A DNA stretch of 64,000 nt, taken from NCBI GenBank assembly GCA_002710685.1, contig PALD01000049.1, forward strand, positions 186,001 through 250,000, in the 5' to 3' direction. Of the stretch, positions 1 to 64,000 are shown in pieces. A model generated the notes under the pieces. The model did no database searches. It was not told where the DNA came from and saw nothing but the letters and a program-made list of their open reading frames with translations. Made by a program: the position numbers and the translations under genes. This DNA comes from Cytophagaceae bacterium (GTDB lineage Bacteria > Bacteroidota > Bacteroidia > Flavobacteriales > Flavobacteriaceae). Position 1 is the stretch's first letter. Each line of letters opens with the position of its first letter.

Positions 1-1763
1 AATCAGGCCTGGATTATGCCACAAAAAAGATATTGCTGTACAAGGGAGATGAAAGCAATCAAGAGATAACCAAGTTAAAGGGAGCCTCCTACACCCTTGT
101 AGATGGCAAGCAGGTAAAGGTAGAACTTGATGAACGCAACGAGGTGTATGAGACCATACCGCACGAAGACTGGGAGGAGGTAAGTTTTGCCATACCCAAT
201 GCACAGGTAGGATCAGTCATAGAATGGGAATACACGACCGAAAAACCTGGTCTTTATGCCATTGATGACTTAATACTCCAAGAAGATATTCCCGTTAGGA
301 AATACCATGCTGAGATAAGGAATCCCTATTTCATAAAATTCAATATCCTTAAAAAAGGATATTTTGATATGAAAATGGGGCAGGACCTTAAAAAGGAGAC
401 AATGGGGGTAAACTGGAAACAGGAGATAGGTTATATGTCGAGCCGTAAAAATGGGGTCATGAGCTACAACGAGTTGATATCTACTTTTGACAAGGAAGAT
501 ATACCCCGTTTAAGGGAAGAACCCTATGTGGGCAATGTTGACAACTATAGATATACCGTGGTCTATGAGCTGGAGTCTTATGAAATGGATGAAGATAACC
601 CCCATAAATATTCAACAACCTGGGAAGATGTGGCAACCCGTATTTTTAAATATCCTGATTTTGGGGGTCAGCTGGAAAACCTTAGGTTTTTAAGTCAAGA
701 AGCGGCTCGCCTCAAACATACCTACAATACAGATGAAGAGAGAATGAAGGGTGTTTTTGAGTATGTGAGGGATAATTATAGCTGGAACGGTGAATATGGC
801 AAATATGTAGATAAGAATTTAAGGGAAGTCTTTAAGGACAAAACAGGCAATGTGGCAGAGCTGAACTTTTTGCTCATAGGGTTGCTGCGCGAAATAGGTC
901 TTAGCGCGCACCCCATTTTAGTAAGCACAAGGCAAAATGGAATCCCTGTTTTTCCCACCATTAAGGGGTATAACTACGTTATTGCAGGCGTGCTGCTGGA
1001 TGATGAACTGTACATCATGGATGCCACCGAAAAAATGAGTTCTGTAAATGTACTGCCCGAAAGGGACTATAACTGGAAAGGACGTCTTATAAGGCAGACC
1101 GGCGTATCTATGGAGGTTGACCTTTATCCTAAAATCCCATCTCGCGAAAACACCATGATAATGGCTGAAATAAGTGATGATGGTTCCGTGACGGGCAAGA
1201 TGCAACGGCGGTTGACCTCTGTAATGGCACTCAATTATAGAAAGACCGTTGATGATGATCCCGGTAAACGGGAGACCACACTTGCCAATAACTATAACCT
1301 GGATGAGGTCTTTGATGTCAAGCAGGAAGATATGAAATTGTATGATTTGCCCGTCATCGAGGGCTTTTCATTTGAAAAGACCTTGGGCGTTGAGCAAGTG
1401 GGCGATAACCTCTATGTAGACCCTTTGCTGTTCCTCAAGATGGCCAGTTCACCATTTAATTATGAAGACCGCACCTATCCCGTGGATTTTGTTTACCCTT
1501 TTGAAACCATAAAAAATATCAGTATAATACTTCCAGGGGGTTATGAGGTCGTGTCCTTGCCAGAAGCTGCAAACATTGCCATGCCAGATGACCTGGGTTC
1601 TTTTTATTACAATATCTCACATAAAAATGGCAAGCTCAGCCTCCTGGTCAAATTTTCGGTAAACAAGAGCATTGTTCCCGTTAACGAATATGGTTCCTTG
1701 AGGGAATTCTATAAATTGCGTGTTGCTAAAGAGAATGAAAAAGTCGTTCTCAAAAGGACATAG
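1..1763 (+). CDS. DUF3857 / transglutaminase-like protein (5' partial)
   Basis: The reading frame is open back to the first complete codon at position 3, so the true start lies outside the window. The visible ~587 residues have the layout of Bacteroidota DUF3857 proteins: an N-terminal beta-rich DUF3857 region, a central transglutaminase-like fold and a C-terminal beta domain. In the transglutaminase region the usual catalytic Cys of the GNCAE-type motif is replaced by Val (TGNVAEL, codon at 853-855), and the expected His region reads YNYVIAG, so only the late Asp (MDATEK) is obvious. The protein is therefore probably not an active cysteine enzyme and may bind peptide or glycan instead; this is inference. 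It is followed after two bases by the MazG-like gene, so the two are probably co-transcribed. The signal peptide, if any, is not visible. Confidence 0.85.
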   Translation, partial: SGLDYATKKILLYKGDESNQEITKLKGASYTLVDGKQVKVELDERNEVYETIPHEDWEEVSFAIPNAQVGSVIEWEYTTEKPGLYAIDDLILQEDIPVRKYHAEIRNPYFIKFNILKKGYFDMKMGQDLKKETMGVNWKQEIGYMSSRKNGVMSYNELISTFDKEDIPRLREEPYVGNVDNYRYTVVYELESYEMDEDNPHKYSTTWEDVATRIFKYPDFGGQLENLRFLSQEAARLKHTYNTDEERMKGVFEYVRDNYSWNGEYGKYVDKNLREVFKDKTGNVAELNFLLIGLLREIGLSAHPILVSTRQNGIPVFPTIKGYNYVIAGVLLDDELYIMDATEKMSSVNVLPERDYNWKGRLIRQTGVSMEVDLYPKIPSRENTMIMAEISDDGSVTGKMQRRLTSVMALNYRKTVDDDPGKRETTLANNYNLDEVFDVKQEDMKLYDLPVIEGFSFEKTLGVEQVGDNLYVDPLLFLKMASSPFNYEDRTYPVDFVYPFETIKNISIILPGGYEVVSLPEAANIAMPDDLGSFYYNISHKNGKLSLLVKFSVNKSIVPVNEYGSLREFYKLRVAKENEKVVLKRT

Positions 1764-1765
1764 AC

Positions 1766-2092
1766 ATGAATATAGAAAATGCACAAGAGGCCGTTGACAT
1801 CTGGATCAAGAAACACGGTGTGCGCTATTTTAACGAACTTACCAATATGGCCCAGCTCACTGAAGAAGTGGGCGAGGTGGCCCGCATCATCGCCAGGCGT
1901 TATGGCGAGCAGAGCGAGAAAGAGAGCGATAAGGGCAAGGACCTGGGCGAAGAGTTGGCAGATGTCCTGTTTGTGGTGCTTTGCCTGGCAAATCAAACAG
2001 GGGTTGACCTGCAGCAGGCTTTTGACAATAAATTAGAGCTCAAGACAAAAAGGGATCACGACCGCCACCATCAAAACGAAAAATTAAAGTAA
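1766..2092 (+). CDS. MazG-like nucleotide pyrophosphohydrolase
   Basis: A 108-residue protein with the all-alpha NTP pyrophosphohydrolase signature: EEVGE near residue 30 and EELAD near residue 60, the paired EExxE/ExxD acidic clusters that bind Mg2+ and hydrolyse (d)NTPs to the monophosphate and pyrophosphate. Length fits the short single-domain MazG-like group rather than the two-domain MazG. It starts two bases after the stop of the DUF3857 gene and is followed 27 bases later by aroA. The highly charged tail (KRDHDRHHQNEK) is typical for the short form. The preferred substrate cannot be told from sequence; house-cleaning of damaged nucleotides is the usual role. Confidence 0.88.
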   Translation: MNIENAQEAVDIWIKKHGVRYFNELTNMAQLTEEVGEVARIIARRYGEQSEKESDKGKDLGEELADVLFVVLCLANQTGVDLQQAFDNKLELKTKRDHDRHHQNEKLK

Positions 2093-2119
2093 TTTCGCCA
2101 GTATCAAAACCCTCAACCC

Positions 2120-3340
2120 TTGAAGCTCAAGATATCAAAACAAACCCCAGAACTTTCGGGAAATATTACCATTACCGGGTCAAAAAGTGAATCAAACCGC
2201 TTGCTCATCCTCCAGGCATTTTTCAAGGATATAGCCATAAAAAACCTCTCAAACAGTGAAGATAGCCAGATGATGCAAAAAGCCCTGGCCTCACGGGATG
2301 AGGTTGTTGATATCCACCACGCAGGCACCGCCATGCGCTTCCTGACCGCATATTTTGCCGTGCAGGACGGCCGCAAGACGGTACTTACCGGTAGCCAGCG
2401 CATGCAGGAAAGGCCCGTGGGCATCCTCGTGGATGCATTGAGGTCCATGGGTGCTGACATAGAATATAAAAAAAATGAAGGCTACCCACCACTACTCATC
2501 CACGGTAAAAATTTGGCTATAGCCAAAGTAAAACTTGCCGCAAACGTGAGCAGCCAGTACATCTCTGCCCTGATGATGATGGGCGGCTACCTGCCCCAGG
2601 GGATAGAGATAGAGCTTGAAGGTAAAATCACCTCCGTGCCCTATATAAAAATGACCCAGAGCCTGCTCACAAAATTGGGCATGCACTGCACGTTTGAAGG
2701 TCAGGTGATCCAGGTGGGCCATTGCAGTGCAGCCCCCCAAGAATTTGTTGTGGAGTCAGACTGGAGCAGTGCTTCTTATTATTACAGCCTGTGTGCCATT
2801 GCCAGTGAATGCCATTTAAAGCTCAGCAGTTATAAAAAAGACAGTTTGCAGGGCGATTCCATCATGGCACAGCACTATAGGGAAATGGGGGTAGAAACCC
2901 ATTTTGCAGATAACACCATAACGTTGACAAAAATACCTGGCTTTGTGCCAAAGAAAGTCAAGTTCAACCTCGTGGACAGTCCAGATACTGCCCAGACCAT
3001 TGCCGTTACCTGCTTTGCCATGGGTATAGGATGCCACCTCACCGGCCTGCACACCTTAAAGATAAAAGAGACCGATAGGCTTGAAGCCCTCAAGGTAGAA
3101 CTTACAAAAATGGGGGCTGATATCAAGGTGACCGAAGATAGCCTCACCATAGAGCCCTCAAATACCTGCAATCCAGATGTGACCATTAAAACCTATCAGG
3201 ACCACCGCATGGCAATGGCCTTTGCACCGCTCGCGCTTAAGGTGCCCATTGCATTTGAAGATGCTGAGGTAGTTAATAAATCCTACCCAGATTACTGGGA
3301 TGACATGGAGAAACTGGGCTTTGAAGTATCAAAATACTAA
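2120..3340 (+). CDS. aroA: 3-phosphoshikimate 1-carboxyvinyltransferase (EPSP synthase)
   Basis: Transfers enolpyruvyl from PEP to shikimate 3-phosphate, the sixth step of the shikimate pathway, in the cytoplasm. Visible family motifs are GSKSESNRLL near residue 20 (phosphate-binding Lys and Ser), HAGTAMRF near residue 73, ERPVG, SSQYISAL, and the C-terminal KETDRL and DHRMAMAFAP blocks. At 406 residues it is slightly short for the family, as is common in Flavobacteriia. No ATG exists between the upstream mazG stop and the first conserved block, so a TTG start at 2120 is proposed. The gene lies 27 bases after the MazG-like gene, probably as the last gene of that operon, since a strong promoter for queA follows. 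Confidence 0.95.
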   Translation: MKLKISKQTPELSGNITITGSKSESNRLLILQAFFKDIAIKNLSNSEDSQMMQKALASRDEVVDIHHAGTAMRFLTAYFAVQDGRKTVLTGSQRMQERPVGILVDALRSMGADIEYKKNEGYPPLLIHGKNLAIAKVKLAANVSSQYISALMMMGGYLPQGIEIELEGKITSVPYIKMTQSLLTKLGMHCTFEGQVIQVGHCSAAPQEFVVESDWSSASYYYSLCAIASECHLKLSSYKKDSLQGDSIMAQHYREMGVETHFADNTITLTKIPGFVPKKVKFNLVDSPDTAQTIAVTCFAMGIGCHLTGLHTLKIKETDRLEALKVELTKMGADIKVTEDSLTIEPSNTCNPDVTIKTYQDHRMAMAFAPLALKVPIAFEDAEVVNKSYPDYWDDMEKLGFEVSKY

Positions 3341-3366
3341 CCCATTTTTATTTAACGCCCATTTAC

Positions 3367-3398
3367 TTGACAACCCCCCCCTCAAGATTGTATATTTG
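3367..3398 (+). promoter_or_regulatory. Bacteroidota-type promoter for queA
   Basis: A TTG at 3367-3369 and a TATATTTG box at 3391-3398 are separated by 21 bases. This matches the -33/-7 pattern (TTG, TAnnTTTG) used by the primary sigma factor of Bacteroidota. It would start transcription near 3403, about 38 bases before the queA ATG. Confidence 0.7.
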
Positions 3399-3440
3399 CA
3401 CTCTTTTTTTGAAAACATTTAATTAAAACCACGCAAGGGA

Positions 3441-4490
3441 ATGAAACTTTCTAATTTTAACTTTGAACTTCCCAAGGAACTATTGGCAGAATACCCATCA
3501 GAACATCGTGATGAGGCACGCCTTATGGTCCTTAACAGGAAAGATCAAACAATTGAGCATAAACTATTCAAGGACCTTATAGATTATTTTAATGAAGATG
3601 ATGTAATGGTGCTCAACAATACTAAAGTTTTTCCTGCAAGACTATACGGTAACAAGGAGAAGACCGGGGCACGCATCGAGGTTTTCCTTTTGAGGGAATT
3701 GAACAGCGAGACCAGGTTGTGGGACGTACTTGTAGATCCCGCAAGAAAGATAAGGATAGGCAACAAGTTGTACTTTGGCGAAGATGAAAGCCTAGTTGCT
3801 GAAGTCATAGACAACACTACCTCCAGGGGACGTACCCTAAGGTTTCTATATGACGGGTCGTATACCGAGTTCCGCAAGAAACTTAAGGAACTGGGAGAAA
3901 CACCACTTCCTAAATACATAAAGCGCGAAGTGGAACCAGATGATGCAGAGCGCTATCAAACCATCTATGCAAAAGAAGAAGGAGCAGTGGCAGCGCCCAC
4001 TGCCGGCCTTCACTTTAGCAAGCACCTTTTAAAGAAACTAGAGATAAAAGGGGTGAACTTTGCAGAGGTGACACTTCACGTGGGGCTGGGAACATTCAGT
4101 CCGGTTGAGGTAGAAGACCTTAGCAAGCACAAGATGGACAGTGAGGAAGCATTTATCAATGCACCGGCAACCAGCACCATCAACAAGGCAATCACTGAGC
4201 GTCGCAGGATCTGCGCGGTGGGCACAACGGTAATGCGCGTTCTTGAGAGTGCCGTGAGCAGTGGCAGGACCCTCAATGAATTTGGTGGGTGGACTAACAA
4301 GTTTATCTTCCCTCCATATGATTTTAGCATCGCAAACAGTATGGTGACTAACTTCCATACGCCTAAATCAACCTTGTTGATGATGGTGTCAGCCTTTGCA
4401 GGGCATGACTTCATCATGAAGGCCTATGAAGAAGCCATCAAGGAGAAATATAAGTTCTATTCCTATGGTGATGCCATGTTGATCATCTAA
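3441..4490 (+). CDS. queA: S-adenosylmethionine:tRNA ribosyltransferase-isomerase
   Basis: Converts 7-aminomethyl-7-deazaguanine in tRNA to epoxyqueuosine using the ribosyl group of SAM, in the queuosine pathway. The 349-residue length is typical. Family blocks are present from the start: [35 protein letters not shown], the [13 protein letters not shown] block near residue 190, [10 protein letters not shown], and [14 protein letters not shown], ending in the [17 protein letters not shown] block. It has its own promoter 40 bases upstream and a rho-independent terminator just after the stop, so it is probably monocistronic. No other queuosine gene is in the window. Confidence 0.97.
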
Positions 4491-4515
4491 GGATTAACTT
4501 ACAAAAAGCAAATTT

Positions 4516-4541
4516 CCCTGGCCCTGGCCGGGGATTTTTTT
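4516..4541 (+). terminator. Rho-independent terminator of queA
   Basis: A 7-bp GC-rich stem (4516-4522 with 4527-4533), loop CCTG, followed by A and seven Ts at 4535-4541, starting 26 bases after the queA stop. Confidence 0.85.
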
Positions 4542-4574
4542 GGCGTTTGGTTCCCACCGGGCTTTCCGCTGTAT

Positions 4575-4603
4575 CTTTTTTTTCGCAAAAGCGAGAAAAA
4601 AAG
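4575..4603. repeat. Dispersed palindrome, TTTCGC type
   Basis: Arms 4575-4586 (T-rich, ending TTTCGC) and 4591-4603 (GCGAGAAAA...) enclose the loop AAAA. It lies between the queA terminator and the rlmN promoter. Confidence 0.6.
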
Positions 4604-4651
4604 GATGCCGCTGCAATCCCTAACGCGACCTGCTGCCATTGTTTTAAATAG

Positions 4652-4659
4652 TAAATTTG
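4652..4659 (+). promoter_or_regulatory. Candidate -7 box of rlmN (leaderless)
   Basis: TAAATTTG matches TAnnTTTG and ends only six bases before the ATG at 4666, so transcription would begin at or within a few bases of the start codon. No convincing -33 TTG at 19-21 bases was found, which lowers confidence. Confidence 0.45.
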
Positions 4660-4665
4660 CCATTC

Positions 4666-5706
4666 ATGAATACAGGTAAAAAAGATATACGGTCATTATC
4701 CAGGGATGAGCTCCGGGAGTATTTTGTTTCCCAGGGCGAGAAGGCCTTTAGGGGCAATCAGGTATATGAATGGCTATGGAGCAAAGGGGCACATGACTTT
4801 GATGACATGACCAACCTTAGCAAGGAGACACGAGCTTTTCTTGACGAGCATTTTGTCATCAACCACATCAAGGTTGACAAGATGCAGCGCAGCAAAGATG
4901 GTACGATTAAAAATGCGGTAAAGCTGCACGATGGCCTTATCGTTGAAAGTGTCCTGATACCCACGGCATCCAGGACAACGGCCTGCGTGTCATCACAGGT
5001 GGGATGCAGCCTTAACTGCAGGTTCTGTGCCACGGCACGTTTAAAAAGGATGCGCAACCTCAATCCCGATGAAATTTTTGACCAGGTCGTAGCAATTGAC
5101 AAGCAGAGCAGGAACTATCATGACAGGCCCTTGTCAAACATCGTGTTCATGGGCATGGGGGAGCCACTCATGAACTATAAGAACGTGGTCAGGGCCATAG
5201 AAAAGATCACATCGCCAGATGGCCTGGGGATGTCACCTAAGCGTATTACCGTGTCAACCTCTGGAGTGCCCAAGATTATCAAGAAGATGGCAGATGAAGA
5301 GGTGAAGTTCAAGCTTGCCGTTTCCCTGCACAGTGCACTGGATGAGGTGCGTACAGATATCATGCCCTTCAATGAGCAGATGCCACTTGCTGAACTCAAG
5401 GAGTCTCTGCAATATTGGTATGAAAAAACCGGCCGAAGGATAACCTATGAATATGTGGTATGGCGGGGCATTAACGATCAACGACGTGATATTGAGGCCT
5501 TGATAGATTTTTGCCTGGCAGTGCCCAGCAAGGTAAACCTTATAGAATATAACCCCATAGATGATGGTGAGTTCAAGCAGGCCGACCCTACCGCAATAGA
5601 CGATTATGTCAATCTACTTGAGGCAAGGGGTATCACGGTTACCGTAAGACGCTCCCGGGGTAAGGATATTGATGCTGCCTGTGGGCAACTGGCCAATAAA
5701 TCCTAG
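4666..5706 (+). CDS. rlmN: 23S rRNA (adenine2503-C2)/tRNA A37 methyltransferase
   Basis: A radical-SAM enzyme that methylates C2 of A2503 in 23S rRNA and A37 in some tRNAs. The CxxxCxxC cluster motif (CSLNCRFC, around residue 116) binds the 4Fe-4S cluster; the C-terminal Cys in DAACGQLA, near residue 340, is the acid/base Cys that resolves the methyl-protein intermediate. GMGEPLMN, the SAM-binding stretch, follows the cluster. The ATG at 4666 is preferred over an in-frame TTG at 4657, which is part of the proposed promoter box. Length 346 residues is normal. It ends 10 bases before the stop of the opposing T9SS gene. Confidence 0.96.
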   Translation: MNTGKKDIRSLSRDELREYFVSQGEKAFRGNQVYEWLWSKGAHDFDDMTNLSKETRAFLDEHFVINHIKVDKMQRSKDGTIKNAVKLHDGLIVESVLIPTASRTTACVSSQVGCSLNCRFCATARLKRMRNLNPDEIFDQVVAIDKQSRNYHDRPLSNIVFMGMGEPLMNYKNVVRAIEKITSPDGLGMSPKRITVSTSGVPKIIKKMADEEVKFKLAVSLHSALDEVRTDIMPFNEQMPLAELKESLQYWYEKTGRRITYEYVVWRGINDQRRDIEALIDFCLAVPSKVNLIEYNPIDDGEFKQADPTAIDDYVNLLEARGITVTVRRSRGKDIDAACGQLANKS

Positions 5707-5716
5707 ACTCCCTCCT

Positions 5717-7426
5717 CTAGTTTTTTAAGACCTTAAAGTTTTCTACCCTGTCATTTGCGCTTATCTGGGCGATATATACGCCCTGAGGAAACGTGGAAAA
5801 GTCAATCTCTGCTTTTGATTTCAAGTTTTTCTGGGCAATCATTTCCTGCCCCATGAGGTTATAGATCCTCACTTCATCAATGGTAGATTGAGAATTCACG
5901 ATAAGTTTTTTTGCATAGGTATCATAATACCTTGTGATGGGGGTGGTCATGTTTTCTGTGCCCAGTGACTTTTCCACACTATAGTCAAAAAAGAAAACGT
6001 ATCCACTGTTTGCCGGGGAATACCTGTGAAACCCTATATAGTACTCACCTGTTGAAGATGGGGTAAACTCCAGGTTTTTTATTTGCCTTGCACTTCCCTG
6101 GAGGGTGTTGCCCTCAAGAGGGTCAAAATTTTGTGCTATGCCGGTTTCATTGTAAAGTGTAGATATAGACGAGGTACTATTTGGCGCCCCAGCCATAAAG
6201 ACCTCAATGCTCTCATTTGCAATATAGTCGTCATAATCCAGAACGTTAAAACTGAAGTTTATGTAGTAAGTACTTCCACCAGTGAGGGTAAGTGCAGGAG
6301 AATACAAGTAATCGTTAGAGGGTTGTTGAGCGGTTTCCAGGACCACAAAGTAGTGGTCTTCACTGTTATTGCCCACGGGCCCATGGTCTGAAACCCATAT
6401 ACTGCCATCCCCGTCCACATCCTGCTGTGTGTGACATATTTGAAAGGTCTGCTCATCAGAGAAATCAAAGGCGATGAGTTCATTTGTTGAACATTCAAAA
6501 TCGTCTTCGGTTATTTCAAACTCAAAACCCCTTGAATCCCAATAATCATCAAATACTATAAAGTATTCTTCTCCCGCCGTTATGGGGAAAAATGCTTCAG
6601 ACCTGAAATTTTCATCCACATCATCATTGAACCCTATGCAGTTGAGCGCTCCACACGTCCCAGAAAAGATGCTAATGCGGGTGTCCAAATCTGGGTTGGC
6701 ATTTAAATCTGTGGTCACAATGGCAGAACCAGTAGTAGCTGCGGTGTACTTAAACCATGCAGCACCTGCGGCATCATTGTTTGTATAACAGCTATTAGGA
6801 GCAAATCCCGCCTGTATGTCATCGGCCGTGTGGCTTCCTGCCGTGATTGATGGCGCTGTCTCACATTTGTCCTGTGGGTTTAAATGTGTATTGCTTTCTT
6901 GCGTAAGCTTAAAATTATCAATACCGGCATACCAGCCCCATTGGCCATTATCATCATAGGTAAACCTTACCTTAAAGTCTGCATTTGCAAAGGGTGTGAC
7001 GTCTTTATAGTAGTAAAATGGTTTTCTATCTTGCCCGGTTTGCAATTGTAATATGCTCTGCCATTTAGTACCATCATAGACCTCTATACTAAGTTTTTCT
7101 CCTCCCACGCCCGCCATACCTATTTCTACGGTCAAAAGAACTGGGTCTGCACCGCTTATATCATACGTGTCAGTAGTGAGGCTTACATTGCTGCTTTCTG
7201 AAAATTCCCCGCAGTCATCATCGTCAAAAATAAGGGCGGTAGAGCTAAAGTCTGGGCCGTGAGGAGCATTTGAGGTAAAGGTGCTCCAGGAACAAGTGCC
7301 GGTGTTTATCGTTGTGAACCACCCGACCGGCATGGTAGCATCTTCAAACGTTTCGTTGACAATCTGGGCACTGGTAAACTGGTAAAAACAAGAAAAAATA
7401 AAAACTAAGAGTAGAGGTTTCATCAT
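5717..7426 (-). CDS. Secreted T9SS type A sorting-domain protein
   Basis: About 569 residues with a signal peptide (MKPLLLVFIFSCFYQFTSA) and a C-terminal type IX secretion sorting domain (conserved NLMGQE and FPQGVYIAQIS blocks, ending in KVLKN), so it should be exported by Sec and then cross the outer membrane by the gliding-associated T9SS. The N-terminal part (VNETFEDATMPVGW, later WGWYAGIDNFKL) resembles the choice-of-anchor/MAM-like jelly-roll domains of flavobacterial surface proteins; a middle PPC-like region (GEEYFIVFDDYWD) and another jelly-roll (YYINFSFNVLDYDD) follow. No catalytic domain is recognised, so an adhesin or carbohydrate-binding role is possible. The start is either of two adjacent ATGs, at 7426 or 7423, directly before the hydrophobic core. 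Confidence 0.85.
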   Translation of the reverse strand: MMKPLLLVFIFSCFYQFTSAQIVNETFEDATMPVGWFTTINTGTCSWSTFTSNAPHGPDFSSTALIFDDDDCGEFSESSNVSLTTDTYDISGADPVLLTVEIGMAGVGGEKLSIEVYDGTKWQSILQLQTGQDRKPFYYYKDVTPFANADFKVRFTYDDNGQWGWYAGIDNFKLTQESNTHLNPQDKCETAPSITAGSHTADDIQAGFAPNSCYTNNDAAGAAWFKYTAATTGSAIVTTDLNANPDLDTRISIFSGTCGALNCIGFNDDVDENFRSEAFFPITAGEEYFIVFDDYWDSRGFEFEITEDDFECSTNELIAFDFSDEQTFQICHTQQDVDGDGSIWVSDHGPVGNNSEDHYFVVLETAQQPSNDYLYSPALTLTGGSTYYINFSFNVLDYDDYIANESIEVFMAGAPNSTSSISTLYNETGIAQNFDPLEGNTLQGSARQIKNLEFTPSSTGEYYIGFHRYSPANSGYVFFFDYSVEKSLGTENMTTPITRYYDTYAKKLIVNSQSTIDEVRIYNLMGQEMIAQKNLKSKAEIDFSTFPQGVYIAQISANDRVENFKVLKN

Positions 7427-7770
7427 AATCTGGGGTTCATTGAGAGTTCTAAAATAAAAAAAATCCATCTTGTAAAATCATTTTCTCAATATTTGACCAG
7501 ATATTAGAAGAATAGCTCATTTTTACAAGTTGAAATGCAATTCAATTTTTAAAATTGTTAATTTTTCTTAAAAATACTTTATGGAAAACCTCAATATTTT
7601 TTAATTGTTGAAGAAAAAAAGCATTTGGTAAAAATGCATTTCTAACGTGATTAGTACATCCTTTTTAGGACGTTATAAGATTTAGATTGTGTGCGCCATT
7701 TGCTGTAGTCTTCTCTTCTTGGCGGGCATTTTTAGCAAATCATTGATTTTACCATATCTTTATTGCCTAT
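7427..7770. other. AT-rich divergent intergenic region
   Basis: Separates the divergent T9SS gene and the polyprenyl synthase gene. It is rich in A/T tracts. A near-consensus -7 box TATCTTTA at 7755-7762 lies eight bases before the synthase ATG. No gene or strong hairpin was seen. Confidence 0.5.
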
Positions 7771-8748
7771 ATGAAAATAGTAGAGCAGATCAAGCAGCCC
7801 ATAGCCTATGAGATGGAAATTTTTGAACAAAAATTTTCTCTCTCCATGCGGTCTAAGGTACCGTTGCTCAACCGCATTACACATTACATTGTAAATAGAA
7901 AGGGTAAGCAGATGCGCCCCATGTTTGTTTTTCTAGTGGCAAAGATGCTGGGCAATGAAGTGCTCAATGACCGTACATACAGGGGGGCATCGGTGATTGA
8001 GCTCATACACACCGCAACACTGGTGCATGATGATGTTGTGGATGAAAGCTACAGGCGACGTGGCTTTTTTTCGCTCAATGCGTTATGGAAAAACAAGATT
8101 GCCGTGCTTGTGGGTGACTACCTGCTTTCCCGCGGACTCCTATTGTCAATAGACAATGAGGATTTTGACCTATTGCAAATAATATCTGTCGCTGTACGCG
8201 AAATGAGCGAGGGAGAGTTGCTGCAGATAGAAAAGGCCAGAAAGCTTGACATCACAGAAGAAGTTTACTTTGAAATCATACGGCAAAAAACCGCCACACT
8301 TATTGCAGCCTGTTGTGCGATGGGTGCCGCCGCGGTACATGCTGATAAGGCTGATGTTGAAAAGATGCGGAAATTTGGGGAGTTGATAGGCCTTGCCTTT
8401 CAGATCAAGGATGACCTATTTGATTATGGAAGCGAGAAAATAGGCAAACCCACGGGCATAGATATCAAGGAGCAAAAGATGACCCTCCCGTTGATATATG
8501 CACTCAATGCGGGCAGTGCAAAAGAAACAAACTGGCTGATAAAATCTGTCAAGAACCACAACAAGGACAAGAAGCGGGTAAAAGAAGTGATCGCAAAGGT
8601 CAAGCAGCTGGGCGGCCTGGAGTATGCCGTGCAGAAAATGAAGGATCTGCAAGAAGAAGCCCTGCAGCTGCTCGAGTCTTTTCCGCCCTCAAAATATAAG
8701 GATAGCCTTATCCTTATGGTCAATTATGTGATAGACCGCAAAAAATAA
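7771..8748 (+). CDS. Polyprenyl synthetase (long-chain isoprenyl diphosphate synthase)
   Basis: Condenses isopentenyl diphosphate units onto an allylic diphosphate; in this phylum the usual product is the menaquinone side chain. Both Asp-rich Mg2+-binding motifs are visible: HDDVVDES at about residues 85-92 (first motif) and KDDLFDYGS near residue 213 (second). The 325-residue length and the missing C-terminal extension fit the IspB/HepT-like group. KGKQMRPMFVF near residue 45 is the IPP-binding region. The side-chain length cannot be fixed from sequence. It stands alone, with the porin gene 75 bases downstream on its own promoter. Confidence 0.93.
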   Translation: MKIVEQIKQPIAYEMEIFEQKFSLSMRSKVPLLNRITHYIVNRKGKQMRPMFVFLVAKMLGNEVLNDRTYRGASVIELIHTATLVHDDVVDESYRRRGFFSLNALWKNKIAVLVGDYLLSRGLLLSIDNEDFDLLQIISVAVREMSEGELLQIEKARKLDITEEVYFEIIRQKTATLIAACCAMGAAAVHADKADVEKMRKFGELIGLAFQIKDDLFDYGSEKIGKPTGIDIKEQKMTLPLIYALNAGSAKETNWLIKSVKNHNKDKKRVKEVIAKVKQLGGLEYAVQKMKDLQEEALQLLESFPPSKYKDSLILMVNYVIDRKK

Positions 8749-8809
8749 AGAATCATACATAATGTACTTTTAATCCTTGAGTTCCCGTTAAGATTATTGC
8801 CAATAAATT

Positions 8810-8817
8810 TATCTTTG
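8810..8817 (+). promoter_or_regulatory. Candidate -7 box of the porin gene (leaderless)
   Basis: TATCTTTG matches TAnnTTTG and ends six bases before the ATG at 8824. The -33 region has no clear TTG at the usual distance. Confidence 0.5.
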
Positions 8818-8823
8818 CGGCCT

Positions 8824-10815
8824 ATGTCATACCCTAACCGTATTTTTCTCTTTGTGTTCTTCCTGGTATTGAGCCCTATTATGGGTAAAGCCCAAACCCT
8901 TCTTAAAAAGGATGTGAATGCAACCAGAACCACGGCCACACAACAATCTGGGACAAGGCAGCAAGGACCTGAGGGGATGAGTGCCCAGAAAACAAAAAAG
9001 CGTGAAAGGCCACCCATCGACCTGTATAAGATCATCTCGTACAAAAATGACACAACGGTTGTTGATACCTCACTTACCGTTCAAAAATTCTATAAGTACA
9101 ATTACTTAAAAAAAGACCGTTTTGACCTTCTCCCATTTGCAAACACGGGACAACCGCACAATACCTTGCTGTATAATTTTGATAATACATCTGTAAAACC
9201 GCTTTTTGGCGCCCGGGCAAAGCACTTTAATTATATGGAGGTTGAAGACATCAATTATTATGAAGTGCCCACACCCTTGACTGAGCTGTATTATAAAAGT
9301 GTTTTTGAACAGGGGCAGACCCTTGATGCATTTTTTACCATGAACACATCAGAGCGGTTCAACTTTTCTATAGCATATAAAGGCCTGCGCAGTTTAGGTA
9401 AATATCTCAACATACTCACGAGCACGGGCAACTTTAGGTTTACCGTAAACGCACGCTCTAAGAACGACAGGTATCAAATCAAGGCGCATTATGTGGCCCA
9501 GGACCTCTTAAATAATGAAAATGGAGGCCTACAGGCCACGGCAATTGCAAACTTTAGGAGCAACGACACGGAGTTTGACGATAGGTCAAGGCTCAATGTG
9601 AATTTTGAAAATGCTAACAATATCCTGGATGGGCAACGCTTTTACATTGACCATGCCTATGATCTTATTGATCAAAAGGATTCGCTGGTGTCTAACCGTA
9701 TCCAGATAGGGCATAAACTTATCTACGACGACAAGTTTTATACCTATACACAATCCACCCCCTCTGATGTACTGGGCAATTCTTTTGTGGCAGGACAAAT
9801 CAATGACCGCCTTGACCTTGAGGATTTCAGCAATGAGGTATATGTGAACTATGCCAATGATCTACTGGGGACGTTAAGGTTGAGCGCAGGCCATAGCCAT
9901 TATGATTATGGGTACAACTCAGTATTGATACGGGAAGATAATGAACGTATACCTAACAGGCTTCAGGGCAATATCATTGAAGTAGGTGCTGGATATATGA
10001 AGACCATAGGCGGCTTTAAGCTTGAGGGGCAGGCAAAGGCAAATATTGCTGGCGATTTTGACGGGTATGATTTTAACGGGGCCGCATCCTTCCGCTTCAG
10101 GGATTTATTTGATGTAAAGGCAAGGATACATTCTAACAGTAGCTTGCCTAATTATAACCATCTCCTGTATCAAAACAGTTATGAAAACTATAACTGGTAC
10201 CACCTGGATGATTATAAAAACGTCAAGACCAACACCCTGGGATTTGATCTTAAGTCAAACAAGCTGGTCAACGTAACGGCAAACCTCACCACGATTTCAG
10301 ATTATGCCTATTTTGGGTTAAACCCAAATGATTCACTGGTCAATACATACCAGACCAGTGATATGATCAACTACCTTAATATCAAGGCAAACAAGGAATT
10401 TAGATTTGGCAAGTTTGCATTAAACAATACCATTGCCTATCAAAAGGTGTTCAACGGGCAAGATTACCTGCAGGTACCTGAGCTGATTACAAGAAACACC
10501 CTGTATTATACTGATGAATGGTTTGACAAGGCACTTTTTATACAAACAGGTGTAAATTTCAAGTATTTCACCAGTTATTTCATGAACGGGTATGACCCGG
10601 TACTCTCAGAGTTCTATGTACAGGCAGATGAAAAATTCGGGGAGTTTCCGCTCATTGACGTGTTCTTTAACATGAAGGTGAGGCAAACACGTATTTTCTT
10701 TATTGCTGAACATGTTAACTCACCCTTTACGGGCAATGACTTCTTTAGCGCACCTGGCTATCCCTATCGGGATTTTAATGTACGCTTTGGTATCGTATGG
10801 AACTTATTTCTGTAA
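8824..10815 (+). CDS. Putative outer-membrane porin
   Basis: A 663-residue protein with an N-terminal signal peptide (MSYPNRIFLFVFFLVLSPIMGKAQ) followed by a polar linker and then a long series of amphipathic strands with aromatic girdles, ending in Phe-Leu (GIVWNLFL), as expected of an outer-membrane beta-barrel. It resembles the Bacteroidota putative porin family (DUF4289-like): the PFANTGQPHNTL and ARAKHFNYMEVEDINYYEVPTP-type region near residues 100-140 is characteristic. The ATG at 8824 is chosen because upstream in-frame codons precede the signal peptide and overlap the promoter. The O-methyltransferase gene starts seven bases after the stop, suggesting a shared transcript. Solute specificity is unknown. 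Confidence 0.85.
   Translation: MSYPNRIFLFVFFLVLSPIMGKAQTLLKKDVNATRTTATQQSGTRQQGPEGMSAQKTKKRERPPIDLYKIISYKNDTTVVDTSLTVQKFYKYNYLKKDRFDLLPFANTGQPHNTLLYNFDNTSVKPLFGARAKHFNYMEVEDINYYEVPTPLTELYYKSVFEQGQTLDAFFTMNTSERFNFSIAYKGLRSLGKYLNILTSTGNFRFTVNARSKNDRYQIKAHYVAQDLLNNENGGLQATAIANFRSNDTEFDDRSRLNVNFENANNILDGQRFYIDHAYDLIDQKDSLVSNRIQIGHKLIYDDKFYTYTQSTPSDVLGNSFVAGQINDRLDLEDFSNEVYVNYANDLLGTLRLSAGHSHYDYGYNSVLIREDNERIPNRLQGNIIEVGAGYMKTIGGFKLEGQAKANIAGDFDGYDFNGAASFRFRDLFDVKARIHSNSSLPNYNHLLYQNSYENYNWYHLDDYKNVKTNTLGFDLKSNKLVNVTANLTTISDYAYFGLNPNDSLVNTYQTSDMINYLNIKANKEFRFGKFALNNTIAYQKVFNGQDYLQVPELITRNTLYYTDEWFDKALFIQTGVNFKYFTSYFMNGYDPVLSEFYVQADEKFGEFPLIDVFFNMKVRQTRIFFIAEHVNSPFTGNDFFSAPGYPYRDFNVRFGIVWNLFL
10312..10328. 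repeat. Dispersed palindrome, TTTGGG type
   Basis: TTTGGGTT-A-AACCCAAA inside the porin gene, encoding FGLNP. The same 17 bases occur again at 48599-48615, between genes. Confidence 0.65.
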
Positions 10816-10822
10816 AATAAAT

Positions 10823-11476
10823 ATGCATTTTTTACCACAGGATATAGATGATTATACCGTTGCACACTCACAGCAAGAACCTGAACTGTTGCAGCAATTA
10901 AGGCGCGAGACTTTTCAAAAAGTACTGCAGCCCCGCATGTTGAGCGGCCCCTATCAGGGCAGGGTACTCAGTATGCTTTCTAAGGTTATCCATCCCGGTG
11001 TCATCCTTGAGATAGGCACCTACACGGGATATTCTGCCCTGTGCCTTGCTGAAGGGCTTGCAAGCGGTGGCGTGCTACATACCATTGATATCAACGAGGA
11101 GCTTGAAGACCTGCAGCGTAGGTACTTTGACCGTTCACCTTTCGGCGAAAGCATAATACAGCACCTGGGCAGCGCGCTTGATGTAATACCCATGATTGAC
11201 GGAAACTTTGACCTGGTCTTTATAGATGCAGACAAGCCCAACTATCCCCAGTATTTTGACCTGATCGTAGATAGGCTCAATCCCGGTGGCATCATCTTGT
11301 CTGACAATGTGCTGTGGAGTGGTAAAGTGGTTGAACCGGTTAAGGATGACGATGTGAGCACAAGAGCATTGCTGCATTACAATACTTTGCTTGCCACTGA
11401 TGAACGGCTTGAGACTGTGCTGTTGCCCATACGTGATGGCCTTACCATAAGCAGGAAAAAACAAAACCCCGCTTGA
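10823..11476 (+). CDS. SAM-dependent O-methyltransferase
   Basis: A 217-residue class I methyltransferase of the catechol/caffeoyl-CoA O-methyltransferase group. Visible motifs are LEIGTYTGYSALCLAEGL near residue 70 (SAM-binding motif I), the acidic DIN after the second strand, and VFIDADKPNYPQYF near residue 138, with the metal-binding Asp residues, then ILSDNVLWSGKV. The start at 10823 follows the porin stop by seven bases; a longer in-frame extension would run inside the porin gene and is rejected. The stop codon lies inside the terminator hairpin. The natural substrate is not known; these proteins are widespread and mostly uncharacterised. Confidence 0.92.
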   Translation: MHFLPQDIDDYTVAHSQQEPELLQQLRRETFQKVLQPRMLSGPYQGRVLSMLSKVIHPGVILEIGTYTGYSALCLAEGLASGGVLHTIDINEELEDLQRRYFDRSPFGESIIQHLGSALDVIPMIDGNFDLVFIDADKPNYPQYFDLIVDRLNPGGIILSDNVLWSGKVVEPVKDDDVSTRALLHYNTLLATDERLETVLLPIRDGLTISRKKQNPA

Positions 11477-11489
11477 AAAAGCGGGGTTT
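11464..11489. terminator. Bidirectional terminator after the O-methyltransferase
   Basis: An 11-bp stem (11464-11474 with 11479-11489) around loop GAAA. The stem overlaps the plus-strand stop codon. T-rich sequence follows more strongly on the minus strand, so it may also end the PAP2 transcript coming from the right. Confidence 0.75.
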
Positions 11490-11597
11490 AGCATAATTAA
11501 CACTAAACTGTTATTGATGTGCCTTTTCAGTATTTTGTTCTCAAAAGACACTTCCCATAAATGACTATTAGATTATTGCTAACCTAAAATGAAGATA

Positions 11598-12161
11598 TTA
11601 AATATAATTCAATTTAAGGCAGGTTTTTTTGTAAAAATAATAGAACAGCGAGGCCATTGATACTCCCACGCCAGCGCCCACTAAGATGTCTGATGGGTAA
11701 TGCACCCCCACAAATATCCTGCTCATGGCAAAAAGTACGGGCCAAATATAAAAAGCAAAGACCCAGGGATGTTTTTTTCTGAGCACAAGGACCACAAAAG
11801 TGGTTACTGCAAATGAACTTGCCGCATGGCCTGAAAAGAAAGAAAAATTAGTGGGTTTTTGAAGTACGCGTATCAAATCTTCCAGGAGGGGTTCATTGTT
11901 TGGCCTTAGCCTGGCTACCTGGATTTTTACAAATTGGGTGAATGACACCACCGCCGCAAGGCTGATTAGGGTAAACAAAATGGAGAGTATGGCTTTCTTC
12001 CATGAAAATGAATAGAAAAAAAGCCCAAAGAAAATGAGGTAAAGCGGTATCCAGTGGTTTATCTGGGTGATAAAGATCCAGAAGTTATCATAATCATCAA
12101 CCCCCAGGTTGTTGAGAAACACAAATAATTTCCTGTCCCACTCGGCCAGTTGTTCCCACAT
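11598..12161 (-). CDS. PAP2-family membrane phosphatase
   Basis: A 187-residue polytopic membrane protein with the three phosphatase motifs of the PAP2 superfamily: KIQVARLRP (KxxxxxxRP), FFSGHAASS (PSGH-like, with Phe for Pro) and SRIFVGVHYPSD (SRxxxxxHxxxD). Four to five hydrophobic helices surround them. Likely substrates are phosphatidic acid or undecaprenyl pyrophosphate; the sequence does not decide. It begins three bases after the tatA stop, so the two form an operon read from the tatA promoter. Confidence 0.92.
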   Translation of the reverse strand: MWEQLAEWDRKLFVFLNNLGVDDYDNFWIFITQINHWIPLYLIFFGLFFYSFSWKKAILSILFTLISLAAVVSFTQFVKIQVARLRPNNEPLLEDLIRVLQKPTNFSFFSGHAASSFAVTTFVVLVLRKKHPWVFAFYIWPVLFAMSRIFVGVHYPSDILVGAGVGVSMASLFYYFYKKTCLKLNYI

Positions 12162-12164
12162 TCA

Positions 12165-12446
12165 TTAAAATTTGCGTTTAACGGAGCCGGTGATATCATC
12201 AAAGCCTTTTTTAGCCTCATCGATTTCCTTCTTGACATCATTTGCGATGCTGGTATCAATTCCCTGCTTTTCTGCAGTTTTGGTAATCTCGGTCTTGATT
12301 TCATTTGTGGCGTTGCGCAGGGTCTTCATGCCCTTGCCCAGTCCTCTCGCGATATCGGGGACTTTATCTGCACCAAACACCATGATCACAATAAAAATCA
12401 CGAATGCTATTTCTGTTCCGCTAATAAATAAAGGTATCGTCATCAT
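12165..12446 (-). CDS. tatA: Sec-independent translocase component TatA/TatB-like
   Basis: A 93-residue protein with a short periplasmic start, one membrane helix (IAFVIFIVIMVFGADKVPDI), the hinge Gly/Phe-Gly region and an amphipathic helix (ARGLGKGMKTLRNATNEI), then a charged tail rich in Lys and Glu. This is the TatA plan; such proteins form the channel-like assembly that exports folded proteins with twin-arginine signals. Two putative Tat substrates are encoded in this window (genes starting at 39388 and 52586). tatC is not in the window. The start is one of two adjacent ATGs (12446 or 12443), placed directly after the promoter box. Confidence 0.9.
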   Translation of the reverse strand: MMTIPLFISGTEIAFVIFIVIMVFGADKVPDIARGLGKGMKTLRNATNEIKTEITKTAEKQGIDTSIANDVKKEIDEAKKGFDDITGSVKRKF

Positions 12447-12452
12447 CACGTA

Positions 12453-12460
12453 CAAAGATA
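12453..12460 (-). promoter_or_regulatory. Candidate -7 box of tatA-PAP2 (leaderless)
   Basis: On the minus strand the sequence reads TATCTTTG, ending six bases before the ATG at 12446. Confidence 0.5.
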
Positions 12461-12471
12461 TGGGAAAAAAG

Positions 12472-12499
12472 AAAAGCCGACTACATTGAGCCGGCTTTT
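12472..12499 (-). terminator. Terminator of the M1 peptidase gene
   Basis: An 8-bp stem (AAAAGCCG at 12472-12479 with CGGCTTTT at 12492-12499) and a T-rich tail on the minus strand (TTTTCTTTTTT). It lies directly downstream of the M1 gene and before the tatA promoter. Confidence 0.7.
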
Positions 12500-12516
12500 G
12501 TAATAAATTAACGTTG

Positions 12517-14820
12517 TTAATTCCTTACGGATTCCTTGAACTTGTCAAACTGGCTTTCAGTTTCCTGTTTTGGCCATGAATTGTTAGACAGGTCAACGTC
12601 TGCGGTTTCTAGGTTGGGGTCAACCGTTACCTTGGTTATTTCCTTGTCCGTGGCGATTACTTTTTCTACCTGGGCATCATTCTTCCTCCATATCTGTACG
12701 GGGTACTTGATGGTTTCACTGGTGCCATCTGCATACGTATATTCCACGATAAGTGGCATGGGGATGCCTCCCGGTTTTGAGAAGGTGATGGCATAAAAAT
12801 GTTTTGGTGCATTGAGTTTTGCCCTTTCTTCTGGGGAGAAGTTGTCCATAAGGAATTCCTTGAGCTTAGGTGCATTCTCCTCAGTGGTCTTGTCCTTCAT
12901 TGCATCCGTGTATTCATCAGAGCCTTCTTCAACAACGTAGAGTGCGTCAATGGATTCTGGCGTATAGCCATATCTCGATAACATCTCCTTGCCTTCTTTT
13001 GTGGGCTGGTCTGTTATATAGTATGATTTTACATCCTCGACACCTATGTCTACCCAGTCTGTTGTGTAGAACCATCCCCTCCAGTACCAGTCAAGGTCCA
13101 CTGCTGATGCGTCTTCCATGGTGCGGAAGAAGTCTTCTGGCGTGGGGTGCTTGAACATCCAGCGTTGTGCGTAGGTCTTGAATGAATAGTCAAAAAGGTC
13201 GCGGCCCATTACCGTTTCCCTCAATATGTTTAGTGCCGTTGCGGGTTTTCCATAGGCATTGTTGCCCAGTTGAAACACGTTTTCTGGGTTAGACATGATG
13301 GGGGAGATATAATCCTGGTCACCACCCATGTATCCTGTAATCTTGGAGGGTTCGCCCCGCCTTGATGGATATTTTGTATTTGGAGCGATTGCATCGGGAT
13401 AGCTTTCGCCAAAATCCTGCTCGGCAACGTACTGTACAAAGGTGTTGATACCTTCATCCATCCATCCCCATTGGCGCTCATCGCTGTTTACGATCATAGG
13501 GAAAAAGTTATGGCCCACCTCATGGATGATAACGCTTATCATGCCCAGCTTTGTCCTTTCAGAATAGGTGCCGTCAGGATTGGGGCGACCGTGGTTCCAG
13601 CAGATCATGGGGTATTCCATACCCTGGTTTCTTCCGTGTACGGAAATCGCCTTGGGATAGGGATAGTCAAAGGTCATCCTTGAATAGGATTTCAAGGTCT
13701 GTACAACGGCCTTTGTGGAATATTCTTCCCAGAGGGGGTTTCCTTCTTTGGGATAGATGGATATGGCCATAACGTCACCTTCTGGAAACTTGACTGCTTG
13801 TGCATCCATGATATACTTTCGCGAAGACGTAAATGCAAAGTCCCTTACATCTTTTGCCCTGAGCTTCCAGGTCTTTTTTTGTTGGCTAAAGCCCTTTTCG
13901 ATTTTTTCGGCTTCAGCCTGGGTCCTGATGATAACGGGCTTGTCATAAGATTTTGTAGCCTGTTCCCACCGGTTCAATTCTTGTTTTGAGTACACTTCCT
14001 TGCGGTTGATGAGGTCACCAGTACCATCTAGCAAGTGGTCAGCAGGGACGGTGATATCCACATCAAAGTCACCAAATGCAAGTGCAAACTCGCCATTGCC
14101 CCAAAACTGGTAGTTTTGCCATCCTTCTACATCATTGTAAACGCACATACGTGGATAAAACTGGGCGATTATGTAGTTTTTGTTCCCATCAGGGAAGCTC
14201 TCATACCCAGACCTTGCGCGGTCCACGGTATGTTCTGGGATATTGTAGTTCCACTTAATGTTGAATTCATAGCTATCACCTGCTTCCAGTGGCTCTGCCA
14301 TCTCCACACGCATCATGGTAAAGTTGATGGTGTACTTAAGTGGTTTGCCATCTTTTGTCACGGCTTTAATATTAAAACCTCCATCAAATGGTTTGCCCAT
14401 GTACTGGGATACAAATGATTGTGGGGGCATTACCGGCGACATGCCATCACCATCTTTTTGCAGTGCGGGAGAATCTTTGGTTCGCACGTTTTGATCTAGT
14501 TGCAGCCACAGGTACTCCAGGTCGTCCTGAGAATTGTTGTGGTAGGAGATGGTTTCTTCTCCAGAGATGGTTTGATTTTTATCGTTAAGTTCAATTTTCA
14601 TCTTATAGTCAGCCGTGTTTTGATAATACGCTGGCCCGGGAGCACCAGATGCTGTGCGGTACATGTTTGGCGTGGCCCACAGATCTGATAATTGCCTGAA
14701 TTTATTGAGGTTTGTATGCCCTGGCTTGCGCTCTGGCTGTGGTGTCTCTCCTTCTTGTGCAAAAACTATGCTGCCCATCAGGGCAAAAAGGATAAACAAT
14801 GAAAACTTGAAACTTTTCAT
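12517..14820 (-). CDS. M1-family zinc metallopeptidase
   Basis: A 767-residue exported aminopeptidase-like protein. It has a signal peptide (KFSLFILFALMGSIVFA), an N-terminal beta domain, and the gluzincin motif HEVGHNFFP near residue 434 with the third zinc ligand Glu in WMDEGINTFVQY about 19 residues later. The substrate-binding motif is HGRNQGMEYPM, in the place of the GAMEN exopeptidase motif of classical M1 enzymes (here QGMEY). A cold-adapted-type C-terminal region follows. It has a terminator of its own and the DUF6702 gene lies 52 bases upstream on the same strand. The likely role is peptide trimming in the periplasm or at the cell surface. Confidence 0.93.
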   Translation of the reverse strand: MKSFKFSLFILFALMGSIVFAQEGETPQPERKPGHTNLNKFRQLSDLWATPNMYRTASGAPGPAYYQNTADYKMKIELNDKNQTISGEETISYHNNSQDDLEYLWLQLDQNVRTKDSPALQKDGDGMSPVMPPQSFVSQYMGKPFDGGFNIKAVTKDGKPLKYTINFTMMRVEMAEPLEAGDSYEFNIKWNYNIPEHTVDRARSGYESFPDGNKNYIIAQFYPRMCVYNDVEGWQNYQFWGNGEFALAFGDFDVDITVPADHLLDGTGDLINRKEVYSKQELNRWEQATKSYDKPVIIRTQAEAEKIEKGFSQQKKTWKLRAKDVRDFAFTSSRKYIMDAQAVKFPEGDVMAISIYPKEGNPLWEEYSTKAVVQTLKSYSRMTFDYPYPKAISVHGRNQGMEYPMICWNHGRPNPDGTYSERTKLGMISVIIHEVGHNFFPMIVNSDERQWGWMDEGINTFVQYVAEQDFGESYPDAIAPNTKYPSRRGEPSKITGYMGGDQDYISPIMSNPENVFQLGNNAYGKPATALNILRETVMGRDLFDYSFKTYAQRWMFKHPTPEDFFRTMEDASAVDLDWYWRGWFYTTDWVDIGVEDVKSYYITDQPTKEGKEMLSRYGYTPESIDALYVVEEGSDEYTDAMKDKTTEENAPKLKEFLMDNFSPEERAKLNAPKHFYAITFSKPGGIPMPLIVEYTYADGTSETIKYPVQIWRKNDAQVEKVIATDKEITKVTVDPNLETADVDLSNNSWPKQETESQFDKFKESVRN

Positions 14821-14872
14821 ATGTGTTTTAATTAAATTTTAAGAATTTGATAAAAGTAGAAATTTGGCTGCT

Positions 14873-15388
14873 TTACTGGGTTTTTTGACTAAATTTTAAC
14901 AGTGCTTTATCATTTTCAGAATACAGCATAAAACTCTTATGTGTATTGCCCGCCTTGATATGCACAACGTTTTTTTGCTCCGGGAAGACCTCCATGAGCA
15001 TGGGGTCATCCACCTCGATGCTTTTTAGGGTATTGATATTTTTTGCCTCAAGGTAAAAGACCATATAATCATCCTCGTTTTCATACCCTATGTAATCCAG
15101 TGGTTTTTCTGTGCCATTGACCTGGATATGAAAGCGTTGTTCAAAGTATTTTTTGATGTATGCATTGAGTTTTTCCTTGGGGTATGTGTTTCCGTCAACC
15201 TCTATGTTACTATCATACCTTTCCTTGAGCACGTGCTCAAAGTCATCATAAAAGATGCGGGAGATGACCTCAAGTGACTTGTGGTCTTTATTGTACTCAA
15301 TCTGGGTTATGCTTACATAGTATTTGTGGAGGGAGCTTGCCGCTAGGAGCGGAAGGCTGACCAATGCTATTAAAAAAAACTTTCTCAT
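14873..15388 (-). CDS. DUF6702 family exported protein
   Basis: A 171-residue protein with a signal peptide (MRKFFLIALVSLPLLAAS) directly followed by LHKYYVSITQIEYN. This HK(Y/F)Y(V/I)S start, the FYDDFE block near residue 50 and the YLEAKN stretch are typical of the DUF6702 proteins that sit beside M1 peptidase genes in Flavobacteriia. Function is unknown; it looks like a small periplasmic beta-rich domain. An in-frame extension to 15421 exists but would include the promoter box, so the ATG at 15388 is preferred. It is followed on the same strand by the M1 peptidase gene, 52 bases away, and probably co-transcribed with it. Confidence 0.82.
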   Translation of the reverse strand: MRKFFLIALVSLPLLAASSLHKYYVSITQIEYNKDHKSLEVISRIFYDDFEHVLKERYDSNIEVDGNTYPKEKLNAYIKKYFEQRFHIQVNGTEKPLDYIGYENEDDYMVFYLEAKNINTLKSIEVDDPMLMEVFPEQKNVVHIKAGNTHKSFMLYSENDKALLKFSQKTQ

Positions 15389-15398
15389 AGTTATCTTG

Positions 15399-15406
15399 CA
15401 AATGTA
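15399..15406 (-). promoter_or_regulatory. Candidate -7 box of the DUF6702-M1 operon
   Basis: TACATTTG on the minus strand, ten bases before the ATG at 15388. No clear -33 TTG at 19-21 bases. Confidence 0.45.
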
Positions 15407-15438
15407 GACTTCATGGTGCAAAGTCTATTCCAAAAAAA

Positions 15439-16233
15439 TCAATCTTCTTCTTGCTTGCGCATGGCGATATACTCTGGGGCTTTTTTTTGCAATAGCTCAA
15501 TAAGGCTCAGCAAATCCTCCCTTGATGCAAGTCCCAGTGCCTCCTTGTTGTTTTCATACACATAATGTGCAAAATCATCAATGAGCAGCGGCGGGATATC
15601 CAGTTTCCTGGTGTAGATACTGTCCTCAAACAGGTTTCGTGCTTCTTGTACCCTGCGCTCCATCTTAGAGACCCTGACATGGCGTTTGAGCATTTTGGTC
15701 CTGCCGGTAATGGCGTTGACAATGGGGTCAATGGGTAAGATGCCGGCCCCCGTGTGCGTTGCCGTGTAGAGCCTTCTTTCCTCGGGGGTGGGGATGGGGT
15801 TGTGGTTTACGGGCAGCCCGGCCGCTTCTGGGTCAAAGGGCTTCTCCGTGGGGGGTACATTGGCATCCTGGCCCAGTCTCCCCGAGAGGTCTATATTGCT
15901 TATGTCTACCTCTTCAAGTTCACTTACCTCTTCTTCAAGGTAAAATGATACATACTTGCGTGAAAACAACTCTGGCGTGACAACAAGGGTCATATCCTTA
16001 AATTGGAGTGCAGAGATATAGAGGGTGTCATTGAGCCTTACGGGGATGGCAAAAGACCCATTTTCATTTGTTATGGTGCCCTTTTGGGTAGTGAGGTTGA
16101 GCACATGCAGGTATTCTGTTTCAATACTGTCATTGAGTACCTTGCCCTTTAGCACCACGGTTTCCTGTGCCTGGAGGTTTACAGCGCCCAGAAAAAGCAG
16201 GGTAAGGAAAATCAAGAACGGTTTTGGGTTCAT
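15439..16233 (-). CDS. CarboxypepD_reg-like exported protein (paralogue A)
   Basis: A 264-residue protein with a signal peptide (LIFLTLLFLGAVNLQAQ) and an N-terminal CarboxypepD_reg-like beta-sandwich: VLKGKVLNDSIETEYLHVLN, followed by GTITNENGSFAIPV and LYISALQF. After it comes IDLSGRLGQDANVPPTEK, a Pro-rich segment and a helical C-terminal half with YTRKLDIPPLLIDDF and a final charged tail. The second copy (gene ending at 16343) shares this plan: LSG...D.NV.PT and a C-terminal (Y/F)(T/S)R.L.I block. The beta-sandwich is the same fold that starts SusC-type receptors, but here there is no barrel. Function is unknown. The start at 16233 is chosen because it begins the signal peptide. Confidence 0.78.
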   Translation of the reverse strand: MNPKPFLIFLTLLFLGAVNLQAQETVVLKGKVLNDSIETEYLHVLNLTTQKGTITNENGSFAIPVRLNDTLYISALQFKDMTLVVTPELFSRKYVSFYLEEEVSELEEVDISNIDLSGRLGQDANVPPTEKPFDPEAAGLPVNHNPIPTPEERRLYTATHTGAGILPIDPIVNAITGRTKMLKRHVRVSKMERRVQEARNLFEDSIYTRKLDIPPLLIDDFAHYVYENNKEALGLASREDLLSLIELLQKKAPEYIAMRKQEED

Positions 16234-16342
16234 CTTGGCACACGGGTTTAGCTTCCGCTTAGCGAAAATAATACTCAAAAATGGATAAATAATGGATTGT
16301 GCTGTAAAAACAGGAGCTGTTTCAACAATGCGTTGATGGCGT

Positions 16343-17113
16343 CTATCTAGAATTAAATGCTCTGCTTTGATCAAGTAAAAAAGATATTAGGTCAAGTTCA
16401 TTACCAGGATTGAGCATCTGTTTGTCCAGCCCATTGTCAAGGGTATAATCTATAAAGCTTTCAATCTCCGCGGGCTTGATCTTTAGTGTCCTGCTAAAGA
16501 AATCATCATCATACATCGCCTTTATTTCCGCGGAAGCGGTCTCCTTAAAATTTTTATCAGAGCTGTTTTTCTTGCCCACCAGCGCCCTGAAGATATTCAC
16601 AAAATTGAGCCCATACCGCCATTGCTCATCATCCATGGCAACATTGTCAACGGGAGAATACCTGTCATAGAGACGGTCTTCCATAACTATTGTTGCAACA
16701 TTTACCTTGGGCATCACCTGTTTTTGGGTAGGGATCACGTTAACATCAGCAACCACGTTGCCTGACAGGTCGTAGGGCCTCACAACAACTTCCCTTAACT
16801 GGGTAATGGTGTCGCTTAGGGTCACGGTTATGCCCTTTGTGGTGATGATGCCATAATCTACCAGGATGCGTACTTTAGAAAATTGTAGGGACTGCAGTAC
16901 AAGTTCATCATTTATACCTGCTTCTAGGGTAAACTTGCCGTCTTCATTACTTATCGTGGCGCGCCCCGTATTGGTGTTCATGATAACGACCCCCTCTGCA
17001 TCTTGGCCATCTGGGGCAACGATATCACCCTTTATCTTTACACGCTCAATTTCTTGCGCTTGCGCCGTGATATTCATGGTGGTCAGTAGCAATATTAGTA
17101 AGAATCTTTTCAT
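16343..17113 (-). CDS. CarboxypepD_reg-like exported protein (paralogue B)
   Basis: A 256-residue relative of the next gene downstream. It has a signal peptide (MKRFLLILLLTTMNITAQAQ), the beta-sandwich start (VKIKGDIVAPDGQDAEGVVI, then GRATISNEDGKFTL and LVLQSLQFSKVRI), YDLSGNVVADVNVIPTQK, and a helical C-terminal part with FFSRTLKIKPAEIESF. Gene order and shared blocks point to an old tandem duplication. The two are 109 bases apart on the same strand. Function is unknown; cell-envelope location is inferred from the signal peptide. The ATG at 17113 precedes the hydrophobic core; an extension to 17143 adds only MGLNLLKTVV and is less likely. Confidence 0.78.
   Translation of the reverse strand: MKRFLLILLLTTMNITAQAQEIERVKIKGDIVAPDGQDAEGVVIMNTNTGRATISNEDGKFTLEAGINDELVLQSLQFSKVRILVDYGIITTKGITVTLSDTITQLREVVVRPYDLSGNVVADVNVIPTQKQVMPKVNVATIVMEDRLYDRYSPVDNVAMDDEQWRYGLNFVNIFRALVGKKNSSDKNFKETASAEIKAMYDDDFFSRTLKIKPAEIESFIDYTLDNGLDKQMLNPGNELDLISFLLDQSRAFNSR
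16526..16535. repeat. Dispersed palindrome, TTCCGC core
   Basis: TTCCGCGGAA inside paralogue B, encoding ASAE on the minus strand. The same core and the same ASAE peptide recur in SusC at 63268-63277. Confidence 0.5.
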
Positions 17114-17206
17114 CACAACGGTTTTTAAAAGGTTTAACCCCATGAAGTAACAACATGATTTTTTAAAAAGGGAATTTTAGGCGCAAAATTTTTGTTAAAT
17201 ACGTCC

Positions 17207-18424
17207 CTACACTATTGAAGCAAGGTACCAGATGCTAAAGGCAATCAAGATCACGATGCCCATAATGCTCAAAATCTGTAACGGCAAGGTGGGCCTGGAT
17301 TTGCGCGGTACGTTTTTGCCATTCATGACAATAAAATTCATCAGTGCATAAAACGGGGCGGTAAGAAAGGACAATATGGTTGCAATCTGTACGAGTTGGC
17401 CCATTTCACTAATGAGGAAAAACAATATCGCGCAGGTGCCCAGCATCAGGATGAGTATCCAGAAGAGGTAGCCATATTTCATTTTTTTTCCCCAAAGTAA
17501 ATCTACCGTGCGGCTCATGGCCCTGGGCGATGCATCTAGTGTGGTGAGCGTGGTGCTGAACATTGTTGTCAATGCCGCAATGCCTATTATGATAAATGCC
17601 CACTCACCCAGGTTTCCCGTGTACATTTCAATAAGCTGCTGGGCAAAGACCGTCCCAGAGGGTGAAAAGACCGTACCGCTGTTGAACATCACGATGGCCC
17701 CCAGGCCTATAAAACAGAGGCCTATGATAATCGTGCCCGCATACCCTACATTAAAGTCAAAAATAGCCTCGTCATCATTTATTGAGTCTTTCTTTGATTT
17801 TTCTAGTGCCCATAGAGAGTGCCATATCGAGATATCAAGTGGCGCGGGCATCCAGCCCATAAAAGCAATCAAAAATGCAATACCGGCCGTGTCAGTGGGT
17901 AGGACCTGAGCGATTTCATGGGTTCCGCTTCCGCGGAAGTAGGCCACGCACACCGCAACCATGGTACTGACCGTAAGGGTAAGTATGATTACCTTCATCA
18001 AGATATCCAGCATATTGTACTGGCCCACGATCAATATAAGGGCACATACCAAGGTTATGATGGCACTCCAGGTGGCAATATTGATTTCAAAACCAAATAA
18101 GTACCCGGCAATCCCTGCCGTCACGATGGTCACTGCCGTCTGGATGGTGAACATCGTCAATAGATTGATCACAAAAAAAACAATCAATGCGCCCTTGCCC
18201 AGGCGGAGGTAACCTTCCAGCAGGCTTTCTTTTGTCACGGCCGCATACCGCGGGCCATATTGAAAAAAAGGGTATTTGATAAGGTGGATCAAGAGTAGTG
18301 CCCAGACCAGTCCAAAACCATAATCTGCACCGGCTCGCGTAGATTGAACTAAATGGGAAACCCCTATGGCTGCCCCGGCAAAAAGCAATCCGGGCCCCAG
18401 CTTTTTAAGACTCAGCCTGCTCAC
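17207..18424 (-). CDS. NRAMP-related metal transporter lacking the canonical motifs
   Basis: A 405-residue protein with about eleven membrane helices and clear overall similarity to the SLC11/NRAMP family: it opens with LKKLGPGLLFAGAAIGVSHL, where classical members have a DPGN motif in helix 1. Here that position reads GVSHLVQSTRAGA. In helix 6 the classical MPH motif is replaced by WMPAPLDISIW (residues 191-201). Both sites bind Mn2+/Fe2+ in known NRAMPs, so substrate choice is probably different; NRAMP-related Mg2+ transporters are also known to have altered metal sites. It starts three bases after the ECF sigma gene stop and is the last gene of a GT2-sigma-transporter operon. Calling it an Mn/Fe importer would go beyond the sequence. 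Confidence 0.85.
   Translation of the reverse strand: MSRLSLKKLGPGLLFAGAAIGVSHLVQSTRAGADYGFGLVWALLLIHLIKYPFFQYGPRYAAVTKESLLEGYLRLGKGALIVFFVINLLTMFTIQTAVTIVTAGIAGYLFGFEINIATWSAIITLVCALILIVGQYNMLDILMKVIILTLTVSTMVAVCVAYFRGSGTHEIAQVLPTDTAGIAFLIAFMGWMPAPLDISIWHSLWALEKSKKDSINDDEAIFDFNVGYAGTIIIGLCFIGLGAIVMFNSGTVFSPSGTVFAQQLIEMYTGNLGEWAFIIIGIAALTTMFSTTLTTLDASPRAMSRTVDLLWGKKMKYGYLFWILILMLGTCAILFFLISEMGQLVQIATILSFLTAPFYALMNFIVMNGKNVPRKSRPTLPLQILSIMGIVILIAFSIWYLASIV
17928..17939. repeat. Dispersed palindrome, TTCCGC core
   Basis: CTTCCGCGGAAG, a perfect 12-base palindrome inside the NRAMP-like gene, encoding FRGS on the minus strand. Confidence 0.5.
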
Positions 18425-18427
18425 GGT

Positions 18428-18991
18428 TTATTTATCGTTTTGGATAAGGTCTGCAAGAAGGCGGCGGGCCCGTAGCAGTTTGACCTTGACATTGTTCATG
18501 GGTTCATCAAGGTCCTGCGCCATCTCTTTATAGCTCATTTCCTGAAAGTACCTCAGGTTGATCATCTTTTGATAATCTGGTTTGAGTTTATGTATGTAGC
18601 CCAGTAACTCGGCAAGGTTCTGCTCTTTGATAAGGGCATCTTCTGGCGAGGGGTTTTCATCCATCACGCGCTTTAAGGTTTCGGGCTTGGTCTTGAGCTG
18701 CTGCCGCTCCATGCTATTGTCCCTGCGCAACTGGTCAATATAGAGGTTTTTTGCAATGGTCAATAACCAGGTACTGAACCTGTAACTGTCATCATAAGTA
18801 TCAATCTTGTCAAACGCCCGCGCAAAAGTCTGTATGGTAACCTCTTCAGCATTGTACTCATCACTGGATTTCTTGAGCAGAAAATGATACACCATGCTCC
18901 AGTGGGTGTTGAGCAGATAGTTGAATGCAACTTGTTTTCCCTGCTGGGCAAGCTCAATATTGGAGAGAAGGATTTCTTCGTCTATTTCCAA
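18428..18991 (-). CDS. RNA polymerase ECF-type sigma factor
   Basis: A 187-residue sigma-70 family protein with only regions 2 and 4. Region 2 has the DEYNAEEVTIQTFARAF and FSTWLLTIAKNLYIDQLRR blocks (core binding and -10 recognition); region 4 has LRYFQEMSYKEMAQDLDEP and NNVKVKLLRARRLL, a helix-turn-helix. The linker is acidic and Pro-rich (DENPSPEDAL). The start overlaps the end of the GT2 gene by ten bases, and the NRAMP-like gene follows after three bases. No anti-sigma gene adjoins it, which is unusual for this class. Targets are unknown. Confidence 0.92.
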   Translation of the reverse strand: MEIDEEILLSNIELAQQGKQVAFNYLLNTHWSMVYHFLLKKSSDEYNAEEVTIQTFARAFDKIDTYDDSYRFSTWLLTIAKNLYIDQLRRDNSMERQQLKTKPETLKRVMDENPSPEDALIKEQNLAELLGYIHKLKPDYQKMINLRYFQEMSYKEMAQDLDEPMNNVKVKLLRARRLLADLIQNDK

Positions 18992-20097
18992 CGCTTAGGT
19001 TTTGAAATGAGGTTATGTATAAAGATAAATAATTGAAAGCACACAAGACAAGCTTCAAGCAGCGGAAAGAATGGGTAGAGGTCCTTTTCTTCAAGTTTTA
19101 TGGAGACCCCCACAAATGCAAGGGCGGCAACGAGGTAACGTACGGCAACAAGTATGATGAAAATATGTGCAGATGGATGGTATATCAAAAAGAAAAGGGA
19201 GAACAGCAAGAACAAGAACTGGCTCATGTAGAATAGTCCCAGGGCAAATTGATGTCTTTTCTTGTACCGGTCAGCCGTTGTGATATGCCTTCGCTTTTGC
19301 CTGTACCATGCCTTGAATTTCCTTTTTGGCCCACTGATGGTAAAAGCTTCCGGTGCTATGCATATTGCGGTATTGCTACGGGTGGCCGCCGCGTTTACAA
19401 AGAGGTCATCGTCGCCAGAGCGTACCTGCATGTGCTCAACATACCCTTTTTTCTCATAAAAAAGCCCTGCCGTATAGGCCAGGTTGCGTCCGGTACCCAT
19501 GTAAGGGTTCTTGTTTGTGGCATAGCTAAAATACTGTAGGGCGGTAAACACGGTCTCAAACCGTATGATTTTATTGAGGAAGGAATTTTTCACCTTTTCA
19601 TAAGCTCCATAGCCCAGTACGATATCATGCATTTGGTTAAAGTTTTGCGCAATAAGCCTCAACCACTCCTGTGACGCTGGCCGGCAGTCAGCATCCGTAA
19701 AGACCAGATGCTCGTTTCTTGCCCGTTTTATTCCCAGGGTAAGGGCATATTTCTTGCTTCCCCAAAATTTTTCGTTAGGGGCTACATCAGTAATCTGAAT
19801 GGTAGGGTACCGTGCGGCAAATTCTTCCATCACATCAAGGGTCTCATCCCAGCTACCGTCATTGATAAGGATGAGTTCAAAGGATGGGTGGTCCTGGGCC
19901 ATCCACAGGGGGATATGTTTTCTTAAGTTGTCAGCTTCGTTCTTTGCACAGACAACAAGGGTTACCGGGGGTGGCTGTGATTGTGGCTGCTTGGCTTTCG
20001 CCGAAAGGCAAAAAGGGAGAAAATAGAGGTAGTACGCTATATTGATGAGCGCGACAATGGCAAAACCGTAAAGTAGAAGCTGGTAAAGTTCTGGCAA
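18982..20097 (-). CDS. Family 2 glycosyltransferase (membrane-bound)
   Basis: A 371-residue protein with one N-terminal membrane helix (LLLYGFAIVALINIAYYLYF), a GT-A catalytic domain and two to three C-terminal helices. In the GT-A domain, TLVVCAKNEADNLRKH binds the nucleotide, LILINDGSWDET follows, and VFTDADCRP carries the DxD metal motif; later WYRQKRRH resembles the QxxRW product motif. The layout fits processive or lipid-linked GT2 enzymes such as those making glycolipids. The sugar and acceptor are unknown. It is the first gene of the operon with the ECF sigma factor (ten-base overlap). The small Cys gene lies 18 bases upstream on the same strand and may be co-transcribed. Confidence 0.9.
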   Translation of the reverse strand: MPELYQLLLYGFAIVALINIAYYLYFLPFCLSAKAKQPQSQPPPVTLVVCAKNEADNLRKHIPLWMAQDHPSFELILINDGSWDETLDVMEEFAARYPTIQITDVAPNEKFWGSKKYALTLGIKRARNEHLVFTDADCRPASQEWLRLIAQNFNQMHDIVLGYGAYEKVKNSFLNKIIRFETVFTALQYFSYATNKNPYMGTGRNLAYTAGLFYEKKGYVEHMQVRSGDDDLFVNAAATRSNTAICIAPEAFTISGPKRKFKAWYRQKRRHITTADRYKKRHQFALGLFYMSQFLFLLFSLFFLIYHPSAHIFIILVAVRYLVAALAFVGVSIKLEEKDLYPFFPLLEACLVCFQLFIFIHNLISKPKRWK

Positions 20098-20115
20098 CCG
20101 CGCAGGGATTGAGGG

Positions 20116-20313
20116 TTAGTTCTTTGTGTTGCAATCGCCCGCTTCATCAGGCATGCGGCCGCACATGCCACAGGGCTCACCTTCTTTGTTGAGAAAAGGG
20201 TTCTGGCTGGCACAGGTACCGGCAAACTTGCCGTCTTTTTTTGCCCAGATCTTTATGGCAATGCCTGCAAATGAGAGGGCTAGCAAGAGTAAAACAATCA
20301 ATAACAATTTCAT
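20116..20313 (-). CDS. Small membrane protein with a Cys-rich tail
   Basis: A 65-residue protein: one membrane helix (LLLIVLLLLALSFAGIAIKI) and a short exported or cytoplasmic tail with four Cys, including CGMCG (CxxC), a preceding Cys in GTCASQ and a last one in GDCNTK. Such small 'membrane or secreted' proteins are conserved in Flavobacteriia with no known role; a metal or disulfide function is a guess. An excellent promoter lies 25 bases upstream, which supports expression. It is followed after 18 bases by the GT2 gene. The ATG at 20313 is used because an upstream in-frame extension passes through the promoter. Confidence 0.75.
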   Translation of the reverse strand: MKLLLIVLLLLALSFAGIAIKIWAKKDGKFAGTCASQNPFLNKEGEPCGMCGRMPDEAGDCNTKN

Positions 20314-20338
20314 CTTCTCGTCTATTATATAAGGTGTA

Positions 20339-20368
20339 CAAAGATACAAAACCACAATGCATCTTCAA
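20339..20368 (-). promoter_or_regulatory. Bacteroidota-type promoter of the small Cys gene and GT2 operon
   Basis: On the minus strand a TTG (20366-20368) is followed after 19 bases by TATCTTTG (20339-20346), a full match to the -33/-7 pattern. It lies 25 bases before the ATG at 20313. Confidence 0.75.
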
Positions 20369-20473
20369 CTGATTCCAAGGTTATATTTTATTGATAAAAA
20401 GTACAGCTTGCTGGTTGTGAATAGTTTAACAAAGATTATAAAAACATTAAATGATGTGCGATAAAAATATAGA

Positions 20474-20481
20474 TACATTTG
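20474..20481 (+). promoter_or_regulatory. Candidate -7 box of the fasciclin gene
   Basis: TACATTTG matches TAnnTTTG and ends 29 bases before the ATG at 20511. No TTG at the -33 distance. Confidence 0.5.
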
Positions 20482-20510
20482 ATTTTTAACATTTAAAAAA
20501 AGTAATCAAG

Positions 20511-21158
20511 ATGAAAACTTTAAAAACACTAACCGTTGTTTTTATGGCCGGGATGTTGACCGTGGCCTGTAAAAATGAAAAGAAAGACGATATACAACTG
20601 GAAGGTAACACCACTGTAGAAGGTGAGATATCAGAAGTTTCTAACGCTGATGGCATGAACGATGCCGCCATGAAGGAAAAGATGGATGAAGAGACCGAGG
20701 CTGCCCGTGCCAATAGTATTGCCGGTCTTGCACAGGTCAATGCTGACCTGAGCTCCTTGACCATGGTGCTACAAAGTGCACAACTGGACACGATGCTCAT
20801 GAAACCCGGTTCTTACACCGTTTTTGCACCCTCAAACCATGCGTTTGAGAAATTACCAGAGAAAACACGTCAAGAACTCATGTTGCCCGAAAACAAGGCA
20901 GAACTTACCAGCGTGCTGCAGTATCACGTAGCACCCGGTAGGATAACTTCAGATAAGCTGGACATGGCCATCAAGAATGGTGGTGGTGAATACACCTTCA
21001 AGACTGTAAATGGTGATGAACTGACCGCGATGAAAAATGGTGACCAGATAGTCATCAAGGATGGCCGTGGTAAAAAAGCCCAAGTAATCAAGGGAAATGT
21101 CGAGGCATCTAATGGTATTGTTTATATCATTGATGATGTCCTTATGGCAAAAAAGTAA
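20511..21158 (+). CDS. Fasciclin-domain lipoprotein
   Basis: A 215-residue lipoprotein: the signal ends in the lipobox LTVAC (Cys at about residue 20), followed by a charged linker of some 45 residues and one fasciclin (FAS1) domain. FAS1 marks are DTMLMKPGSYTVFAPSNHAF (the H1 box), LQYHVAPGRI (the YH motif) and NGIVYIIDDVLM (the H2 box). These domains mediate adhesion between cells or to surfaces. It is flanked by its own promoter and a strong terminator, so it is monocistronic. The lipid anchor suggests an outer- or inner-membrane location facing the periplasm or the outside. Confidence 0.9.
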   Translation: MKTLKTLTVVFMAGMLTVACKNEKKDDIQLEGNTTVEGEISEVSNADGMNDAAMKEKMDEETEAARANSIAGLAQVNADLSSLTMVLQSAQLDTMLMKPGSYTVFAPSNHAFEKLPEKTRQELMLPENKAELTSVLQYHVAPGRITSDKLDMAIKNGGGEYTFKTVNGDELTAMKNGDQIVIKDGRGKKAQVIKGNVEASNGIVYIIDDVLMAKK

Positions 21159-21181
21159 ACTAGGATTGCTTTTATTGAATG

Positions 21182-21225
21182 GATTCCGCTTTCAAGGAAA
21201 TTTTTTGAAAGCGGAATCTTTTTAT
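21182..21225 (+). terminator. Rho-independent terminator of the fasciclin gene
   Basis: A 14-bp perfect stem (21182-21195 with 21205-21218) followed by TTTTT. The stem holds the CCGCTTTC/GAAAGCGG core seen in the dispersed palindromes. It slightly overlaps the stop of the opposing gene at 21222. Confidence 0.88.
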
Positions 21226-21665
21226 TTATAAATATCTGGTGTGATCTTAAACTCCATCACATACTGGGCATTTGTATCATAATACCTATAATATAGGGTA
21301 ACGTCATTATCCCTGAACCCCTTGAGGTCCTTGCTGGTTTTGACCTGTTCTATCACCCTGGGCCTTACATACTTGTTCACCGTGTCAAGATCTACATCTT
21401 CTTTAGTGAGGTTAAGGGTATAATAATAGGCAAAACCGTCTTTTTTGACCATGGCGGCACTATCAAGCCTAGTATACTCATCTACCTGCATGGGTGCGGC
21501 ATTGTTGACTTCAACAACGGCTTTTTTCAATTGGTTTTCTAGGTCATCCCCGCTTGAAAACAAGCCTCGGGAAACTTTAAATGAAATAAAAAAAGCGATT
21601 ATAAAGGCCACGGTTGTAACCACGATCTTAATCACCTTGCTCTTTTTTGTATCTTTTTCTTTCAT
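21222..21665 (-). CDS. Hypothetical membrane-anchored protein
   Basis: A 147-residue protein: a Lys-rich cytoplasmic start, one membrane helix (IVVTTVAFIIAFFISF), and a soluble part of about 105 residues with YYYTLNL and VTLYYRYYD, alternating strand-like sequence near the end. It is not recognised; the fold of the exported part may be a small alpha/beta domain. Its start overlaps the murB stop by one base (TAATG), so it should be translated with murB. The gene order aminotransferase-murB-this gene suggests a cell-envelope context but gives no function. Confidence 0.7.
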   Translation of the reverse strand: MKEKDTKKSKVIKIVVTTVAFIIAFFISFKVSRGLFSSGDDLENQLKKAVVEVNNAAPMQVDEYTRLDSAAMVKKDGFAYYYTLNLTKEDVDLDTVNKYVRPRVIEQVKTSKDLKGFRDNDVTLYYRYYDTNAQYVMEFKITPDIYK

Positions 21666-22678
21666 TATATAAGGTTTACTTCGGGTTCAATGGTTACTTG
21701 AAATATCCGTGAGATTTCTTGCTGTATTTTTTTGGCTAAAAGCCAAATCTCCTCCCCAGTGGCATTGCCATGATTGACGAGAACCAGTGCCTGCCGGTCA
21801 TGTACCCCCGCATCGCCAAAACGCTTACCCTTAAAACCGGCCTGCTCGATGAGCCAGCCAGCCGGGATCTTGATTTCGTTTTCTGAAATGGGATAAAAGG
21901 GGATGTCCTCAAACCTTGCCTGGAGCATATCAAATTCTTGTTTTGATACCACGGGATTCTTAAAAAAACTCCCGCTGTTGCCTATCACGTTAGGGTCTGG
22001 TAATTTTTCCTGACGTATTTTAATGACGGCGTTTGAGACATCTTTAAGGGAGGGGTTTGTGATTCCCTTTTCAAGCAGGACGGTATTTATGGCCCCGTAA
22101 GAGGTGTTGAGTTCGTGGTTCTTTTTGGTGAGCTTGAAGACGACCTCGGTAATGATATATTTACCCTTTGCCTCATTCTTGAATATGGAGTCGCGGTAGT
22201 CAAACCTACAATCTGTAAGGTTAAGCTGTTTGCTTTTCAGCGAAAGCTTATCAACCACGATACAACTATCAAACACATCCTTAAGTTCCACTCCATACGC
22301 GCCTATATTCTGAATGGGCGAAGTGCCCACATTACCGGGTATAAGCGATAGGTTCTCGACACCGCCATAACCACTGTTCACGCAAAAAAGTACAAATTCA
22401 TGCCAGTTTTCACCTGCGGCCACGCGTACCCATACATGGTTTTCATCTTCCTTGGCCTTCTCGATTCCCTTAAGGTTGATATGCAGGACAAGGGCATCGA
22501 TATCATGGAGCAAGAGCATGTTGCTGCCACCTCCCAAAACAAACTTAGAGGTGTGCACATCAGAGGTAAGGCCCTCCCTTAAGTCTTCAATACTGTTGAT
22601 TGAAGCAAAGAACCTCGCCTTGGCATCAATGTGAAAGGTGTTGAATTCCTTGAGTGAAAAATCTTCAAATACCTGCAT
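21665..22678 (-). CDS. murB: UDP-N-acetylenolpyruvoylglucosamine reductase
   Basis: Reduces the enolpyruvyl group with NADPH and FAD to give UDP-N-acetylmuramate, the second committed step of peptidoglycan synthesis. It has the FAD-binding FVLGGGSNMLLL near residue 47, NLSLIPGNVGTSPIQNIGAYGVE near residue 110, the catalytic-region NSGSFFKNP (Ser) and a C-terminal LIEQAGFKG and VLVNHGNATG. At 337 residues it is the type I MurB with the extra domain. It overlaps by one base at both ends: the aminotransferase stop and the downstream gene start (TAATG in both). This gives a tight three-gene operon. Confidence 0.96.
   Translation of the reverse strand: MQVFEDFSLKEFNTFHIDAKARFFASINSIEDLREGLTSDVHTSKFVLGGGSNMLLLHDIDALVLHINLKGIEKAKEDENHVWVRVAAGENWHEFVLFCVNSGYGGVENLSLIPGNVGTSPIQNIGAYGVELKDVFDSCIVVDKLSLKSKQLNLTDCRFDYRDSIFKNEAKGKYIITEVVFKLTKKNHELNTSYGAINTVLLEKGITNPSLKDVSNAVIKIRQEKLPDPNVIGNSGSFFKNPVVSKQEFDMLQARFEDIPFYPISENEIKIPAGWLIEQAGFKGKRFGDAGVHDRQALVLVNHGNATGEEIWLLAKKIQQEISRIFQVTIEPEVNLI
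21731..21747. repeat. Dispersed palindrome, TTTGGC type
   Basis: TTTGGCT-AAA-AGCCAAA in the 3' end of murB, encoding WLLAKK on the minus strand. Confidence 0.6.
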
Positions 22679-23868
22679 TAATCAGTATATCTCTGTAGTG
22701 CTTCTTTAAGAAGGGCAACAGCGGTCACCAGATTTTCCTTTTTGAGCACATATGCTATCCTTACCTGATTGGTCCCCATGCCCGGGGTAGAATAAAATCC
22801 TGCGGCTGGGGCGACCATTACCGTCTTGCCATCCATTTCAAATTCTTCCAGGAGCCACTGTGCAAAGTCATCTGCGCTTTTTATGGGCAGTTCTGCGATG
22901 CAGTAAAAGGCCCCTTTGGGCTTGGCAACCTTGACCCCGGCAATGGATTCCAGTCCCTTGACTAGGGTATTTCTCCTATCAACATATTCATCAATCACAT
23001 CATCAAAGTAAGATTGTGGGGTGTCTAGCGCAGCCTCGCTGGCAATCTGTGCCAGGGTGGGCGGGCTCAGTCTTGCCTGTGCAAATTTCATTGCGGTTGC
23101 CATGAGGTCCTTGTTCTTGCTGACGATGCAACCTATGCGGGCACCGCACATGGAGAACCTTTTTGACACCGAGTCAATCATGATGGCATTTTCTTCAAGA
23201 CCAGGTACTGCAAGCACACTATGGTGCTGCAGGCCATCATAAGCAAATTCACGGTAAACCTCGTCTGCAATCAAGAACAGGTCGTGTTTTTTGACCAGGG
23301 CAGCAAGTTCTTCTATCTCTTCCTTGCTGTACAGGTATCCTGTAGGGTTACCCGGGTTGCAGATCACGATGGCTTTTGTGCTTGATGAGATAAGTTTTTC
23401 AAAATCTGCGATGGGGGGCAGGGCAAAACCTGTATCTATTGATGAAATGACCGGTACGACCTTGACCCCACTTGAAACTGCAAAACCATTGTAGTTTGCA
23501 TAAAAGGGTTCAGGAATGATGATTTCATCACCTGGATCTGTAATGCTCCCCAGAGCAAACATCAATGCCTCAGAGCCGCCCGTGCTGATGATGATTTCAT
23601 CAGGGGATACGTTAATACCGTATTTGGCATAATACTTCGCCAGTTTTTCGCGATAGCTCAAAAAACCCGCAGAATGGCTATAGGACAATACCTCAATTTC
23701 TGCATTCTTGATGGCATCAAGGGCGGTTTGAGGGGTCCTTATATCCGGCTGGCCAATGTTGAGCTGTAATATCTGCGTGCCCCTTGCTTCAGCGGCTTCA
23801 GCATAGGGAACTAACTTTCTTATGGGTGATTGGGGCATTTCAAGGCCCTTTTGCGATAATCGCGGCAT
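22678..23868 (-). CDS. Pyridoxal-phosphate aminotransferase (class I/II)
   Basis: A 396-residue fold-type I aminotransferase. The PLP-binding Lys is in IDSVSKRFSMCGARIG (SK-RF-S type, near residue 238), the Asp that pairs with the pyridine nitrogen is in FLIADEVYREF, and Asn is in ICNPGNPTGYLY, with the C-terminal substrate Arg in VRIAYV. It belongs to the AspC/alanine-tyrosine-like group; the amino acid specificity cannot be read from sequence. It is the first gene of the operon with murB (one-base overlap). A short gap of 110 bases separates it from the divergent aspartyl-protease gene. Confidence 0.92.
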   Translation of the reverse strand: MPRLSQKGLEMPQSPIRKLVPYAEAAEARGTQILQLNIGQPDIRTPQTALDAIKNAEIEVLSYSHSAGFLSYREKLAKYYAKYGINVSPDEIIISTGGSEALMFALGSITDPGDEIIIPEPFYANYNGFAVSSGVKVVPVISSIDTGFALPPIADFEKLISSSTKAIVICNPGNPTGYLYSKEEIEELAALVKKHDLFLIADEVYREFAYDGLQHHSVLAVPGLEENAIMIDSVSKRFSMCGARIGCIVSKNKDLMATAMKFAQARLSPPTLAQIASEAALDTPQSYFDDVIDEYVDRRNTLVKGLESIAGVKVAKPKGAFYCIAELPIKSADDFAQWLLEEFEMDGKTVMVAPAAGFYSTPGMGTNQVRIAYVLKKENLVTAVALLKEALQRYTD

Positions 23869-23978
23869 GTGCTTCTGATTTTAGGTCACAAATTTGCGAA
23901 AATATATCCACAACACCAGTACTGAGTTTTGGAAGAATAAAGAGAAAATTCGTACATTAGAGAAATCGTTTTCGTAAT

Positions 23979-25316
23979 ATGTATCCCTCTCGTCATAAAT
24001 TGGTTATCCTTCTCCTGGCGATCTTGCCCCTATGGGGATTTTCTCAAGGTGTTTTTCATTTGCCGGAAGGAAAAAATAAAATTACCATTCCCGTCGAGAT
24101 AAAAAACAACCTTGTCATAGTACCCGTAACTGTTAATGATACACCACTTTCATTTTTGCTAGATACGGGTGTAAAGAGCAATATCATTTTTAATGCGGGA
24201 AGCCATGATGAGGTGCAATTGAACCATACTTCAAAAATCTATCTCTCTGGTGCCGGTGGTGGCGAGCCCGTCGAGGCATTAAAATCTGAGCACAACATAT
24301 TAAATGTGGGCGAGGCAAGCTCAGTCAATCAAAACCTTTATTTCATTACTGATGCGGCCCATAATTTTTCGCCACGCCTGGGCATAGAGGTCAATGGCAT
24401 ACTGGGATATAGCCTTTTTAAGGACTTTGTGGTCGAGGTGAATTATGTGAGGTCCAAACTCATCTTGCACCGTCCAGAGACGTATAGACAGCGGTCTTGC
24501 CGGTCATGTATTAAAACACCCATTCTTGTAAAGAGCGGTAAGCCTTATGCCAAGGTAGAAGTAGAGCAGGGGGATGCGCCCGTAGGGGTATATGTTTTGG
24601 TTGATTCCGGCTCAGGTGATGCCCTGTGGCTTTTTCCGGATAGCCATGATGATTTAAAAATAGGCAAACCAAATTTTGATGACCTACTTGGCCTGGGCAT
24701 GACGGGAGATGTCACCGGCAAACGGGCAAAATTACAGGCTTTGAATATTGAAGACCTTGCCATCAAGGATGTTACCGTGGCATACCCAGATAGCCTATCC
24801 ATACGGCACCTCGTCGTTGATGATGGCCGTAATGGCAGCCTTGGCGGCGAAATATTAAAAAGGTTCAAGGTTATTTACGATTACCCCAATGGCACGATGA
24901 CCTTAAAGAAGAACAAGAACTTTGACGAACCTTACCGGTATAATCGTAGTGGCCTTATCGTTGAGCACAGCGGTTATGATATCATAAAGGAGATAGCCCA
25001 GGATATCAGGGAAAAACCCACCACAGACGAAGAAAATCCATTGATCACGAGCATCTTCAAGGCTACAAACACCATACAGTTCAAATTAAAGAACAACTAT
25101 GAAATCGCCGATATTCGCCCAGGGTCTCCCGGTGACATTGCAGGTTTGCAAAAAGGGGATAGGATATTAAAGGTTAACGGGCGCGATACGGGCAAGCTGG
25201 AGCTGGAGGATATCACAAAGCATTTCTTCAAGGATGAAGGCTACCTGCTCAAGTTACAGGTAGAGCGCAAAGGCATTGTTTTTAATTGCCGGTTTGCCCT
25301 TAAAAAAATACTATAA
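23979..25316 (+). CDS. Exported retropepsin-like aspartyl protease with PDZ domain
   Basis: A 445-residue protein with a signal peptide (LVILLLAILPLWGFSQG), a pepsin/retropepsin-like region and a C-terminal PDZ domain. The first active-site triad is FLLDTGVKSNIIF near residue 60 (DTG); the second half has VYVLVDSGSGDALWLF (DSG) near residue 205, so one chain holds both halves. The PDZ part begins at IADIRPGSPGDIAGLQKGDRI around residue 375. A near-consensus -7 box TACATTAG lies at 23953-23960. Substrates are unknown; it acts in the periplasm or outside the cell. Confidence 0.87.
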   Translation: MYPSRHKLVILLLAILPLWGFSQGVFHLPEGKNKITIPVEIKNNLVIVPVTVNDTPLSFLLDTGVKSNIIFNAGSHDEVQLNHTSKIYLSGAGGGEPVEALKSEHNILNVGEASSVNQNLYFITDAAHNFSPRLGIEVNGILGYSLFKDFVVEVNYVRSKLILHRPETYRQRSCRSCIKTPILVKSGKPYAKVEVEQGDAPVGVYVLVDSGSGDALWLFPDSHDDLKIGKPNFDDLLGLGMTGDVTGKRAKLQALNIEDLAIKDVTVAYPDSLSIRHLVVDDGRNGSLGGEILKRFKVIYDYPNGTMTLKKNKNFDEPYRYNRSGLIVEHSGYDIIKEIAQDIREKPTTDEENPLITSIFKATNTIQFKLKNNYEIADIRPGSPGDIAGLQKGDRILKVNGRDTGKLELEDITKHFFKDEGYLLKLQVERKGIVFNCRFALKKIL

Positions 25317-25345
25317 AAAAAGCGCATCGGGTAGATGCGCTTTTT
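25316..25345. terminator. Bidirectional terminator between convergent genes
   Basis: An 8-bp stem AGCGCATC/GATGCGCT (25321-25328 with 25334-25341) with loop GGGTA, preceded by As and followed by Ts, so it can stop transcription from both the aspartyl protease (+) and DUF1573 (-) genes. Confidence 0.85.
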
Positions 25346-25347
25346 GC

Positions 25348-25364
25348 TTTGGGTTATACCCAAA
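25348..25364. repeat. Dispersed palindrome, TTTGGG type
   Basis: TTTGGGT-TAT-ACCCAAA, three bases beyond the terminator stem's T tract and four bases before the DUF1573 stop. Confidence 0.55.
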
Positions 25365-25367
25365 AGC

Positions 25368-25793
25368 TTATTTACCGGTCGTGGGACCTGCCTTGGGTTT
25401 TTGCATACCGCTGTCAGCAGGTAACAAAGTCCCCTTGATTTTTAAGGTATAGGGCTCATCTGAAGCATTGGTATAGACCGTAATGGTCTTTCTAATGGGG
25501 CCAGCTGCCCTGTTAGTGTCATATTTTACTTTAAGTACACCTGTCTCACCTGGGGCAATTGCTTCCTTGGGTGGTTGGGGCACGGTACATCCACAAGTTG
25601 AATATGCCTTGCTTATGATAAGGGGTGCCGTACCCGTGTTAGTGAATTTAAATTCCCTTACACCGTCACCTCCATGGGCGACCTCACCATAATCAATAAC
25701 GTCTGTTTCAAAAGTTATCCCGGCTTTCTTTTCCTGCGCTTGCAGTGAAAGACCGATAAAACTCAAGAACATTATAAATGCCATTTTTTTCAT
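25368..25793 (-). CDS. DUF1573 domain exported protein
   Basis: A 141-residue protein with a signal peptide (MAFIMFLSFIGLSLQAQ) and one DUF1573 immunoglobulin-like domain, marked by HGGDGVREFKFTNTGTAPLII and the STCGCTVPQPP motif near residue 66 (the conserved Cys-x-Cys turn), then APGETGVLKVKYDT. These domains are very common in Bacteroidota and are thought to be periplasmic beta-sandwiches of unknown role. The C-terminal tail is short and Pro/Lys-rich. It stands alone between two plus-strand genes. Confidence 0.92.
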   Translation of the reverse strand: MKKMAFIMFLSFIGLSLQAQEKKAGITFETDVIDYGEVAHGGDGVREFKFTNTGTAPLIISKAYSTCGCTVPQPPKEAIAPGETGVLKVKYDTNRAAGPIRKTITVYTNASDEPYTLKIKGTLLPADSGMQKPKAGPTTGK

Positions 25794-25871
25794 ACTGTTA
25801 ATGGTTTTAATGAAGGGTAAAAATAGAGTTATTCAAGACCATGTGCAAGTTATTGGTTCATTTTTAAGGCT

Positions 25872-25885
25872 TTCGCAATAGCGAA
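25872..25885. repeat. Dispersed palindrome, TTCGC type
   Basis: TTCGC-AATA-GCGAA in the gap between the DUF1573 and valS genes. Confidence 0.5.
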
Positions 25886-25957
25886 CTACCATAATTGCGG
25901 GGCCAATAAAAGACTATTTTTATCTCTTCTGTTTTTTAATAATCATTAGTATATAAG

Positions 25958-25965
25958 TACTTTTG
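25958..25965 (+). promoter_or_regulatory. Candidate -7 box of valS
   Basis: TACTTTTG (TAnnTTTG) ending 29 bases before the ATG at 25995, in an AT-rich gap; the -33 region is a T run rather than a clear TTG. Confidence 0.5.
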
Positions 25966-25994
25966 CAAGTCAAAGTCAAAAACTAGACCAAAAC

Positions 25995-28625
25995 ATGGCA
26001 ATCACATCAAAATATAACGCTGCAGATGTAGAAAAGAAGTGGTATGACTACTGGATGGAGCATGATTTTTTCCATTCGGTACCAGATGATAGGGAGTCAT
26101 ATACCATTGTGATACCGCCGCCCAATGTCACCGGTGTGCTGCACATGGGGCATATGCTCAACAATACCATTCAGGATATTTTGATACGCCGTGCACGCCT
26201 GCAAGGTTACAATGCGTGCTGGGTGCCGGGTACTGACCATGCCTCTATCGCCACTGAGGCAAAGGTTGTGGCCAAGCTTAAGGCAGAAGGCGTGAGCAAG
26301 CAGGACATAGGCCGCGAGGAGTTTTTGCAACATGCCTGGGGATGGACTGACCAATATGGCGGTACAATCCTCGAGCAGCTCAAGAAACTGGGGGCGTCAT
26401 GTGACTGGAAACGTACCCGTTTTACCCTGGATGACCACATGTCAGAAAGCGTGCTTGATGTTTTTGTTGATTTATATAATAAAGGCCTTATTTACCGTGG
26501 TCACCGTATGGTAAACTGGGATCCTGAAGCTCAGACGACCCTGTCAGACGAAGAGGTCATCCACGAAGAAAGACAGGGCAACCTCTATTACCTTCAATAT
26601 AAAATCGTGGGTGAAGATAACTCGCTCACCATTGCAACCACAAGGCCCGAGACCATTTTTGGGGATACGGCCATATGCATCAACCCTCATGACGAGCGTT
26701 TTTCACACTTGCGTGGAAAGAAGGCCATCGTGCCCATCGTGGGGCGTGAAATCCCCATCATCGAGGATGAATATGTTGATGTTGAGTTTGGTACCGGTTG
26801 CTTAAAGGTTACACCGGCCCATGATGAAAATGATAAGGTGCTGGGAGATAGACATAACCTAGATGTTGTGGATATCTTCAACGATGACGCCACCTTGAAC
26901 GAGCATGGACTACATTATAAGGGCAAGGACCGTTTTGTGGTGCGCAAGGAGATTGCAAAAGAACTTGAGCAAAACGGCCAACTTTTAAAGACAGAGGTTC
27001 ATATGCACAAGGTGGGGACATCAGAACGTACAAAGGCCGTGATTGAGCCCAAACTTTCTGACCAATGGTTTCTTAAGATGGAAAACCTGGTGAAACCTGC
27101 CATAAAGGCTGTTCTTGAGACTGAAGAAGTCAAGCTTTTTCCCAAAAAATTTGAAAATACATACCGTCACTGGATGAACAACATACGTGACTGGAATATC
27201 TCGCGCCAGTTGTGGTGGGGGCAGCAGATTCCCGCTTATTACTATGGCAATAATGATGATGTGGCTGTCGCCAAAACCGCTGAAGAAGCTTTGGCCATAG
27301 CCAAAGAAAAGTCTGGCGACACATCACTGACACTGGCCGATTTGCGACAGGAGGAAGATGTAGTGGACACCTGGTTCTCATCATGGCTGTGGCCCATGAG
27401 CGTTTTTGACGGCATACGCAATCCAGAGAATGATGATTTTAAATATTATTATCCTACCAATGACCTGGTGACGGGGCCTGACATCCTGTTCTTCTGGGTG
27501 GCGAGGATGATTATCGCGGGATATGAATATACCGGTAAAAGGCCTTTTGAAAATGTGTACCTCACCGGGCTGGTACGTGACAAGCAGCGCCGCAAGATGT
27601 CAAAGTCCCTGGGGAACTCACCGGACGCGCTTAAACTCATTGAAGCGTATGGCGCTGATGGTGTGCGTGTGGGCTTGATGCTTAGTTCATCAGCGGGCAA
27701 TGACCTGCTCTTTGACGAAGACCTATGCCAGCAGGGCAAGGGCTTTGTAAACAAGATATGGAATGCTTACAGATTAATTGAAGGTTGGGAAGTTTCAGAA
27801 ACGGCAGCACAGCCAGAAGCTAGCAAGGCCGGCCTTGAATGGTATAAAAACAGGTTTGCACAGACCCTGGTTGAGATTGAAGACCAGTTCTCCAAGTACC
27901 GTATCAGCGATGCGCTCATGGCGACATATAAACTGATCTGGGACGATTTCTGTAGTTGGTTGTTAGAGATAGTGAAGCCAGGCTATGGCGAACCTATTGA
28001 CAAGAAGACCTACAAAAGCGTCATTGCCGCTTTAGAAGATAACCTTAAAATACTTCATCCGTTCATTCCGTTTGCTTCAGAAGAAATATGGCAGAATATT
28101 GCTCATAGAACTCCGGGTGAAGCCCTGATCGTGAGCAGTTGGCCCGCTTTCGCGGAAGCGGACGAAGACCTGATCAACCAGTTTGAACTGGCTAAACAGG
28201 TAGTATCTGGGATCAGGACGATACGCAAGGATAAAAACATCTCCTTCAAGGATACCGTTGAGGTTTACCTGCATAATCCTGAAGGTTTCACAAAAGTATT
28301 TGATGCTGTGATAAGAAAGCTGGGCAACCTCTCGGTCTTTGAAGAAACAGGTGAGGAGAAGGAGGGCGCGCTTAGCTTTAGGGTCAAGGCAAATGAATAT
28401 TTTATCCCGCTTACGGGTGCGGTTGACGTGGAGGCTGAAATCGCAAAAATCAATGAAGAGCTTGCGTATACGCGGGGTTTTCTTAAATCTGTCGAGAAGA
28501 AGCTTTCTAATGAGCGTTTTGTAAACAATGCCCCAGCACAGGTTGTTGAGGTCGAGAAGAACAAACAGGCAGATGCACTGGCCAAGATCGAGGCCCTTGA
28601 GGGAAGGTTGAGGACGCTGTCTTAA
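25995..28625 (+). CDS. valS: Valyl-tRNA synthetase
   Basis: A class I aminoacyl-tRNA synthetase of 876 residues that charges tRNA-Val. The HIGH motif appears as [14 protein letters not shown] near residue 50 and KMSKS as [13 protein letters not shown] near residue 534. The editing domain (CP1) lies between them ([16 protein letters not shown] near residue 210 and [15 protein letters not shown]). The anticodon-binding domain and the C-terminal coiled coil ([20 protein letters not shown] onward) are complete. A dispersed palindrome lies in the gene and is read as PAFAEAD. The stop overlaps the stop of the opposing acyl-CoA-binding protein gene. Confidence 0.97.
28145..28160. repeat. Dispersed palindrome, TTTCGC type
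   Basis: CGCTTTCGCGGAAGCG in valS, a 16-base palindrome with a single mismatched pair; encodes AFAEA. Confidence 0.6.
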
Positions 28626-28900
28626 CCGTTGCCCACGATAAACTTGTTCACGATGCGTATGTATTCTTGCATGGCCTCTTCTTTGTCCAGGCCGCGCACC
28701 TGCAATATGGCATTGTATTTAAAGGCGGTGCGCAGGTCATTTTCTGCCACGGTGTGTATTGAGATAGGCTGGTCACTGTCAGTTGCCTGTTTGTAGTATG
28801 CGTACAATAGCAGGAGTACATCAGGTGCAAGTTGTTTTTTTGTTTCGGCGGCAGTGGTCACTGCGGCTTTAAAATCCCTATGTAGCTGTTTATTCTTCAC
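28622..28900 (-). CDS. Acyl-CoA-binding protein
   Basis: A 92-residue four-helix acyl-CoA-binding protein: [34 protein letters not shown] follows the ACBP pattern, with the YxxYKQAT acyl-CoA contact motif. Such proteins bind long-chain acyl-CoA and act as carriers and buffers; they are mainly eukaryotic but frequent in Flavobacteriia. A GTG at 28900 is preferred as start (ribosome coupling with the psd stop, 11-base overlap); another GTG at 28924 is possible. It ends the LUD-cdsA-psd operon, which ties it to membrane-lipid synthesis. Its stop overlaps the valS stop on the other strand. Confidence 0.9.
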
Positions 28901-29552
28901 AGGTGGCGATGATAGTCTGGGCACCTTTTACTTTTTGATTAAGTTGCACGTTGATTTTTGCGTCAAGCGGAAGAAAGACATCCACGCGCGATCCAAATTT
29001 TATGAAGCCACTGTCTTCTCCCTGAACGGCATTGTCACCCTCTACGGCATAGTTGACGATACGTTTTGCCATGGCGCCGGCAATCTGCCTGTAGAGTACA
29101 TTGCCAAAACCTGTAGAGTTCACCACGACCGTGGTCCTCTCGTTTTCTTCAGAAGCCTTGGGGTGCCAGGCAACAAGGTATTTGCCGGGATGGTACTTGC
29201 TGTACATCACTTTGCCGCTTACGGGATACCTTGTGACATGTACGTTTATGGGCGACATGAATATGGATACCTGTAACTTTTTTTCGTTGAAAAACTCTTT
29301 TTCAAAAACCTCTTCAATCACGACAACCTTACCGTCAACGGGAGAGAGTGCGTGATTTTCATCAACCTGTGCAACGCGGTTAGGGTTCCTGAAAAATTGC
29401 AGTATGAGCAGGAAGAAGATGATAAGTGCTGCAAAGACCAGGTATTTTACCCATTCAACGTCAACATATCTGTCTGTGAACAGCAGGCCTAGCGTAAAGA
29501 TCACTACGCTGATTGCGATTATTTTATATCCTTCTTTATGAAACATATTCAA
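28890..29552 (-). CDS. psd: Phosphatidylserine decarboxylase
   Basis: Makes phosphatidylethanolamine from phosphatidylserine at the inner membrane. The 220-residue length, two N-terminal membrane helices (IIAISVVIFTLGLLFTDRY and KYLVFAALIIFFLLILQFF) and the later DSGFIKFGSRVDVFLP block fit the short Psd group. The conserved cleavage motif, seen as GS in FGSRVD, gives the pyruvoyl group on the new alpha chain. SIFMSPINVHVTRYPVSG near residue 95 is the usual active-site stretch with His. It overlaps cdsA by 17 bases and the acyl-CoA-binding gene by 11 bases, so translation is coupled. Confidence 0.93.
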   Translation of the reverse strand: MNMFHKEGYKIIAISVVIFTLGLLFTDRYVDVEWVKYLVFAALIIFFLLILQFFRNPNRVAQVDENHALSPVDGKVVVIEEVFEKEFFNEKKLQVSIFMSPINVHVTRYPVSGKVMYSKYHPGKYLVAWHPKASEENERTTVVVNSTGFGNVLYRQIAGAMAKRIVNYAVEGDNAVQGEDSGFIKFGSRVDVFLPLDAKINVQLNQKVKGAQTIIATCEE

Positions 29553-30339
29553 ATATTACTAAAACTAGATAAATAAATGGGCTTGCAAAAAGTATGCTGT
29601 CAAGCCTGTCATACAGGCCGCCATGACCGGGCATCAAGGTCCCACTATCCTTTACACCTGCTTCACGTTTCAATTTTGATTCAACCAGGTCTCCCAGTGT
29701 TCCCAGGGTGCTCATCACGATGGCCAGGGACAACCAGATATTAAAGTTGAGTATGCCTGTAAATTTATGAATAAAATAACTGGCAAGGCATGCAAAAACC
29801 AATCCTCCCAGAAAACCTTCAATGGTCTTCTTGGGGGATATGCTGGGAAACAGCTTGTGACGGCCAAAACTTTTGCCAATGATAAAGGCAAATGAATCAT
29901 TGGTCCATATCAGGACAAATAGCCCCGCAACGGTATAAGGTGAAAAATCATCACCGTGGGAGGGCAGGAGTGTCAGGAAGACAAAACTTGAGATGATATA
30001 GAAGACGGTTATAAAAAGCTTCAGGGTCTTTGTCTGTCGCCTTATGCGTGTGCTAAATAGGTTCTTTATAAGGTAAAAGCCCGTGAATATCGTGATGAGC
30101 AGGACAACGTAGGTTGCTGGCTGATAGACTTTATAATAGCTGAAGAACAGGATGAAGGCAATCAAGATGAGATAGGTGTACCAAAATTGAAACGAGATCA
30201 ATCTCAGGAATTCCCTAAGGGTTATGATGCCAAAAACCAGGAATAACAGGATATACCATTTTTCTGAATAGAAAATGGAGAACAAAAGGATGGTTATATA
30301 TAATAGGCCCGAAAGGCACCTAACCCCTAATTCACGCAT
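29536..30339 (-). CDS. cdsA: Phosphatidate cytidylyltransferase
   Basis: Forms CDP-diacylglycerol from phosphatidic acid and CTP, the branch point of phospholipid synthesis. A 267-residue protein with about seven membrane helices and the C-terminal signature beginning GDLVESKLKREAGVKDSG and ending LMPGHGGLYDRLDSILFASP, the Cds family motif with its metal-binding Asp residues. The start is directly adjacent to the LUD gene stop (no gap). With psd it supplies two steps of the phosphatidylethanolamine branch; the serine transferase pssA is not in the window. Confidence 0.95.
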   Translation of the reverse strand: MRELGVRCLSGLLYITILLFSIFYSEKWYILLFLVFGIITLREFLRLISFQFWYTYLILIAFILFFSYYKVYQPATYVVLLITIFTGFYLIKNLFSTRIRRQTKTLKLFITVFYIISSFVFLTLLPSHGDDFSPYTVAGLFVLIWTNDSFAFIIGKSFGRHKLFPSISPKKTIEGFLGGLVFACLASYFIHKFTGILNFNIWLSLAIVMSTLGTLGDLVESKLKREAGVKDSGTLMPGHGGLYDRLDSILFASPFIYLVLVIFEYVS

Positions 30340-30945
30340 CTATAAATCTTCTAGCAATAGTAGATAAAGATTTTTTGAACTGCTGCCATAGCTCATGAAA
30401 TCCTTAGAATCCTCGTGGGGCTCAAAATTCTTGATCGTGGTGATGTTTGTGGGAATGCTTCCGGTGTTTTTTGTTTTTATACCCCTTAATCCTTCCCCTA
30501 TATTGTTCACTATTTGACTTGTGACGGCAAATACCACAAAGTTCTTGGGCAGTTCATGTAATTTTTTTTCCTTGATTTGTTTTGAAGAAACCAGTAGGCT
30601 CCCATCATTGGCAATAAGGTTTTCGCAGGTGGTCAAGAAGAATGCGGCATCTGGAGATTGACAAAACTCCAGGTTGTAACCGTTAAACTTGCTGGCAAGC
30701 TTGTCATCCATGCAGTACACCTGGCTCTCGTACCAGTCGTTCTCCAGCATGATATTATCAAAACTCTCAAAGATTTCATCCATGTCAAGACAGTAGAGAA
30801 ACTTACCTCCATTAAGGATAAACTGCTTGGTAAAACGCTCATCAGCAGGTAGTTGAACTTCGGGCATGTATTTTCCCCGTTCACTTTTTTTGCCCTCTGA
30901 GGCATTATCAGGCTTTTGATTAAAGAGTTTTTTAAACAGGCTCAT
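30340..30945 (-). CDS. LUD-domain protein (LutC-like)
   Basis: A 201-residue protein with the LUD domain found in lactate-utilisation proteins LutB/LutC: FKGxxxxx-type N-terminus replaced by a Lys-rich start, then GGKFLYCLDMDEIFESFDN, AAFFLTTCENLIANDGSLLV and ELPKNFVVFAVTSQIVNNI. No other lut gene is present and it heads the cdsA-psd operon with no gap, so its role may lie in lipid metabolism or be unrelated; function is open. The ATG at 30945 is 32 bases downstream of a good -7 box. Confidence 0.8.
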   Translation of the reverse strand: MSLFKKLFNQKPDNASEGKKSERGKYMPEVQLPADERFTKQFILNGGKFLYCLDMDEIFESFDNIMLENDWYESQVYCMDDKLASKFNGYNLEFCQSPDAAFFLTTCENLIANDGSLLVSSKQIKEKKLHELPKNFVVFAVTSQIVNNIGEGLRGIKTKNTGSIPTNITTIKNFEPHEDSKDFMSYGSSSKNLYLLLLEDL

Positions 30946-30977
30946 ATGAGGCTTGCACGTAATTAAGGGGTGTTTGT

Positions 30978-30985
30978 CAAATATA
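30978..30985 (-). promoter_or_regulatory. Candidate -7 box of the LUD-cdsA-psd-ACBP operon
   Basis: TATATTTG on the minus strand, 32 bases before the LUD ATG and just downstream of the ftsH terminator. Confidence 0.5.
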
Positions 30986-31019
30986 AAAAATCTTAACCTG
31001 ACACGTAGCCAGGTTAAGA
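30986..31019 (-). terminator. Terminator of rsfS-ftsH
   Basis: A 10-bp perfect stem TCTTAACCTG/CAGGTTAAGA (30991-31000 with 31010-31019), followed by a T run on the minus strand (30985-30990). It separates ftsH from the LUD-cdsA operon. Confidence 0.8.
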
Positions 31020-31047
31020 CTTAATATCAACATATATCTGTGTACAA

Positions 31048-33000
31048 CTAGTCTTTCGAGAGCACCTCGGCGGTCTCTGGAAGGCCTTCTTTATGATAGG
31101 GCCTTTTGCCAAAGATCTGCTCTAGGTTGTCCTTGAATATCACTTCCTTGTCAAGTAGGAGTTCTGCAAGTTGTGTGAGCTTGTCCTTGTTTTCTTCAAG
31201 GATATTGATGGCCCGTACATATTGTTCTTCAATGATGCCCTTGATCTCCTTATCGATAACCTCGGCGGTCTTTTCGCTGTAAGGCTTATTGAAATTATAT
31301 TCAGATTGCCCTGATGAATCATAATAGGTGAGGTTGCCCACCTTGTCGTTCAGGCCATAAACAGTGACCATCATCCTGGCCTGTTTGGTCACTTTTTCCA
31401 GGTCGCTCAGGGCACCTGTTGAAATCTTGTCAAACATCACCTTCTCTGCTGCGCGGCCACCCATAGCGGCGCACATCTCGTCAAGCATCTGTTCTGGACG
31501 AACAATCAACCTTTCTTCGGGAAGGTACCAGGCAGCTCCCAGTGACCTGCCACGGGGCACAATGGTCACCTTTACCAGTGGCGCTGCATGCTCCAGCATC
31601 CAGCTCACGGTGGCGTGACCAGCCTCATGATAGGCGATGGCCTTTTTCTCATCTGGGGTGATGATCTTGTTCTTTTTCTCGAGTCCACCCACGATTCTGT
31701 CCACGGCATCAAGAAAATCTTGCCTGCCCACGGCATCCTTGCCTTTCCTAGCGGCTATAAGCGCGGCCTCGTTACATACGTTTGCAATATCAGCACCAGA
31801 GAATCCCGGGGTCTGTTTTGCCATGAACTCTGTGTCAAGTTCTTCGGCAACTTTTTTAAGTGGGCGAAGGTGGACTTCAAAAATCTCCTTGCGTTCCCGT
31901 ACGTCTGGAAGGTCTACATAGATCTGGCGGTCAAAGCGGCCTGCGCGCATCAATGCCTTGTCAAGTACATCTGCACGGTTAGTGGCTGCCAGTACGATCA
32001 CATTCGTGTTTGTGCCAAAACCATCCATCTCAGTCAAGAGCTGGTTAAGTGTGTTTTCGCGCTCGTCGTTGCTTCCGCTAAAGTTGGCCTTGCCACGGGC
32101 ACGGCCTATGGCATCTATCTCATCGATAAAGATGATGGCTGGTGATTTTTCCTTTGCCTGTTTAAAGAGGTCGCGAACACGTGAAGCACCCACGCCCACA
32201 AACATTTCTACAAAGTCTGAACCTGACAGGGAGAAGAAAGGCACTTTTGCCTCGCCCGCCACAGCCTTGGCTAGAAGCGTTTTACCGGTTCCCGGAGGTC
32301 CCACGAGCAATGCCCCTTTAGGGATCTTACCACCCAGGTTTGTATATTTTTGGGGATTTTTAAGAAAATCCACTATTTCCTGAACCTCTTCTTTAGCTCC
32401 TTCCAGGCCAGCAACATCCTTAAATGATGTCTTTACATCAGTCTTCTCATCAAAGAGTTTTGCCTTTGATTTGCCAATGTTGAAGATTTGCCCCCCGGCA
32501 CCGCCACCAGCACCAGAACTCATGCGGCGCATGATAAAGATCCAGATACCTATGATCACGGCGATGGGTAATAATGTCATCAGGATTTCTCCAAAGAAAT
32601 CACTCTCCTGTTCATACTCAACAACAACATCTACGTTGTTTTCAGTCTCTATTTCCTTGATGTCATTCTCAAAATTCTCCAAGGCCCCAAACCTGAATTG
32701 ATAGTCGGCCCCACCACTTGAGAATATGGTATTATCTTGAGCAGCTTTTGAGTGCTCCTCTTTTTTCTTAGCTTCTTCGGTAAGGAAGACCTTGGCAACC
32801 TTTTCATTGACTACCACGACCTTTTTTACATCTCCATCCTTCAGGAACTGCTCAAACTTGTCCAGGTTGGTCTGGGCCGGTCCACCAAAACTAGAGCTAA
32901 ATAAGTTTAACCCCAGGAATACCAAAATTATTGCGGTGTAAATCCACCATGCACTGAATTTAGGCTTCTTGGGAGCCGGTTTATTTGCGTTTTGTGCCAT
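31048..33000 (-). CDS. ftsH: ATP-dependent zinc metalloprotease FtsH
   Basis: A membrane-anchored AAA+ protease that degrades unassembled and short-lived proteins. Domains in order: N-terminal membrane helix ([19 protein letters not shown]), periplasmic FtsH_ext domain, second helix ([19 protein letters not shown]), AAA+ domain with Walker A GPPGTGKT near residue 233, Walker [15 protein letters not shown] region [20 protein letters not shown], and the M41 protease domain with HEAGH near residue 456. The C-terminal coiled-coil helix is present. Length 650 residues is normal. It starts nine bases after the rsfS stop and shares its transcript. Confidence 0.97.
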
Positions 33001-33009
33001 CTAATTTTT

Positions 33010-33384
33010 TTAATTATAATTTGTTTGAATAGAAGTAACCTTGGCATCTCCCCATAGGCTTTCTATGTCATAATATTCCCTGATGTGCTTTTGAAAGACG
33101 TGCACCACGACGTTTACATAGTCCATAAGGACCCATTCTGCATTTTGCAGGCCTTCTACATGCCAGGGCTTGTCCTTGATTTTTTTGCTTACGGTCTTTT
33201 GTACAGAATTTACAATTGCCGAAACTTGGGTATTGGAAGTACCGTTGCATATGATGAAGTAATCACAAACCATATTCTCGATTTCCCGTAGGTCCATGAT
33301 TTCAATATCCTGGCCTTTCACTTCTTCTATCCCCTCTAGTATTGTCGAAATAAGTTGATCTGTTCCCGCTTCGTTTTTAGACAT
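33010..33384 (-). CDS. rsfS: Ribosome silencing factor
   Basis: A 124-residue member of the RsfS/Iojap family, which binds protein L14 of the large subunit and blocks subunit joining in starved cells. The pattern KGQDIEIMDLREIENMVCDYFIICNGTSNTQV and EGLQNAEWVLMDYVNVVVHVF is characteristic. In Flavobacteriia rsfS is often beside ftsH and birA, as here. Its promoter lies 20 bases upstream; birA is divergent, 85 bases away. Confidence 0.93.
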   Translation of the reverse strand: MSKNEAGTDQLISTILEGIEEVKGQDIEIMDLREIENMVCDYFIICNGTSNTQVSAIVNSVQKTVSKKIKDKPWHVEGLQNAEWVLMDYVNVVVHVFQKHIREYYDIESLWGDAKVTSIQTNYN

Positions 33385-33404
33385 TAAAATTCTTTTATTT
33401 TGGG

Positions 33405-33412
33405 CAAAATTA
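33405..33412 (-). promoter_or_regulatory. Candidate -7 box of rsfS-ftsH
   Basis: TAATTTTG on the minus strand, ending 20 bases before the rsfS ATG. No clear -33 TTG. Confidence 0.45.
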
Positions 33413-33469
33413 CTACAATTTTGTCTTTTCTTGTTTGCTTAACCTACAATAATACAGATTGCTTCATAA

Positions 33470-34204
33470 ATGAATATTGTCAAACTTGATGCCATATCTT
33501 CAACTAACTCCTACTTAAAAGAGCTGGGCCGCGATTTAGCACTTAAAGAAGACCTACTGGTGTGGACTGAAAAGCAGACCGCCGGCAGGGGGCAAATGGG
33601 TTCTGGGTGGGAGTCTGAAGATCATAAAAACCTCACCTTTAGCGTGTATAAGCGGGTTAAGGTCATGCCCATAAACCAGCAGTTCTTGATAACCATGGCT
33701 ACCTCGCTGGCCATTATGGAGGTGCTCAAGGAAGAAGGTATTGCAAACCTTGCGGTAAAATGGCCTAACGACATATTGGCAGGCAATGGCAAACTTTGTG
33801 GCATATTGATAGAAAGTGTCATACGGCGGGGCCGCCTGCATGCCGTGATCATAGGTATAGGCCTCAATGTAAACCAGGAGCAGTTCATGTATGCTCCCAG
33901 GGCAACTTCCATGGCAATGGAAACTGGAAAGACCCATGACCTGGAAAATTTGCTACACCGGTTGATAGAACAGTTCTATAAATATGTGGACCTTATCACA
34001 AATGGTGATTTTAAAGCTTTAAGGGCACAATACCTCGACAACCTCTTTAAATATAAAAGACCTGCTGCCTTTAAAGATTGCCTTGGCGGCGAAATTTTTA
34101 GCGGCATGATCACTGGAATAAATGAACAAGGCAACCTCCTTGTTGAAAAAGAGGATGGGTCCACGGTAACCTTTGGCCTTAAGGAAATCGAACTGCTGTA
34201 CTAG
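33470..34204 (+). CDS. birA: Biotin--[acetyl-CoA carboxylase] ligase
   Basis: A 244-residue enzyme that activates biotin with ATP and attaches it to the carrier protein of acetyl-CoA carboxylase. Visible motifs are TAGRGQMGSGWES near residue 40 (the GRGRxG nucleotide loop, here GRGQMG) and LAVKWPNDILAGNGKLCGILIES near residue 97. The N-terminal helix-turn-helix of the regulatory BirA class is absent, so it is the ligase-only form. The C-terminal SH3-like domain is present (EIFSGMITGINEQGNLLVE). Its stop overlaps the stop of the SRPBCC gene on the other strand. Confidence 0.94.
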   Translation: MNIVKLDAISSTNSYLKELGRDLALKEDLLVWTEKQTAGRGQMGSGWESEDHKNLTFSVYKRVKVMPINQQFLITMATSLAIMEVLKEEGIANLAVKWPNDILAGNGKLCGILIESVIRRGRLHAVIIGIGLNVNQEQFMYAPRATSMAMETGKTHDLENLLHRLIEQFYKYVDLITNGDFKALRAQYLDNLFKYKRPAAFKDCLGGEIFSGMITGINEQGNLLVEKEDGSTVTFGLKEIELLY

Positions 34205-34593
34205 ATTTTTTGCATATTGGTCACGAGCGTGTCCATGAATTTTTGCAAAGGAGACTTCACCATCATGGATATCATGGTGTTGAACTGCCCTTCAAAAAAC
34301 AATTGCACTTCGCTGCTGTCATCAGCGACCTCCTTGATTTCTGAGGTAAGCGTAAACGGGAGCTTGTCACTTGCTGCGCCCAGTATTACCTTATTGTAAG
34401 GTATGCTTTCCTTGAGGTCAAGGACAATTTCGGGCATGCCCTTAAGGGCAAAAAGAAACCGTTTTTCACCCAGCACTTCAAACTTGCTTATGTTATCGGG
34501 CATTAATTGCTCATAGTTCTCCACGGTGTTGAGAAATGCGTAGACTTCTTCAGGAGTTTTATTGATTACTTTTTCTGGGCTTTGCAGTTTCAT
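34201..34593 (-). CDS. SRPBCC-family protein
   Basis: A 130-residue START/SRPBCC-type protein with a helix-grip plan: SPEKVINKTPEEVYAFLNTVENYEQLMPDN is the usual start, followed by alternating strands and a long C-terminal helix (SMMVKSPLQKFMDTLVTNM). These proteins bind hydrophobic ligands; no specific one can be named. The ATG at 34593 is preferred to an extension to 34671 that overlaps pyrE. It follows pyrE on the same strand after 35 bases and probably shares its transcript. Its stop overlaps the birA stop (CTAG). Confidence 0.85.
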   Translation of the reverse strand: MKLQSPEKVINKTPEEVYAFLNTVENYEQLMPDNISKFEVLGEKRFLFALKGMPEIVLDLKESIPYNKVILGAASDKLPFTLTSEIKEVADDSSEVQLFFEGQFNTMISMMVKSPLQKFMDTLVTNMQKI

Positions 34594-34628
34594 AGGATAG
34601 CTAGGTGCTGGCGTGTTTATAATAGGTT

Positions 34629-35279
34629 TTAAGATGCGATTGTACCCCAGGTGTCTGGGCTCAATCTCCATTGTTGTAACATCAGGCTCTCTTTTTCTGA
34701 GATATAGTTTGTGTCTAGTGCCTGTTCCAGCAGATGGTCATAATCACTCAAGGTATGCAGCGGTACATTCTTTTGTTTAAAGTTTTCGGCAGAGACCGCA
34801 AAACCATAGGTAAAGATTGCCATCATGCCCTTGACCTGCATGCCGGCTTCCTTAAGTGCATCAACGGCAAGCAAGCTGCTTTTGCCAGTTGATATCAGGT
34901 CTTCAATGACAATTACGTGGCTTCCCTTTTCAAGGTGGCCTTCAATCTGGTTCTTGCGGCCATGCTGTTTAGGTTCGGGCCTTACGTAGGCAAAAGGTAA
35001 GTTGAGGTATTCTGCCACGAGCATGCCTATGCCTATGGCACCGGTAGCCACGCCTACTATGGCATCTGGTTTGCCATAAAGCTGCTCGATGCCCCTGGCG
35101 ATGCTCTCCCGCAGGTAATTGCGTATCTGGGGATAGCTTAGGCTTATCCTGTTATCACAATAAATGGGGGATTTCCATCCAGAAGCCCAGGTAAAGGGTT
35201 CTTGTGGTTGTAATTTTATTGCATTAATTTGCAATAGTAATTCAGCAGTTTTTTTAGCTGTTTCTTTATTCAAGACCAT
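34629..35279 (-). CDS. pyrE: Orotate phosphoribosyltransferase
   Basis: Adds phosphoribosyl to orotate to make OMP in de novo pyrimidine synthesis. The 216-residue length is usual. ASGWKSPIYCDNR near residue 30, PDAIVGVATGAIGIGMLVAEYL, FAYVRPEPKQHGRKNQIEGHL and the PRPP-binding VIVIEDLISTGKSSLLAVDAL are typical family blocks. The ATG at 35279 is chosen over in-frame upstream codons because a TACATTTG box lies directly before it. The start codon overlaps the start codon of the divergent NUDIX gene (CATG). The SRPBCC gene is downstream. Confidence 0.95.
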   Translation of the reverse strand: MVLNKETAKKTAELLLQINAIKLQPQEPFTWASGWKSPIYCDNRISLSYPQIRNYLRESIARGIEQLYGKPDAIVGVATGAIGIGMLVAEYLNLPFAYVRPEPKQHGRKNQIEGHLEKGSHVIVIEDLISTGKSSLLAVDALKEAGMQVKGMMAIFTYGFAVSAENFKQKNVPLHTLSDYDHLLEQALDTNYISEKESLMLQQWRLSPDTWGTIAS

Positions 35280-35910
35280 GGTGCAAATGTATAAAGTTTT
35301 TGTCAATGATGTTCCCATTATTCTTTCTACGGAGAAATACATCGGCAAAAATTACACCTCGATACCCATAAAGCGGGCAGACCTTAAAAAGATTATCAAA
35401 AAGGTCGCAAAGGGTGAGCTCAATTACATCAACCTTTACCATCCCAAAGAGCACAAACTCCTCAAGCACCTCAAGAAAAAATTACCTGTTGTGATTGCTG
35501 GGGGCGGACTGGTGCGCAACGAGAAGGGCGAGATATTATTTATAAAACGCAATGGCAAGTGGGACCTGCCCAAAGGAAAACTTGAAAAACGGGAGACCAT
35601 TAAAGAATGTGCCGTTCGTGAGGTCATGGAAGAAACCGGGGTTAAGGACCTTAAACTGGGCGACCTCCTCCAGGTGACCTATCATGTCTTTAAGCGCAAC
35701 AACAAGTTTAAGCTCAAGGAGACCCACTGGTACAATATGTACACGGAGTATGCCGCCGAACTCATCCCACAACCCAGCGAGGGTATCAAGAAAGTACGCT
35801 GGAGGAATTTTGAAAAAGCCCAGAAATCACTACTCAAATCCTATGAGAACATAAAGTTGCTCTTTCCTAAAGAATATCTAATCACGCACCCTAAAGATAG
35901 GGTAGCGTAG
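35278..35910 (+). CDS. NUDIX hydrolase
   Basis: A 210-residue protein with the full NUDIX box GKLEKRETIKECAVREVMEETGV (Gx5Ex7REUxEExGU, residues about 100-122), which hydrolyses nucleoside diphosphates linked to a moiety X. The N-terminal 65 residues are a small extra domain (MYKVFVNDVPIILSTEKY at the start). The start is the ATG at 35278 or the one at 35287; a longer frame to 35164 runs inside pyrE. The first start overlaps the pyrE start codon on the other strand. The 3' end overlaps the M14 gene by 33 bases, tail to tail. The substrate is not known. Confidence 0.9.
   Translation: MVQMYKVFVNDVPIILSTEKYIGKNYTSIPIKRADLKKIIKKVAKGELNYINLYHPKEHKLLKHLKKKLPVVIAGGGLVRNEKGEILFIKRNGKWDLPKGKLEKRETIKECAVREVMEETGVKDLKLGDLLQVTYHVFKRNNKFKLKETHWYNMYTEYAAELIPQPSEGIKKVRWRNFEKAQKSLLKSYENIKLLFPKEYLITHPKDRVA
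35284..35291 (-). promoter_or_regulatory. Candidate -7 box of pyrE (leaderless)
   Basis: TACATTTG on the minus strand, four bases before the pyrE ATG; it lies inside the first codons of the divergent NUDIX gene. Confidence 0.5.
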
Positions 35911-37641
35911 GTGTGCGGTTTCATAATTGGGCGAGTGCTTATGCAGCCAGTCTAACTGTGCGTACCAGCTTTCGCGAAAGCGGGCCTCATCTATTCTCTT
36001 TTGCTCAAATTCTTTTTTAAGTGCTGGGCTTGCATCCAGTAGTTCCTTGGCCTTGTCTTCCCAGACGTAGGGCGAGAAACCTTCCTTTTGCTGGAGGATG
36101 GTGTCAAAATAGTTCCAGTTGAAGAATGAATCGACCCCCGCAGGCTCCAGGGTTTCCAGCAGGTAGCGCATTCCGCCTTGAGCGGTATTGACGACATAAT
36201 CACCCTTTCTCAACGCGATTTTTGCCATTGAGGTATCCACCTGGGTGTTGTAATGCGGGTAGTGGCCCTCGTATGCCGTGTTACGGGTGTCGTAGCTGGC
36301 AATGTGATAGACCTCTACCTCCATGATTGTGTCTTTTTGCAACCTGCTAAAGTCTATCTCATTTTCTTTAAGACGGTCAATGACATTGTGCCATCCCTGG
36401 GGGATGATGTATGCTTTTGGTATGGTCACCTGGGCGGTCACCTTAAAATTGTCGTAGTAGTCCACCGCTTTGGTAAAAGGCTTGTCCCGGTCATATTTAA
36501 GGCGTTGCAGTCCCGTGATGTCACTGTTGATCATCTTGCCCTCATAGCCCAAAAAATCATAGGTAGAAACCTTGCTGCTGTCCACATCAAAGGCGATGGG
36601 GTATCGTGTACCCGTCTTTTCACCGGTTTTATAGATTTCATTTTCGGCGATGCGCAGTAAACGTACCTTCTCGCCATCTTCTTCAGCGATGTCCAGCACG
36701 GTCTTCATGAGCTCATAAGTGCCTTCTACCCGGGGCTTGTAAGGTTTTAACATGTGTGTCTCCACCATAAGGCCGGCCGTGTTCCACAAGGTCGTGTAGC
36801 CCGTGGAGTAGCGGGGATAATCCATGAACTGTGAAAACCCTTGCTCTGGCACGGCATTGAAAACGTTGACGTATGGGGTGATGGGCCATCCTTTTTCTTT
36901 AAGTGAATTTTCAAGCTTTACCTGAAATTCATTCTTCATGTACATGCCCAGCCTGCTGCCCAGTTTATCGTGCTGCGTCAATAGATGTGTCAATACATAT
37001 TGATAGTCTGCGCCATTGCTAACATGGTTGTCGATTAAAAAATCAGGGTTTACCATGTGGTAGATGTCTGCAAAGGTGCGGGCATTCCAGGTGTCAGCCT
37101 TGATAAAATCACGGTTGAGGTCATAATTTCTTGCATTGCCGCGAAAACCATATTCCTCAGGTCCATTTTGATTTGTACGGCTGGTGCTGTTGCGGTTGAG
37201 TGCCCCACCTATGTTATACACGGCGATTGCTCCTATCCACAGGTTTTCGGGGGCTTTTAGCTTACCTTCGGCAAGGTCGCGCATCATGAGCATGGTGGCG
37301 TCAATGCCATCTGGCTCCCCGGGGTGGATGCCATTGTTGATCAATAAACGCGTCACATCCATGCGGTCATCAAACTCTGAGTCAAAGGTGCGGTGCGGGT
37401 TAAAAGTCACAAGCGTCAACGGTTCGCCACTATCTGTCTTTCCTATTTTATAGGTCTTGATGCTCACGTATGCCTGGTCCAGGTTTTCATAGAATTCCAT
37501 GATTTCATCATAGGTTTCCGTTTGTGTACCGCCACTTTTCTCAAAACGTGTGGTAAGGTCAAAGTCTTCGGGATGAGGTTTTTCCGCGCAAGCGTAAACA
37601 AGAAAACAGGCGGCAAGAATAGTGAGCGAGCGTAGTTTCAT
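35878..37641 (-). CDS. M14-family zinc carboxypeptidase-like lipoprotein
   Basis: A 587-residue exported protein. The signal ends in a lipobox-like VYAC near residue 18, so it is probably membrane-anchored. The M14 zinc motif appears as NNGIHPGEPDG (HxxE) near residue 97, and the second half carries ETHMLKPYKPRVEGTYE, fitting the family's late active-site region. A C-terminal region of about 200 residues is extra to the catalytic domain. The gene overlaps the NUDIX gene by 33 bases at the 3' end; the glycosylase gene is 53 bases upstream on the same strand. A perfect dispersed palindrome at 35969 is read as ARFRES. Confidence 0.85.
   Translation of the reverse strand: MKLRSLTILAACFLVYACAEKPHPEDFDLTTRFEKSGGTQTETYDEIMEFYENLDQAYVSIKTYKIGKTDSGEPLTLVTFNPHRTFDSEFDDRMDVTRLLINNGIHPGEPDGIDATMLMMRDLAEGKLKAPENLWIGAIAVYNIGGALNRNSTSRTNQNGPEEYGFRGNARNYDLNRDFIKADTWNARTFADIYHMVNPDFLIDNHVSNGADYQYVLTHLLTQHDKLGSRLGMYMKNEFQVKLENSLKEKGWPITPYVNVFNAVPEQGFSQFMDYPRYSTGYTTLWNTAGLMVETHMLKPYKPRVEGTYELMKTVLDIAEEDGEKVRLLRIAENEIYKTGEKTGTRYPIAFDVDSSKVSTYDFLGYEGKMINSDITGLQRLKYDRDKPFTKAVDYYDNFKVTAQVTIPKAYIIPQGWHNVIDRLKENEIDFSRLQKDTIMEVEVYHIASYDTRNTAYEGHYPHYNTQVDTSMAKIALRKGDYVVNTAQGGMRYLLETLEPAGVDSFFNWNYFDTILQQKEGFSPYVWEDKAKELLDASPALKKEFEQKRIDEARFRESWYAQLDWLHKHSPNYETAHLRYPIFRVRD
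35969..35982. repeat. Dispersed palindrome, TTTCGC type
   Basis: GCTTTCGCGAAAGC, a perfect 14-base palindrome near the 3' end of the M14 gene, encoding ARFRES on the minus strand. Confidence 0.65.
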
Positions 37642-37694
37642 AATGGTGGTTTAGTATGCCAAATTTAATCAATAGTTGGCTGTGAAAACAAGGG

Positions 37695-38369
37695 TTAATC
37701 TTCCTTAAAAAACGGCGCGTACTGCATCACCCGGAAATCCATCGTGGTAAATGAGGGGTCCTGTGCCTTTAGTTTTTTATATAATGGCATGCTGCCTATT
37801 GCCCTGTTTGCGCTACCGCTGGGTGCGGTGAGGGAGACCGTTTTTACCGTGCGGCCATCTATGTCAATCGTATGGATGCGCGGCACCTGGTCATGCTTGA
37901 TTTTTAATTTGAGGCCGTGTGCCCTGGCATTTTGCCTAAAGAAATATTCAGGGCCATTCTTGCTGTTTCCACCGGTGAAGAGGAGGGTTTTTACTTGGCG
38001 GTGCTGCCTGAGGTAGTGTACCAGGTCGCGCAGTTGAACCTGTTGCATCCCCACGTCAGAAGCGTCGATTTTTTGCCTTTCGGCGGAAGCTACCATGTCA
38101 CAGATGCCTATGTGGTTGTGGATCAAGAAGTCTTCGCGCTGCTTGATGGCGGCATAGGTGTTCTCAAACTTGAGGTCAAGCCCAAAAATCCTGTCCAGGA
38201 TGGGCCAGAGCATGCCGTGGGCGCTGCCGTAACAAAAATCAACATCCCTTTCCAGCAATTCACCACTGGTAAACCGTGGCGGCGGCAACGTGCCCACAAT
38301 GAGTTTTGTGGCATGCTCCAGGTTAAAGGGAGGGTAGGGATGGGTGTGGAGAAAGGGAAAATTTGCCAT
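37695..38369 (-). CDS. Uracil-DNA glycosylase superfamily protein
   Basis: A 224-residue protein with the uracil-DNA glycosylase-like fold: KLIVGTLPPPRFTSGELL (loop 1, G..P), DVDFCYGSAHGMLWPILDRIF (Phe/Tyr stack and base-recognition region) and, near the end, VSLTAPSGSANRAIGS, the position of the minor-groove HPS loop. It most resembles mismatch-type glycosylases that remove damaged or mispaired bases. Substrate range is unclear. The start at 38369 sits five bases after a -7 box. It probably starts its own transcript that continues into the M14 gene. Confidence 0.75.
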   Translation of the reverse strand: MANFPFLHTHPYPPFNLEHATKLIVGTLPPPRFTSGELLERDVDFCYGSAHGMLWPILDRIFGLDLKFENTYAAIKQREDFLIHNHIGICDMVASAERQKIDASDVGMQQVQLRDLVHYLRQHRQVKTLLFTGGNSKNGPEYFFRQNARAHGLKLKIKHDQVPRIHTIDIDGRTVKTVSLTAPSGSANRAIGSMPLYKKLKAQDPSFTTMDFRVMQYAPFFKED

Positions 38370-38373
38370 ACCG

Positions 38374-38381
38374 CAAAACTA
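38374..38381 (-). promoter_or_regulatory. Candidate -7 box of the glycosylase gene (leaderless)
   Basis: TAGTTTTG on the minus strand, four bases before the ATG at 38369, with no -33 TTG at the usual distance. Confidence 0.4.
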
Positions 38382-38401
38382 GCGATTTGTGCGGGTAAGC
38401 G

Positions 38402-39388
38402 CTACATGACCTTTTCCACAAGTGCCTGAATGGCCTTGACCCCTTCTTCATTGTCCAGATATCCTTCTTGGCCATAAGAAGCCATCAGGCCGCCCTCATA
38501 CTCAATACCCACGATACCATCAAAACCTGATTTTTCAATAATCCTAAAAATGCGGTCAAAATCAATCTCAGGTTCATTGCCATCAGCATCAAACTTGTGT
38601 GCCTTTGCACTCACGCCCTTGGCATACGGCATGAGTTCTTCCATTCCTTTATAGGTGTCATATGCCTGAACGCATGTGGTATTCATATACCCCTCGATAT
38701 CCATGGTCTTGGGCATGGTACGTTGCACACAAAAGTTTCCAAAATCAGGCAACGTTCCTGCCCGGGGATTGTTGATCTCTTTCATGATGTTTGCCAGCCA
38801 GGCCCCATTGCTGCTGATGCCCACATGGTTTTCCACAATGATGTTCATGTCGTTTTGTGTGCCGTATTCCAGTAGTTTTGCATACCCATCCAGGGCCGCA
38901 TCGGTAAGTTGGTCAGGTGTACCTTCCTGGCCTATGGCACCCAGGTTAACCCGTATCGAGGCGCAACCCAGAACCTTGGCCGCATCCACCCATTTATAAT
39001 GACTCTCCACCGCATGCATACGCTTCGTCTTATCCAGGTCTGCGATGTTTTCATCATCAACCATGATGAGGTTATTGGTAACGCCCACATCATCTGCACG
39101 TTGTTTAAGGTCTTTAAAGAATTGCGCGTCGTTTGCCTTATCGGCAAAAAACATAGAGACATACTCCACGATATCGATGTCGAAGGTGTTTTTGGCAAGC
39201 GCGGGGAAGTCCAGCGTATCGGCTTTGCCGGCAAAATAATCTGAAGCAAAGGAGAACTGTGCCAGCGAGATGGGGTAGGTTTTTTTGTTGGCTTGCGCCA
39301 AAATTTTATACGGGAATGCACTTAAAGCGCCAGCGCCCAGTGTGGCCATTGCGGACTTTTTAATAAAACTTCTACGGGTGGTGGACAT
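38402..39388 (-). CDS. Tat-exported TIM-barrel sugar isomerase/epimerase-like protein
   Basis: A 328-residue protein of the xylose-isomerase-like TIM-barrel (AP endonuclease 2 / sugar phosphate isomerase-epimerase) family. It starts with a twin-arginine signal (TTRRSFIKKSAMATLGAG), so it should be exported folded, probably with bound metal. Barrel motifs are VEYVSMFFADKANDAQF, NLGAIGQEGTPDQL, IIVENHVGISSNGAWL (the metal-binding Glu and His), LPDFGNFCVQ and GIVGIEYEGGL. The sugar substrate is unknown. The gene before it is the island gene cluster; after it the glycosylase starts 33 bases later. Confidence 0.9.
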   Translation of the reverse strand: MSTTRRSFIKKSAMATLGAGALSAFPYKILAQANKKTYPISLAQFSFASDYFAGKADTLDFPALAKNTFDIDIVEYVSMFFADKANDAQFFKDLKQRADDVGVTNNLIMVDDENIADLDKTKRMHAVESHYKWVDAAKVLGCASIRVNLGAIGQEGTPDQLTDAALDGYAKLLEYGTQNDMNIIVENHVGISSNGAWLANIMKEINNPRAGTLPDFGNFCVQRTMPKTMDIEGYMNTTCVQAYDTYKGMEELMPYAKGVSAKAHKFDADGNEPEIDFDRIFRIIEKSGFDGIVGIEYEGGLMASYGQEGYLDNEEGVKAIQALVEKVM

Positions 39389-39664
39389 GGATTTTTGGAT
39401 TTTGGTTAACCCAGATAAGATACATAGAAATCCCAGATAATCTAGTATTTGTTATACATGAATGCGTTAGGGCTAGGCAAAGTCAAGGATTTTAGTATCT
39501 TAGTGGTCTCCCCTGATAATTTACCGCCCCTATAATGTGTATTGACGAATGCTGTTATCCCGATGAGAATATTGGGACAATAGGATTAAATGGATTGATA
39601 TAACGAGTTGTGGTGCATTCCAGAAAAATGATAATTTGATTAAGTTGGAAAATAAAAATTAATA
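39389..39664. other. Left border of the accessory island
   Basis: No gene seen. It contains TAACGAGTTGTGGTGC at 39601-39616, whose GTTGTGGTG is the exact reverse complement of CACCACAAC at 40677-40685, on the far side of the next two genes. The G+C content falls after this point. Confidence 0.5.
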
Positions 39665-40054
39665 ATGACTACAAATTTTAAGAATATTAAAATAAGTACA
39701 TCTGAAATCAGAGCGAGTTTCAATCAAAAAGAAATTGAAGGAACATTAAGTTTTATTAACCATATGAATAACCAGGGATATAGCTATTCTATACATAGTT
39801 TTATTTCTAACAACATTTCAAAATTTGCAAATGATGGTTTTCTAGCTATGAATTCAGAGAATCCATCTGTCGGTGTTTTGTTTGTCAAAACCATTGTTTC
39901 ACGAAAATTTTTAAGAAAGAAAATTCGATATAGAATGTATATTATCCCTTATGCGGATATGGATTCTATTCATTCAAATTATAAAGTATACAAACAGTAT
40001 TTTCAATCTTTTGAAGATTTTTCAGGATATAGAGATAACAGTAAATTAAATTGA
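39665..40054 (+). CDS. Hypothetical protein (first island gene)
   Basis: A 129-residue soluble-looking protein, not recognised. It has a mixed pattern: IKISTSEIRASFNQKEIEGTL at the start, then strand-like stretches (FVKTIVSRKFLRKKIRYRMYIIP) and no membrane helix. The base composition is clearly AT-richer than the neighbours and the codon use shifts with it. It lies inside the inverted GTTGTGGTG/CACCACAAC borders together with the next gene, which starts three bases after its stop, so both form one unit. Origin by lateral transfer is likely. Confidence 0.65.
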   Translation: MTTNFKNIKISTSEIRASFNQKEIEGTLSFINHMNNQGYSYSIHSFISNNISKFANDGFLAMNSENPSVGVLFVKTIVSRKFLRKKIRYRMYIIPYADMDSIHSNYKVYKQYFQSFEDFSGYRDNSKLN

Positions 40055-40057
40055 AAA

Positions 40058-40669
40058 ATGGGTGCTGTGTTTAACAAAATATGGGGTATTCTTGGGGTGA
40101 TAGTTTCAGCTTCATCAATTTTTAGCTTGTTAGAACGTAGATTTGACATCACATTAGCCGTTAGCTTGTCCGAAATGCTTTCATATTACAGAGACTTAAC
40201 CTCTCCAATATTTCAGTTTCTTTACAAACCTATCTATTGGATTTTTCCATCAATGCGAATACCTAATTGGGTTTTGGATGCTCAAATTTTATCCATAGTT
40301 TCAACTGGCATCTACATCAAAGCTAGAAGTACTTTAAGGGTCAATGGTGAACAGGTACATTTTAAAACAATATGGAGCAAGATACATATGATTTTAATTG
40401 TAGGTTTTAGTCTGTTTGGATTAATTATGCTTCCATTCATTTTAATCGCAATGATAATGTTACCTGTTGGTTTTATTACTCATATTAAGCATCATTACAA
40501 AGTATCCAAATTCTATAAAGGAGGAAAAAAATTTAATTTTTATAACACACTAGGAACCATTGTTATTGCAGGAGGGGATTTAGCTTGGGTAACTATAATG
40601 GGTATATTTGGCTATATGACTTTATTGACATTGGCAATATTTTACTTATTTAATACTATTTTGACTTAG
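40058..40669 (+). CDS. Hypothetical polytopic membrane protein (second island gene)
   Basis: A 203-residue protein with about four membrane helices: near residues 5-25, 105-135 (LIVGFSLFGLIMLPFILIAMIML, a long or double span) and 165-200 (IVIAGGDLAWVTIMGIFGYMTLLTLAIFYLF). A loop with RVNGEQVHFKTIWSK precedes the second hydrophobic block. No family is recognised. It follows the soluble protein after three bases and the pair may work together at the membrane. AT-rich composition and the flanking motifs mark it as acquired. Confidence 0.65.
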   Translation: MGAVFNKIWGILGVIVSASSIFSLLERRFDITLAVSLSEMLSYYRDLTSPIFQFLYKPIYWIFPSMRIPNWVLDAQILSIVSTGIYIKARSTLRVNGEQVHFKTIWSKIHMILIVGFSLFGLIMLPFILIAMIMLPVGFITHIKHHYKVSKFYKGGKKFNFYNTLGTIVIAGGDLAWVTIMGIFGYMTLLTLAIFYLFNTILT

Positions 40670-40676
40670 AAGAACA

Positions 40677-40808
40677 CACCACAACACGGTATTTAAAAAT
40701 TAGCGGATTAAGCGCTTGGCTCAAAATTGATTTTACAGATTTAAAGTCGTTGTAAAACTGAAAGGCAAGAGAGAAATCCCGCTATTTTTCATATACTAAC
40801 CGTTAGGT
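40677..40808. repeat. Cassette-border (attC-like) hairpin element
   Basis: Starts with CACCACAAC (40677-40685) directly after the second island gene and ends with GTTAGGT (40802-40808), which fits the GTTRRRY end of integron recombination sites. Between them, AAAAATTAGCGGATT (40695-40709) can pair with AAATCCCGCTATTTTT (40774-40789), leaving two small bulges: a long imperfect stem as in attC sites. No integrase gene is in the window, so an active integron is not shown. Confidence 0.5.
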
Positions 40809-40831
40809 TTCATTTGAACAACACTCAATTT

Positions 40832-42241
40832 ATGAATAAGAAAAAAGACATACTTTCAATAGGTTTCGAGATTCCAGGACATTCAGAGAATCATATCCCT
40901 TTTGGCTCAAGTAAATCTTTTATGGATGCGGACATAATTATTATTTCGCCAGAAGAAATCTATCCTAGTGGAGATTGGATACGTTTTTCGTCAGGTGGAG
41001 GATGTTATGATACTGGAACATCTAATAAATATTCCAAGAACTCTAGTAGTTTAAAAAAAGAAGTTTCTGATTCCCTAAAACTAGGAAAAACAGTTTTTAT
41101 ATTTCTCGCAGGAAAAAAAGAATTTTTATTAGCAACTAATGTAACACACCCAAGAAAAGGCGAAAACCTGTACTCCACCATAACTAAAACTAATTATGAT
41201 TTTTTACCAATAAAAATTGGAAATATTACTTCAGCATCTGGTAAGCGTGTAATATTTAACGGAAATCAAGTATTGAGTGAATTTAATAGAAATTTCAGTG
41301 GATACTTGAAATATGAATCTTACATAGAGAATTCTGAAAATGCCACGATTACCTATCACGGAAAAGATAAATCAAAAATTCTAGGTGCAATTATAAAGGT
41401 AGATTCAGGTCACCTTGTGATTTTGCCTCAAATACATTATGAATATAATGCCTTTGTAGAATATGACAAAAAGACTAACAAGAAACTATGGAATGATAAG
41501 GCCATAAAATTTGGAAATAAACTATCTGATGTCTTAAAAGGTATTGATACGCAGTTATCTTCAAACAATGAAAAAACACCACCACCAAAATGGTCACTTG
41601 ATGAAATTTACTCGACGAAAAAGTCCTTAGGTATTGAAAATCAAATCAAAAACAGTTTAGCTAAAATAGAAGAAGTCAAAAAAAAGATTGAAAAATTTAA
41701 TCAACAACTAGAGTCCGAGAATAAACTGAAAGATTTGCTATTTGAACAAGGTAAACCTTTAGAGAATGCTGTGACTAAAGCTCTTGATATTCTCGGATAT
41801 AAAGCTGAAAATTACAACGATGGAGAGTTAGAACTAGACCATGTGATAGAAAGTCCTGAAAAAATCAGGTATATCGGAGAATGCGAAGGAAAAGACACAA
41901 AGGACATAAATATCACCAAATTTCGACAATTATTAGAATCATTAAATGCTGATTTTGCAAGAGAAGATGTAGAAGAAAAAGCATATGGTATTTTGTTTGG
42001 TAATCCACAAAGACTTTTAGAACCTTCGAAAAGAATTTTAGATTTTACAAAAAAGTGCAAAACAGGAGCGGAACGAGAAAAAATTGCTCTTGTTAAGACC
42101 ACAGATTTATTTGTTGTAGCAAACTTTTTACAGCAAAATAAAAATGAAAGATTTAAGAAGGATTGTAGAAAAGCAATTTCGGATGGACTTGGCAAAATCG
42201 TTAATTTTCCATCGTTACCAAATAAGAAAAACGACATCTAA
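40832..42241 (+). CDS. Protein with C-terminal PD-(D/E)XK nuclease-like domain (island)
   Basis: About 469 residues in three parts. The N-terminal ~240 residues form an alpha/beta region (DADIIIISPEEIYPSGDWIR, LKLGKTVFIFLAGKKEFLLA, GHLVILPQIHYEYN). Residues ~255-305 are a Lys/Glu-rich coiled coil. The last ~160 residues resemble the PD-(D/E)XK nuclease fold: an early helix with PLENAVTKALDILGYKAE, Asp336 in ELELDHVI, and ECEGK with Glu352 and Lys354 (D-x15-E-x-K). This is the core of restriction-type nucleases; the sensor-coil-nuclease layout would fit a defence protein, which is inference. A TTG at 40814 is an alternative start. The gene ends inside ATCTAAC, the R''-like motif. Confidence 0.7.
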   Translation: MNKKKDILSIGFEIPGHSENHIPFGSSKSFMDADIIIISPEEIYPSGDWIRFSSGGGCYDTGTSNKYSKNSSSLKKEVSDSLKLGKTVFIFLAGKKEFLLATNVTHPRKGENLYSTITKTNYDFLPIKIGNITSASGKRVIFNGNQVLSEFNRNFSGYLKYESYIENSENATITYHGKDKSKILGAIIKVDSGHLVILPQIHYEYNAFVEYDKKTNKKLWNDKAIKFGNKLSDVLKGIDTQLSSNNEKTPPPKWSLDEIYSTKKSLGIENQIKNSLAKIEEVKKKIEKFNQQLESENKLKDLLFEQGKPLENAVTKALDILGYKAENYNDGELELDHVIESPEKIRYIGECEGKDTKDINITKFRQLLESLNADFAREDVEEKAYGILFGNPQRLLEPSKRILDFTKKCKTGAEREKIALVKTTDLFVVANFLQQNKNERFKKDCRKAISDGLGKIVNFPSLPNKKNDI

Positions 42242-42315
42242 CAAACAACTAAGTGAAAACCAAAAGCATTTAACTCAATTTAGCCACATGATTTTAATAA
42301 TACATCAGAGCACCT

Positions 42316-42329
42316 TTGGCGAAAGCCAA
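42316..42329. repeat. Dispersed palindrome, TTGGC type
   Basis: TTGGC-GAAA-GCCAA between the nuclease-like gene and the broken membrane gene; first such palindrome after the island. Confidence 0.5.
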
Positions 42330-42344
42330 TTTTAAATAGTATTT

Positions 42345-42752
42345 ATGAGAATTAGATATATCATTATTGCATATATAGCCATAGGCTTGGTTCTTTCTAT
42401 GGTCATCGGGTTTGAATATGGTAGCGATTACGATGACTTATTACCTACCTACTACGCCAGTCCGTTTATATTTAAGCAAAACTCGCTGGCCAGTTCTATG
42501 GAGTACTTTTATAGTATTTCAGGTCTGGCCCTAAATAGCATTATTTGGGGTGTGTGTTAGTTCTTTATTGATAGGTTAATTAAGGTCAAGAGTAGGGGCA
42601 AGGCATTTAAAAATATATACTATGTGGCGGTGGCTTTATTGATACTGTATTCCTCTTATAATATCATAGCAAGTATACTAACACTGGGAAGTGGTTTTGG
42701 CGAAGGCCAAAATTACTGGTATTGGGGAAATGAATTTAGATTGTGGAGCTAA
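42345..42752 (+). pseudogene. Small membrane protein gene with premature TAG
   Basis: The frame opens at ATG 42345 (MRIRYIIIAYIAIGLVLSMV, a membrane helix), meets an in-frame TAG at 42558-42560 after 71 codons, and then stays open to TAA at 42750-42752. The continuation encodes a second hydrophobic helix (IYYVAVALLILYSSYNIIA) and a sensible tail (GSGFGEGQNYWYWGNEF, ending LWS), so the two halves are one protein of about 135 residues interrupted by a nonsense codon. A dispersed palindrome in the second half (42695) is also in frame. Either the gene is a recent pseudogene, or the first 71 residues are made alone. The intact protein is not recognised. Confidence 0.7.
42695..42712. repeat. Dispersed palindrome, TTTTGGC type
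   Basis: TTTTGGC-GAAG-GCCAAAA, perfect 7-bp arms, inside the broken membrane gene (GFGEGQN). Confidence 0.6.
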
Positions 42753-42880
42753 AGAGGTGTTTTTCAGATTTTATAATTACTGCATGCGATAAATCATTGA
42801 TTATTCGGGCCAATCATCATGAAAGGCCATTGTTCCCTTTTTCAGTCGTAGTACATTTTGAAGAATTCCCATGACTTCTA

Positions 42881-42895
42881 TTGGCTTTAAGCCAA
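42881..42895. repeat. Dispersed palindrome, TTGGC type
   Basis: TTGGCTT-T-AAGCCAA, just beyond the 3' end of the secreted gene that ends at 42909. The same core is repeated at 43614. Confidence 0.55.
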
Positions 42896-42908
42896 ATAGA
42901 ATTAATTT

Positions 42909-43532
42909 TTAAAGCTCAACATCAGCAACTTTATTCTTTCCATAATAAAATTCAAGAGACTGGGTTTCTAGGTTTTTAGGAATAGCAAAGAAGAATAGGG
43001 CACTGAATTTCTTAAACTTATGGGGTTCAAAATACACTACCGATTGTTTTTTCTTTGAAATTTTTAAAGGCAGCTCAATATTTGTATATCCATCAATGGA
43101 ATAGTCGTCAAATGAATCTTTAATTTCTGGGTCATATTTGATGGGAGAAGGATTTGCACTCATCATAAAACCTGGTCTTCCGCGATAATTGATATTGTCC
43201 TTGAGCAATCTCACATAAGCCATGTACATCGCCACTGGCTGGTGAGAAATATCGGTGGGTCGATAACGCAGCTTATTAGTATGGTCAACCAGTGAAAATT
43301 TATTAGGGTCGACCCGCTCTTTGTTAAGTGACCTGATTTTGCATTTCACCTTTACTTTCATTAAATCCTTAGACTTTATTTTAGTTACCGAGTTAAGGTG
43401 CATGGTGCTTGAAACCTTCTGGGCGTTTTTGTAATCAATACTCAGATTGCCGTTTTCAAATAACTTTTCTTGTGAGAAACCTGTAAAAGTTAAAATTAAG
43501 CATGCAAGGACTAGCGTTGTTCTTATTGTCAA
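42909..43532 (-). CDS. Hypothetical secreted protein
   Basis: A 207-residue protein with a signal peptide (TLVLACLILTFTGFSQ) and a soluble part rich in Lys and beta-strand patterns: MKVKVKCKIRSLNKERVDPNKF near residue 60 and SVVYFEPHKFKKFSALFFFAIP near the end. The middle resembles the beta-sandwich of extracytoplasmic stress or telomere-like DUF4352 proteins, but the match is too weak to name. No Cys-based lipobox is seen. It sits alone, in a gene-poor stretch between the broken membrane gene and the outer-membrane barrel gene. Confidence 0.65.
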   Translation of the reverse strand: MTIRTTLVLACLILTFTGFSQEKLFENGNLSIDYKNAQKVSSTMHLNSVTKIKSKDLMKVKVKCKIRSLNKERVDPNKFSLVDHTNKLRYRPTDISHQPVAMYMAYVRLLKDNINYRGRPGFMMSANPSPIKYDPEIKDSFDDYSIDGYTNIELPLKISKKKQSVVYFEPHKFKKFSALFFFAIPKNLETQSLEFYYGKNKVADVEL

Positions 43533-43613
43533 AACTGAAAATTTGATCTTAATGGATTTTATCTCTTGTTTTTAAATATAAAAATTAATTTGGATGAATG
43601 CATAGCTTTTGAC

Positions 43614-43632
43614 TTTTGGCTTTAAGCCAAAA
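43614..43632. repeat. Dispersed palindrome, TTTTGGC type
   Basis: TTTTGGCTT-T-AAGCCAAAA, directly adjoining the T tract of the minus-strand terminator. Confidence 0.6.
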
Positions 43633-43656
43633 AAAACCTCCTCAAATAGAGGAGGT
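43629..43656 (-). terminator. Terminator of the outer-membrane barrel gene
   Basis: An 8-bp stem ACCTCCTC/GAGGAGGT (43636-43643 with 43649-43656) followed by eight Ts on the minus strand. Confidence 0.85.
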
Positions 43657-43677
43657 CATAAACTATATGGATAAGGC

Positions 43678-44262
43678 TCAATAAGACTTTATAAGGCGGT
43701 ATCCTATGGAGAGCATGAAACTGTTTTTCTTGCTATCAAATTCACCAAAGGCACCGTTGCTTTCAAATACATCGCTCATGCCCAGGTTGTATTTTGCCTG
43801 GATTAAAAAATCACCAAACTCATATCCCACACCAAGGCCTGCCCCATAGGTAGAGCTCTTAAAATCATCTTTAACGTCCACCTCTTCACCATTTCCTTCA
43901 ATGGTTGCCCCTATATTGATGTCCACAAATGGCCCGGCACCCAGCCAGAAACCTTGTGTAGCATAATATTTAAAGGTCAGGGGGATGTGTATATTATCTA
44001 ATTTAATCTTAAGGTCCTCGTCCTCTGGGTCAACAGATCCCTCACGGTTATAAAACGCTTCTACCTCCAGCATTAAATGGTTGGCCAGTCTAAATTCGCC
44101 GGCTGAAAATCCCACGTGAAAATCAGTGAGTGCATCACCCTCTGCATCATCAGTAAAATTAGAAAAGGTAACACCTCCCTTAAAACCAAACATGTGGGCT
44201 TCTTGGGCTGTTGCGGTCAAGCACATTGCAAAAAGGAAAATGGATAAAAGTAAAGTTCTCAT
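43678..44262 (-). CDS. Small outer-membrane beta-barrel protein
   Basis: A 194-residue protein with a signal peptide (LLLSIFLFAMCLTATAQ) and a beta-barrel of the PorT/OmpX-like 'outer membrane protein beta-barrel' family: HMFGFKGGVTFSNFTDD at the start, FHVGFSAGEFRLANHLMLEVEAFY, IPLTFKYYATQGFWLGAGPFVDI, YGAGLGVGYEFGDFLIQAKYNLG, and a last strand (FMLSIGYRLI). About eight to ten strands with aromatic ends. Bacteroidota have many such proteins of unknown role. It has its own terminator; the next gene is about 100 bases upstream. Confidence 0.88.
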   Translation of the reverse strand: MRTLLLSIFLFAMCLTATAQEAHMFGFKGGVTFSNFTDDAEGDALTDFHVGFSAGEFRLANHLMLEVEAFYNREGSVDPEDEDLKIKLDNIHIPLTFKYYATQGFWLGAGPFVDINIGATIEGNGEEVDVKDDFKSSTYGAGLGVGYEFGDFLIQAKYNLGMSDVFESNGAFGEFDSKKNSFMLSIGYRLIKSY

Positions 44263-44365
44263 AATTCAATATTTAAATGAGGGCTAAATGTATCTTTTAT
44301 CTCAAACCCATACCCTACCCAATAGTGGGTATATTTTGCCGCCTTGAACCGGGGGCAGGTCCAGG

Positions 44366-45376
44366 TTACAACTTATAGTTAAAATGAAGACCAATCCTGC
44401 TCTTGGCCTCCACGTTACCGTCATTCAGGTTTTGGGTGATGGGCAGCATCACGTTGATACCCGTATTGAATTTCCAGAGGTCTGCCTCAAAACCTACCTT
44501 GCCAAAAAGCACATGGCCAGCGGTGTCCTGCACGGCGATACCATAGCTTTGGTTCTCGCCAAAAACTTCTCCCGCAACCCCTACCACCGGCGAGTAGCTG
44601 CGCATCTGCATATCCTCAAATGTCCTAAATAAGTTGATGCCATAGTTGATTTGGTCTCCAAATTCATACTGCTGGTTATTCTCGGTCTTAAACACATAAT
44701 TTGCCAGCACGCCCAGGCCCCATTGCTGATAATTGAGTGTGTAGTTGCTTGCCAGCATAAAATCCCAACTCCCGGTACCCAATTGAAAACTGGGGTTGAC
44801 ACTTCCCACATTGTTTGCCCTGTTGTAACTTCCCGTGGGCAACTTGAGTCCCACACCTATGGAAAGACTGTGTTTAAACGGGCTTACATCTTGCACAAAG
44901 GGAATTTCCCGAGGTTGCACCACCGCATAAGAAACCAGGATATTGATATCTCCCAGACCATTGATGTTCTGGGTACTGCCATCCACGAGTTCACGGTTAT
45001 GCAGGTGAAAGGGCACAATGGCATTTACCGCCACGCGTTTGCCCAGCGGTATCTGGCCCCACACCTGGAGGGTGTTAAAATGTTCATCAATCCACGGGCT
45101 GTTGTTATAAATACCATCCCGGGAGCGGTATTGCTGGTTGATGTAGCGCACCCCTACAAAATTAGCGTTGCCCAGGGTGCCATACCCCATGCCGCCGCCA
45201 CTGCTTCCGCAGCCGCATACATCACAATCTTCATACAGGTCATACAGCGCAAGCAGCGATGCCCGTGGGGACGGTATGGAGTCCAGGTGAGGTGTTTTCG
45301 CTTTAAGCGAAAGGGAAACAAACCCAATGCATAGGCAAAGTCCCAATGTTTTAATATTCAGCAAATCGTTCATCAT
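44366..45376 (-). CDS. Outer-membrane barrel with Cys-rich start (copper cluster)
   Basis: A 336-residue protein with a signal peptide, then CDVCGCGSSGGGMGYG near residue 50 (Cys-x-x-Cys-x-Cys followed by Gly) and a long series of beta-strands (FVGVRYINQQYRSRDG, WGQIPLGKRVAVNAIVPFHL, GVGLKLPTGSYNRANN, to the end LHFNYKL). It resembles the 'transporter' barrels that accompany MbnP-type clusters in Bacteroidota. The Cys motif suggests metal (copper) handling at the periplasmic face; this is inference. The start overlaps the end of the di-haem peroxidase gene by 26 bases. Confidence 0.78.
   Translation of the reverse strand: MMNDLLNIKTLGLCLCIGFVSLSLKAKTPHLDSIPSPRASLLALYDLYEDCDVCGCGSSGGGMGYGTLGNANFVGVRYINQQYRSRDGIYNNSPWIDEHFNTLQVWGQIPLGKRVAVNAIVPFHLHNRELVDGSTQNINGLGDINILVSYAVVQPREIPFVQDVSPFKHSLSIGVGLKLPTGSYNRANNVGSVNPSFQLGTGSWDFMLASNYTLNYQQWGLGVLANYVFKTENNQQYEFGDQINYGINLFRTFEDMQMRSYSPVVGVAGEVFGENQSYGIAVQDTAGHVLFGKVGFEADLWKFNTGINVMLPITQNLNDGNVEAKSRIGLHFNYKL
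45295..45312. repeat. Dispersed palindrome, TTTTCGC type
   Basis: TTTTCGCTT-TAAGCGAAA in the signal-peptide region of the outer-membrane barrel gene, encoding LKAK on the minus strand. Confidence 0.55.
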
Positions 45377-46391
45377 TTAAATAGTTTTTATCAGTGAGGG
45401 TGTTGAGAAAGGCGATGAGGGCGGTCTTGTCATCATCGCTCAGGTCAATACCCAATGTGGTGTTGTTTTTAAGTTGTGGGTCCAGCGTCTCGCTATCCTG
45501 AACGCCGTGGCTGTAGAAATTGAGCACACTCGCTAAACTGCCAAAGCGTCCATCGTGCATATACGGAGCCGTGATGGCTACGTTGCGCAGGCTGGGCACC
45601 TTGAATTTATAATTGTCTGCCGGGCTGCCACTCACCTCGGCTCGACCCAGGTCGTTGATGCCGGGATAGGGGGGGAGGCCGTTGTTGCGAAAACTGTTGT
45701 CCGTAAACAAATCGGTGGCATGGCAACTGGCGCATTTGTTCTCAAACACGGCAAGCCCTTGAGATTCTTGTGTGGTGAATTCACCGCCAGGTTCCCCGCG
45801 CACGTACTTGTCATACTTGGCATCTGCCGAAATCATCAGCACCATAAACTGCGAGAGCGCCTTTAGGAAGTTCTCGTTGTTGACTTTTCCATCTTCAAAC
45901 GCTTCCGCAAAAAGCTTTTGATATGTGCTGTCTCCTTGCAACTTGCTAAGCACATTGCTCATCGTCTCTCCCATTTCCACCTCATTGGTGATGGGGATGA
46001 TGGGAAAAAGGTCCAGGTGCGCCGTCGCACCATCCCAGGCAAATTCTGTAAGGAAGGCCATGTTCTGTATCGCGGGGGCGTTGCGTATTCCTTGCTGGTC
46101 ATCTATGCCGTGACTGAACTGATGCCCATGATGGGTAAAGGCAAAACGCTGCTCATGACAAAAACCACAGCTTATAAATCCATTAGCTGATAGCGCACCA
46201 TCATAAAACAGTTTCTTGCCCAGCTCAAAACCTTTTTCAGTAGGTGGGTTTGCGCTGAGGTCGTACTGTATGGGCGGGAAGTTAACGGGAATATTTACTT
46301 CCAGTGCCCGGTTTATGGGTGCGTAGCCGTCATCGTCTTTTGTGCATGAGGTCATGATGACCGCCATGCACAGCATAATGTATGTTTTCAT
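45351..46391 (-). CDS. Di-haem cytochrome c peroxidase (MbnH/MauG type)
   Basis: A 346-residue lipoprotein: lipobox in MAVIMTSCTKDDD, then two c-type haem sites, CGFCHE near residue 75 and CASCHA near residue 215, with the usual MauG/CcpA layout (FELGKKLFYDGALSANGFISCGFCHEQ; LAVFENKCASCHATDLF). Late motifs are VPSLRNVAITAPYMHDGRFGSLASVLNFYSHG, the Met/His ligand region. In MbnP-linked clusters such enzymes convert a Trp on the partner to kynurenine. The MbnP gene lies upstream with a hairpin in between, and the barrel gene overlaps its end. Confidence 0.9.
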   Translation of the reverse strand: MKTYIMLCMAVIMTSCTKDDDGYAPINRALEVNIPVNFPPIQYDLSANPPTEKGFELGKKLFYDGALSANGFISCGFCHEQRFAFTHHGHQFSHGIDDQQGIRNAPAIQNMAFLTEFAWDGATAHLDLFPIIPITNEVEMGETMSNVLSKLQGDSTYQKLFAEAFEDGKVNNENFLKALSQFMVLMISADAKYDKYVRGEPGGEFTTQESQGLAVFENKCASCHATDLFTDNSFRNNGLPPYPGINDLGRAEVSGSPADNYKFKVPSLRNVAITAPYMHDGRFGSLASVLNFYSHGVQDSETLDPQLKNNTTLGIDLSDDDKTALIAFLNTLTDKNYLNDERFAEY

Positions 46392-46403
46392 ATCCTAGAA
46401 ATA

Positions 46404-46433
46404 CTGTCCCATTGCCTTTTGGCAATGGGACAG
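46404..46433 (-). other. Strong intergenic hairpin between MbnP and peroxidase genes
   Basis: A 13-bp perfect stem CTGTCCCATTGCC/GGCAATGGGACAG around loop TTTT (AAAA on the coding strand). No T run follows on the minus strand, so it is more likely an mRNA stability or attenuation element than a full terminator. It resembles the stem of the S8 terminator at 54466-54494. Confidence 0.65.
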
Positions 46434-46440
46434 GTTCTTT

Positions 46441-47244
46441 TTAATGGTCAATGTTTTCTCCATTATGCACGTGGTCCACCACAAACATCTGTGAGGCGTT
46501 GACCGCAATCTGCGGACTCTTGACTTCGTCAACCATCACGACGGCCGCTTCAGAGAGTTTGATTTTTGTAGTGCCATCCAGGATTTTATTGGCGTCCACC
46601 GCAAGGTGTACCACGGGGCTCAATGAACCGCTCACGAGTGCTGCCGTGGGCAGTGGGATTTCTGTGGTGCGGTAATTGTCAAGGCTGCTGCCGTGACTGC
46701 CCATGTGGATTTTAAAGTTTGTTGCAGTGGTAACCGTTGAAGAGGTAAACGTGCCCTCAAAATTGAGGAACTTGTATCCTGCCTGCCAGGACCACATCAT
46801 CTCGTTATCTTCGGCAATGGCAAGAAAATCTCCCTGACCCTCGGCGCCCTGCTGGTACTTTTCTTGGTCAACGCCCAGGCCAAAACGGATGCGGGTATAT
46901 TTCCCGGCAGGGATACCTTTAAGGACAACCTGTGTCTTGCCGGTCTCCTCGCTCACGACAAAAAAACTGTCGTCCTTGGGATATACATACTCCCCGCCCT
47001 GATCGTCAATGAGCACAAAATTGCTCACGATATAATTGAGGCGGTCTATGGTAAGGGTCTCGCCATTTGAGTTTGTGTAGTTTGCCGTGCCCAGCAGGAG
47101 GTCATCTCCATTGACGCCGTTGTCAAATTCTAGGGTAAGGTCATTTGTGCCCGTCATGGCATCTGTATCCTCATCGCTAGAAGAACAGGCTGAGAAGGTG
47201 ATTATGGCAAGGCATAAAAGTGGTTTTATATAGGTATTGTACAT
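46441..47244 (-). CDS. MbnP-family lipoprotein (copper-binding type)
   Basis: A 267-residue lipoprotein (lipobox LAIITFSACSSS). It shows the MbnP plan: LTLEFDNGVNGDDLLLGTANY, TIDRLNYIVSNFVLI, GIPAGKYTRIRFGLGVD, and EMMWSWQAGYKFLNFEG with the conserved Trp pair, then FKIHMGSHGSSLDN and ending in HVHNGENIDH. MbnP was described beside methanobactin genes and binds copper, with a Trp made into kynurenine by the MbnH peroxidase, which is the next gene downstream here. No methanobactin precursor is visible. The His-rich end is a likely metal site, by inference. Confidence 0.85.
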   Translation of the reverse strand: MYNTYIKPLLCLAIITFSACSSSDEDTDAMTGTNDLTLEFDNGVNGDDLLLGTANYTNSNGETLTIDRLNYIVSNFVLIDDQGGEYVYPKDDSFFVVSEETGKTQVVLKGIPAGKYTRIRFGLGVDQEKYQQGAEGQGDFLAIAEDNEMMWSWQAGYKFLNFEGTFTSSTVTTATNFKIHMGSHGSSLDNYRTTEIPLPTAALVSGSLSPVVHLAVDANKILDGTTKIKLSEAAVVMVDEVKSPQIAVNASQMFVVDHVHNGENIDH

Positions 47245-47292
47245 TGTGTTTTTATTAAAAATTAAGCATAGATATTCTGGGCCTGTCGCTTT

Positions 47293-47304
47293 TGGCGAAA
47301 GCCA
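47293..47304. repeat. Dispersed palindrome, TGGC-GAAA-GCCA
   Basis: A short hairpin with a GAAA loop in the gap between the MbnP gene and the small Cys-motif gene. Confidence 0.4.
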
Positions 47305-47322
47305 TATTAACTGGAAGAATGC

Positions 47323-47691
47323 TTACACAATGGGAGGGCGGTACTGCTCGCTGCTGTACAGGAACCTATAGTTCAAGCAATAGGTATCTACTGGCCTTTG
47401 CCATGGTAAGGTCATGGTAAGGGGCTGCCACGAGAGTACATATTCTTGATGAAAGAGCAGGGTGCGCTCATCAAGCTTTAGGGTACTTTTTTTATTTGCG
47501 TCCTTGTCTTGCGTGGCCTGTTCTGCCAGGGCCTGCATGAGGTAGCACTTACCGTTGCATTGCAGTTGTGGCTTGTCCCGGTTTACGCATAACTGCGTGC
47601 TTATGTATTCATAATTGAGCACATAATCAAGTACCGGGATAACAGGTTTGATAAGAATCAGCAAGGCAATCGCCTGCCAAATTATTCGCAT
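47323..47691 (-). CDS. Small Cys-motif membrane protein (paralogue 1)
   Basis: A 122-residue protein: an N-terminal hydrophobic helix (IIWQAIALLILIKPVIPVLDY), then LCVNRDKPQLQCNGKCYLMQ with Cys35, Cys45 and Cys49 (C-x9-C-x3-C), a Lys/Asp-rich linker, and a tail ending YRPPIV. It is a clear relative of the gene at 48178, which has Cys at the same three positions and ends HPPIA. The motif next to an MbnP/di-haem peroxidase cluster suggests copper or other metal binding in the periplasm, by inference. It follows the lipoprotein gene after nine bases. Confidence 0.75.
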   Translation of the reverse strand: MRIIWQAIALLILIKPVIPVLDYVLNYEYISTQLCVNRDKPQLQCNGKCYLMQALAEQATQDKDANKKSTLKLDERTLLFHQEYVLSWQPLTMTLPWQRPVDTYCLNYRFLYSSEQYRPPIV

Positions 47692-47700
47692 GTATGGTGT

Positions 47701-48147
47701 TTATTGCACCAGGGGGGTCGCTTTATCAATGCTGGCGTTGATGCTTGCCTTGACCTGGTTTACCTCCTCAAGTTCTGCCTTAAGGTCTGCAAGGGCGGCG
47801 TCAATTTCTTGCTCGCTCATGCTGTTTACCTTGTTCTTGATGGGGATAAACGTATCTGCAAATTGCATCATCCAGGCTTCCATATCTTCGTCTGCCTCCT
47901 TAAGTTGGGCAAGGGCAGCGTCATAGGTTGCCTTGTTAGCAGTGGTGTCTGCGATGGTTTTGAGCTGTGCGCTTAGGCTTTGTACTTCACCCATTTTTGG
48001 CATGACCTCATCATGTACCTGCATGACCTGGCCAAACAGTTCATTGAACTCGTCAACTTTTTCTGAATTGCCGCTACATGCTGTAAGTACAAGGGTCAAG
48101 CCCAAAATCCATACCTGGAAATGTTTTAAACGTTTCATGTTTTTCAT
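47701..48147 (-). CDS. Helical lipoprotein of the copper-type cluster
   Basis: A 148-residue lipoprotein (WILGLTLVLTACSGNSEKVD, lipobox LTAC) that is almost wholly helical after the anchor: QVMQVHDEVMPKMGEVQSLSAQL, ATYDAALAQLKEADEDMEAWMMQ and AALADLKAELEEVNQVKASIN. Heptad-like patterns suggest a three-helix bundle or coiled coil. The Met- and His-containing first helix could touch a metal, but no firm motif exists. It lies between two paralogous Cys-motif proteins on one transcript. The start is the ATG at 48147 (or 48138); the frame continues to 48174 without a better start. Confidence 0.75.
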   Translation of the reverse strand: MKNMKRLKHFQVWILGLTLVLTACSGNSEKVDEFNELFGQVMQVHDEVMPKMGEVQSLSAQLKTIADTTANKATYDAALAQLKEADEDMEAWMMQFADTFIPIKNKVNSMSEQEIDAALADLKAELEEVNQVKASINASIDKATPLVQ

Positions 48148-48177
48148 CTTAAAAAATGGTGTTAGATCAAACAATAT

Positions 48178-48543
48178 CTACGCAATGGGTGGGTGAAAGA
48201 AATCTGAAGTGTCCAGATGGGCATAAGCATCCATCGTGGTGGGGAAGTTTGCCGTGTGTTGTACCGCGCTCGATGCCGTGGTAAAGAGGGCAGCTTCCTC
48301 AATAAATAGCGGACTTATCTCGACCTTTTTGACCGAGTTGTCCTTCTTTTGATTGTTTTCTTCTGCTGCGGCCTTTGCTAAGGATTGCATGAGGTAGCAC
48401 TTGCCGTTACAGGCAAGCTCTGGCCTGTCTTTGTTTACACAAAGCACCTTGCTGATGTAGTCATAATTTATGATGTAATCCACTACCGGGAACGCAGGTC
48501 TCAGCACGATGGCAAGCACACATATGAGCAGCAGGTGTTTCAC
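48178..48543 (-). CDS. Small Cys-motif membrane protein (paralogue 2)
   Basis: A 121-residue protein with the plan of the gene at 47323: hydrophobic helix (LLLICVLAIVLRPAFPVVDY), LCVNKDRPELACNGKCYLMQ with Cys35/45/49, Lys/Glu-rich linker and the end HPPIA. It starts with GTG (no ATG is available), five bases after a TACTTTTG box. It opens the operon that runs through the lipoprotein, paralogue 1, MbnP, the peroxidase and the barrel gene. The two copies may bind metal together or at different steps; function is unknown. Confidence 0.72.
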   Translation of the reverse strand: MKHLLLICVLAIVLRPAFPVVDYIINYDYISKVLCVNKDRPELACNGKCYLMQSLAKAAAEENNQKKDNSVKKVEISPLFIEEAALFTTASSAVQHTANFPTTMDAYAHLDTSDFFHPPIA

Positions 48544-48548
48544 AAATG

Positions 48549-48556
48549 CAAAAGTA
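48549..48556 (-). promoter_or_regulatory. Candidate -7 box of the copper-type operon (leaderless)
   Basis: TACTTTTG on the minus strand, five bases before the GTG start at 48543. No -33 TTG at 19-21 bases. Confidence 0.4.
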
Positions 48557-48598
48557 TCGAATACCCGTGAAAAGCCTGCTGGTTCCAGGCGTTAATTT

Positions 48599-48615
48599 TT
48601 TGGGTTAAACCCAAA
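48599..48615. repeat. Dispersed palindrome, TTTGGG type
   Basis: TTTGGGTT-A-AACCCAAA, identical to 10312-10328. It lies at the 3' end of the molybdenum-subunit gene, touching its stop codon region, and before the copper-type operon. Confidence 0.65.
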
Positions 48616-50784
48616 TTAAATTACACCAGTTTCTACCGGCGTGGTCAATACTTTATCTGGGGTGATGGGCAAATCCCTAAACCGTTGCCCGGTGGCGTTA
48701 AAAATAGCGTTGGCAATAGATGCAGCCACACTGGTAATCCCCAGTTCTCCTATGCCTTTTACACCCATTTCATTGGCAATCTTGTCCTCTTCAGGGAGGA
48801 AGACCACATCAATGTTTGCCAGGTCGAGGTTTACGGGTACATGATAATCGGCTAGGCTGCGTGTGATAAAGTTACCGTGCGTGGGTTCTACATCAGCCTT
48901 TTCTGCGATGGCCATCCCGGCGCCCATGGTGAGCCCACCAATGATTTGCCCAAATGCCGTTTTGGGATTCAAAATCTTCCCCGCTGAGCCCACATTGACC
49001 ATGCGCTTGATGCGGAACATGCCCGTGTCTTTATCGACCCAGACTTCGGTAAAGTTAGCCCCAAAGGAAAACACCGAGTGTTTATTGAATTCCTCAGAAG
49101 GTTCTGCCGTGCCCATGGCTTCATAGGTAGTGAGGTTATTTCGCGAAAGCAAATCTGCTAAAGATATATCATCAACATCTTCACCTACTTTTTGTTTTAA
49201 TTCCTTGATGAGGTTTTGACAGGCCACGCGCACGCCATTTGAGAACGATGCCGCGCCCCATGAACCCCCAGAACCTGGTGTTACGGGAAAATCTGAATTG
49301 GCCAGCTCCACGGTGACATTTTCCACAGGAATATTAAGATATTCTGCGGCGGTCTGCGTGAGGATGGTGTATGAACCCGTGCCGATATCCGTGGCATCCA
49401 TTTGCACGGTGGCGTGAACTTTGCCATCGTTCACCTCTGCAATGACTTTTGCGCTGGTCTTACGGTAGGGTGCGCGTCGCGAGGCGGCGCTCACGCCATA
49501 CCCTATTAGCCAGTTGCCATCGGTATTTGTACGGGGTTGCATCTTGCGGTTTTTCCAGCCAAATTTCTCAGCACCTATGCGCAGGCTTTCGTTAAGCAAG
49601 CGGGATGAGAAAGGTTTTCCCGCGCCCTGGTCAATCTGTGTATCGTTCTTGATCCTAAACTCAATGGGGTCCATCTTGAGTTTCCACGCCAGTTCATCCA
49701 TGGCGCTTTCCAGGGCAAAACTACCCGTGGCTTCGCCCGGTGCCCGCATAGAATTTGGACTTTGAATATTCAATGGGATAAGCCTATGCGAGATGGCGTT
49801 GTTTGGGGTTTTGTACAGCATCTTTGAGACGTTGCCGCAAGCTTCATAATATTGTATCTCTTTAGCACAGTGCGATAGTGTATGGTGGGCAAGAGCCGTG
49901 AGTGCACCGTCTTTTTTGGCGCCAAGCCTCATTTTTTGTTCGTCAAATTGCCGCATGCCTACATTAGTAAACATTTGCTGGCGGGTAATGACGATTTTCA
50001 CGGGCCGGTCAAGCATGCGTGCGGCCATGGCAGCCATGATCACATGCTCGTGGATGCGCAGCTTAGAGCCAAAACCACCTCCCACATAAGAGGAAATGAT
50101 TTGTACATCCTCTTTGGGAATCATAAAGGTGTCTGCCACTGCCGTACGGGCCTGGTCCAGGATTTGTTGGCTGGCAAACATCTTTACTTTCTCGCCCTCC
50201 CACATCACAATTGCAGCGTGAAGTTCCATGGGTTGCTGTACCTCGATGGGCGTGGTGTAGGTTTCTTCAACGGTAGCATCGGCCGCACGCATGCCAGCGT
50301 CCATGTCGCCTCGGGAAAAATCTGCATTTTTATCTGGTTTATACGCCTGGCCACGGTGCTTATCCAGCACGATTTCTGGAGTTTCCTCTTCATAGGTTAC
50401 CTTGATGAGCCTGCTCGCATAGCGCGCTTGCTCAAAAGTCTCGGCGACCACGCAGGCCACATATTGACCATAGTAGTGAATCTCTTTGTTCTGAAATATG
50501 GGCATGATGGTGGTCAGGCTAAAAGAAGGCCTATCATCACCGCGCTCTTTGAGCTTATCTACATTTTTATAGGTGATAACCTTGAGCACACCTTCTTGTT
50601 CTTCAGCCTCGCGGGTGTCAATTGAGGCGATGTTCCCCTTGGCGATGGTGCTGTTCACGCCCAGGGCATATGCCACATTGTCCACGGGAAACTCAGCCGA
50701 ATATTTTGCCTGTCCCGTAACCTTCAGTCGGCCATCTATCCTGTCTATGGGATTGCCTATTGCCGTTGTGTTCATCGTTTCCAT
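48616..50784 (-). CDS. Molybdopterin-binding subunit of a periplasmic oxidoreductase
   Basis: The 722-residue large subunit of the xanthine dehydrogenase/aldehyde oxidase family, most like PaoC (YagR). It holds the two aldehyde-oxidase domains: GRLKVTGQAKYSAEF at the start, YVGGGFGSKLRIHEHVIMAA (molybdenum region) near residue 240, SMRAPGEATGSFALESAMDE, PGSGGSWGAASFSNG, and the catalytic Glu in VKGIGELGITSVAASIANAI near the end. It oxidises aldehydes or N-heterocycles and passes electrons to the Fe-S and FAD subunits. It is the last gene of the operon; the small XdhC-like chaperone that often follows is not seen. Confidence 0.93.
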   Translation of the reverse strand: METMNTTAIGNPIDRIDGRLKVTGQAKYSAEFPVDNVAYALGVNSTIAKGNIASIDTREAEEQEGVLKVITYKNVDKLKERGDDRPSFSLTTIMPIFQNKEIHYYGQYVACVVAETFEQARYASRLIKVTYEEETPEIVLDKHRGQAYKPDKNADFSRGDMDAGMRAADATVEETYTTPIEVQQPMELHAAIVMWEGEKVKMFASQQILDQARTAVADTFMIPKEDVQIISSYVGGGFGSKLRIHEHVIMAAMAARMLDRPVKIVITRQQMFTNVGMRQFDEQKMRLGAKKDGALTALAHHTLSHCAKEIQYYEACGNVSKMLYKTPNNAISHRLIPLNIQSPNSMRAPGEATGSFALESAMDELAWKLKMDPIEFRIKNDTQIDQGAGKPFSSRLLNESLRIGAEKFGWKNRKMQPRTNTDGNWLIGYGVSAASRRAPYRKTSAKVIAEVNDGKVHATVQMDATDIGTGSYTILTQTAAEYLNIPVENVTVELANSDFPVTPGSGGSWGAASFSNGVRVACQNLIKELKQKVGEDVDDISLADLLSRNNLTTYEAMGTAEPSEEFNKHSVFSFGANFTEVWVDKDTGMFRIKRMVNVGSAGKILNPKTAFGQIIGGLTMGAGMAIAEKADVEPTHGNFITRSLADYHVPVNLDLANIDVVFLPEEDKIANEMGVKGIGELGITSVAASIANAIFNATGQRFRDLPITPDKVLTTPVETGVI
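49139..49148. repeat. Dispersed palindrome, TTTCGC core
   Basis: TTTCGCGAAA inside the molybdenum-subunit gene, encoding LSRN on the minus strand. Confidence 0.45.
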
Positions 50785-50796
50785 AGTCTTTTTGGG

Positions 50797-51783
50797 TTAT
50801 GCTTTTCTTTCAAAAGCCTGGGTTAAACTTCTCACGATGGCCTTTTTTCCCATCTCGATTTTGTAAGCATTATGCTCTAGCGGTTTTGCATCTTGCATTG
50901 CGATTTCTGCCGCTTTCGCGAAATTTTCTCCGCTGGGTTTCTTGCCTGTCAGGAAGGCCTCGGCCTTGGTGAGTTTCCACGGTTTATGGGCCACCGCACC
51001 CATGGCAAGTGCCGCATCGGTAATCACACCACTTTTTACTACAAGTCCTGCCGCAACTGATGTCATGGCAAAAGCATAACTGCTACGTTCTCGTATTTTG
51101 AGATAATAGTAATGCTTCGTGTATTTGGGTTTGGGCAGTTCGATTTCCGTGATGAGTTCCCCTTTTTGTAGGGTATTGTCTTTCTCTGGTTCATCGCCCG
51201 GCAGTCTATGAAAATCTGCAAACGGAATTTCCCTTTTAGCACCATCTGGTTGCTGCACATGCACTTTCGCCTCGAGCGCAGCCAGGGCTACACACATATC
51301 GCTAGGATTTGTGGCAACACAGCTCTGGCTCCAGCCAAATATCGCATGATTGCCATTTAATCCCTTGAGGGCCCCGCAACCCGTACCGGGTTCACGCTTG
51401 TTGCAGGGCATGGAAATTTCATAAAAATATGGGCAGCGCGTGCGCTGTAAAAGGTTGCCGCCATTGGTCGCCATATTGCGTATCTGTGCCGTCGCCGCTG
51501 AAAGCATTGCCATGCTCAATAGCGGGTAATTTTTGCGAATATCGGGATGGTTTGCCGTCTCGCTATTACTTTTCATTGCGCCCAGTAAATAACCGCCATT
51601 GCTTGTTTTGGTGATGTCTTGATATTCCAGGTCAGCAACCTCGATGAGGTGCGTAGGCCGCTCCACATCTTCTTTCATCAGGTCTATGAGGTTTGTACCT
51701 CCACCCAAATAATGTGAATTTTCACCAGCCGCCGTGAGGGCCTCTTGTGCAGTTTTTGGTGCTATAAATGTAAATGGTCTCAT
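50797..51783 (-). CDS. FAD-binding subunit of the oxidoreductase
   Basis: The 328-residue FAD subunit of the same complex. YLGGGTNLIDLMKEDVERP near residue 40 binds FAD; ATNGGNLLQRTRCPYF and MPCNKREPGTGCGALKG near residues 118-145 carry the extra Cys cluster (4Fe-4S) of the PaoB/YagS type. This Cys insert points to the PaoABC group rather than ordinary xanthine dehydrogenase. The C-terminal FAD domain is complete. The ATG at 51783 is used; upstream codons overlap the Fe-S gene. It starts 11 bases after the Fe-S subunit stop. Confidence 0.93.
   Translation of the reverse strand: MRPFTFIAPKTAQEALTAAGENSHYLGGGTNLIDLMKEDVERPTHLIEVADLEYQDITKTSNGGYLLGAMKSNSETANHPDIRKNYPLLSMAMLSAATAQIRNMATNGGNLLQRTRCPYFYEISMPCNKREPGTGCGALKGLNGNHAIFGWSQSCVATNPSDMCVALAALEAKVHVQQPDGAKREIPFADFHRLPGDEPEKDNTLQKGELITEIELPKPKYTKHYYYLKIRERSSYAFAMTSVAAGLVVKSGVITDAALAMGAVAHKPWKLTKAEAFLTGKKPSGENFAKAAEIAMQDAKPLEHNAYKIEMGKKAIVRSLTQAFERKA
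50914..50923. repeat. Dispersed palindrome, TTTCGC core
   Basis: TTTCGCGAAA in the FAD-subunit gene (NFAKA on the minus strand). Confidence 0.5.
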
Positions 51784-51794
51784 ACGTCTGGTTT

Positions 51795-52586
51795 TTAAGA
51801 TTTGGCGTTTTGTAGTTGTTCTACGGTGGCAAACTCCCATTTAGGTTGTTGCTCTTCGCCGGTGTGTACTTCCTTAATGGCCTGTACTATGTTGTTATAG
51901 GCTCCGCAGCGGCAAATGTTACCACTCATGCGTTCCCGTATCTCTTCCTCGCTCAGGTCAATGTCCTTTTTCACTTTAGTGAAATCTTCTGAGACATAAC
52001 TCAGTTCGCCATTTTTAGCCTCGTCCATAAGCGCGACTGATGAACATATCTGCCCTGGGGTGCAATATCCACACTGAAAGCCGTCATGTTTTAAGAAAGC
52101 CTGCTGCATAGGGTGCAGTTCACTTCCATTAGCCAATCCTTCTACCGTGGTTATGGCTTTATCCTTACAAGTTGCCGCCAGGGTGAGGCAGGAGAGTTTT
52201 CTTTTACCCTCAATAATCACCGTGCATGCGCCGCACTGCCCGTGGTCACACCCTTTTTTTGACCCTGTGAGCTGCAGCCGCTCGCGCAATGCATCGAGCA
52301 GGGTCATGCGGGAGTCAATGGTGAGCGGCTTGACCGTGTTGTTGACGTGGAGCTTGACCTGCACTTCATTGAGCAGGCTTGCGATTTCATCCAGGGCTTC
52401 ATCGGTAGGGGCATTTGCAAAAACTCTTGAAGTAAAATAAGGAGCGACCAGCACGCTCAAGCTCGCGGCTGATATTCTTCCTAAAAACTTTCTTCGGGAA
52501 TCTCCAAAGAGCCCCAGATCATCCAGGATTTTTTCTTCATCTTCGCTCAAGATGGGGTCGTTGTGCTTTGTGTTTGACTGGCTCAT
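51795..52586 (-). CDS. 2Fe-2S subunit with Tat signal
   Basis: A 263-residue small subunit. After a charged lead of about 30 residues comes a twin-arginine signal (SRRKFLGRISAASLSVLVAP), so the complex is exported folded to the periplasm, as for PaoA. Two [2Fe-2S] domains follow: GCDHGQCGACTVII with a fourth Cys in LSCLTLA, and CGYCTPGQICSSVAL with NICRCGAYNNIVQAI. They carry electrons from molybdenum to FAD. First gene of the three-gene operon; the HAD gene is 139 bases upstream on the same strand. The electron acceptor at the end of the chain is not in the window. Confidence 0.94.
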   Translation of the reverse strand: MSQSNTKHNDPILSEDEEKILDDLGLFGDSRRKFLGRISAASLSVLVAPYFTSRVFANAPTDEALDEIASLLNEVQVKLHVNNTVKPLTIDSRMTLLDALRERLQLTGSKKGCDHGQCGACTVIIEGKRKLSCLTLAATCKDKAITTVEGLANGSELHPMQQAFLKHDGFQCGYCTPGQICSSVALMDEAKNGELSYVSEDFTKVKKDIDLSEEEIRERMSGNICRCGAYNNIVQAIKEVHTGEEQQPKWEFATVEQLQNAKS

Positions 52587-52725
52587 GCTATAAATTTTTC
52601 TTGGCTATACTGGCTCGATTCAAGCCTTTGCTTCAATTTATAGCATTCTTGTAAGCTAATATCAGAAGAAAATGATAAGATTTAGTTAATTGATTCTGTG
52701 TACGTCAGGTGCATCAAGTGAGGCT

Positions 52726-53457
52726 TCAACGGTTTTCCACAATAAAGTCACCGATGCGTTTATCAATATCTGCCGGGTTCTCAATAATAAAATCTGGCGG
52801 TAACACACCCGCGCTCACCACCGCATTATGGGTGAAGATATTGGTCACCGCAAAGACCTTAAGGCCTGCTGCAAGGGCAGCTTTTACCCCGTTGAGCGAG
52901 TCTTCTACCACAAGGCATTCATGCGGCCTAAGGCCCAGTTTTTTCTGAGCAAGCATATAAATATCCGGTTGCGGTTTGCCGTGTTGCACATCTTCACGGG
53001 TCAGGATAAAATCAAACGCGTCATAGATACCTATAGCTTTAATAATCTGCTCCACTTCTGCCCAATGGGACATTGTGGCCAGTACAATCCTGTAGCCTTC
53101 CAGTTTTGATTTCTTGAGAAAATCCAGCGTATGGATGCAAAAATGTTCTTGCAGCAGGCGGGCATCCTCCAGCATGGCTTTGTAAATCCCCAGCCGTTTT
53201 TTCAGGATTTTAGCCTTCAATGCAGCTGTGTCGTTTATCCCCGTGGTCTTGATAAGGCTTTCGCCAAAATTGTCAACCAAATTATTGAGCACATCTTCCC
53301 GGGAAACCCCGATGCATCGTTCATAATTGTCAATGACCTCCTGCCGGTCTATTGTATTCTTTGAAAGCTTTGCAATGGCGTCCCCGTAAGAAGTAGCCTT
53401 GAGGATTTCGGTTTGAATCAAGGTGCCGTCCTGGTCAAAAATAATGGCTTTTATCAT
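52726..53457 (-). CDS. HAD-superfamily phosphatase
   Basis: A 243-residue HAD hydrolase of the beta-phosphoglucomutase-like subgroup. Motif I is FDQDGTLIQTE near residue 7 (first Asp is the nucleophile; the second position is Gln-Asp, DQD), motif II Thr/Ser is in VLATMSH, and motif IV is CLVVEDSLNGVKAALAAG. The alpha-helical cap lies between residues ~15 and 100. In the DxD motif the first residue is the nucleophile and the second Asp is the acid. Substrate unknown; small sugar phosphates are usual. A single gene with a palindrome upstream at 53520. Confidence 0.87.
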   Translation of the reverse strand: MIKAIIFDQDGTLIQTEILKATSYGDAIAKLSKNTIDRQEVIDNYERCIGVSREDVLNNLVDNFGESLIKTTGINDTAALKAKILKKRLGIYKAMLEDARLLQEHFCIHTLDFLKKSKLEGYRIVLATMSHWAEVEQIIKAIGIYDAFDFILTREDVQHGKPQPDIYMLAQKKLGLRPHECLVVEDSLNGVKAALAAGLKVFAVTNIFTHNAVVSAGVLPPDFIIENPADIDKRIGDFIVENR

Positions 53458-53519
53458 TGCTTAAAGATATTCAATCTTTGTGGTAAGGAAGATGTATGAC
53501 CGTTAAGGTGTGTGTTAAG

Positions 53520-53537
53520 TTTTCGCTACAGCGAAAA
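53520..53537. repeat. Dispersed palindrome, TTTTCGCT type
   Basis: TTTTCGCT-AC-AGCGAAAA, perfect 8-bp arms, between the HAD and DJ-1 genes. Confidence 0.6.
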
Positions 53538-53585
53538 AAAACATCAACTATGAATAAGGTTGAGAAGTAAACCTGGCCGTGTTAG

Positions 53586-54344
53586 CTAAGGCTGTTCATC
53601 CTGCCACTCTTGCAGGCGGGAGAGGTAGAGGTAAGACTCCACAAATTCCCGGTGCGCCCTGCTTGTCATTTTTTCCACCAGCTCAAGTGCTGAAATGTAG
53701 CTGGCCAGGTTCCCGTTTGACGAACTGAATTTTCCATCTTCAACATAGGTAACAGTACTGTCGTCCATAACTTTAAGGTCTGGATAATCCTTTTGCAACT
53801 GCTCGCCGCCACCTATCCAGGTAACGATTTTATGCCCACTGGCTATACCAGCTGCACCTATGAGTTGGGCACCACCGCAATTGCTCACCGTGTATTGTGT
53901 TTCCTCATTCTTTTTCCTGATGAAATCCAGGATATTCTCATTGTGCACCTGGGCATACATGTCGTAAGCGCTGGGCACAAAAAGGGCGGTAAGTTTAGGG
54001 CAATCCTTAAAATCATAATCTGGTACAAGATGTAGGCCCTCTTCTGTGGTGATGGGTTTTTTATTTTCGGCAATGGTGATGACATTGAAGAGTTGCTCGC
54101 CGTCTTCCGTGGGTTTTGCAAAAACATCTGAAGTTGCCACGACTTCGCTTTGTAGCACGCCATTGTACATGAGCAGGCCTATGGTGGGAAGTTCTGCGTC
54201 AAAGGGCTTGAGGTGTTTGGTCAAGGTATCTCCAACTGTATGTGAGCTTATATCTTCTTTGGGGGTGTTTTTTTTGGTTTTATCTGTATTGCAACTTGTG
54301 ATGAACACAAGCAGAAGAGCGATAATGGAAATGCGGACCTTCAT
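53586..54344 (-). CDS. DJ-1/PfpI-family lipoprotein
   Basis: A 252-residue protein with a lipobox (LLVFITSCNTDK), so it is a membrane-anchored member of the DJ-1/PfpI superfamily. The nucleophile elbow Cys is in YTVSNCGGAQLIGAAGI near residue 157. TIGLLMYNGVLQSEV near residue 55 is the first strand, and ALFVPSAYDMYAQ follows. Most relatives are cytoplasmic; an exported, lipid-anchored form is less common. Glyoxalase, deglycase or chaperone functions are known in the superfamily; none can be assigned here. Confidence 0.85.
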   Translation of the reverse strand: MKVRISIIALLLVFITSCNTDKTKKNTPKEDISSHTVGDTLTKHLKPFDAELPTIGLLMYNGVLQSEVVATSDVFAKPTEDGEQLFNVITIAENKKPITTEEGLHLVPDYDFKDCPKLTALFVPSAYDMYAQVHNENILDFIRKKNEETQYTVSNCGGAQLIGAAGIASGHKIVTWIGGGEQLQKDYPDLKVMDDSTVTYVEDGKFSSSNGNLASYISALELVEKMTSRAHREFVESYLYLSRLQEWQDEQP

Positions 54345-54458
54345 TGGTTTTTTATTGTTGTCTTAAAGAATACACGCGACGTTTTGGCTTCTCAAAGATA
54401 TCGTTTATTCGCTGGGGAGATCTCATTTTGAACAGGAAGTTGTGTGGTGTAAATGCTT

Positions 54459-54494
54459 AAAAAAACAGTCCCGTTTGCAAAGCAAATGGGACTG
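54459..54494 (-). terminator. Terminator of the S8 protease gene
   Basis: A 13-bp stem (54466-54478 with 54482-54494, one G-T pair) and seven Ts on the minus strand (54459-54465). Confidence 0.85.
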
Positions 54495-54499
54495 AGGTT

Positions 54500-54511
54500 C
54501 TTTCGCGAAAG
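54500..54511. repeat. Dispersed palindrome, CTTTCGCGAAAG
   Basis: A perfect 12-base palindrome right between the S8 terminator stem and the S8 stop codon. Confidence 0.6.
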
Positions 54512-54521
54512 CGATAATATC

Positions 54522-55763
54522 CTAATGTACCGCGATAGGGTCTGGGCTAAATATGGTGGGGTCTCCCGAAACAGTGCCGTCAGTTTTAATGTCCCCCAGC
54601 AATAAGAGGCCACAAAAATGAGGGGTTGCCATCGAGGTGCCGCTCAAGGTGGCATAACCACCATTCATGTACGTGGAATAGATGTTTACGCCCGGGTCGC
54701 AATAGTCTACGGGACCGCCCCAGTTTGAGAAGCTGGCAAAAGAGTCAGTATCATCCATGGCAGATATGGTATATACATTTTCACCATTGGCACGTGCAGG
54801 TGAATATAACGAGGCGGGCAGGCTGCTGTTACCGGCGGCAATTGCCACGCCCACACCCTGTGCACCCACGTTTATGGCAGCCGCGTCCAGCGCAGAGTCA
54901 ATACCCAGCAACGGGATGCTGCCCCCCAGGCTCATGTTTACCGCATCGCCAGGGCTGGCATTTGCAGCTACATAATCTAGCGCCGCGATAATGCCCGAGG
55001 TTGCCCCAGAGCCTTCAGAACTCAATACCTTGACGGCAATTACACTGGCATTGGGCGCCACGCCCACCACGCCTATGGCGTTGTCCTTTGCCGCGATGGT
55101 GCCTGCAACATGGCTGCCATGGCCATTGCCATCATTAGGTGAGGGCTCTTCTGCGATAAAGGAGATGCTGCGCAAGACATCTACGTTGAGGTCAGGGTGG
55201 TCCAGGTCAATACCCGTATCTATGATCCAGGCTGTTTTGCCCGTACCGTCCACACCACCATTTACACGGGTAATGCCGTAGGGCACTGTCTGGTCTGCGG
55301 CGTCAAATGCCATGGTATAACTATCATTCTTGGCAACGCCCTGCAAGCTTATCATGTAATCCTGTTCAATCTTCTCAACTTTGGGATTGTTCTTGAGTTG
55401 TGCAAATTGTTTTTTAGACAGTGTACCTGCAAATCCCTCAAAGGCATAGACCATGGTATTCTTGATACTGGCCTGCTCAAGGCCTATGTCATGAAAGGTT
55501 TGCTCAATTTTGGCCCTTGCGTTAGCCGCTTTTGCTTCATAGGCTTTCTTGCTGTTCAGCTTCTCCTTGCCCATGCCCAGTGTTCCTGGTGTGAGGGTGA
55601 CGATATATTGATTTGCAATAGGTGTTGCCCCATAGGTAAAATCTGCTTGTACCTCATTCATGCTGTTTGTGGGTTCAAGGATTTCCTTGTCGTCCTTGCT
55701 ACATGCTGTTGTGAGTATTGCCAATGAGCACACTGCACCTAATTTTAATAAATGTGTTTTCAT
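54522..55763 (-). CDS. S8 subtilisin-like protease, lipoprotein
   Basis: A 413-residue serine protease with lipobox (LAILTTACSKDD). An inhibitor I9 propeptide (NQYIVTLTPGTLG to KVEKIEQD) is followed by the catalytic triad: Asp in TAWIIDTGIDLDHPDL, His in GNGHGSHVAGTIAA and Ser in LSGTSMATPHF. The oxyanion Asn region is AIAAGNSS. The mature chain is short and stops about 30 residues after the Ser motif, without a T9SS sorting domain, so it stays bound to the membrane by its lipid. A well-formed terminator follows. Function: general proteolysis at the cell surface or in the periplasm. Confidence 0.93.
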   Translation of the reverse strand: MKTHLLKLGAVCSLAILTTACSKDDKEILEPTNSMNEVQADFTYGATPIANQYIVTLTPGTLGMGKEKLNSKKAYEAKAANARAKIEQTFHDIGLEQASIKNTMVYAFEGFAGTLSKKQFAQLKNNPKVEKIEQDYMISLQGVAKNDSYTMAFDAADQTVPYGITRVNGGVDGTGKTAWIIDTGIDLDHPDLNVDVLRSISFIAEEPSPNDGNGHGSHVAGTIAAKDNAIGVVGVAPNASVIAVKVLSSEGSGATSGIIAALDYVAANASPGDAVNMSLGGSIPLLGIDSALDAAAINVGAQGVGVAIAAGNSSLPASLYSPARANGENVYTISAMDDTDSFASFSNWGGPVDYCDPGVNIYSTYMNGGYATLSGTSMATPHFCGLLLLGDIKTDGTVSGDPTIFSPDPIAVH

Positions 55764-56153
55764 TCAATTGGTTTATTAAAGGTTTGATGGCAATTTGGGC
55801 AAAAGATTGAAAACCTTAACATGATTCTTGTTAAAAATATAGTACAAATATGTTTTTTAACAGGATAAAATATCAAATAGGCGACAAGGTGGGAAATATA
55901 TTTATTTACATGAAAGAATATTCTTTCATTTTAAATATTGTCATATAGTTTGTCCTTGAGGAAGGATTCAACATTCTTGACAACTTGAAATCCTTTTGAG
56001 TTACAGGGAGAGGGTAACTGGCTAAGTGTAGATTTGCCCCAAGGGGTTCATATACTTTTGGTTTAGCTTGATGCTATTGAAACCGTTGGGCTTTTTCAAC
56101 GGCTGGCCATTAAGCTATGCTGTTGAGAAAACCATGTAAATAATGTAGGATTG
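55764..56153. other. Gene-free stretch with a perfect 20-base palindrome
   Basis: AT-rich, no gene seen. ATGAAAGAAT/ATTCTTTCAT at 55910-55929 is a perfect 20-base palindrome about 147 bases upstream of the S8 start, a plausible operator. A small hairpin (CCGTTG/CAACGG, about 56082-56101) lies further on. Confidence 0.55.
55910..55929. promoter_or_regulatory. Perfect 20-base palindrome, possible operator
   Basis: Two 10-base halves with no spacer (centre AT/AT). Not one of the TTTCGC-type repeats. Lies upstream of the S8 protease gene. Confidence 0.5.
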
Positions 56154-56513
56154 CTAACCCATGCCTTGCCCAAAGGTCAACAAATTACCATCTGGGTCAA
56201 TTAATGCAAATTCTTTTTGTCCCCAGGGCTTTATTTGCAGCGGCGCATTGGGGTGAATCTTGACCTTATTATCCATAAGGGATTTGTAGAGGCCCTCAAT
56301 GTTATCTGTCCTGATGTACACTTGCCCATAATTTTCCAGTGGGTTCAGGTCCCTGAACAGGAAAAAATGAATCTCGACACCCTCCTTGCCCAGCATAAGA
56401 TACTCATCATAATCTGCACTTCCCAGTTGTTTAAATCCCAACTGGTCTATGTAATACGATCGGGTAGCGCCCTTATCCCGCATGGGGAGCTTGGGGTTTA
56501 TGTGTGTCAGCAT
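56154..56513 (-). CDS. VOC-family protein (glyoxalase / bleomycin-resistance fold)
   Basis: A 119-residue protein with the paired beta-alpha-beta-beta-beta units of the vicinal oxygen chelate fold: HINPKLPMRDKGATRSYYIDQLGF at the start (start of unit 1), MLGKEGVEIHFFLFRDLNP in the middle, VYIRTDNIEGLYKSLM in unit 2, and the usual end KEFALIDPDGNLLTFGQ. This is the bleomycin-binding-like subgroup. Whether it binds bleomycin or a metal-dependent substrate is unknown. Single gene. Confidence 0.88.
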   Translation of the reverse strand: MLTHINPKLPMRDKGATRSYYIDQLGFKQLGSADYDEYLMLGKEGVEIHFFLFRDLNPLENYGQVYIRTDNIEGLYKSLMDNKVKIHPNAPLQIKPWGQKEFALIDPDGNLLTFGQGMG

Positions 56514-56590
56514 GATACGATGGTTTAGCTTGTACTAAAATACTAAAAACACGGTTGGGTATTGCAATTGTAGCAAGTTAGTGGCATTTC

Positions 56591-56608
56591 TTTTCGCTGC
56601 AGCGAAAA
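56591..56608. repeat. Dispersed palindrome, TTTTCGCTGCAGCGAAAA
   Basis: A perfect 18-base palindrome between the VOC gene and the acyltransferase gene, the longest uninterrupted one of the family found here. Confidence 0.65.
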
Positions 56609-56643
56609 AAAATTACCCGGCATTTGCCTGCCCTGCGATACGG

Positions 56644-57756
56644 CTATTTCCACTTTTTGCGCAGCCAGGCCCTCACCGGTTCATCAAACCATTTTAAGCT
56701 CACATAGGCTAATATGATGGCACCCGCAAAGGTCATTAGTGCAGTGGGCCATGCTTCTGCCAGTGTCATGCCGCTGTTGTTGCTTACCCATGCCACATAA
56801 AAATAGACCAGTACATAATGTGTCATGTACAAAGGGTAGGACAGGTCCCCCAGGAATTTGCAGATATTGAGTTCGCTTTTTGTATGTACCGCCCCGCTGG
56901 CACCCATATATACAATGAGGGGGAAGAGGATGATGATACAAAAAGCTTCAAAGAGGCCATTGAGCCATAAGTTTTCTTCTCCGCCCAGCCTGGGCATAAA
57001 CAATATGATGGCTAGAAGCAGGCTGCACCATAAAAAGGCATTTTTTATATGCCTGGGTTTTGCTACCCGTGATAAGAGCAACCCTGCAAAAAACGGGAAC
57101 AGGGTGCGCGTTATCCCGATACGCATATGCTCAAAATTCAATGTCCAGCCCCCCGCGATATCACCATTAGGGCTGGTAACAGCCAGGTGCACGAGCAAGG
57201 CCCCGGCAAGTACTACAAAAATGGTCAATGCCTTATTGGATAACTTTCTTAACCCCAGGGCGTAGAGTATATTGGCGATGTATTCAAAAAACAACGACCA
57301 GCCCACGCTGTTGAGCGGGTGCATTTCTTCCCAGCCGCGTATGTCCATGGAGAGGGGCAAGGGGATGAGGGTGTAGCCTATGAGCATCACGATAAGGAGC
57401 TTCCATACAGGAACCGTGTGGATGAGCGGCCAGATGGCTGAATCAGTAAAATAAAAACCTATGGCACCCAGGGTCATGCCCAGTATAACAAGCGGTTGCA
57501 GCCGGGTAATACGACGTCTCATAAAACCGCGGAAGGTCAATTTATGCCACCGGTCATCATACGCATAGCCTATCACAAATCCAGACAGAAGGAAAAAGAA
57601 ATCAACGGCCAGGTAACCGTGGTTCACAAGATTATCAAACCTGCTGCCCGCAAGTGGTTCGGCAAGGTGAAAGCATACAACGATGATTGCCGCGACCCCC
57701 CTAAGGCCATCAAGTATTTGATAATGCGGTTTTGTGCTTATTTTAGTATTATCCAT
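56644..57756 (-). CDS. Acyltransferase family 3 membrane protein
   Basis: A 370-residue integral membrane O-acyltransferase with about ten helices. The family signature is at the start: QILDGLRGVAAIIVVCFHLAEP (the RGxAA...H motif; the His is conserved), then NHGYLAVDFFFLLSGFVIGYAYD. The late SYPLYMTHYVLVY is the second usual block. These enzymes acetylate or acylate cell-surface sugars such as O-antigen, peptidoglycan or exopolysaccharide. The ATG at 57756 is preferred over an upstream TTG at 57765. No polysaccharide gene adjoins it. Confidence 0.92.
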   Translation of the reverse strand: MDNTKISTKPHYQILDGLRGVAAIIVVCFHLAEPLAGSRFDNLVNHGYLAVDFFFLLSGFVIGYAYDDRWHKLTFRGFMRRRITRLQPLVILGMTLGAIGFYFTDSAIWPLIHTVPVWKLLIVMLIGYTLIPLPLSMDIRGWEEMHPLNSVGWSLFFEYIANILYALGLRKLSNKALTIFVVLAGALLVHLAVTSPNGDIAGGWTLNFEHMRIGITRTLFPFFAGLLLSRVAKPRHIKNAFLWCSLLLAIILFMPRLGGEENLWLNGLFEAFCIIILFPLIVYMGASGAVHTKSELNICKFLGDLSYPLYMTHYVLVYFYVAWVSNNSGMTLAEAWPTALMTFAGAIILAYVSLKWFDEPVRAWLRKKWK

Positions 57757-58002
57757 GAAATGCAACGATGCGCTGGTTACGGTAAACCGTGTATTTAAAT
57801 GTATTTTTTACGTTTTAAAAATATTACAAATTGAACTTTTGGGATAGCGATGGTTTGATTCTTTTTAACAACACATAAAAAAATGATAACTATAGTATTT
57901 AGCCCTGAGGGTTTGTTGCTGGGTATTTTAATTTGATTTTCAACACCCTAGGTTTACATCAACGCCATGTATTACGGACTGTATAATTAAACAATACTCA
58001 CC

Positions 58003-58833
58003 TTATTTATGGGCAGAAGAAACAGGATAGGAAAATGTGGCAAGCACGGGTAAATGATCAGAAGCATAAGGTTCCTGTATGACCTGATGTTGTTTTAACA
58101 TGAGATGCCCGGTGTTTTTAAAAGCAATAAAATCAATGGTTTTAGCCGGTGCATCAGCGGGGATGGTAGGTGGACAATTTACTAGACAGGTCCTGGTAAA
58201 GAAAGTGTCTAGGCTGTCGATAACCTCGGTACCCGCCTCGGCATTAAAATCACCGCCTATAATCAATGGACCATTTAAACTGCGGGTGAGTTCTGTGATC
58301 TTGTCAATCTGTAACTGCCGGTTAGTATCTGTGCGTTGAGCATCGAGATGTGTACAGGCAAAGGTTACCTCCTGCCCATCCTGCAAGGATACCCTTGTGG
58401 TGATAAGCACACGGGGCTCACCACCTGTACCTTCCTGCGTGGGCAGCCTGTATATTTGGGAGTTTGCAAGGGGAAATCTTGACAATATCGCAATGCCATA
58501 TCCCCCACCTTGAAAGTCTATGGTCTTGCCAAAAAATACCTGCATTCCCAGCGCCTCGGCGATTATGGTCGCTTGATTGCCGTGGCCAGAACGTAGGGTG
58601 TTATCGTCAATTTCCTGTAATGCCAACAGGTCAGCATCTGTGCTTTCAATAACCTTGATAATGGCATTCAGGTCTATACTATCTTGTTGTGAAGGTGGGT
58701 TTGCATGATGAATATTGTAACTGAGCACCTTGAGTTCGTACATTTTTTTATTTGGCTTAAGCCAAAAACCAAAAAAAGGGATCGTGCAGAACACAATCCC
58801 CAGTAATATAATGATTCTTTTATTGTTCATCAT
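58003..58833 (-). CDS. Endonuclease/exonuclease/phosphatase-family enzyme (first copy)
   Basis: A 276-residue metal-dependent hydrolase with one N-terminal membrane helix (IIILLGIVFCTIPFFGFWL). EEP-fold motifs are LKVLSYNIHHA (Asn), DADLLALQEIDDN with the metal-binding Glu, FACTHLDAQ, IIGGDFNAEAG (the GDFN motif), and TIDFIAFKN and SDHLPVLATFSYP with the catalytic SDH. This fold covers DNases, sphingomyelinases and phosphatases. It follows a second EEP gene after 15 bases in the SusC/SusD operon. The substrate may be an organophosphate imported or cut at the cell surface. Confidence 0.88.
   Translation of the reverse strand: MMNNKRIIILLGIVFCTIPFFGFWLKPNKKMYELKVLSYNIHHANPPSQQDSIDLNAIIKVIESTDADLLALQEIDDNTLRSGHGNQATIIAEALGMQVFFGKTIDFQGGGYGIAILSRFPLANSQIYRLPTQEGTGGEPRVLITTRVSLQDGQEVTFACTHLDAQRTDTNRQLQIDKITELTRSLNGPLIIGGDFNAEAGTEVIDSLDTFFTRTCLVNCPPTIPADAPAKTIDFIAFKNTGHLMLKQHQVIQEPYASDHLPVLATFSYPVSSAHK
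58751..58766. repeat. Dispersed palindrome, TTTGGCTTAAGCCAAA
   Basis: A perfect 16-base palindrome inside the signal region of the first EEP enzyme gene (FWLKPN). Confidence 0.65.
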
Positions 58834-58848
58834 AAGATGTTCATCAGG

Positions 58849-59712
58849 TTAGTTATGGGGCAAGGCAACTTTTACCATCACTGGAAAATGGTCTGAAATA
58901 TAACGATTACCACGTTGCCCATCAAGCACATGATAGCGCAAGGGCATGGTGCCGTTTTTCAAGAACACATAATCTATCCTGTTTGAAGCATCACGCCCCA
59001 CGGCATCCCAACCGCTGGCGGTGTATGCCGGTCCATAACTTTGGGTAGCTTCAACCGTGGTGAAGCTGTCATCAAAACCATTTGTTGTAATGGTGCTATA
59101 TGCCTTGCTCTCTGGATTTGAGTTGAAGTCCCCGGTCAAGACCACGGGTTGCCCCGCGGCGATGGCCTTGACTTTTGCAACGATCAAGGCAGCACTTTGC
59201 ACACGCGCTTCTTTACCACGGTGGTCAAAGTGGGTGTTGAAATGATAAAACTCTATCCCGCTTTCATTATCCTTGAACAGTGCCCAGGTTACAATGCGTG
59301 GCAATGCTGCATCCCAACCCTTGACGGCAACCTTGCCAGGAGTTTCAGATAGCCAGAAGGTGTCACTTTTTAAAAGTGTAAACCGGTCTTTTCTATAAAA
59401 AATAGGAGAGAACTCACCCGCGTTGCCACCTTCACGGCCTATGCCCACATGGGCAAAAGCCGGTAGGCGGTCCTGCATATCCACAAGTTGGGCGTAGGTT
59501 ACTTCCTGCCCGCCTATCAGGTCAGCTTCATAAAACCGCATGGCCCCGGCTACCCAGTCCCTGCGGTTTTCCCAGATGTTGATGCCATCATCAGGACTAT
59601 TGTAGCGTACGTTGAAGGATACTACATTAATGGTGAGGTTCTTTTGGCAATAGCCAGAAAAGCCACCTAATGCCATCATGGCAATTACAATTATTTTCTT
59701 AATTACTCCCAT
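58849..59712 (-). CDS. Endonuclease/exonuclease/phosphatase-family enzyme (second copy)
   Basis: A 287-residue secreted relative with a signal peptide (MMALGGFSGYCQ) and the same motifs: VVSFNVRYNSPDD at the start (Asn), LIGGQEVTYAQ with the metal-binding Glu, HFNTHFDHRGKEAR, VLTGDFNSNPESK, and RIDYVFLKNG and ISDHFPVMVKV at the end with the active-site Asp-His. The start overlaps the stop of the SusD gene by ten bases and the next EEP gene follows after 15 bases. It is not clearly closer to a nuclease, a sphingomyelinase or a phosphatase. Confidence 0.9.
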   Translation of the reverse strand: MGVIKKIIVIAMMALGGFSGYCQKNLTINVVSFNVRYNSPDDGINIWENRRDWVAGAMRFYEADLIGGQEVTYAQLVDMQDRLPAFAHVGIGREGGNAGEFSPIFYRKDRFTLLKSDTFWLSETPGKVAVKGWDAALPRIVTWALFKDNESGIEFYHFNTHFDHRGKEARVQSAALIVAKVKAIAAGQPVVLTGDFNSNPESKAYSTITTNGFDDSFTTVEATQSYGPAYTASGWDAVGRDASNRIDYVFLKNGTMPLRYHVLDGQRGNRYISDHFPVMVKVALPHN

Positions 59713-61442
59713 CCTGGATTTTGTTGAAGGTTCGGGTTAAGTTGCAATTCTATACGCGGAATAGGGTAGAGGTAATCCTTGTTTTCATCAAAAGACCTGT
59801 TGTTAAAACTAGGATGTGGGTCAATAAGGCCGTTAGCATCCAGGGTAAAATCACCTCCCAGTTTATAGTATTGCACACCGCTTATGGGGTTTGCCGGACG
59901 GTCACCTTCATAAAGCACCACATTGGCCTGCCCGTCACCGGTAAGGTCATATTCTCCAGCCCCGGGAAAGTACAATCCCCTAATGGGCTGTGTAAGGGTT
60001 TGCCCCGCCTTCCAGCGTACCACATCATCCCATCTAAAGTTTTCCATGTATAGCTCTATGCGCCTTTCCCTACGTATCTCCAGGATTATGCCTTTGTTGG
60101 TCCCGCTTACCGCAGTGTACTGTGCCGCCATAAAAGCATCTGGGTCAGCATTTGCTGATGCAAGAAGTACGTGTGGCATCCCCACGCGGTCCCTCAATAG
60201 GTTGATGGACACGTCAAGACCTTCCTGGGTCAGGGTTTCCAGTTCTGCTTTCGCTTCAGCGAAATTGAGCAACACTTCCCCAAAACGGAATATGGGCAAA
60301 TCTGTGATTGACTGGTTATTTGTATCATATACCGGCTCGGTAACATATTTTGTGATTTGATAACCTGTTACCGTTGCGCCCAGGTTTGGCGCAAGCTCGA
60401 TTGACTGCCCGACACGGGTATATCCAGGAGTTCGGATGGTTTGTGCAAGCCTGGGGTCACGGCCCTCTACCTCTTGGAGAAACGATAGTTGATCATAATT
60501 TGCCTGGTCGGTAAACCTGGTGCCATCAGCATTGAGGTAGCTGTTCACAAGGTCCTTGGGCATTCCCGGCCTGCCATAAGAAGATGTGGTGACATAATAG
60601 TTTACGTTATGGCCAATGTTCAAATCTTCAGAGTATGCCCTTGCCAGGATATACTCAGTTTCATTGGCATCATGAGAATTGAAAAGCTCCATATAGTCTT
60701 TTTCAGGATTGCCGGTGGCGTACACACCATAAGGTGAGTTGTCCATCAATTGTTGAGAGGCACTCACGGCGGCCTCAAGATATTTTTCATAACCTGTGAT
60801 GCCCCTGTATTTTTCAAATGTGCCTTCATAAAGACCCACACGGGATTTTAGTGCCAGTGCGGTATATTTATTTATTTGAAACACATTTTGATCTGCACGC
60901 ATGTTCTCAATGGCCCAGTCCAGGTCTTCCATAATCTTGTCCACCACAAATTGACGGGGATCACGTGCCATAGTAAGCGCTTCCTTATCATCTGGGTCTA
61001 TGGGTTCTTCATACCAGGGCACTTCGCCAAAACGCTGTACCTTCTCAAAGTAGAACCATGCCCTGAAAAAGCGTGCGACCCCACCATAATGAGCTTTTGC
61101 CGCTTCGTCATCAGCTTTTTCATAATGTTGTAGAAAGAAATTGATGTCTCGCAGGTAATCCCAGCTCCAGCCACCGCCTGAGGTAGGAACCAGCCTGGCG
61201 CCACGCATCTCATCGCTTAGCTCTGTTTGAATAATATTATCTGTGGATGACTCCCCGTTATAAATCGAGGTACTGGGAAACATCCTGTAAAATCCATTAG
61301 TGTAGAGCTCAAGGTCGCTTGCCGTATTAAAGAACGTCTCTGCGGTAATTTCAGACAAGGGCTGCTTATCTAGAAAATCATCACTGCATGATGACAGTAG
61401 GAGTGCAGTACATAAACCAGTAAGTATATATCTAAGTTTCAT
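59703..61442 (-). CDS. SusD/RagB-family surface lipoprotein
   Basis: A 579-residue nutrient-binding lipoprotein: lipobox LCTALLLSSCSDDFLDKQPLSE, then the tetratricopeptide-like helix scaffold (ARFFRAWFYFEKVQRFGEVPW is the typical SusD block, near residue 107) and a long C-terminal region beginning RDVGMPHV-like text and ending LQLNPNLQQNPGWE, the common SusD C-terminus. It sits on the cell surface and holds substrate over the SusC pore. Its gene follows the SusC gene after 13 bases and overlaps the EEP gene. The ligand is not known. Confidence 0.95.
   Translation of the reverse strand: MKLRYILTGLCTALLLSSCSDDFLDKQPLSEITAETFFNTASDLELYTNGFYRMFPSTSIYNGESSTDNIIQTELSDEMRGARLVPTSGGGWSWDYLRDINFFLQHYEKADDEAAKAHYGGVARFFRAWFYFEKVQRFGEVPWYEEPIDPDDKEALTMARDPRQFVVDKIMEDLDWAIENMRADQNVFQINKYTALALKSRVGLYEGTFEKYRGITGYEKYLEAAVSASQQLMDNSPYGVYATGNPEKDYMELFNSHDANETEYILARAYSEDLNIGHNVNYYVTTSSYGRPGMPKDLVNSYLNADGTRFTDQANYDQLSFLQEVEGRDPRLAQTIRTPGYTRVGQSIELAPNLGATVTGYQITKYVTEPVYDTNNQSITDLPIFRFGEVLLNFAEAKAELETLTQEGLDVSINLLRDRVGMPHVLLASANADPDAFMAAQYTAVSGTNKGIILEIRRERRIELYMENFRWDDVVRWKAGQTLTQPIRGLYFPGAGEYDLTGDGQANVVLYEGDRPANPISGVQYYKLGGDFTLDANGLIDPHPSFNNRSFDENKDYLYPIPRIELQLNPNLQQNPGWE
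60249..60264. repeat. Dispersed palindrome, TTTCGCT-TC-AGCGAAA
   Basis: Perfect 7-bp arms in the SusD gene, encoding FAEAKA on the minus strand. Confidence 0.6.
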
Positions 61443-61455
61443 TATGCGATTTTTT

Positions 61456-64000
61456 TTAGAATTGTAAGGTTACCCCAAAGGAGTATGTTTTTGAGAAAGG
61501 ATTAACCTGTGCGGTACCCCGGTTTGCCGATGTTGATGGTCTGTTGAGGTTTACCGTGGCACTGGCTGCTTCGGGGTCTATATAATCAGTGAGCGGTGAA
61601 AAGGTCAACATGTTCTCCCCACTGAAAAATACACGTAGCTTCAAGGCCGGAGAGTCTGATATCCATCCTTGTGGGATGGTATATCCCAGGGTAAGGTTCT
61701 TTAACCCTAGATAGGCCACGCTCTGCATATAACGGTCGTTTACCTTTTCAAGCGAGCCTCCCAGTGCGATATACCCAAAGTTGCGCGGGAAATATGCATC
61801 TGTGTTCTCTGGGGTCCATATCTCATCAACAAGGTCCTTTCTTATGTATGAGTTGTAGGGCCTGTTGTATTGTGCCCAGAACATACGGGAGTCTGAGTTA
61901 GGGTACCAGTCCTGCTGGCCTACCCCCTGCCAGAACATGGAAAAGTCAAACCCCTTCCAGTTTGCATTTGCCGTAAGGCTATATAAATATTGCGGGGCTG
62001 TGTTGCCTATGACTTCACGGTCACCGGGATTATCAACGGTATTCTCACCCTCACCAACAAAGCCATCCCCATCCAGGTCCATATATTTTACATCGCCCGG
62101 TTGTAGGCCTGCTGCTGATGCGGTGATACGGTTAGATACAAAGCTCTGGTCAGCATGGTTTGCGATTTCTTCAGCACTTTGAAAAAGCCCCTCTATGTGA
62201 TACCCCCATAGTTCGCCTATGGTCATGCCCTCATAAAAATCCACGAGACTGCGGTTAGGGTTGTCAAAGCTTGTTATTTTAGAAATGGAGTTGGACAAAT
62301 TACCCGTTATGGAATAGGTTAAGGGCGCACTGCCCAACTCAAACGAGTTGCTGTAGGTGACACTGACCTCAAAGCCCTTGGTCCTAAGGTCTGCAGCGTT
62401 TTCTAAGGGAGAACTGGCACCCAGGATGCTGGGCAAGGTAGCGCCAGGTACGAGCATGCCATCTGTATCTCTTTGAAACCAGTCAAAACTGGCAGAAAGG
62501 GTATTGTTCATTATAGAAAAGTCAATGCCCAGGTCTAAAGTACTTACCTCTTCCCACGTTATCTCGGTAGGATTAAGGGCAGGTGACTCAATATAATTTA
62601 ACCTACTGCCGTTCATCACATAATCATAGGTGCCGTTGGGCAGGGTAGGGAAGTAGGCGTAGTTTGATATGTTTTGATTGCCCAGGGAACCGTAAGAGGC
62701 CCTTAGTTTAAGCAGGTCAAATGTCTCACCAGTAAAACCTTTGAAAAATTCTTCTTTGTTAAGAAGCCACGCACCAGAAAATGAGGGGAAGAATCCCCAG
62801 CGATAATCTTTGGGAAAACGTGATGTGGCATCGTACCTTCCATTAAGTTCTAAAACATATTTGTCTTGGTAATCATAGGTCAAGCGGTAAAAAAGACCTT
62901 GCAGGGCCCACTCAGTCGCAGATCCAGAAGCTGTGGGATTACTAGTGGCAAGACCCAGGGAGTTGAGGTCGTTTGAAATCAGGTTTTGCTTACTGGCAGA
63001 GATACTCTTTGCCATATAATGTTCTTGGTTAAAACCTAAGGTTGCCTTAAGCGAATGATCGCCAAAATAACCCCTGTATTCCCCATAGACGTTAAGTGCA
63101 TCATATTTACTCTCCGTGCGGTATTCATTTAAATAATCATTACCAAAAAGGCCTATTTCTTCAGGATAAATGGAATATGGAATACGTGTTGAGCGCTGAA
63201 AACGGCTATAGTTGTTACGTCTTATGGCATAGCTGCCATGAAGCGATAGGCCATCAAAGGGAGTTATTTCCGCGGAAGCGATATTAGAAAACTCATTGTT
63301 AGTGGTCTCCTGCCTTGAGGTTCCCTGCAGCAGGGCGGCATAGACACCATCGCCTATGGTGTAGTTGTTAAGTTCTGTGCGCCATAATGCACCACCATTA
63401 GGGTTAATAGGTACATAAGAGGGTAGCGCATGTACCCACATCAAGCTGCTCCATACATTGCGATAGGTGCCATACTGGCTACCACTGTGCTCAATATCCT
63501 CATCGCTGTTGTATTGCATGTTGTTGGAAAATGAAAGCCATTCATTGGCCTGTATGTCCACCTTGCCCCGCAGGTTGTATTTATCGTATGAGTCATCCTG
63601 AACCTTCAGGATGCCGGTGGACTGGTAATTGCGGTATGAGAAATAACCCTTGATTTTCTCAGAACCTCCAGAAATCGAAGCATTATAAATCTGTGAGGGA
63701 TAGGTGTCCCTAAAGAATGTGTGCCACCAGTCAGTATACCCATAATGTACATACTGCTCACGGCCATTGCGCTGGTCAATCACAACGCGTGCCAATGAGG
63801 GATCCCGTGAAACCTCAAGAAGCGCCTGCATGTCTTCTTCGGTATAACCCGTATATGATGCGCCACTGTTGTTTCTAAAAGCTTCATCGACAATGGATAC
63901 CGCTTTGTAGGGGTCCGTGAGAAAATCGGTATTCATGGTGGGAGAACTAATGGCGGTCGTTACTCCCAGGTTGACCTGTATATTTCCTTTTTTTGCGTTT
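61456..64000 (-). CDS. SusC/RagA-family TonB-linked outer-membrane transporter (5' partial)
   Basis: At least 848 residues; the frame is open to the window edge, so the N-terminal signal, carboxypeptidase-like domain and most of the plug lie outside. The visible start (KKGNIQVNLGVTT) is the end of the TonB-receptor plug, typical of SusC, followed by a barrel with WHTFFRDTYPSQIYNASISGG and the many aromatic-ended strands, finishing with FSKTYSFGVTLQF (C-terminal Phe). It imports a substrate bound by SusD with energy from TonB. An internal Met codon at 63936 is not a start. A TTCCGCGGAA palindrome at 63268 is in frame as ASAE. Confidence 0.93.
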   Translation of the reverse strand, partial: NAKKGNIQVNLGVTTAISSPTMNTDFLTDPYKAVSIVDEAFRNNSGASYTGYTEEDMQALLEVSRDPSLARVVIDQRNGREQYVHYGYTDWWHTFFRDTYPSQIYNASISGGSEKIKGYFSYRNYQSTGILKVQDDSYDKYNLRGKVDIQANEWLSFSNNMQYNSDEDIEHSGSQYGTYRNVWSSLMWVHALPSYVPINPNGGALWRTELNNYTIGDGVYAALLQGTSRQETTNNEFSNIASAEITPFDGLSLHGSYAIRRNNYSRFQRSTRIPYSIYPEEIGLFGNDYLNEYRTESKYDALNVYGEYRGYFGDHSLKATLGFNQEHYMAKSISASKQNLISNDLNSLGLATSNPTASGSATEWALQGLFYRLTYDYQDKYVLELNGRYDATSRFPKDYRWGFFPSFSGAWLLNKEEFFKGFTGETFDLLKLRASYGSLGNQNISNYAYFPTLPNGTYDYVMNGSRLNYIESPALNPTEITWEEVSTLDLGIDFSIMNNTLSASFDWFQRDTDGMLVPGATLPSILGASSPLENAADLRTKGFEVSVTYSNSFELGSAPLTYSITGNLSNSISKITSFDNPNRSLVDFYEGMTIGELWGYHIEGLFQSAEEIANHADQSFVSNRITASAAGLQPGDVKYMDLDGDGFVGEGENTVDNPGDREVIGNTAPQYLYSLTANANWKGFDFSMFWQGVGQQDWYPNSDSRMFWAQYNRPYNSYIRKDLVDEIWTPENTDAYFPRNFGYIALGGSLEKVNDRYMQSVAYLGLKNLTLGYTIPQGWISDSPALKLRVFFSGENMLTFSPLTDYIDPEAASATVNLNRPSTSANRGTAQVNPFSKTYSFGVTLQF
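63268..63277. repeat. Dispersed palindrome, TTCCGC core
   Basis: TTCCGCGGAA inside the SusC gene, encoding ASAE on the minus strand, as in the CarboxypepD_reg-like gene at 16526. Confidence 0.5.

Follow-up and report, generated by a model that had tools for sequence, protein, structure and literature searches.

A probable chromosomal integron remnant in a Flavobacteriaceae genome and the Xer-like recombinases found with related cassette arrays

In integrons an integrase carries out exchange at G|TT, the attC site is used as a folded single strand and cassettes move as circles. The closest described systems to the locus reported here are the sedentary chromosomal integrons and CALINs with an integrase of the IntI type, such as those of Vibrio and Xanthomonas. 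Common to both are an attI site, tandem cassettes, attC-like sites with a paired stem and a G|TT core, cassette starts that complement the inverse core, and sites that are alike within one genome. The arrays related to the locus differ in their integrase, which lacks the IntI-specific insertion, usually carries an added N-terminal domain and is co-directional with the cassettes, and in their core, where GTTR is followed by loosely constrained bases and the complementarity often extends over 9–10 bases. The Bacteroidota are counted among the integron-bearing phyla in several studies (PMC9024848, PMC8618304, PMC9668308, PMC2426708, PMC8352920, PMC8138268). According to the IntegronFinder 2.0 paper, only In0 elements had been known from Bacteroidetes before one complete integron was found, in Salinibacter ruber, and the scarcity of integrons in some large clades was considered intriguing (PMC9024848). 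Bacteroidota are absent from the attC models of PMC8352920. The IntI insertion is described in a study of tyrosine recombinases as essential for integron function, yet as not fully conserved in the integron-like subgroup (PMC8138268). The open-licence literature yielded neither Bacteroidota integrons of the present type nor a combination of HARP with a tyrosine recombinase, which does not prove their absence from print.

The locus lies in a window of 64,000 nucleotides, i.e., the whole stretch of DNA that was analysed. It is very probably what is left of a Bacteroidota-type chromosomal integron, made up of attI, two cassettes and one complete attC-like site, with an integrase gene that would have been deleted down to its last codons and a last attC that would have decayed. 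A sequence-only reading had described the region as an AT-rich island with integron-cassette-like borders, free of the palindromes dispersed on both sides, and as a candidate for an undescribed acquired system. The four border motifs that it named are all present, i.e., GTTGTGGTG at 39607–39615, CACCACAAC at 40677–40685, GTTAGGT at 40802–40808 and ATCTAAC at 42236–42242. The GC content is 0.306 between 39607 and 42242 against 0.452 in the remaining window. Four palindrome patterns, which were of our own design and not those of the earlier reading, had no match inside the island against 2, 6, 11 and 15 matches in the window. The proposed fit of the borders to GTTRRRY/RYYYAAC proved approximate only, as GTTGTGG deviates and CCACAAC does not conform to RYYYAAC. 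The integron-like character of the borders was upheld, but the single acquired system was not; the island is read here as two independent cassettes at attI.

Cassette 1 (39607–40808, + strand, as for all features below) holds two ORFs and its attC, and was delimited by the complementarity of its ends and by a covariance-model match. Its first 9 bases are complementary to 40677–40685 at 9 of 9 positions. The ORFs encode 129 amino acids (39665–40054) and 203 amino acids (40058–40669); the latter has hydrophobic segments in our own reading, and no relatives of it were found in the genome-contig collection. A family search of the three genes of the island (Pfam, PADLOC, NCBIfam) gave nothing over cut-off for any of them. 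The attC-like site at 40677–40808 consists of R'' (CACCACAAC), a paired stem and R' (GTTAGGT). It was recognised by the covariance model R1, built on 63 non-redundant sites, retained out of 195, from 12 other genomes with the window's genome excluded, after sites outside 119–135 bases had been dropped. R1 matches the 64-kb window once, at 40677–40808 (40.6 bits, E = 1.7e-7), and nowhere else up to an E of 10. In a full-length alignment the site belongs to a subtype common to four other genomes (G349, G481, G455 and G320), and two matches to it at 71% (to 40683–40819 and 40683–40804) were found in G306, a genome of the same genus.

Folded alone as single-stranded DNA the site is weak (z −1.83 for the + strand and −0.55 for the − strand), and the structural case therefore rests on covariation. 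The terminal stem of the related sites has 12 pairs, 8 of which have changes on both sides. Stem cells are paired in 96.3% of cases against 84.7% after shuffling and 20–47% in slid versions, over which the stem is favoured by having been derived from the same alignment. Stem cells changed on both sides number 71 against 12.4 in the shuffles, and the number of stem pair types was not above the shuffles (132 of 500 were as high). By these measures the terminal stem covaries. A search of three array loci with Rfam at gathering score gave no match on the sites, and detected only tRNA and Flavo-1. The anatomy of the sites bears on the view that the cassettes are modules of the Xer/dif type (pdif-like), mobilised by Xer proteins of the host. 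Sites of about 120–135 bases with a covarying stem are unlike dif sites, which are short, and the array adjoins a dedicated recombinase with attI. The recombinase itself has features in favour of this view (see below), which we nevertheless consider very improbable.

The related arrays are tandem units of a gene and a site of about 120–135 bases, and they comprise dozens of cassettes. In 187 cassettes the 7 bases after GTT were compared with the reverse complement of those before AAC, and matched at a mean of 5.34 of 7 positions; with shuffled partners the mean was 2.62 of 7 and the largest value of 1000 shuffles 2.97. In the 143 cassettes of 250–2500 bases to which the ORF statistics were confined, the median body was 772 bases, the longest ORF filled a median of 87% of it, and in 130 this ORF was oriented along the array. 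The complementarity is also pertinent to a transposon, or an ordinary genomic island, bounded by short terminal inverted repeats, which GTTGTGGTG...CACCACAAC does resemble. The repeat, however, varies between cassettes and is complementary within each, no transposase family was found in the island by the family search, and the left border is attI (see below), so that this alternative is extremely improbable.

Cassette 2 is represented by its body (40802–42242, GTTAGGTTTC ... GACATCTAAC), delimited by DNA similarity to G109, a genome of another genus of the same family. It carries the nuclease-like gene (40832–42241, 469 amino acids), whose protein is PD-(D/E)xK-like by our own reading of the motif D336, E350-C-E352-G-K354; D336, E350, E352 and K354 are invariant in 5 aligned sequences. 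A fold prediction made without an alignment had a pLDDT of 35 and was discarded. Within the order, 5 of 296 genomes carry a relative of the gene, a count that includes the window's genome; relatives at 32.7% lie on 7 Enterobacter plasmids, and none were found in the viral-contig collection. The nearest, 82% identical as protein, is that of G109, where the gene lies between GTTGGGTGTC and GACACCTAAC. The DNA similarity between the window and G109 spans GTT to AAC exactly and stops at both ends of cassette 2. At the right border the ATCTAAC noted by the sequence-only reading is a half site only, as an attC of cassette 2 was not detected in an R1 search with filters off, though the G109 relative has one. 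Taken together the border ends are beyond chance, because of the end complementarity, the R1 match and the similarity to G109 that stops at GTT and AAC.

The sequence behind the AAC of G109 is a recurrent pattern, found with up to one mismatch in 65 of 199 genomes of the family. G349 has 26 copies of it against 0 for the reversed control; other genomes have few copies each, and some of their reversed controls are non-zero. An exact copy of the 3' motif string is found once in the window's genome; allowing up to 2 mismatches gives 8 places, against 31 places for its reversed control. The searches with this motif and with two strings in the window looked negative and were superseded by the covariance model.

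The left border carries the end of an integrase gene followed by attI. The segment 39552–39609 aligns to the integrase end and attI of G305, a genome of the same genus, with a score of 48; 3000 dinucleotide shuffles gave at most 33, and elsewhere in the window the score is no higher than 29. The score of 48 is particular to G305, the scores of 11 other relatives against the border (24–32) lying within background (maximum 32). Within this segment the integrase 3' remnant, LLSR-stop, occupies 39552–39566, as aligned with the G305 integrase 3' end and nine other integrons, and the attI site, ending in ...TGATATAACGA|GTT, occupies 39567–39609. In the alignment of the window with nine other integrons, ATATAA and AGTT of attI are invariant in 10 of 10 rows. 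The attI assignment in the window relies on the longer alignment to G305, because the 14-base attI motif alone is not significant there (0.46 matches expected with one mismatch; 39 of 100 shuffles match). The attI nature of this border had escaped the earlier reader. Since an integrase end and attI like those of G305 are found at the border, the integrase gene is lost apart from its last codons, with cassette 1 still seated in attI. In related integrons, too, the integrase stop codon is followed by a conserved attI. Of 16 integrons, 12 have a start at most 155 bases from this stop that agrees at 5–6 of 6 bases with the inverse core of the first site detected, and 4 do not fit, a count made without a shuffle control.

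The region between the blocks that flank the island is specific to the window's genome when compared with 12 other genomes of the genus. The left flanking block (to about 38377) is present in 11 of the 12 and the right flanking block (from about 44618) in 9 of the 12. In the 9 relatives that have both, the blocks are never adjacent, being located on different contigs (7 genomes) or more than 370 kb apart (2 genomes), and a clean empty site could not be read. The island genes have no DNA match in these 12 genomes; the attC-like site alone has matches. The assembly of the window's genome has a contamination figure of 8.79%.

The sequence-only reading had also suggested that further cassettes be sought in the genome. 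In addition to the site in the window there are 14 more at E ≤ 3.3e-4, i.e., 15 on nine contigs with the window's included. The end rule is obeyed in 3 of 4 cassette intervals on contigs C28 and C32 and fails in the single interval on C37 (3 of 5 in total). The best integrase relative in the genome is a protein of 293 amino acids encoded close to one end of contig C79, where the 12 kb examined contain no site; an intact integrase with the N-terminal domain was not found in the genome. Across the Flavobacteriaceae R1 has matches at E ≤ 1e-3 in 175 of 199 genomes, at most 16 candidates having been scored in each. In a second set, with at most 8 candidates scored per genome, 88 of 395 Bacteroidota genomes have matches at E ≤ 1e-4 (24 Flavobacteriaceae and 64 outside the family). 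The coverage is uneven; in this second set the genomes listed for one genus of the family (g2) comprise 17 without and 6 with a match.

The arrays are linked to a tyrosine recombinase of about 300–400 amino acids in which the catalytic residues are conserved. It was searched for alone in the named genome collection, and the best 80 of 580 loci were taken. Among these R1 gave 50 matches in 14 loci, all Bacteroidota; 50 of 50 matches are on the integrase strand and 48 of 50 downstream of the integrase. Eight of the loci have matches of more than 60 bits: Lutibacter (L183), Mesonia (L188), Zunongwangia mangrovi (L190), Algibacter onchidii (L191), Flavobacteriaceae S0862 (L195), Arcticiflavibacter luteus (L199), Winogradskyella ursingii (L204) and Seonamhaeicola aphaedonensis (L214). 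The other six (L187, L192, L196, L197, L205 and L213) have weak matches only, of 25–37 bits. The 66 of the best 80 loci that were without a site match comprise many Bacteroidota, several of them on short contigs, and every locus of another phylum; it is at these loci that R1 met DNA from outside the Bacteroidota, and none matched. Integrons with an integrase and downstream sites are also found within the genus, in G305, G306, G296 and G303. A close look at 14 integrases, many of them chosen by their nearness to sites, included one that points away from the nearby sites (G438), two with no sites in the stretch examined (G384 and G322) and one for which no long ORF was recovered (G331).

It might be argued that the integrase was of the IntI type and the locus a canonical integron or CALIN that current tools overlook. 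The attI, the attC-like sites, the G|TT core and the complementarity of the ends are all as in canonical integrons, three array integrases match the IntI model TIGR02249 at 213, 199 and 197 bits, and the IntI insertion is reported to be incompletely conserved in the integron-like subgroup (PMC8138268). These scores do not reach the cut-off of 265 bits, however, and the matches are split into two stretches, whereas 8 of 8 IntI checked score 372–490 bits. No IntI over the cut-off was found in any of 199 Flavobacteriaceae genomes, the window's included; the intI that the sequence-only reading had suggested looking for is in this sense absent from the genome, where the integrase is of a different type. 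The spacing from K to H, which holds the insertion of about 42 residues near patch III that is specific to IntI, is 63–65 in all 35 related proteins in which it could be measured, of which 14 come from loci with sites; in 13 IntI it is 106–111. By this spacing the insertion is absent from the array integrases. In a tree of 72 proteins a branch with 100/100 support separates the 13 IntI from the array integrases. The IntI and Xer labels were given from the same spacing; TIGR02249 confirmed 8 of the 13 IntI, the other 5 and the 10 Xer being labelled by spacing. In view of these differences a canonical integron is a very unlikely explanation. In the same tree 23 array integrases share a side of a branch at 91/87, a support below the starred level, and 18 unlabelled rows also fall on that side.

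The nearest relatives of the array integrases by fold and by spacing are simple recombinases of the XerA/XerC type, and it is here that modules mobilised by host Xer proteins would find their support. The best structural matches in VIA-align, which leave out the N-terminal domain and have no HARP entry among them, are to XerA (Z 23.0, rmsd 9.5; Z 21.4, rmsd 14.8) and rank before an IntI match (Z 18.8, rmsd 3.8 over 251 residues). A spacing of 64 residues is closer to that of 10 Xer (69–72) and is also found in some archaeal XerA-like proteins (62–65), and the array integrases score 210–227 bits with NF040815 (cut-off 220). What sets them apart from the XerA/XerC type is the linkage to attI and cassette arrays and, in most of them, an extra N-terminal domain. 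This domain has the order beta-beta-alpha-beta-beta-alpha-beta in a model with a mean pLDDT of 86.7. Its profile similarities are weak, with 4o66 as top match in the PDB (E = 0.069), HARP (PF07443) in 1 of 28 members (0.0013) and DUF5710 in 6 of 28 members (best 7.6e-5), and its relationship to DUF5710 and to the HARP domain of SMARCAL1 is far from certain. A shorter type of integrase without the domain also precedes an array (G281).

For the integron remnant that we prefer, the following mode of action is proposed. The Xer-like tyrosine recombinase, encoded just upstream of and co-directional with the cassettes in intact relatives, most likely recombines attI and attC. The attC probably acts as a folded strand with its terminal stem paired, exchange would take place at G|TT, and cassettes would leave and enter as circles. 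With circles of this kind the first bases of a cassette would be complementary to the inverse core of the attC that belongs to it. With little more than even confidence we propose that the Bacteroidota have a widespread integron class of their own, whose integrase derives from a Xer-like recombinase separately from IntI and reads folded attC without the IntI insertion. Our confidence goes no further because the insertion is reportedly not fully conserved among known integron-like recombinases. It is tempting to speculate that the N-terminal domain, if HARP/DUF5710-like, helps in this by sensing hairpins or junctions of single- and double-stranded DNA. For such a class, either integrons would have arisen twice or it would be a very old sister branch.

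The cassettes of related arrays give some indication of what is carried. Of 125 distinct cassette proteins of at least 80 amino acids, 100 were searched; the counts are taken from the first 25 families, out of 48 in the search that includes DUF6090 and out of 35 in that with defence models. With PADLOC models used without curated cut-offs, matches to defence models were DrmC-like (3 of 100), a Pycsar-type cyclase (2), AbiGi (1) and several PDC models; DUF6090 was matched by 7 of 100. As cassette proteins of related arrays match defence models, a defence role for the nuclease-like gene of cassette 2 is possible, and our guess is that it is a defence or a selfish gene.

The locus would thus belong to an integron type with an unusual recombinase, widespread in a phylum in which surveys have found hardly any integrons. 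Its sites, in 175 of 199 genomes of the Flavobacteriaceae and 88 of 395 of the Bacteroidota, would amount to an extensive and as yet unread store of mobile genes, some of them defence-like. It also opens to experiment the mechanistic question of the way in which a folded attC is read by an integrase that lacks the IntI insertion.

A copy of the nuclease cassette with a full attC (L011 1369-1502, 113 bits) is carried by G109, a genome of the same family but of another genus, whereas no attC is detectable at the end of the window's nuclease cassette (42236-42260). As the unit common to the two cassettes stops at AAC, it seems that the cassette in the window did not bring its attC along. Seven Enterobacter plasmids (e.g., NZ_CP103495.1, 94220-95614) also encode proteins related to the nuclease-like one, with 32.7% identity to it and annotated as "hypothetical."

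Palindromes of the TTGGC...GCCAA type are scattered outside the island, at 42316, 42697, 42883, 43618 and other places in the window, and a pattern search of the window returned none within the island. Immediately to the right of the island lies a small membrane-type ORF (42345-42752), which on reading the sequence by eye looks like a pseudogene because an in-frame TAG (42558-42560) interrupts a frame that then continues open to 42752.

The attC-like site of the window has two matches in the same-genus genome G306, each of 71% and about 7 kb from each other (C1, 3574161-3574298 and 3566668-3566790). In one array on contig C14 of the family genome G349 (loci L125-L127, L144, and L145), a cassette with the end AAAGTGGCTAAC is present nine times, and repeated cassettes are likewise found in Vibrio integrons. 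The genes for the Xer-like integrase in three genomes of the window's own genus (G296, G303, and G301) carry internal stop codons, which suggests that the integrase is often lost in this genus.
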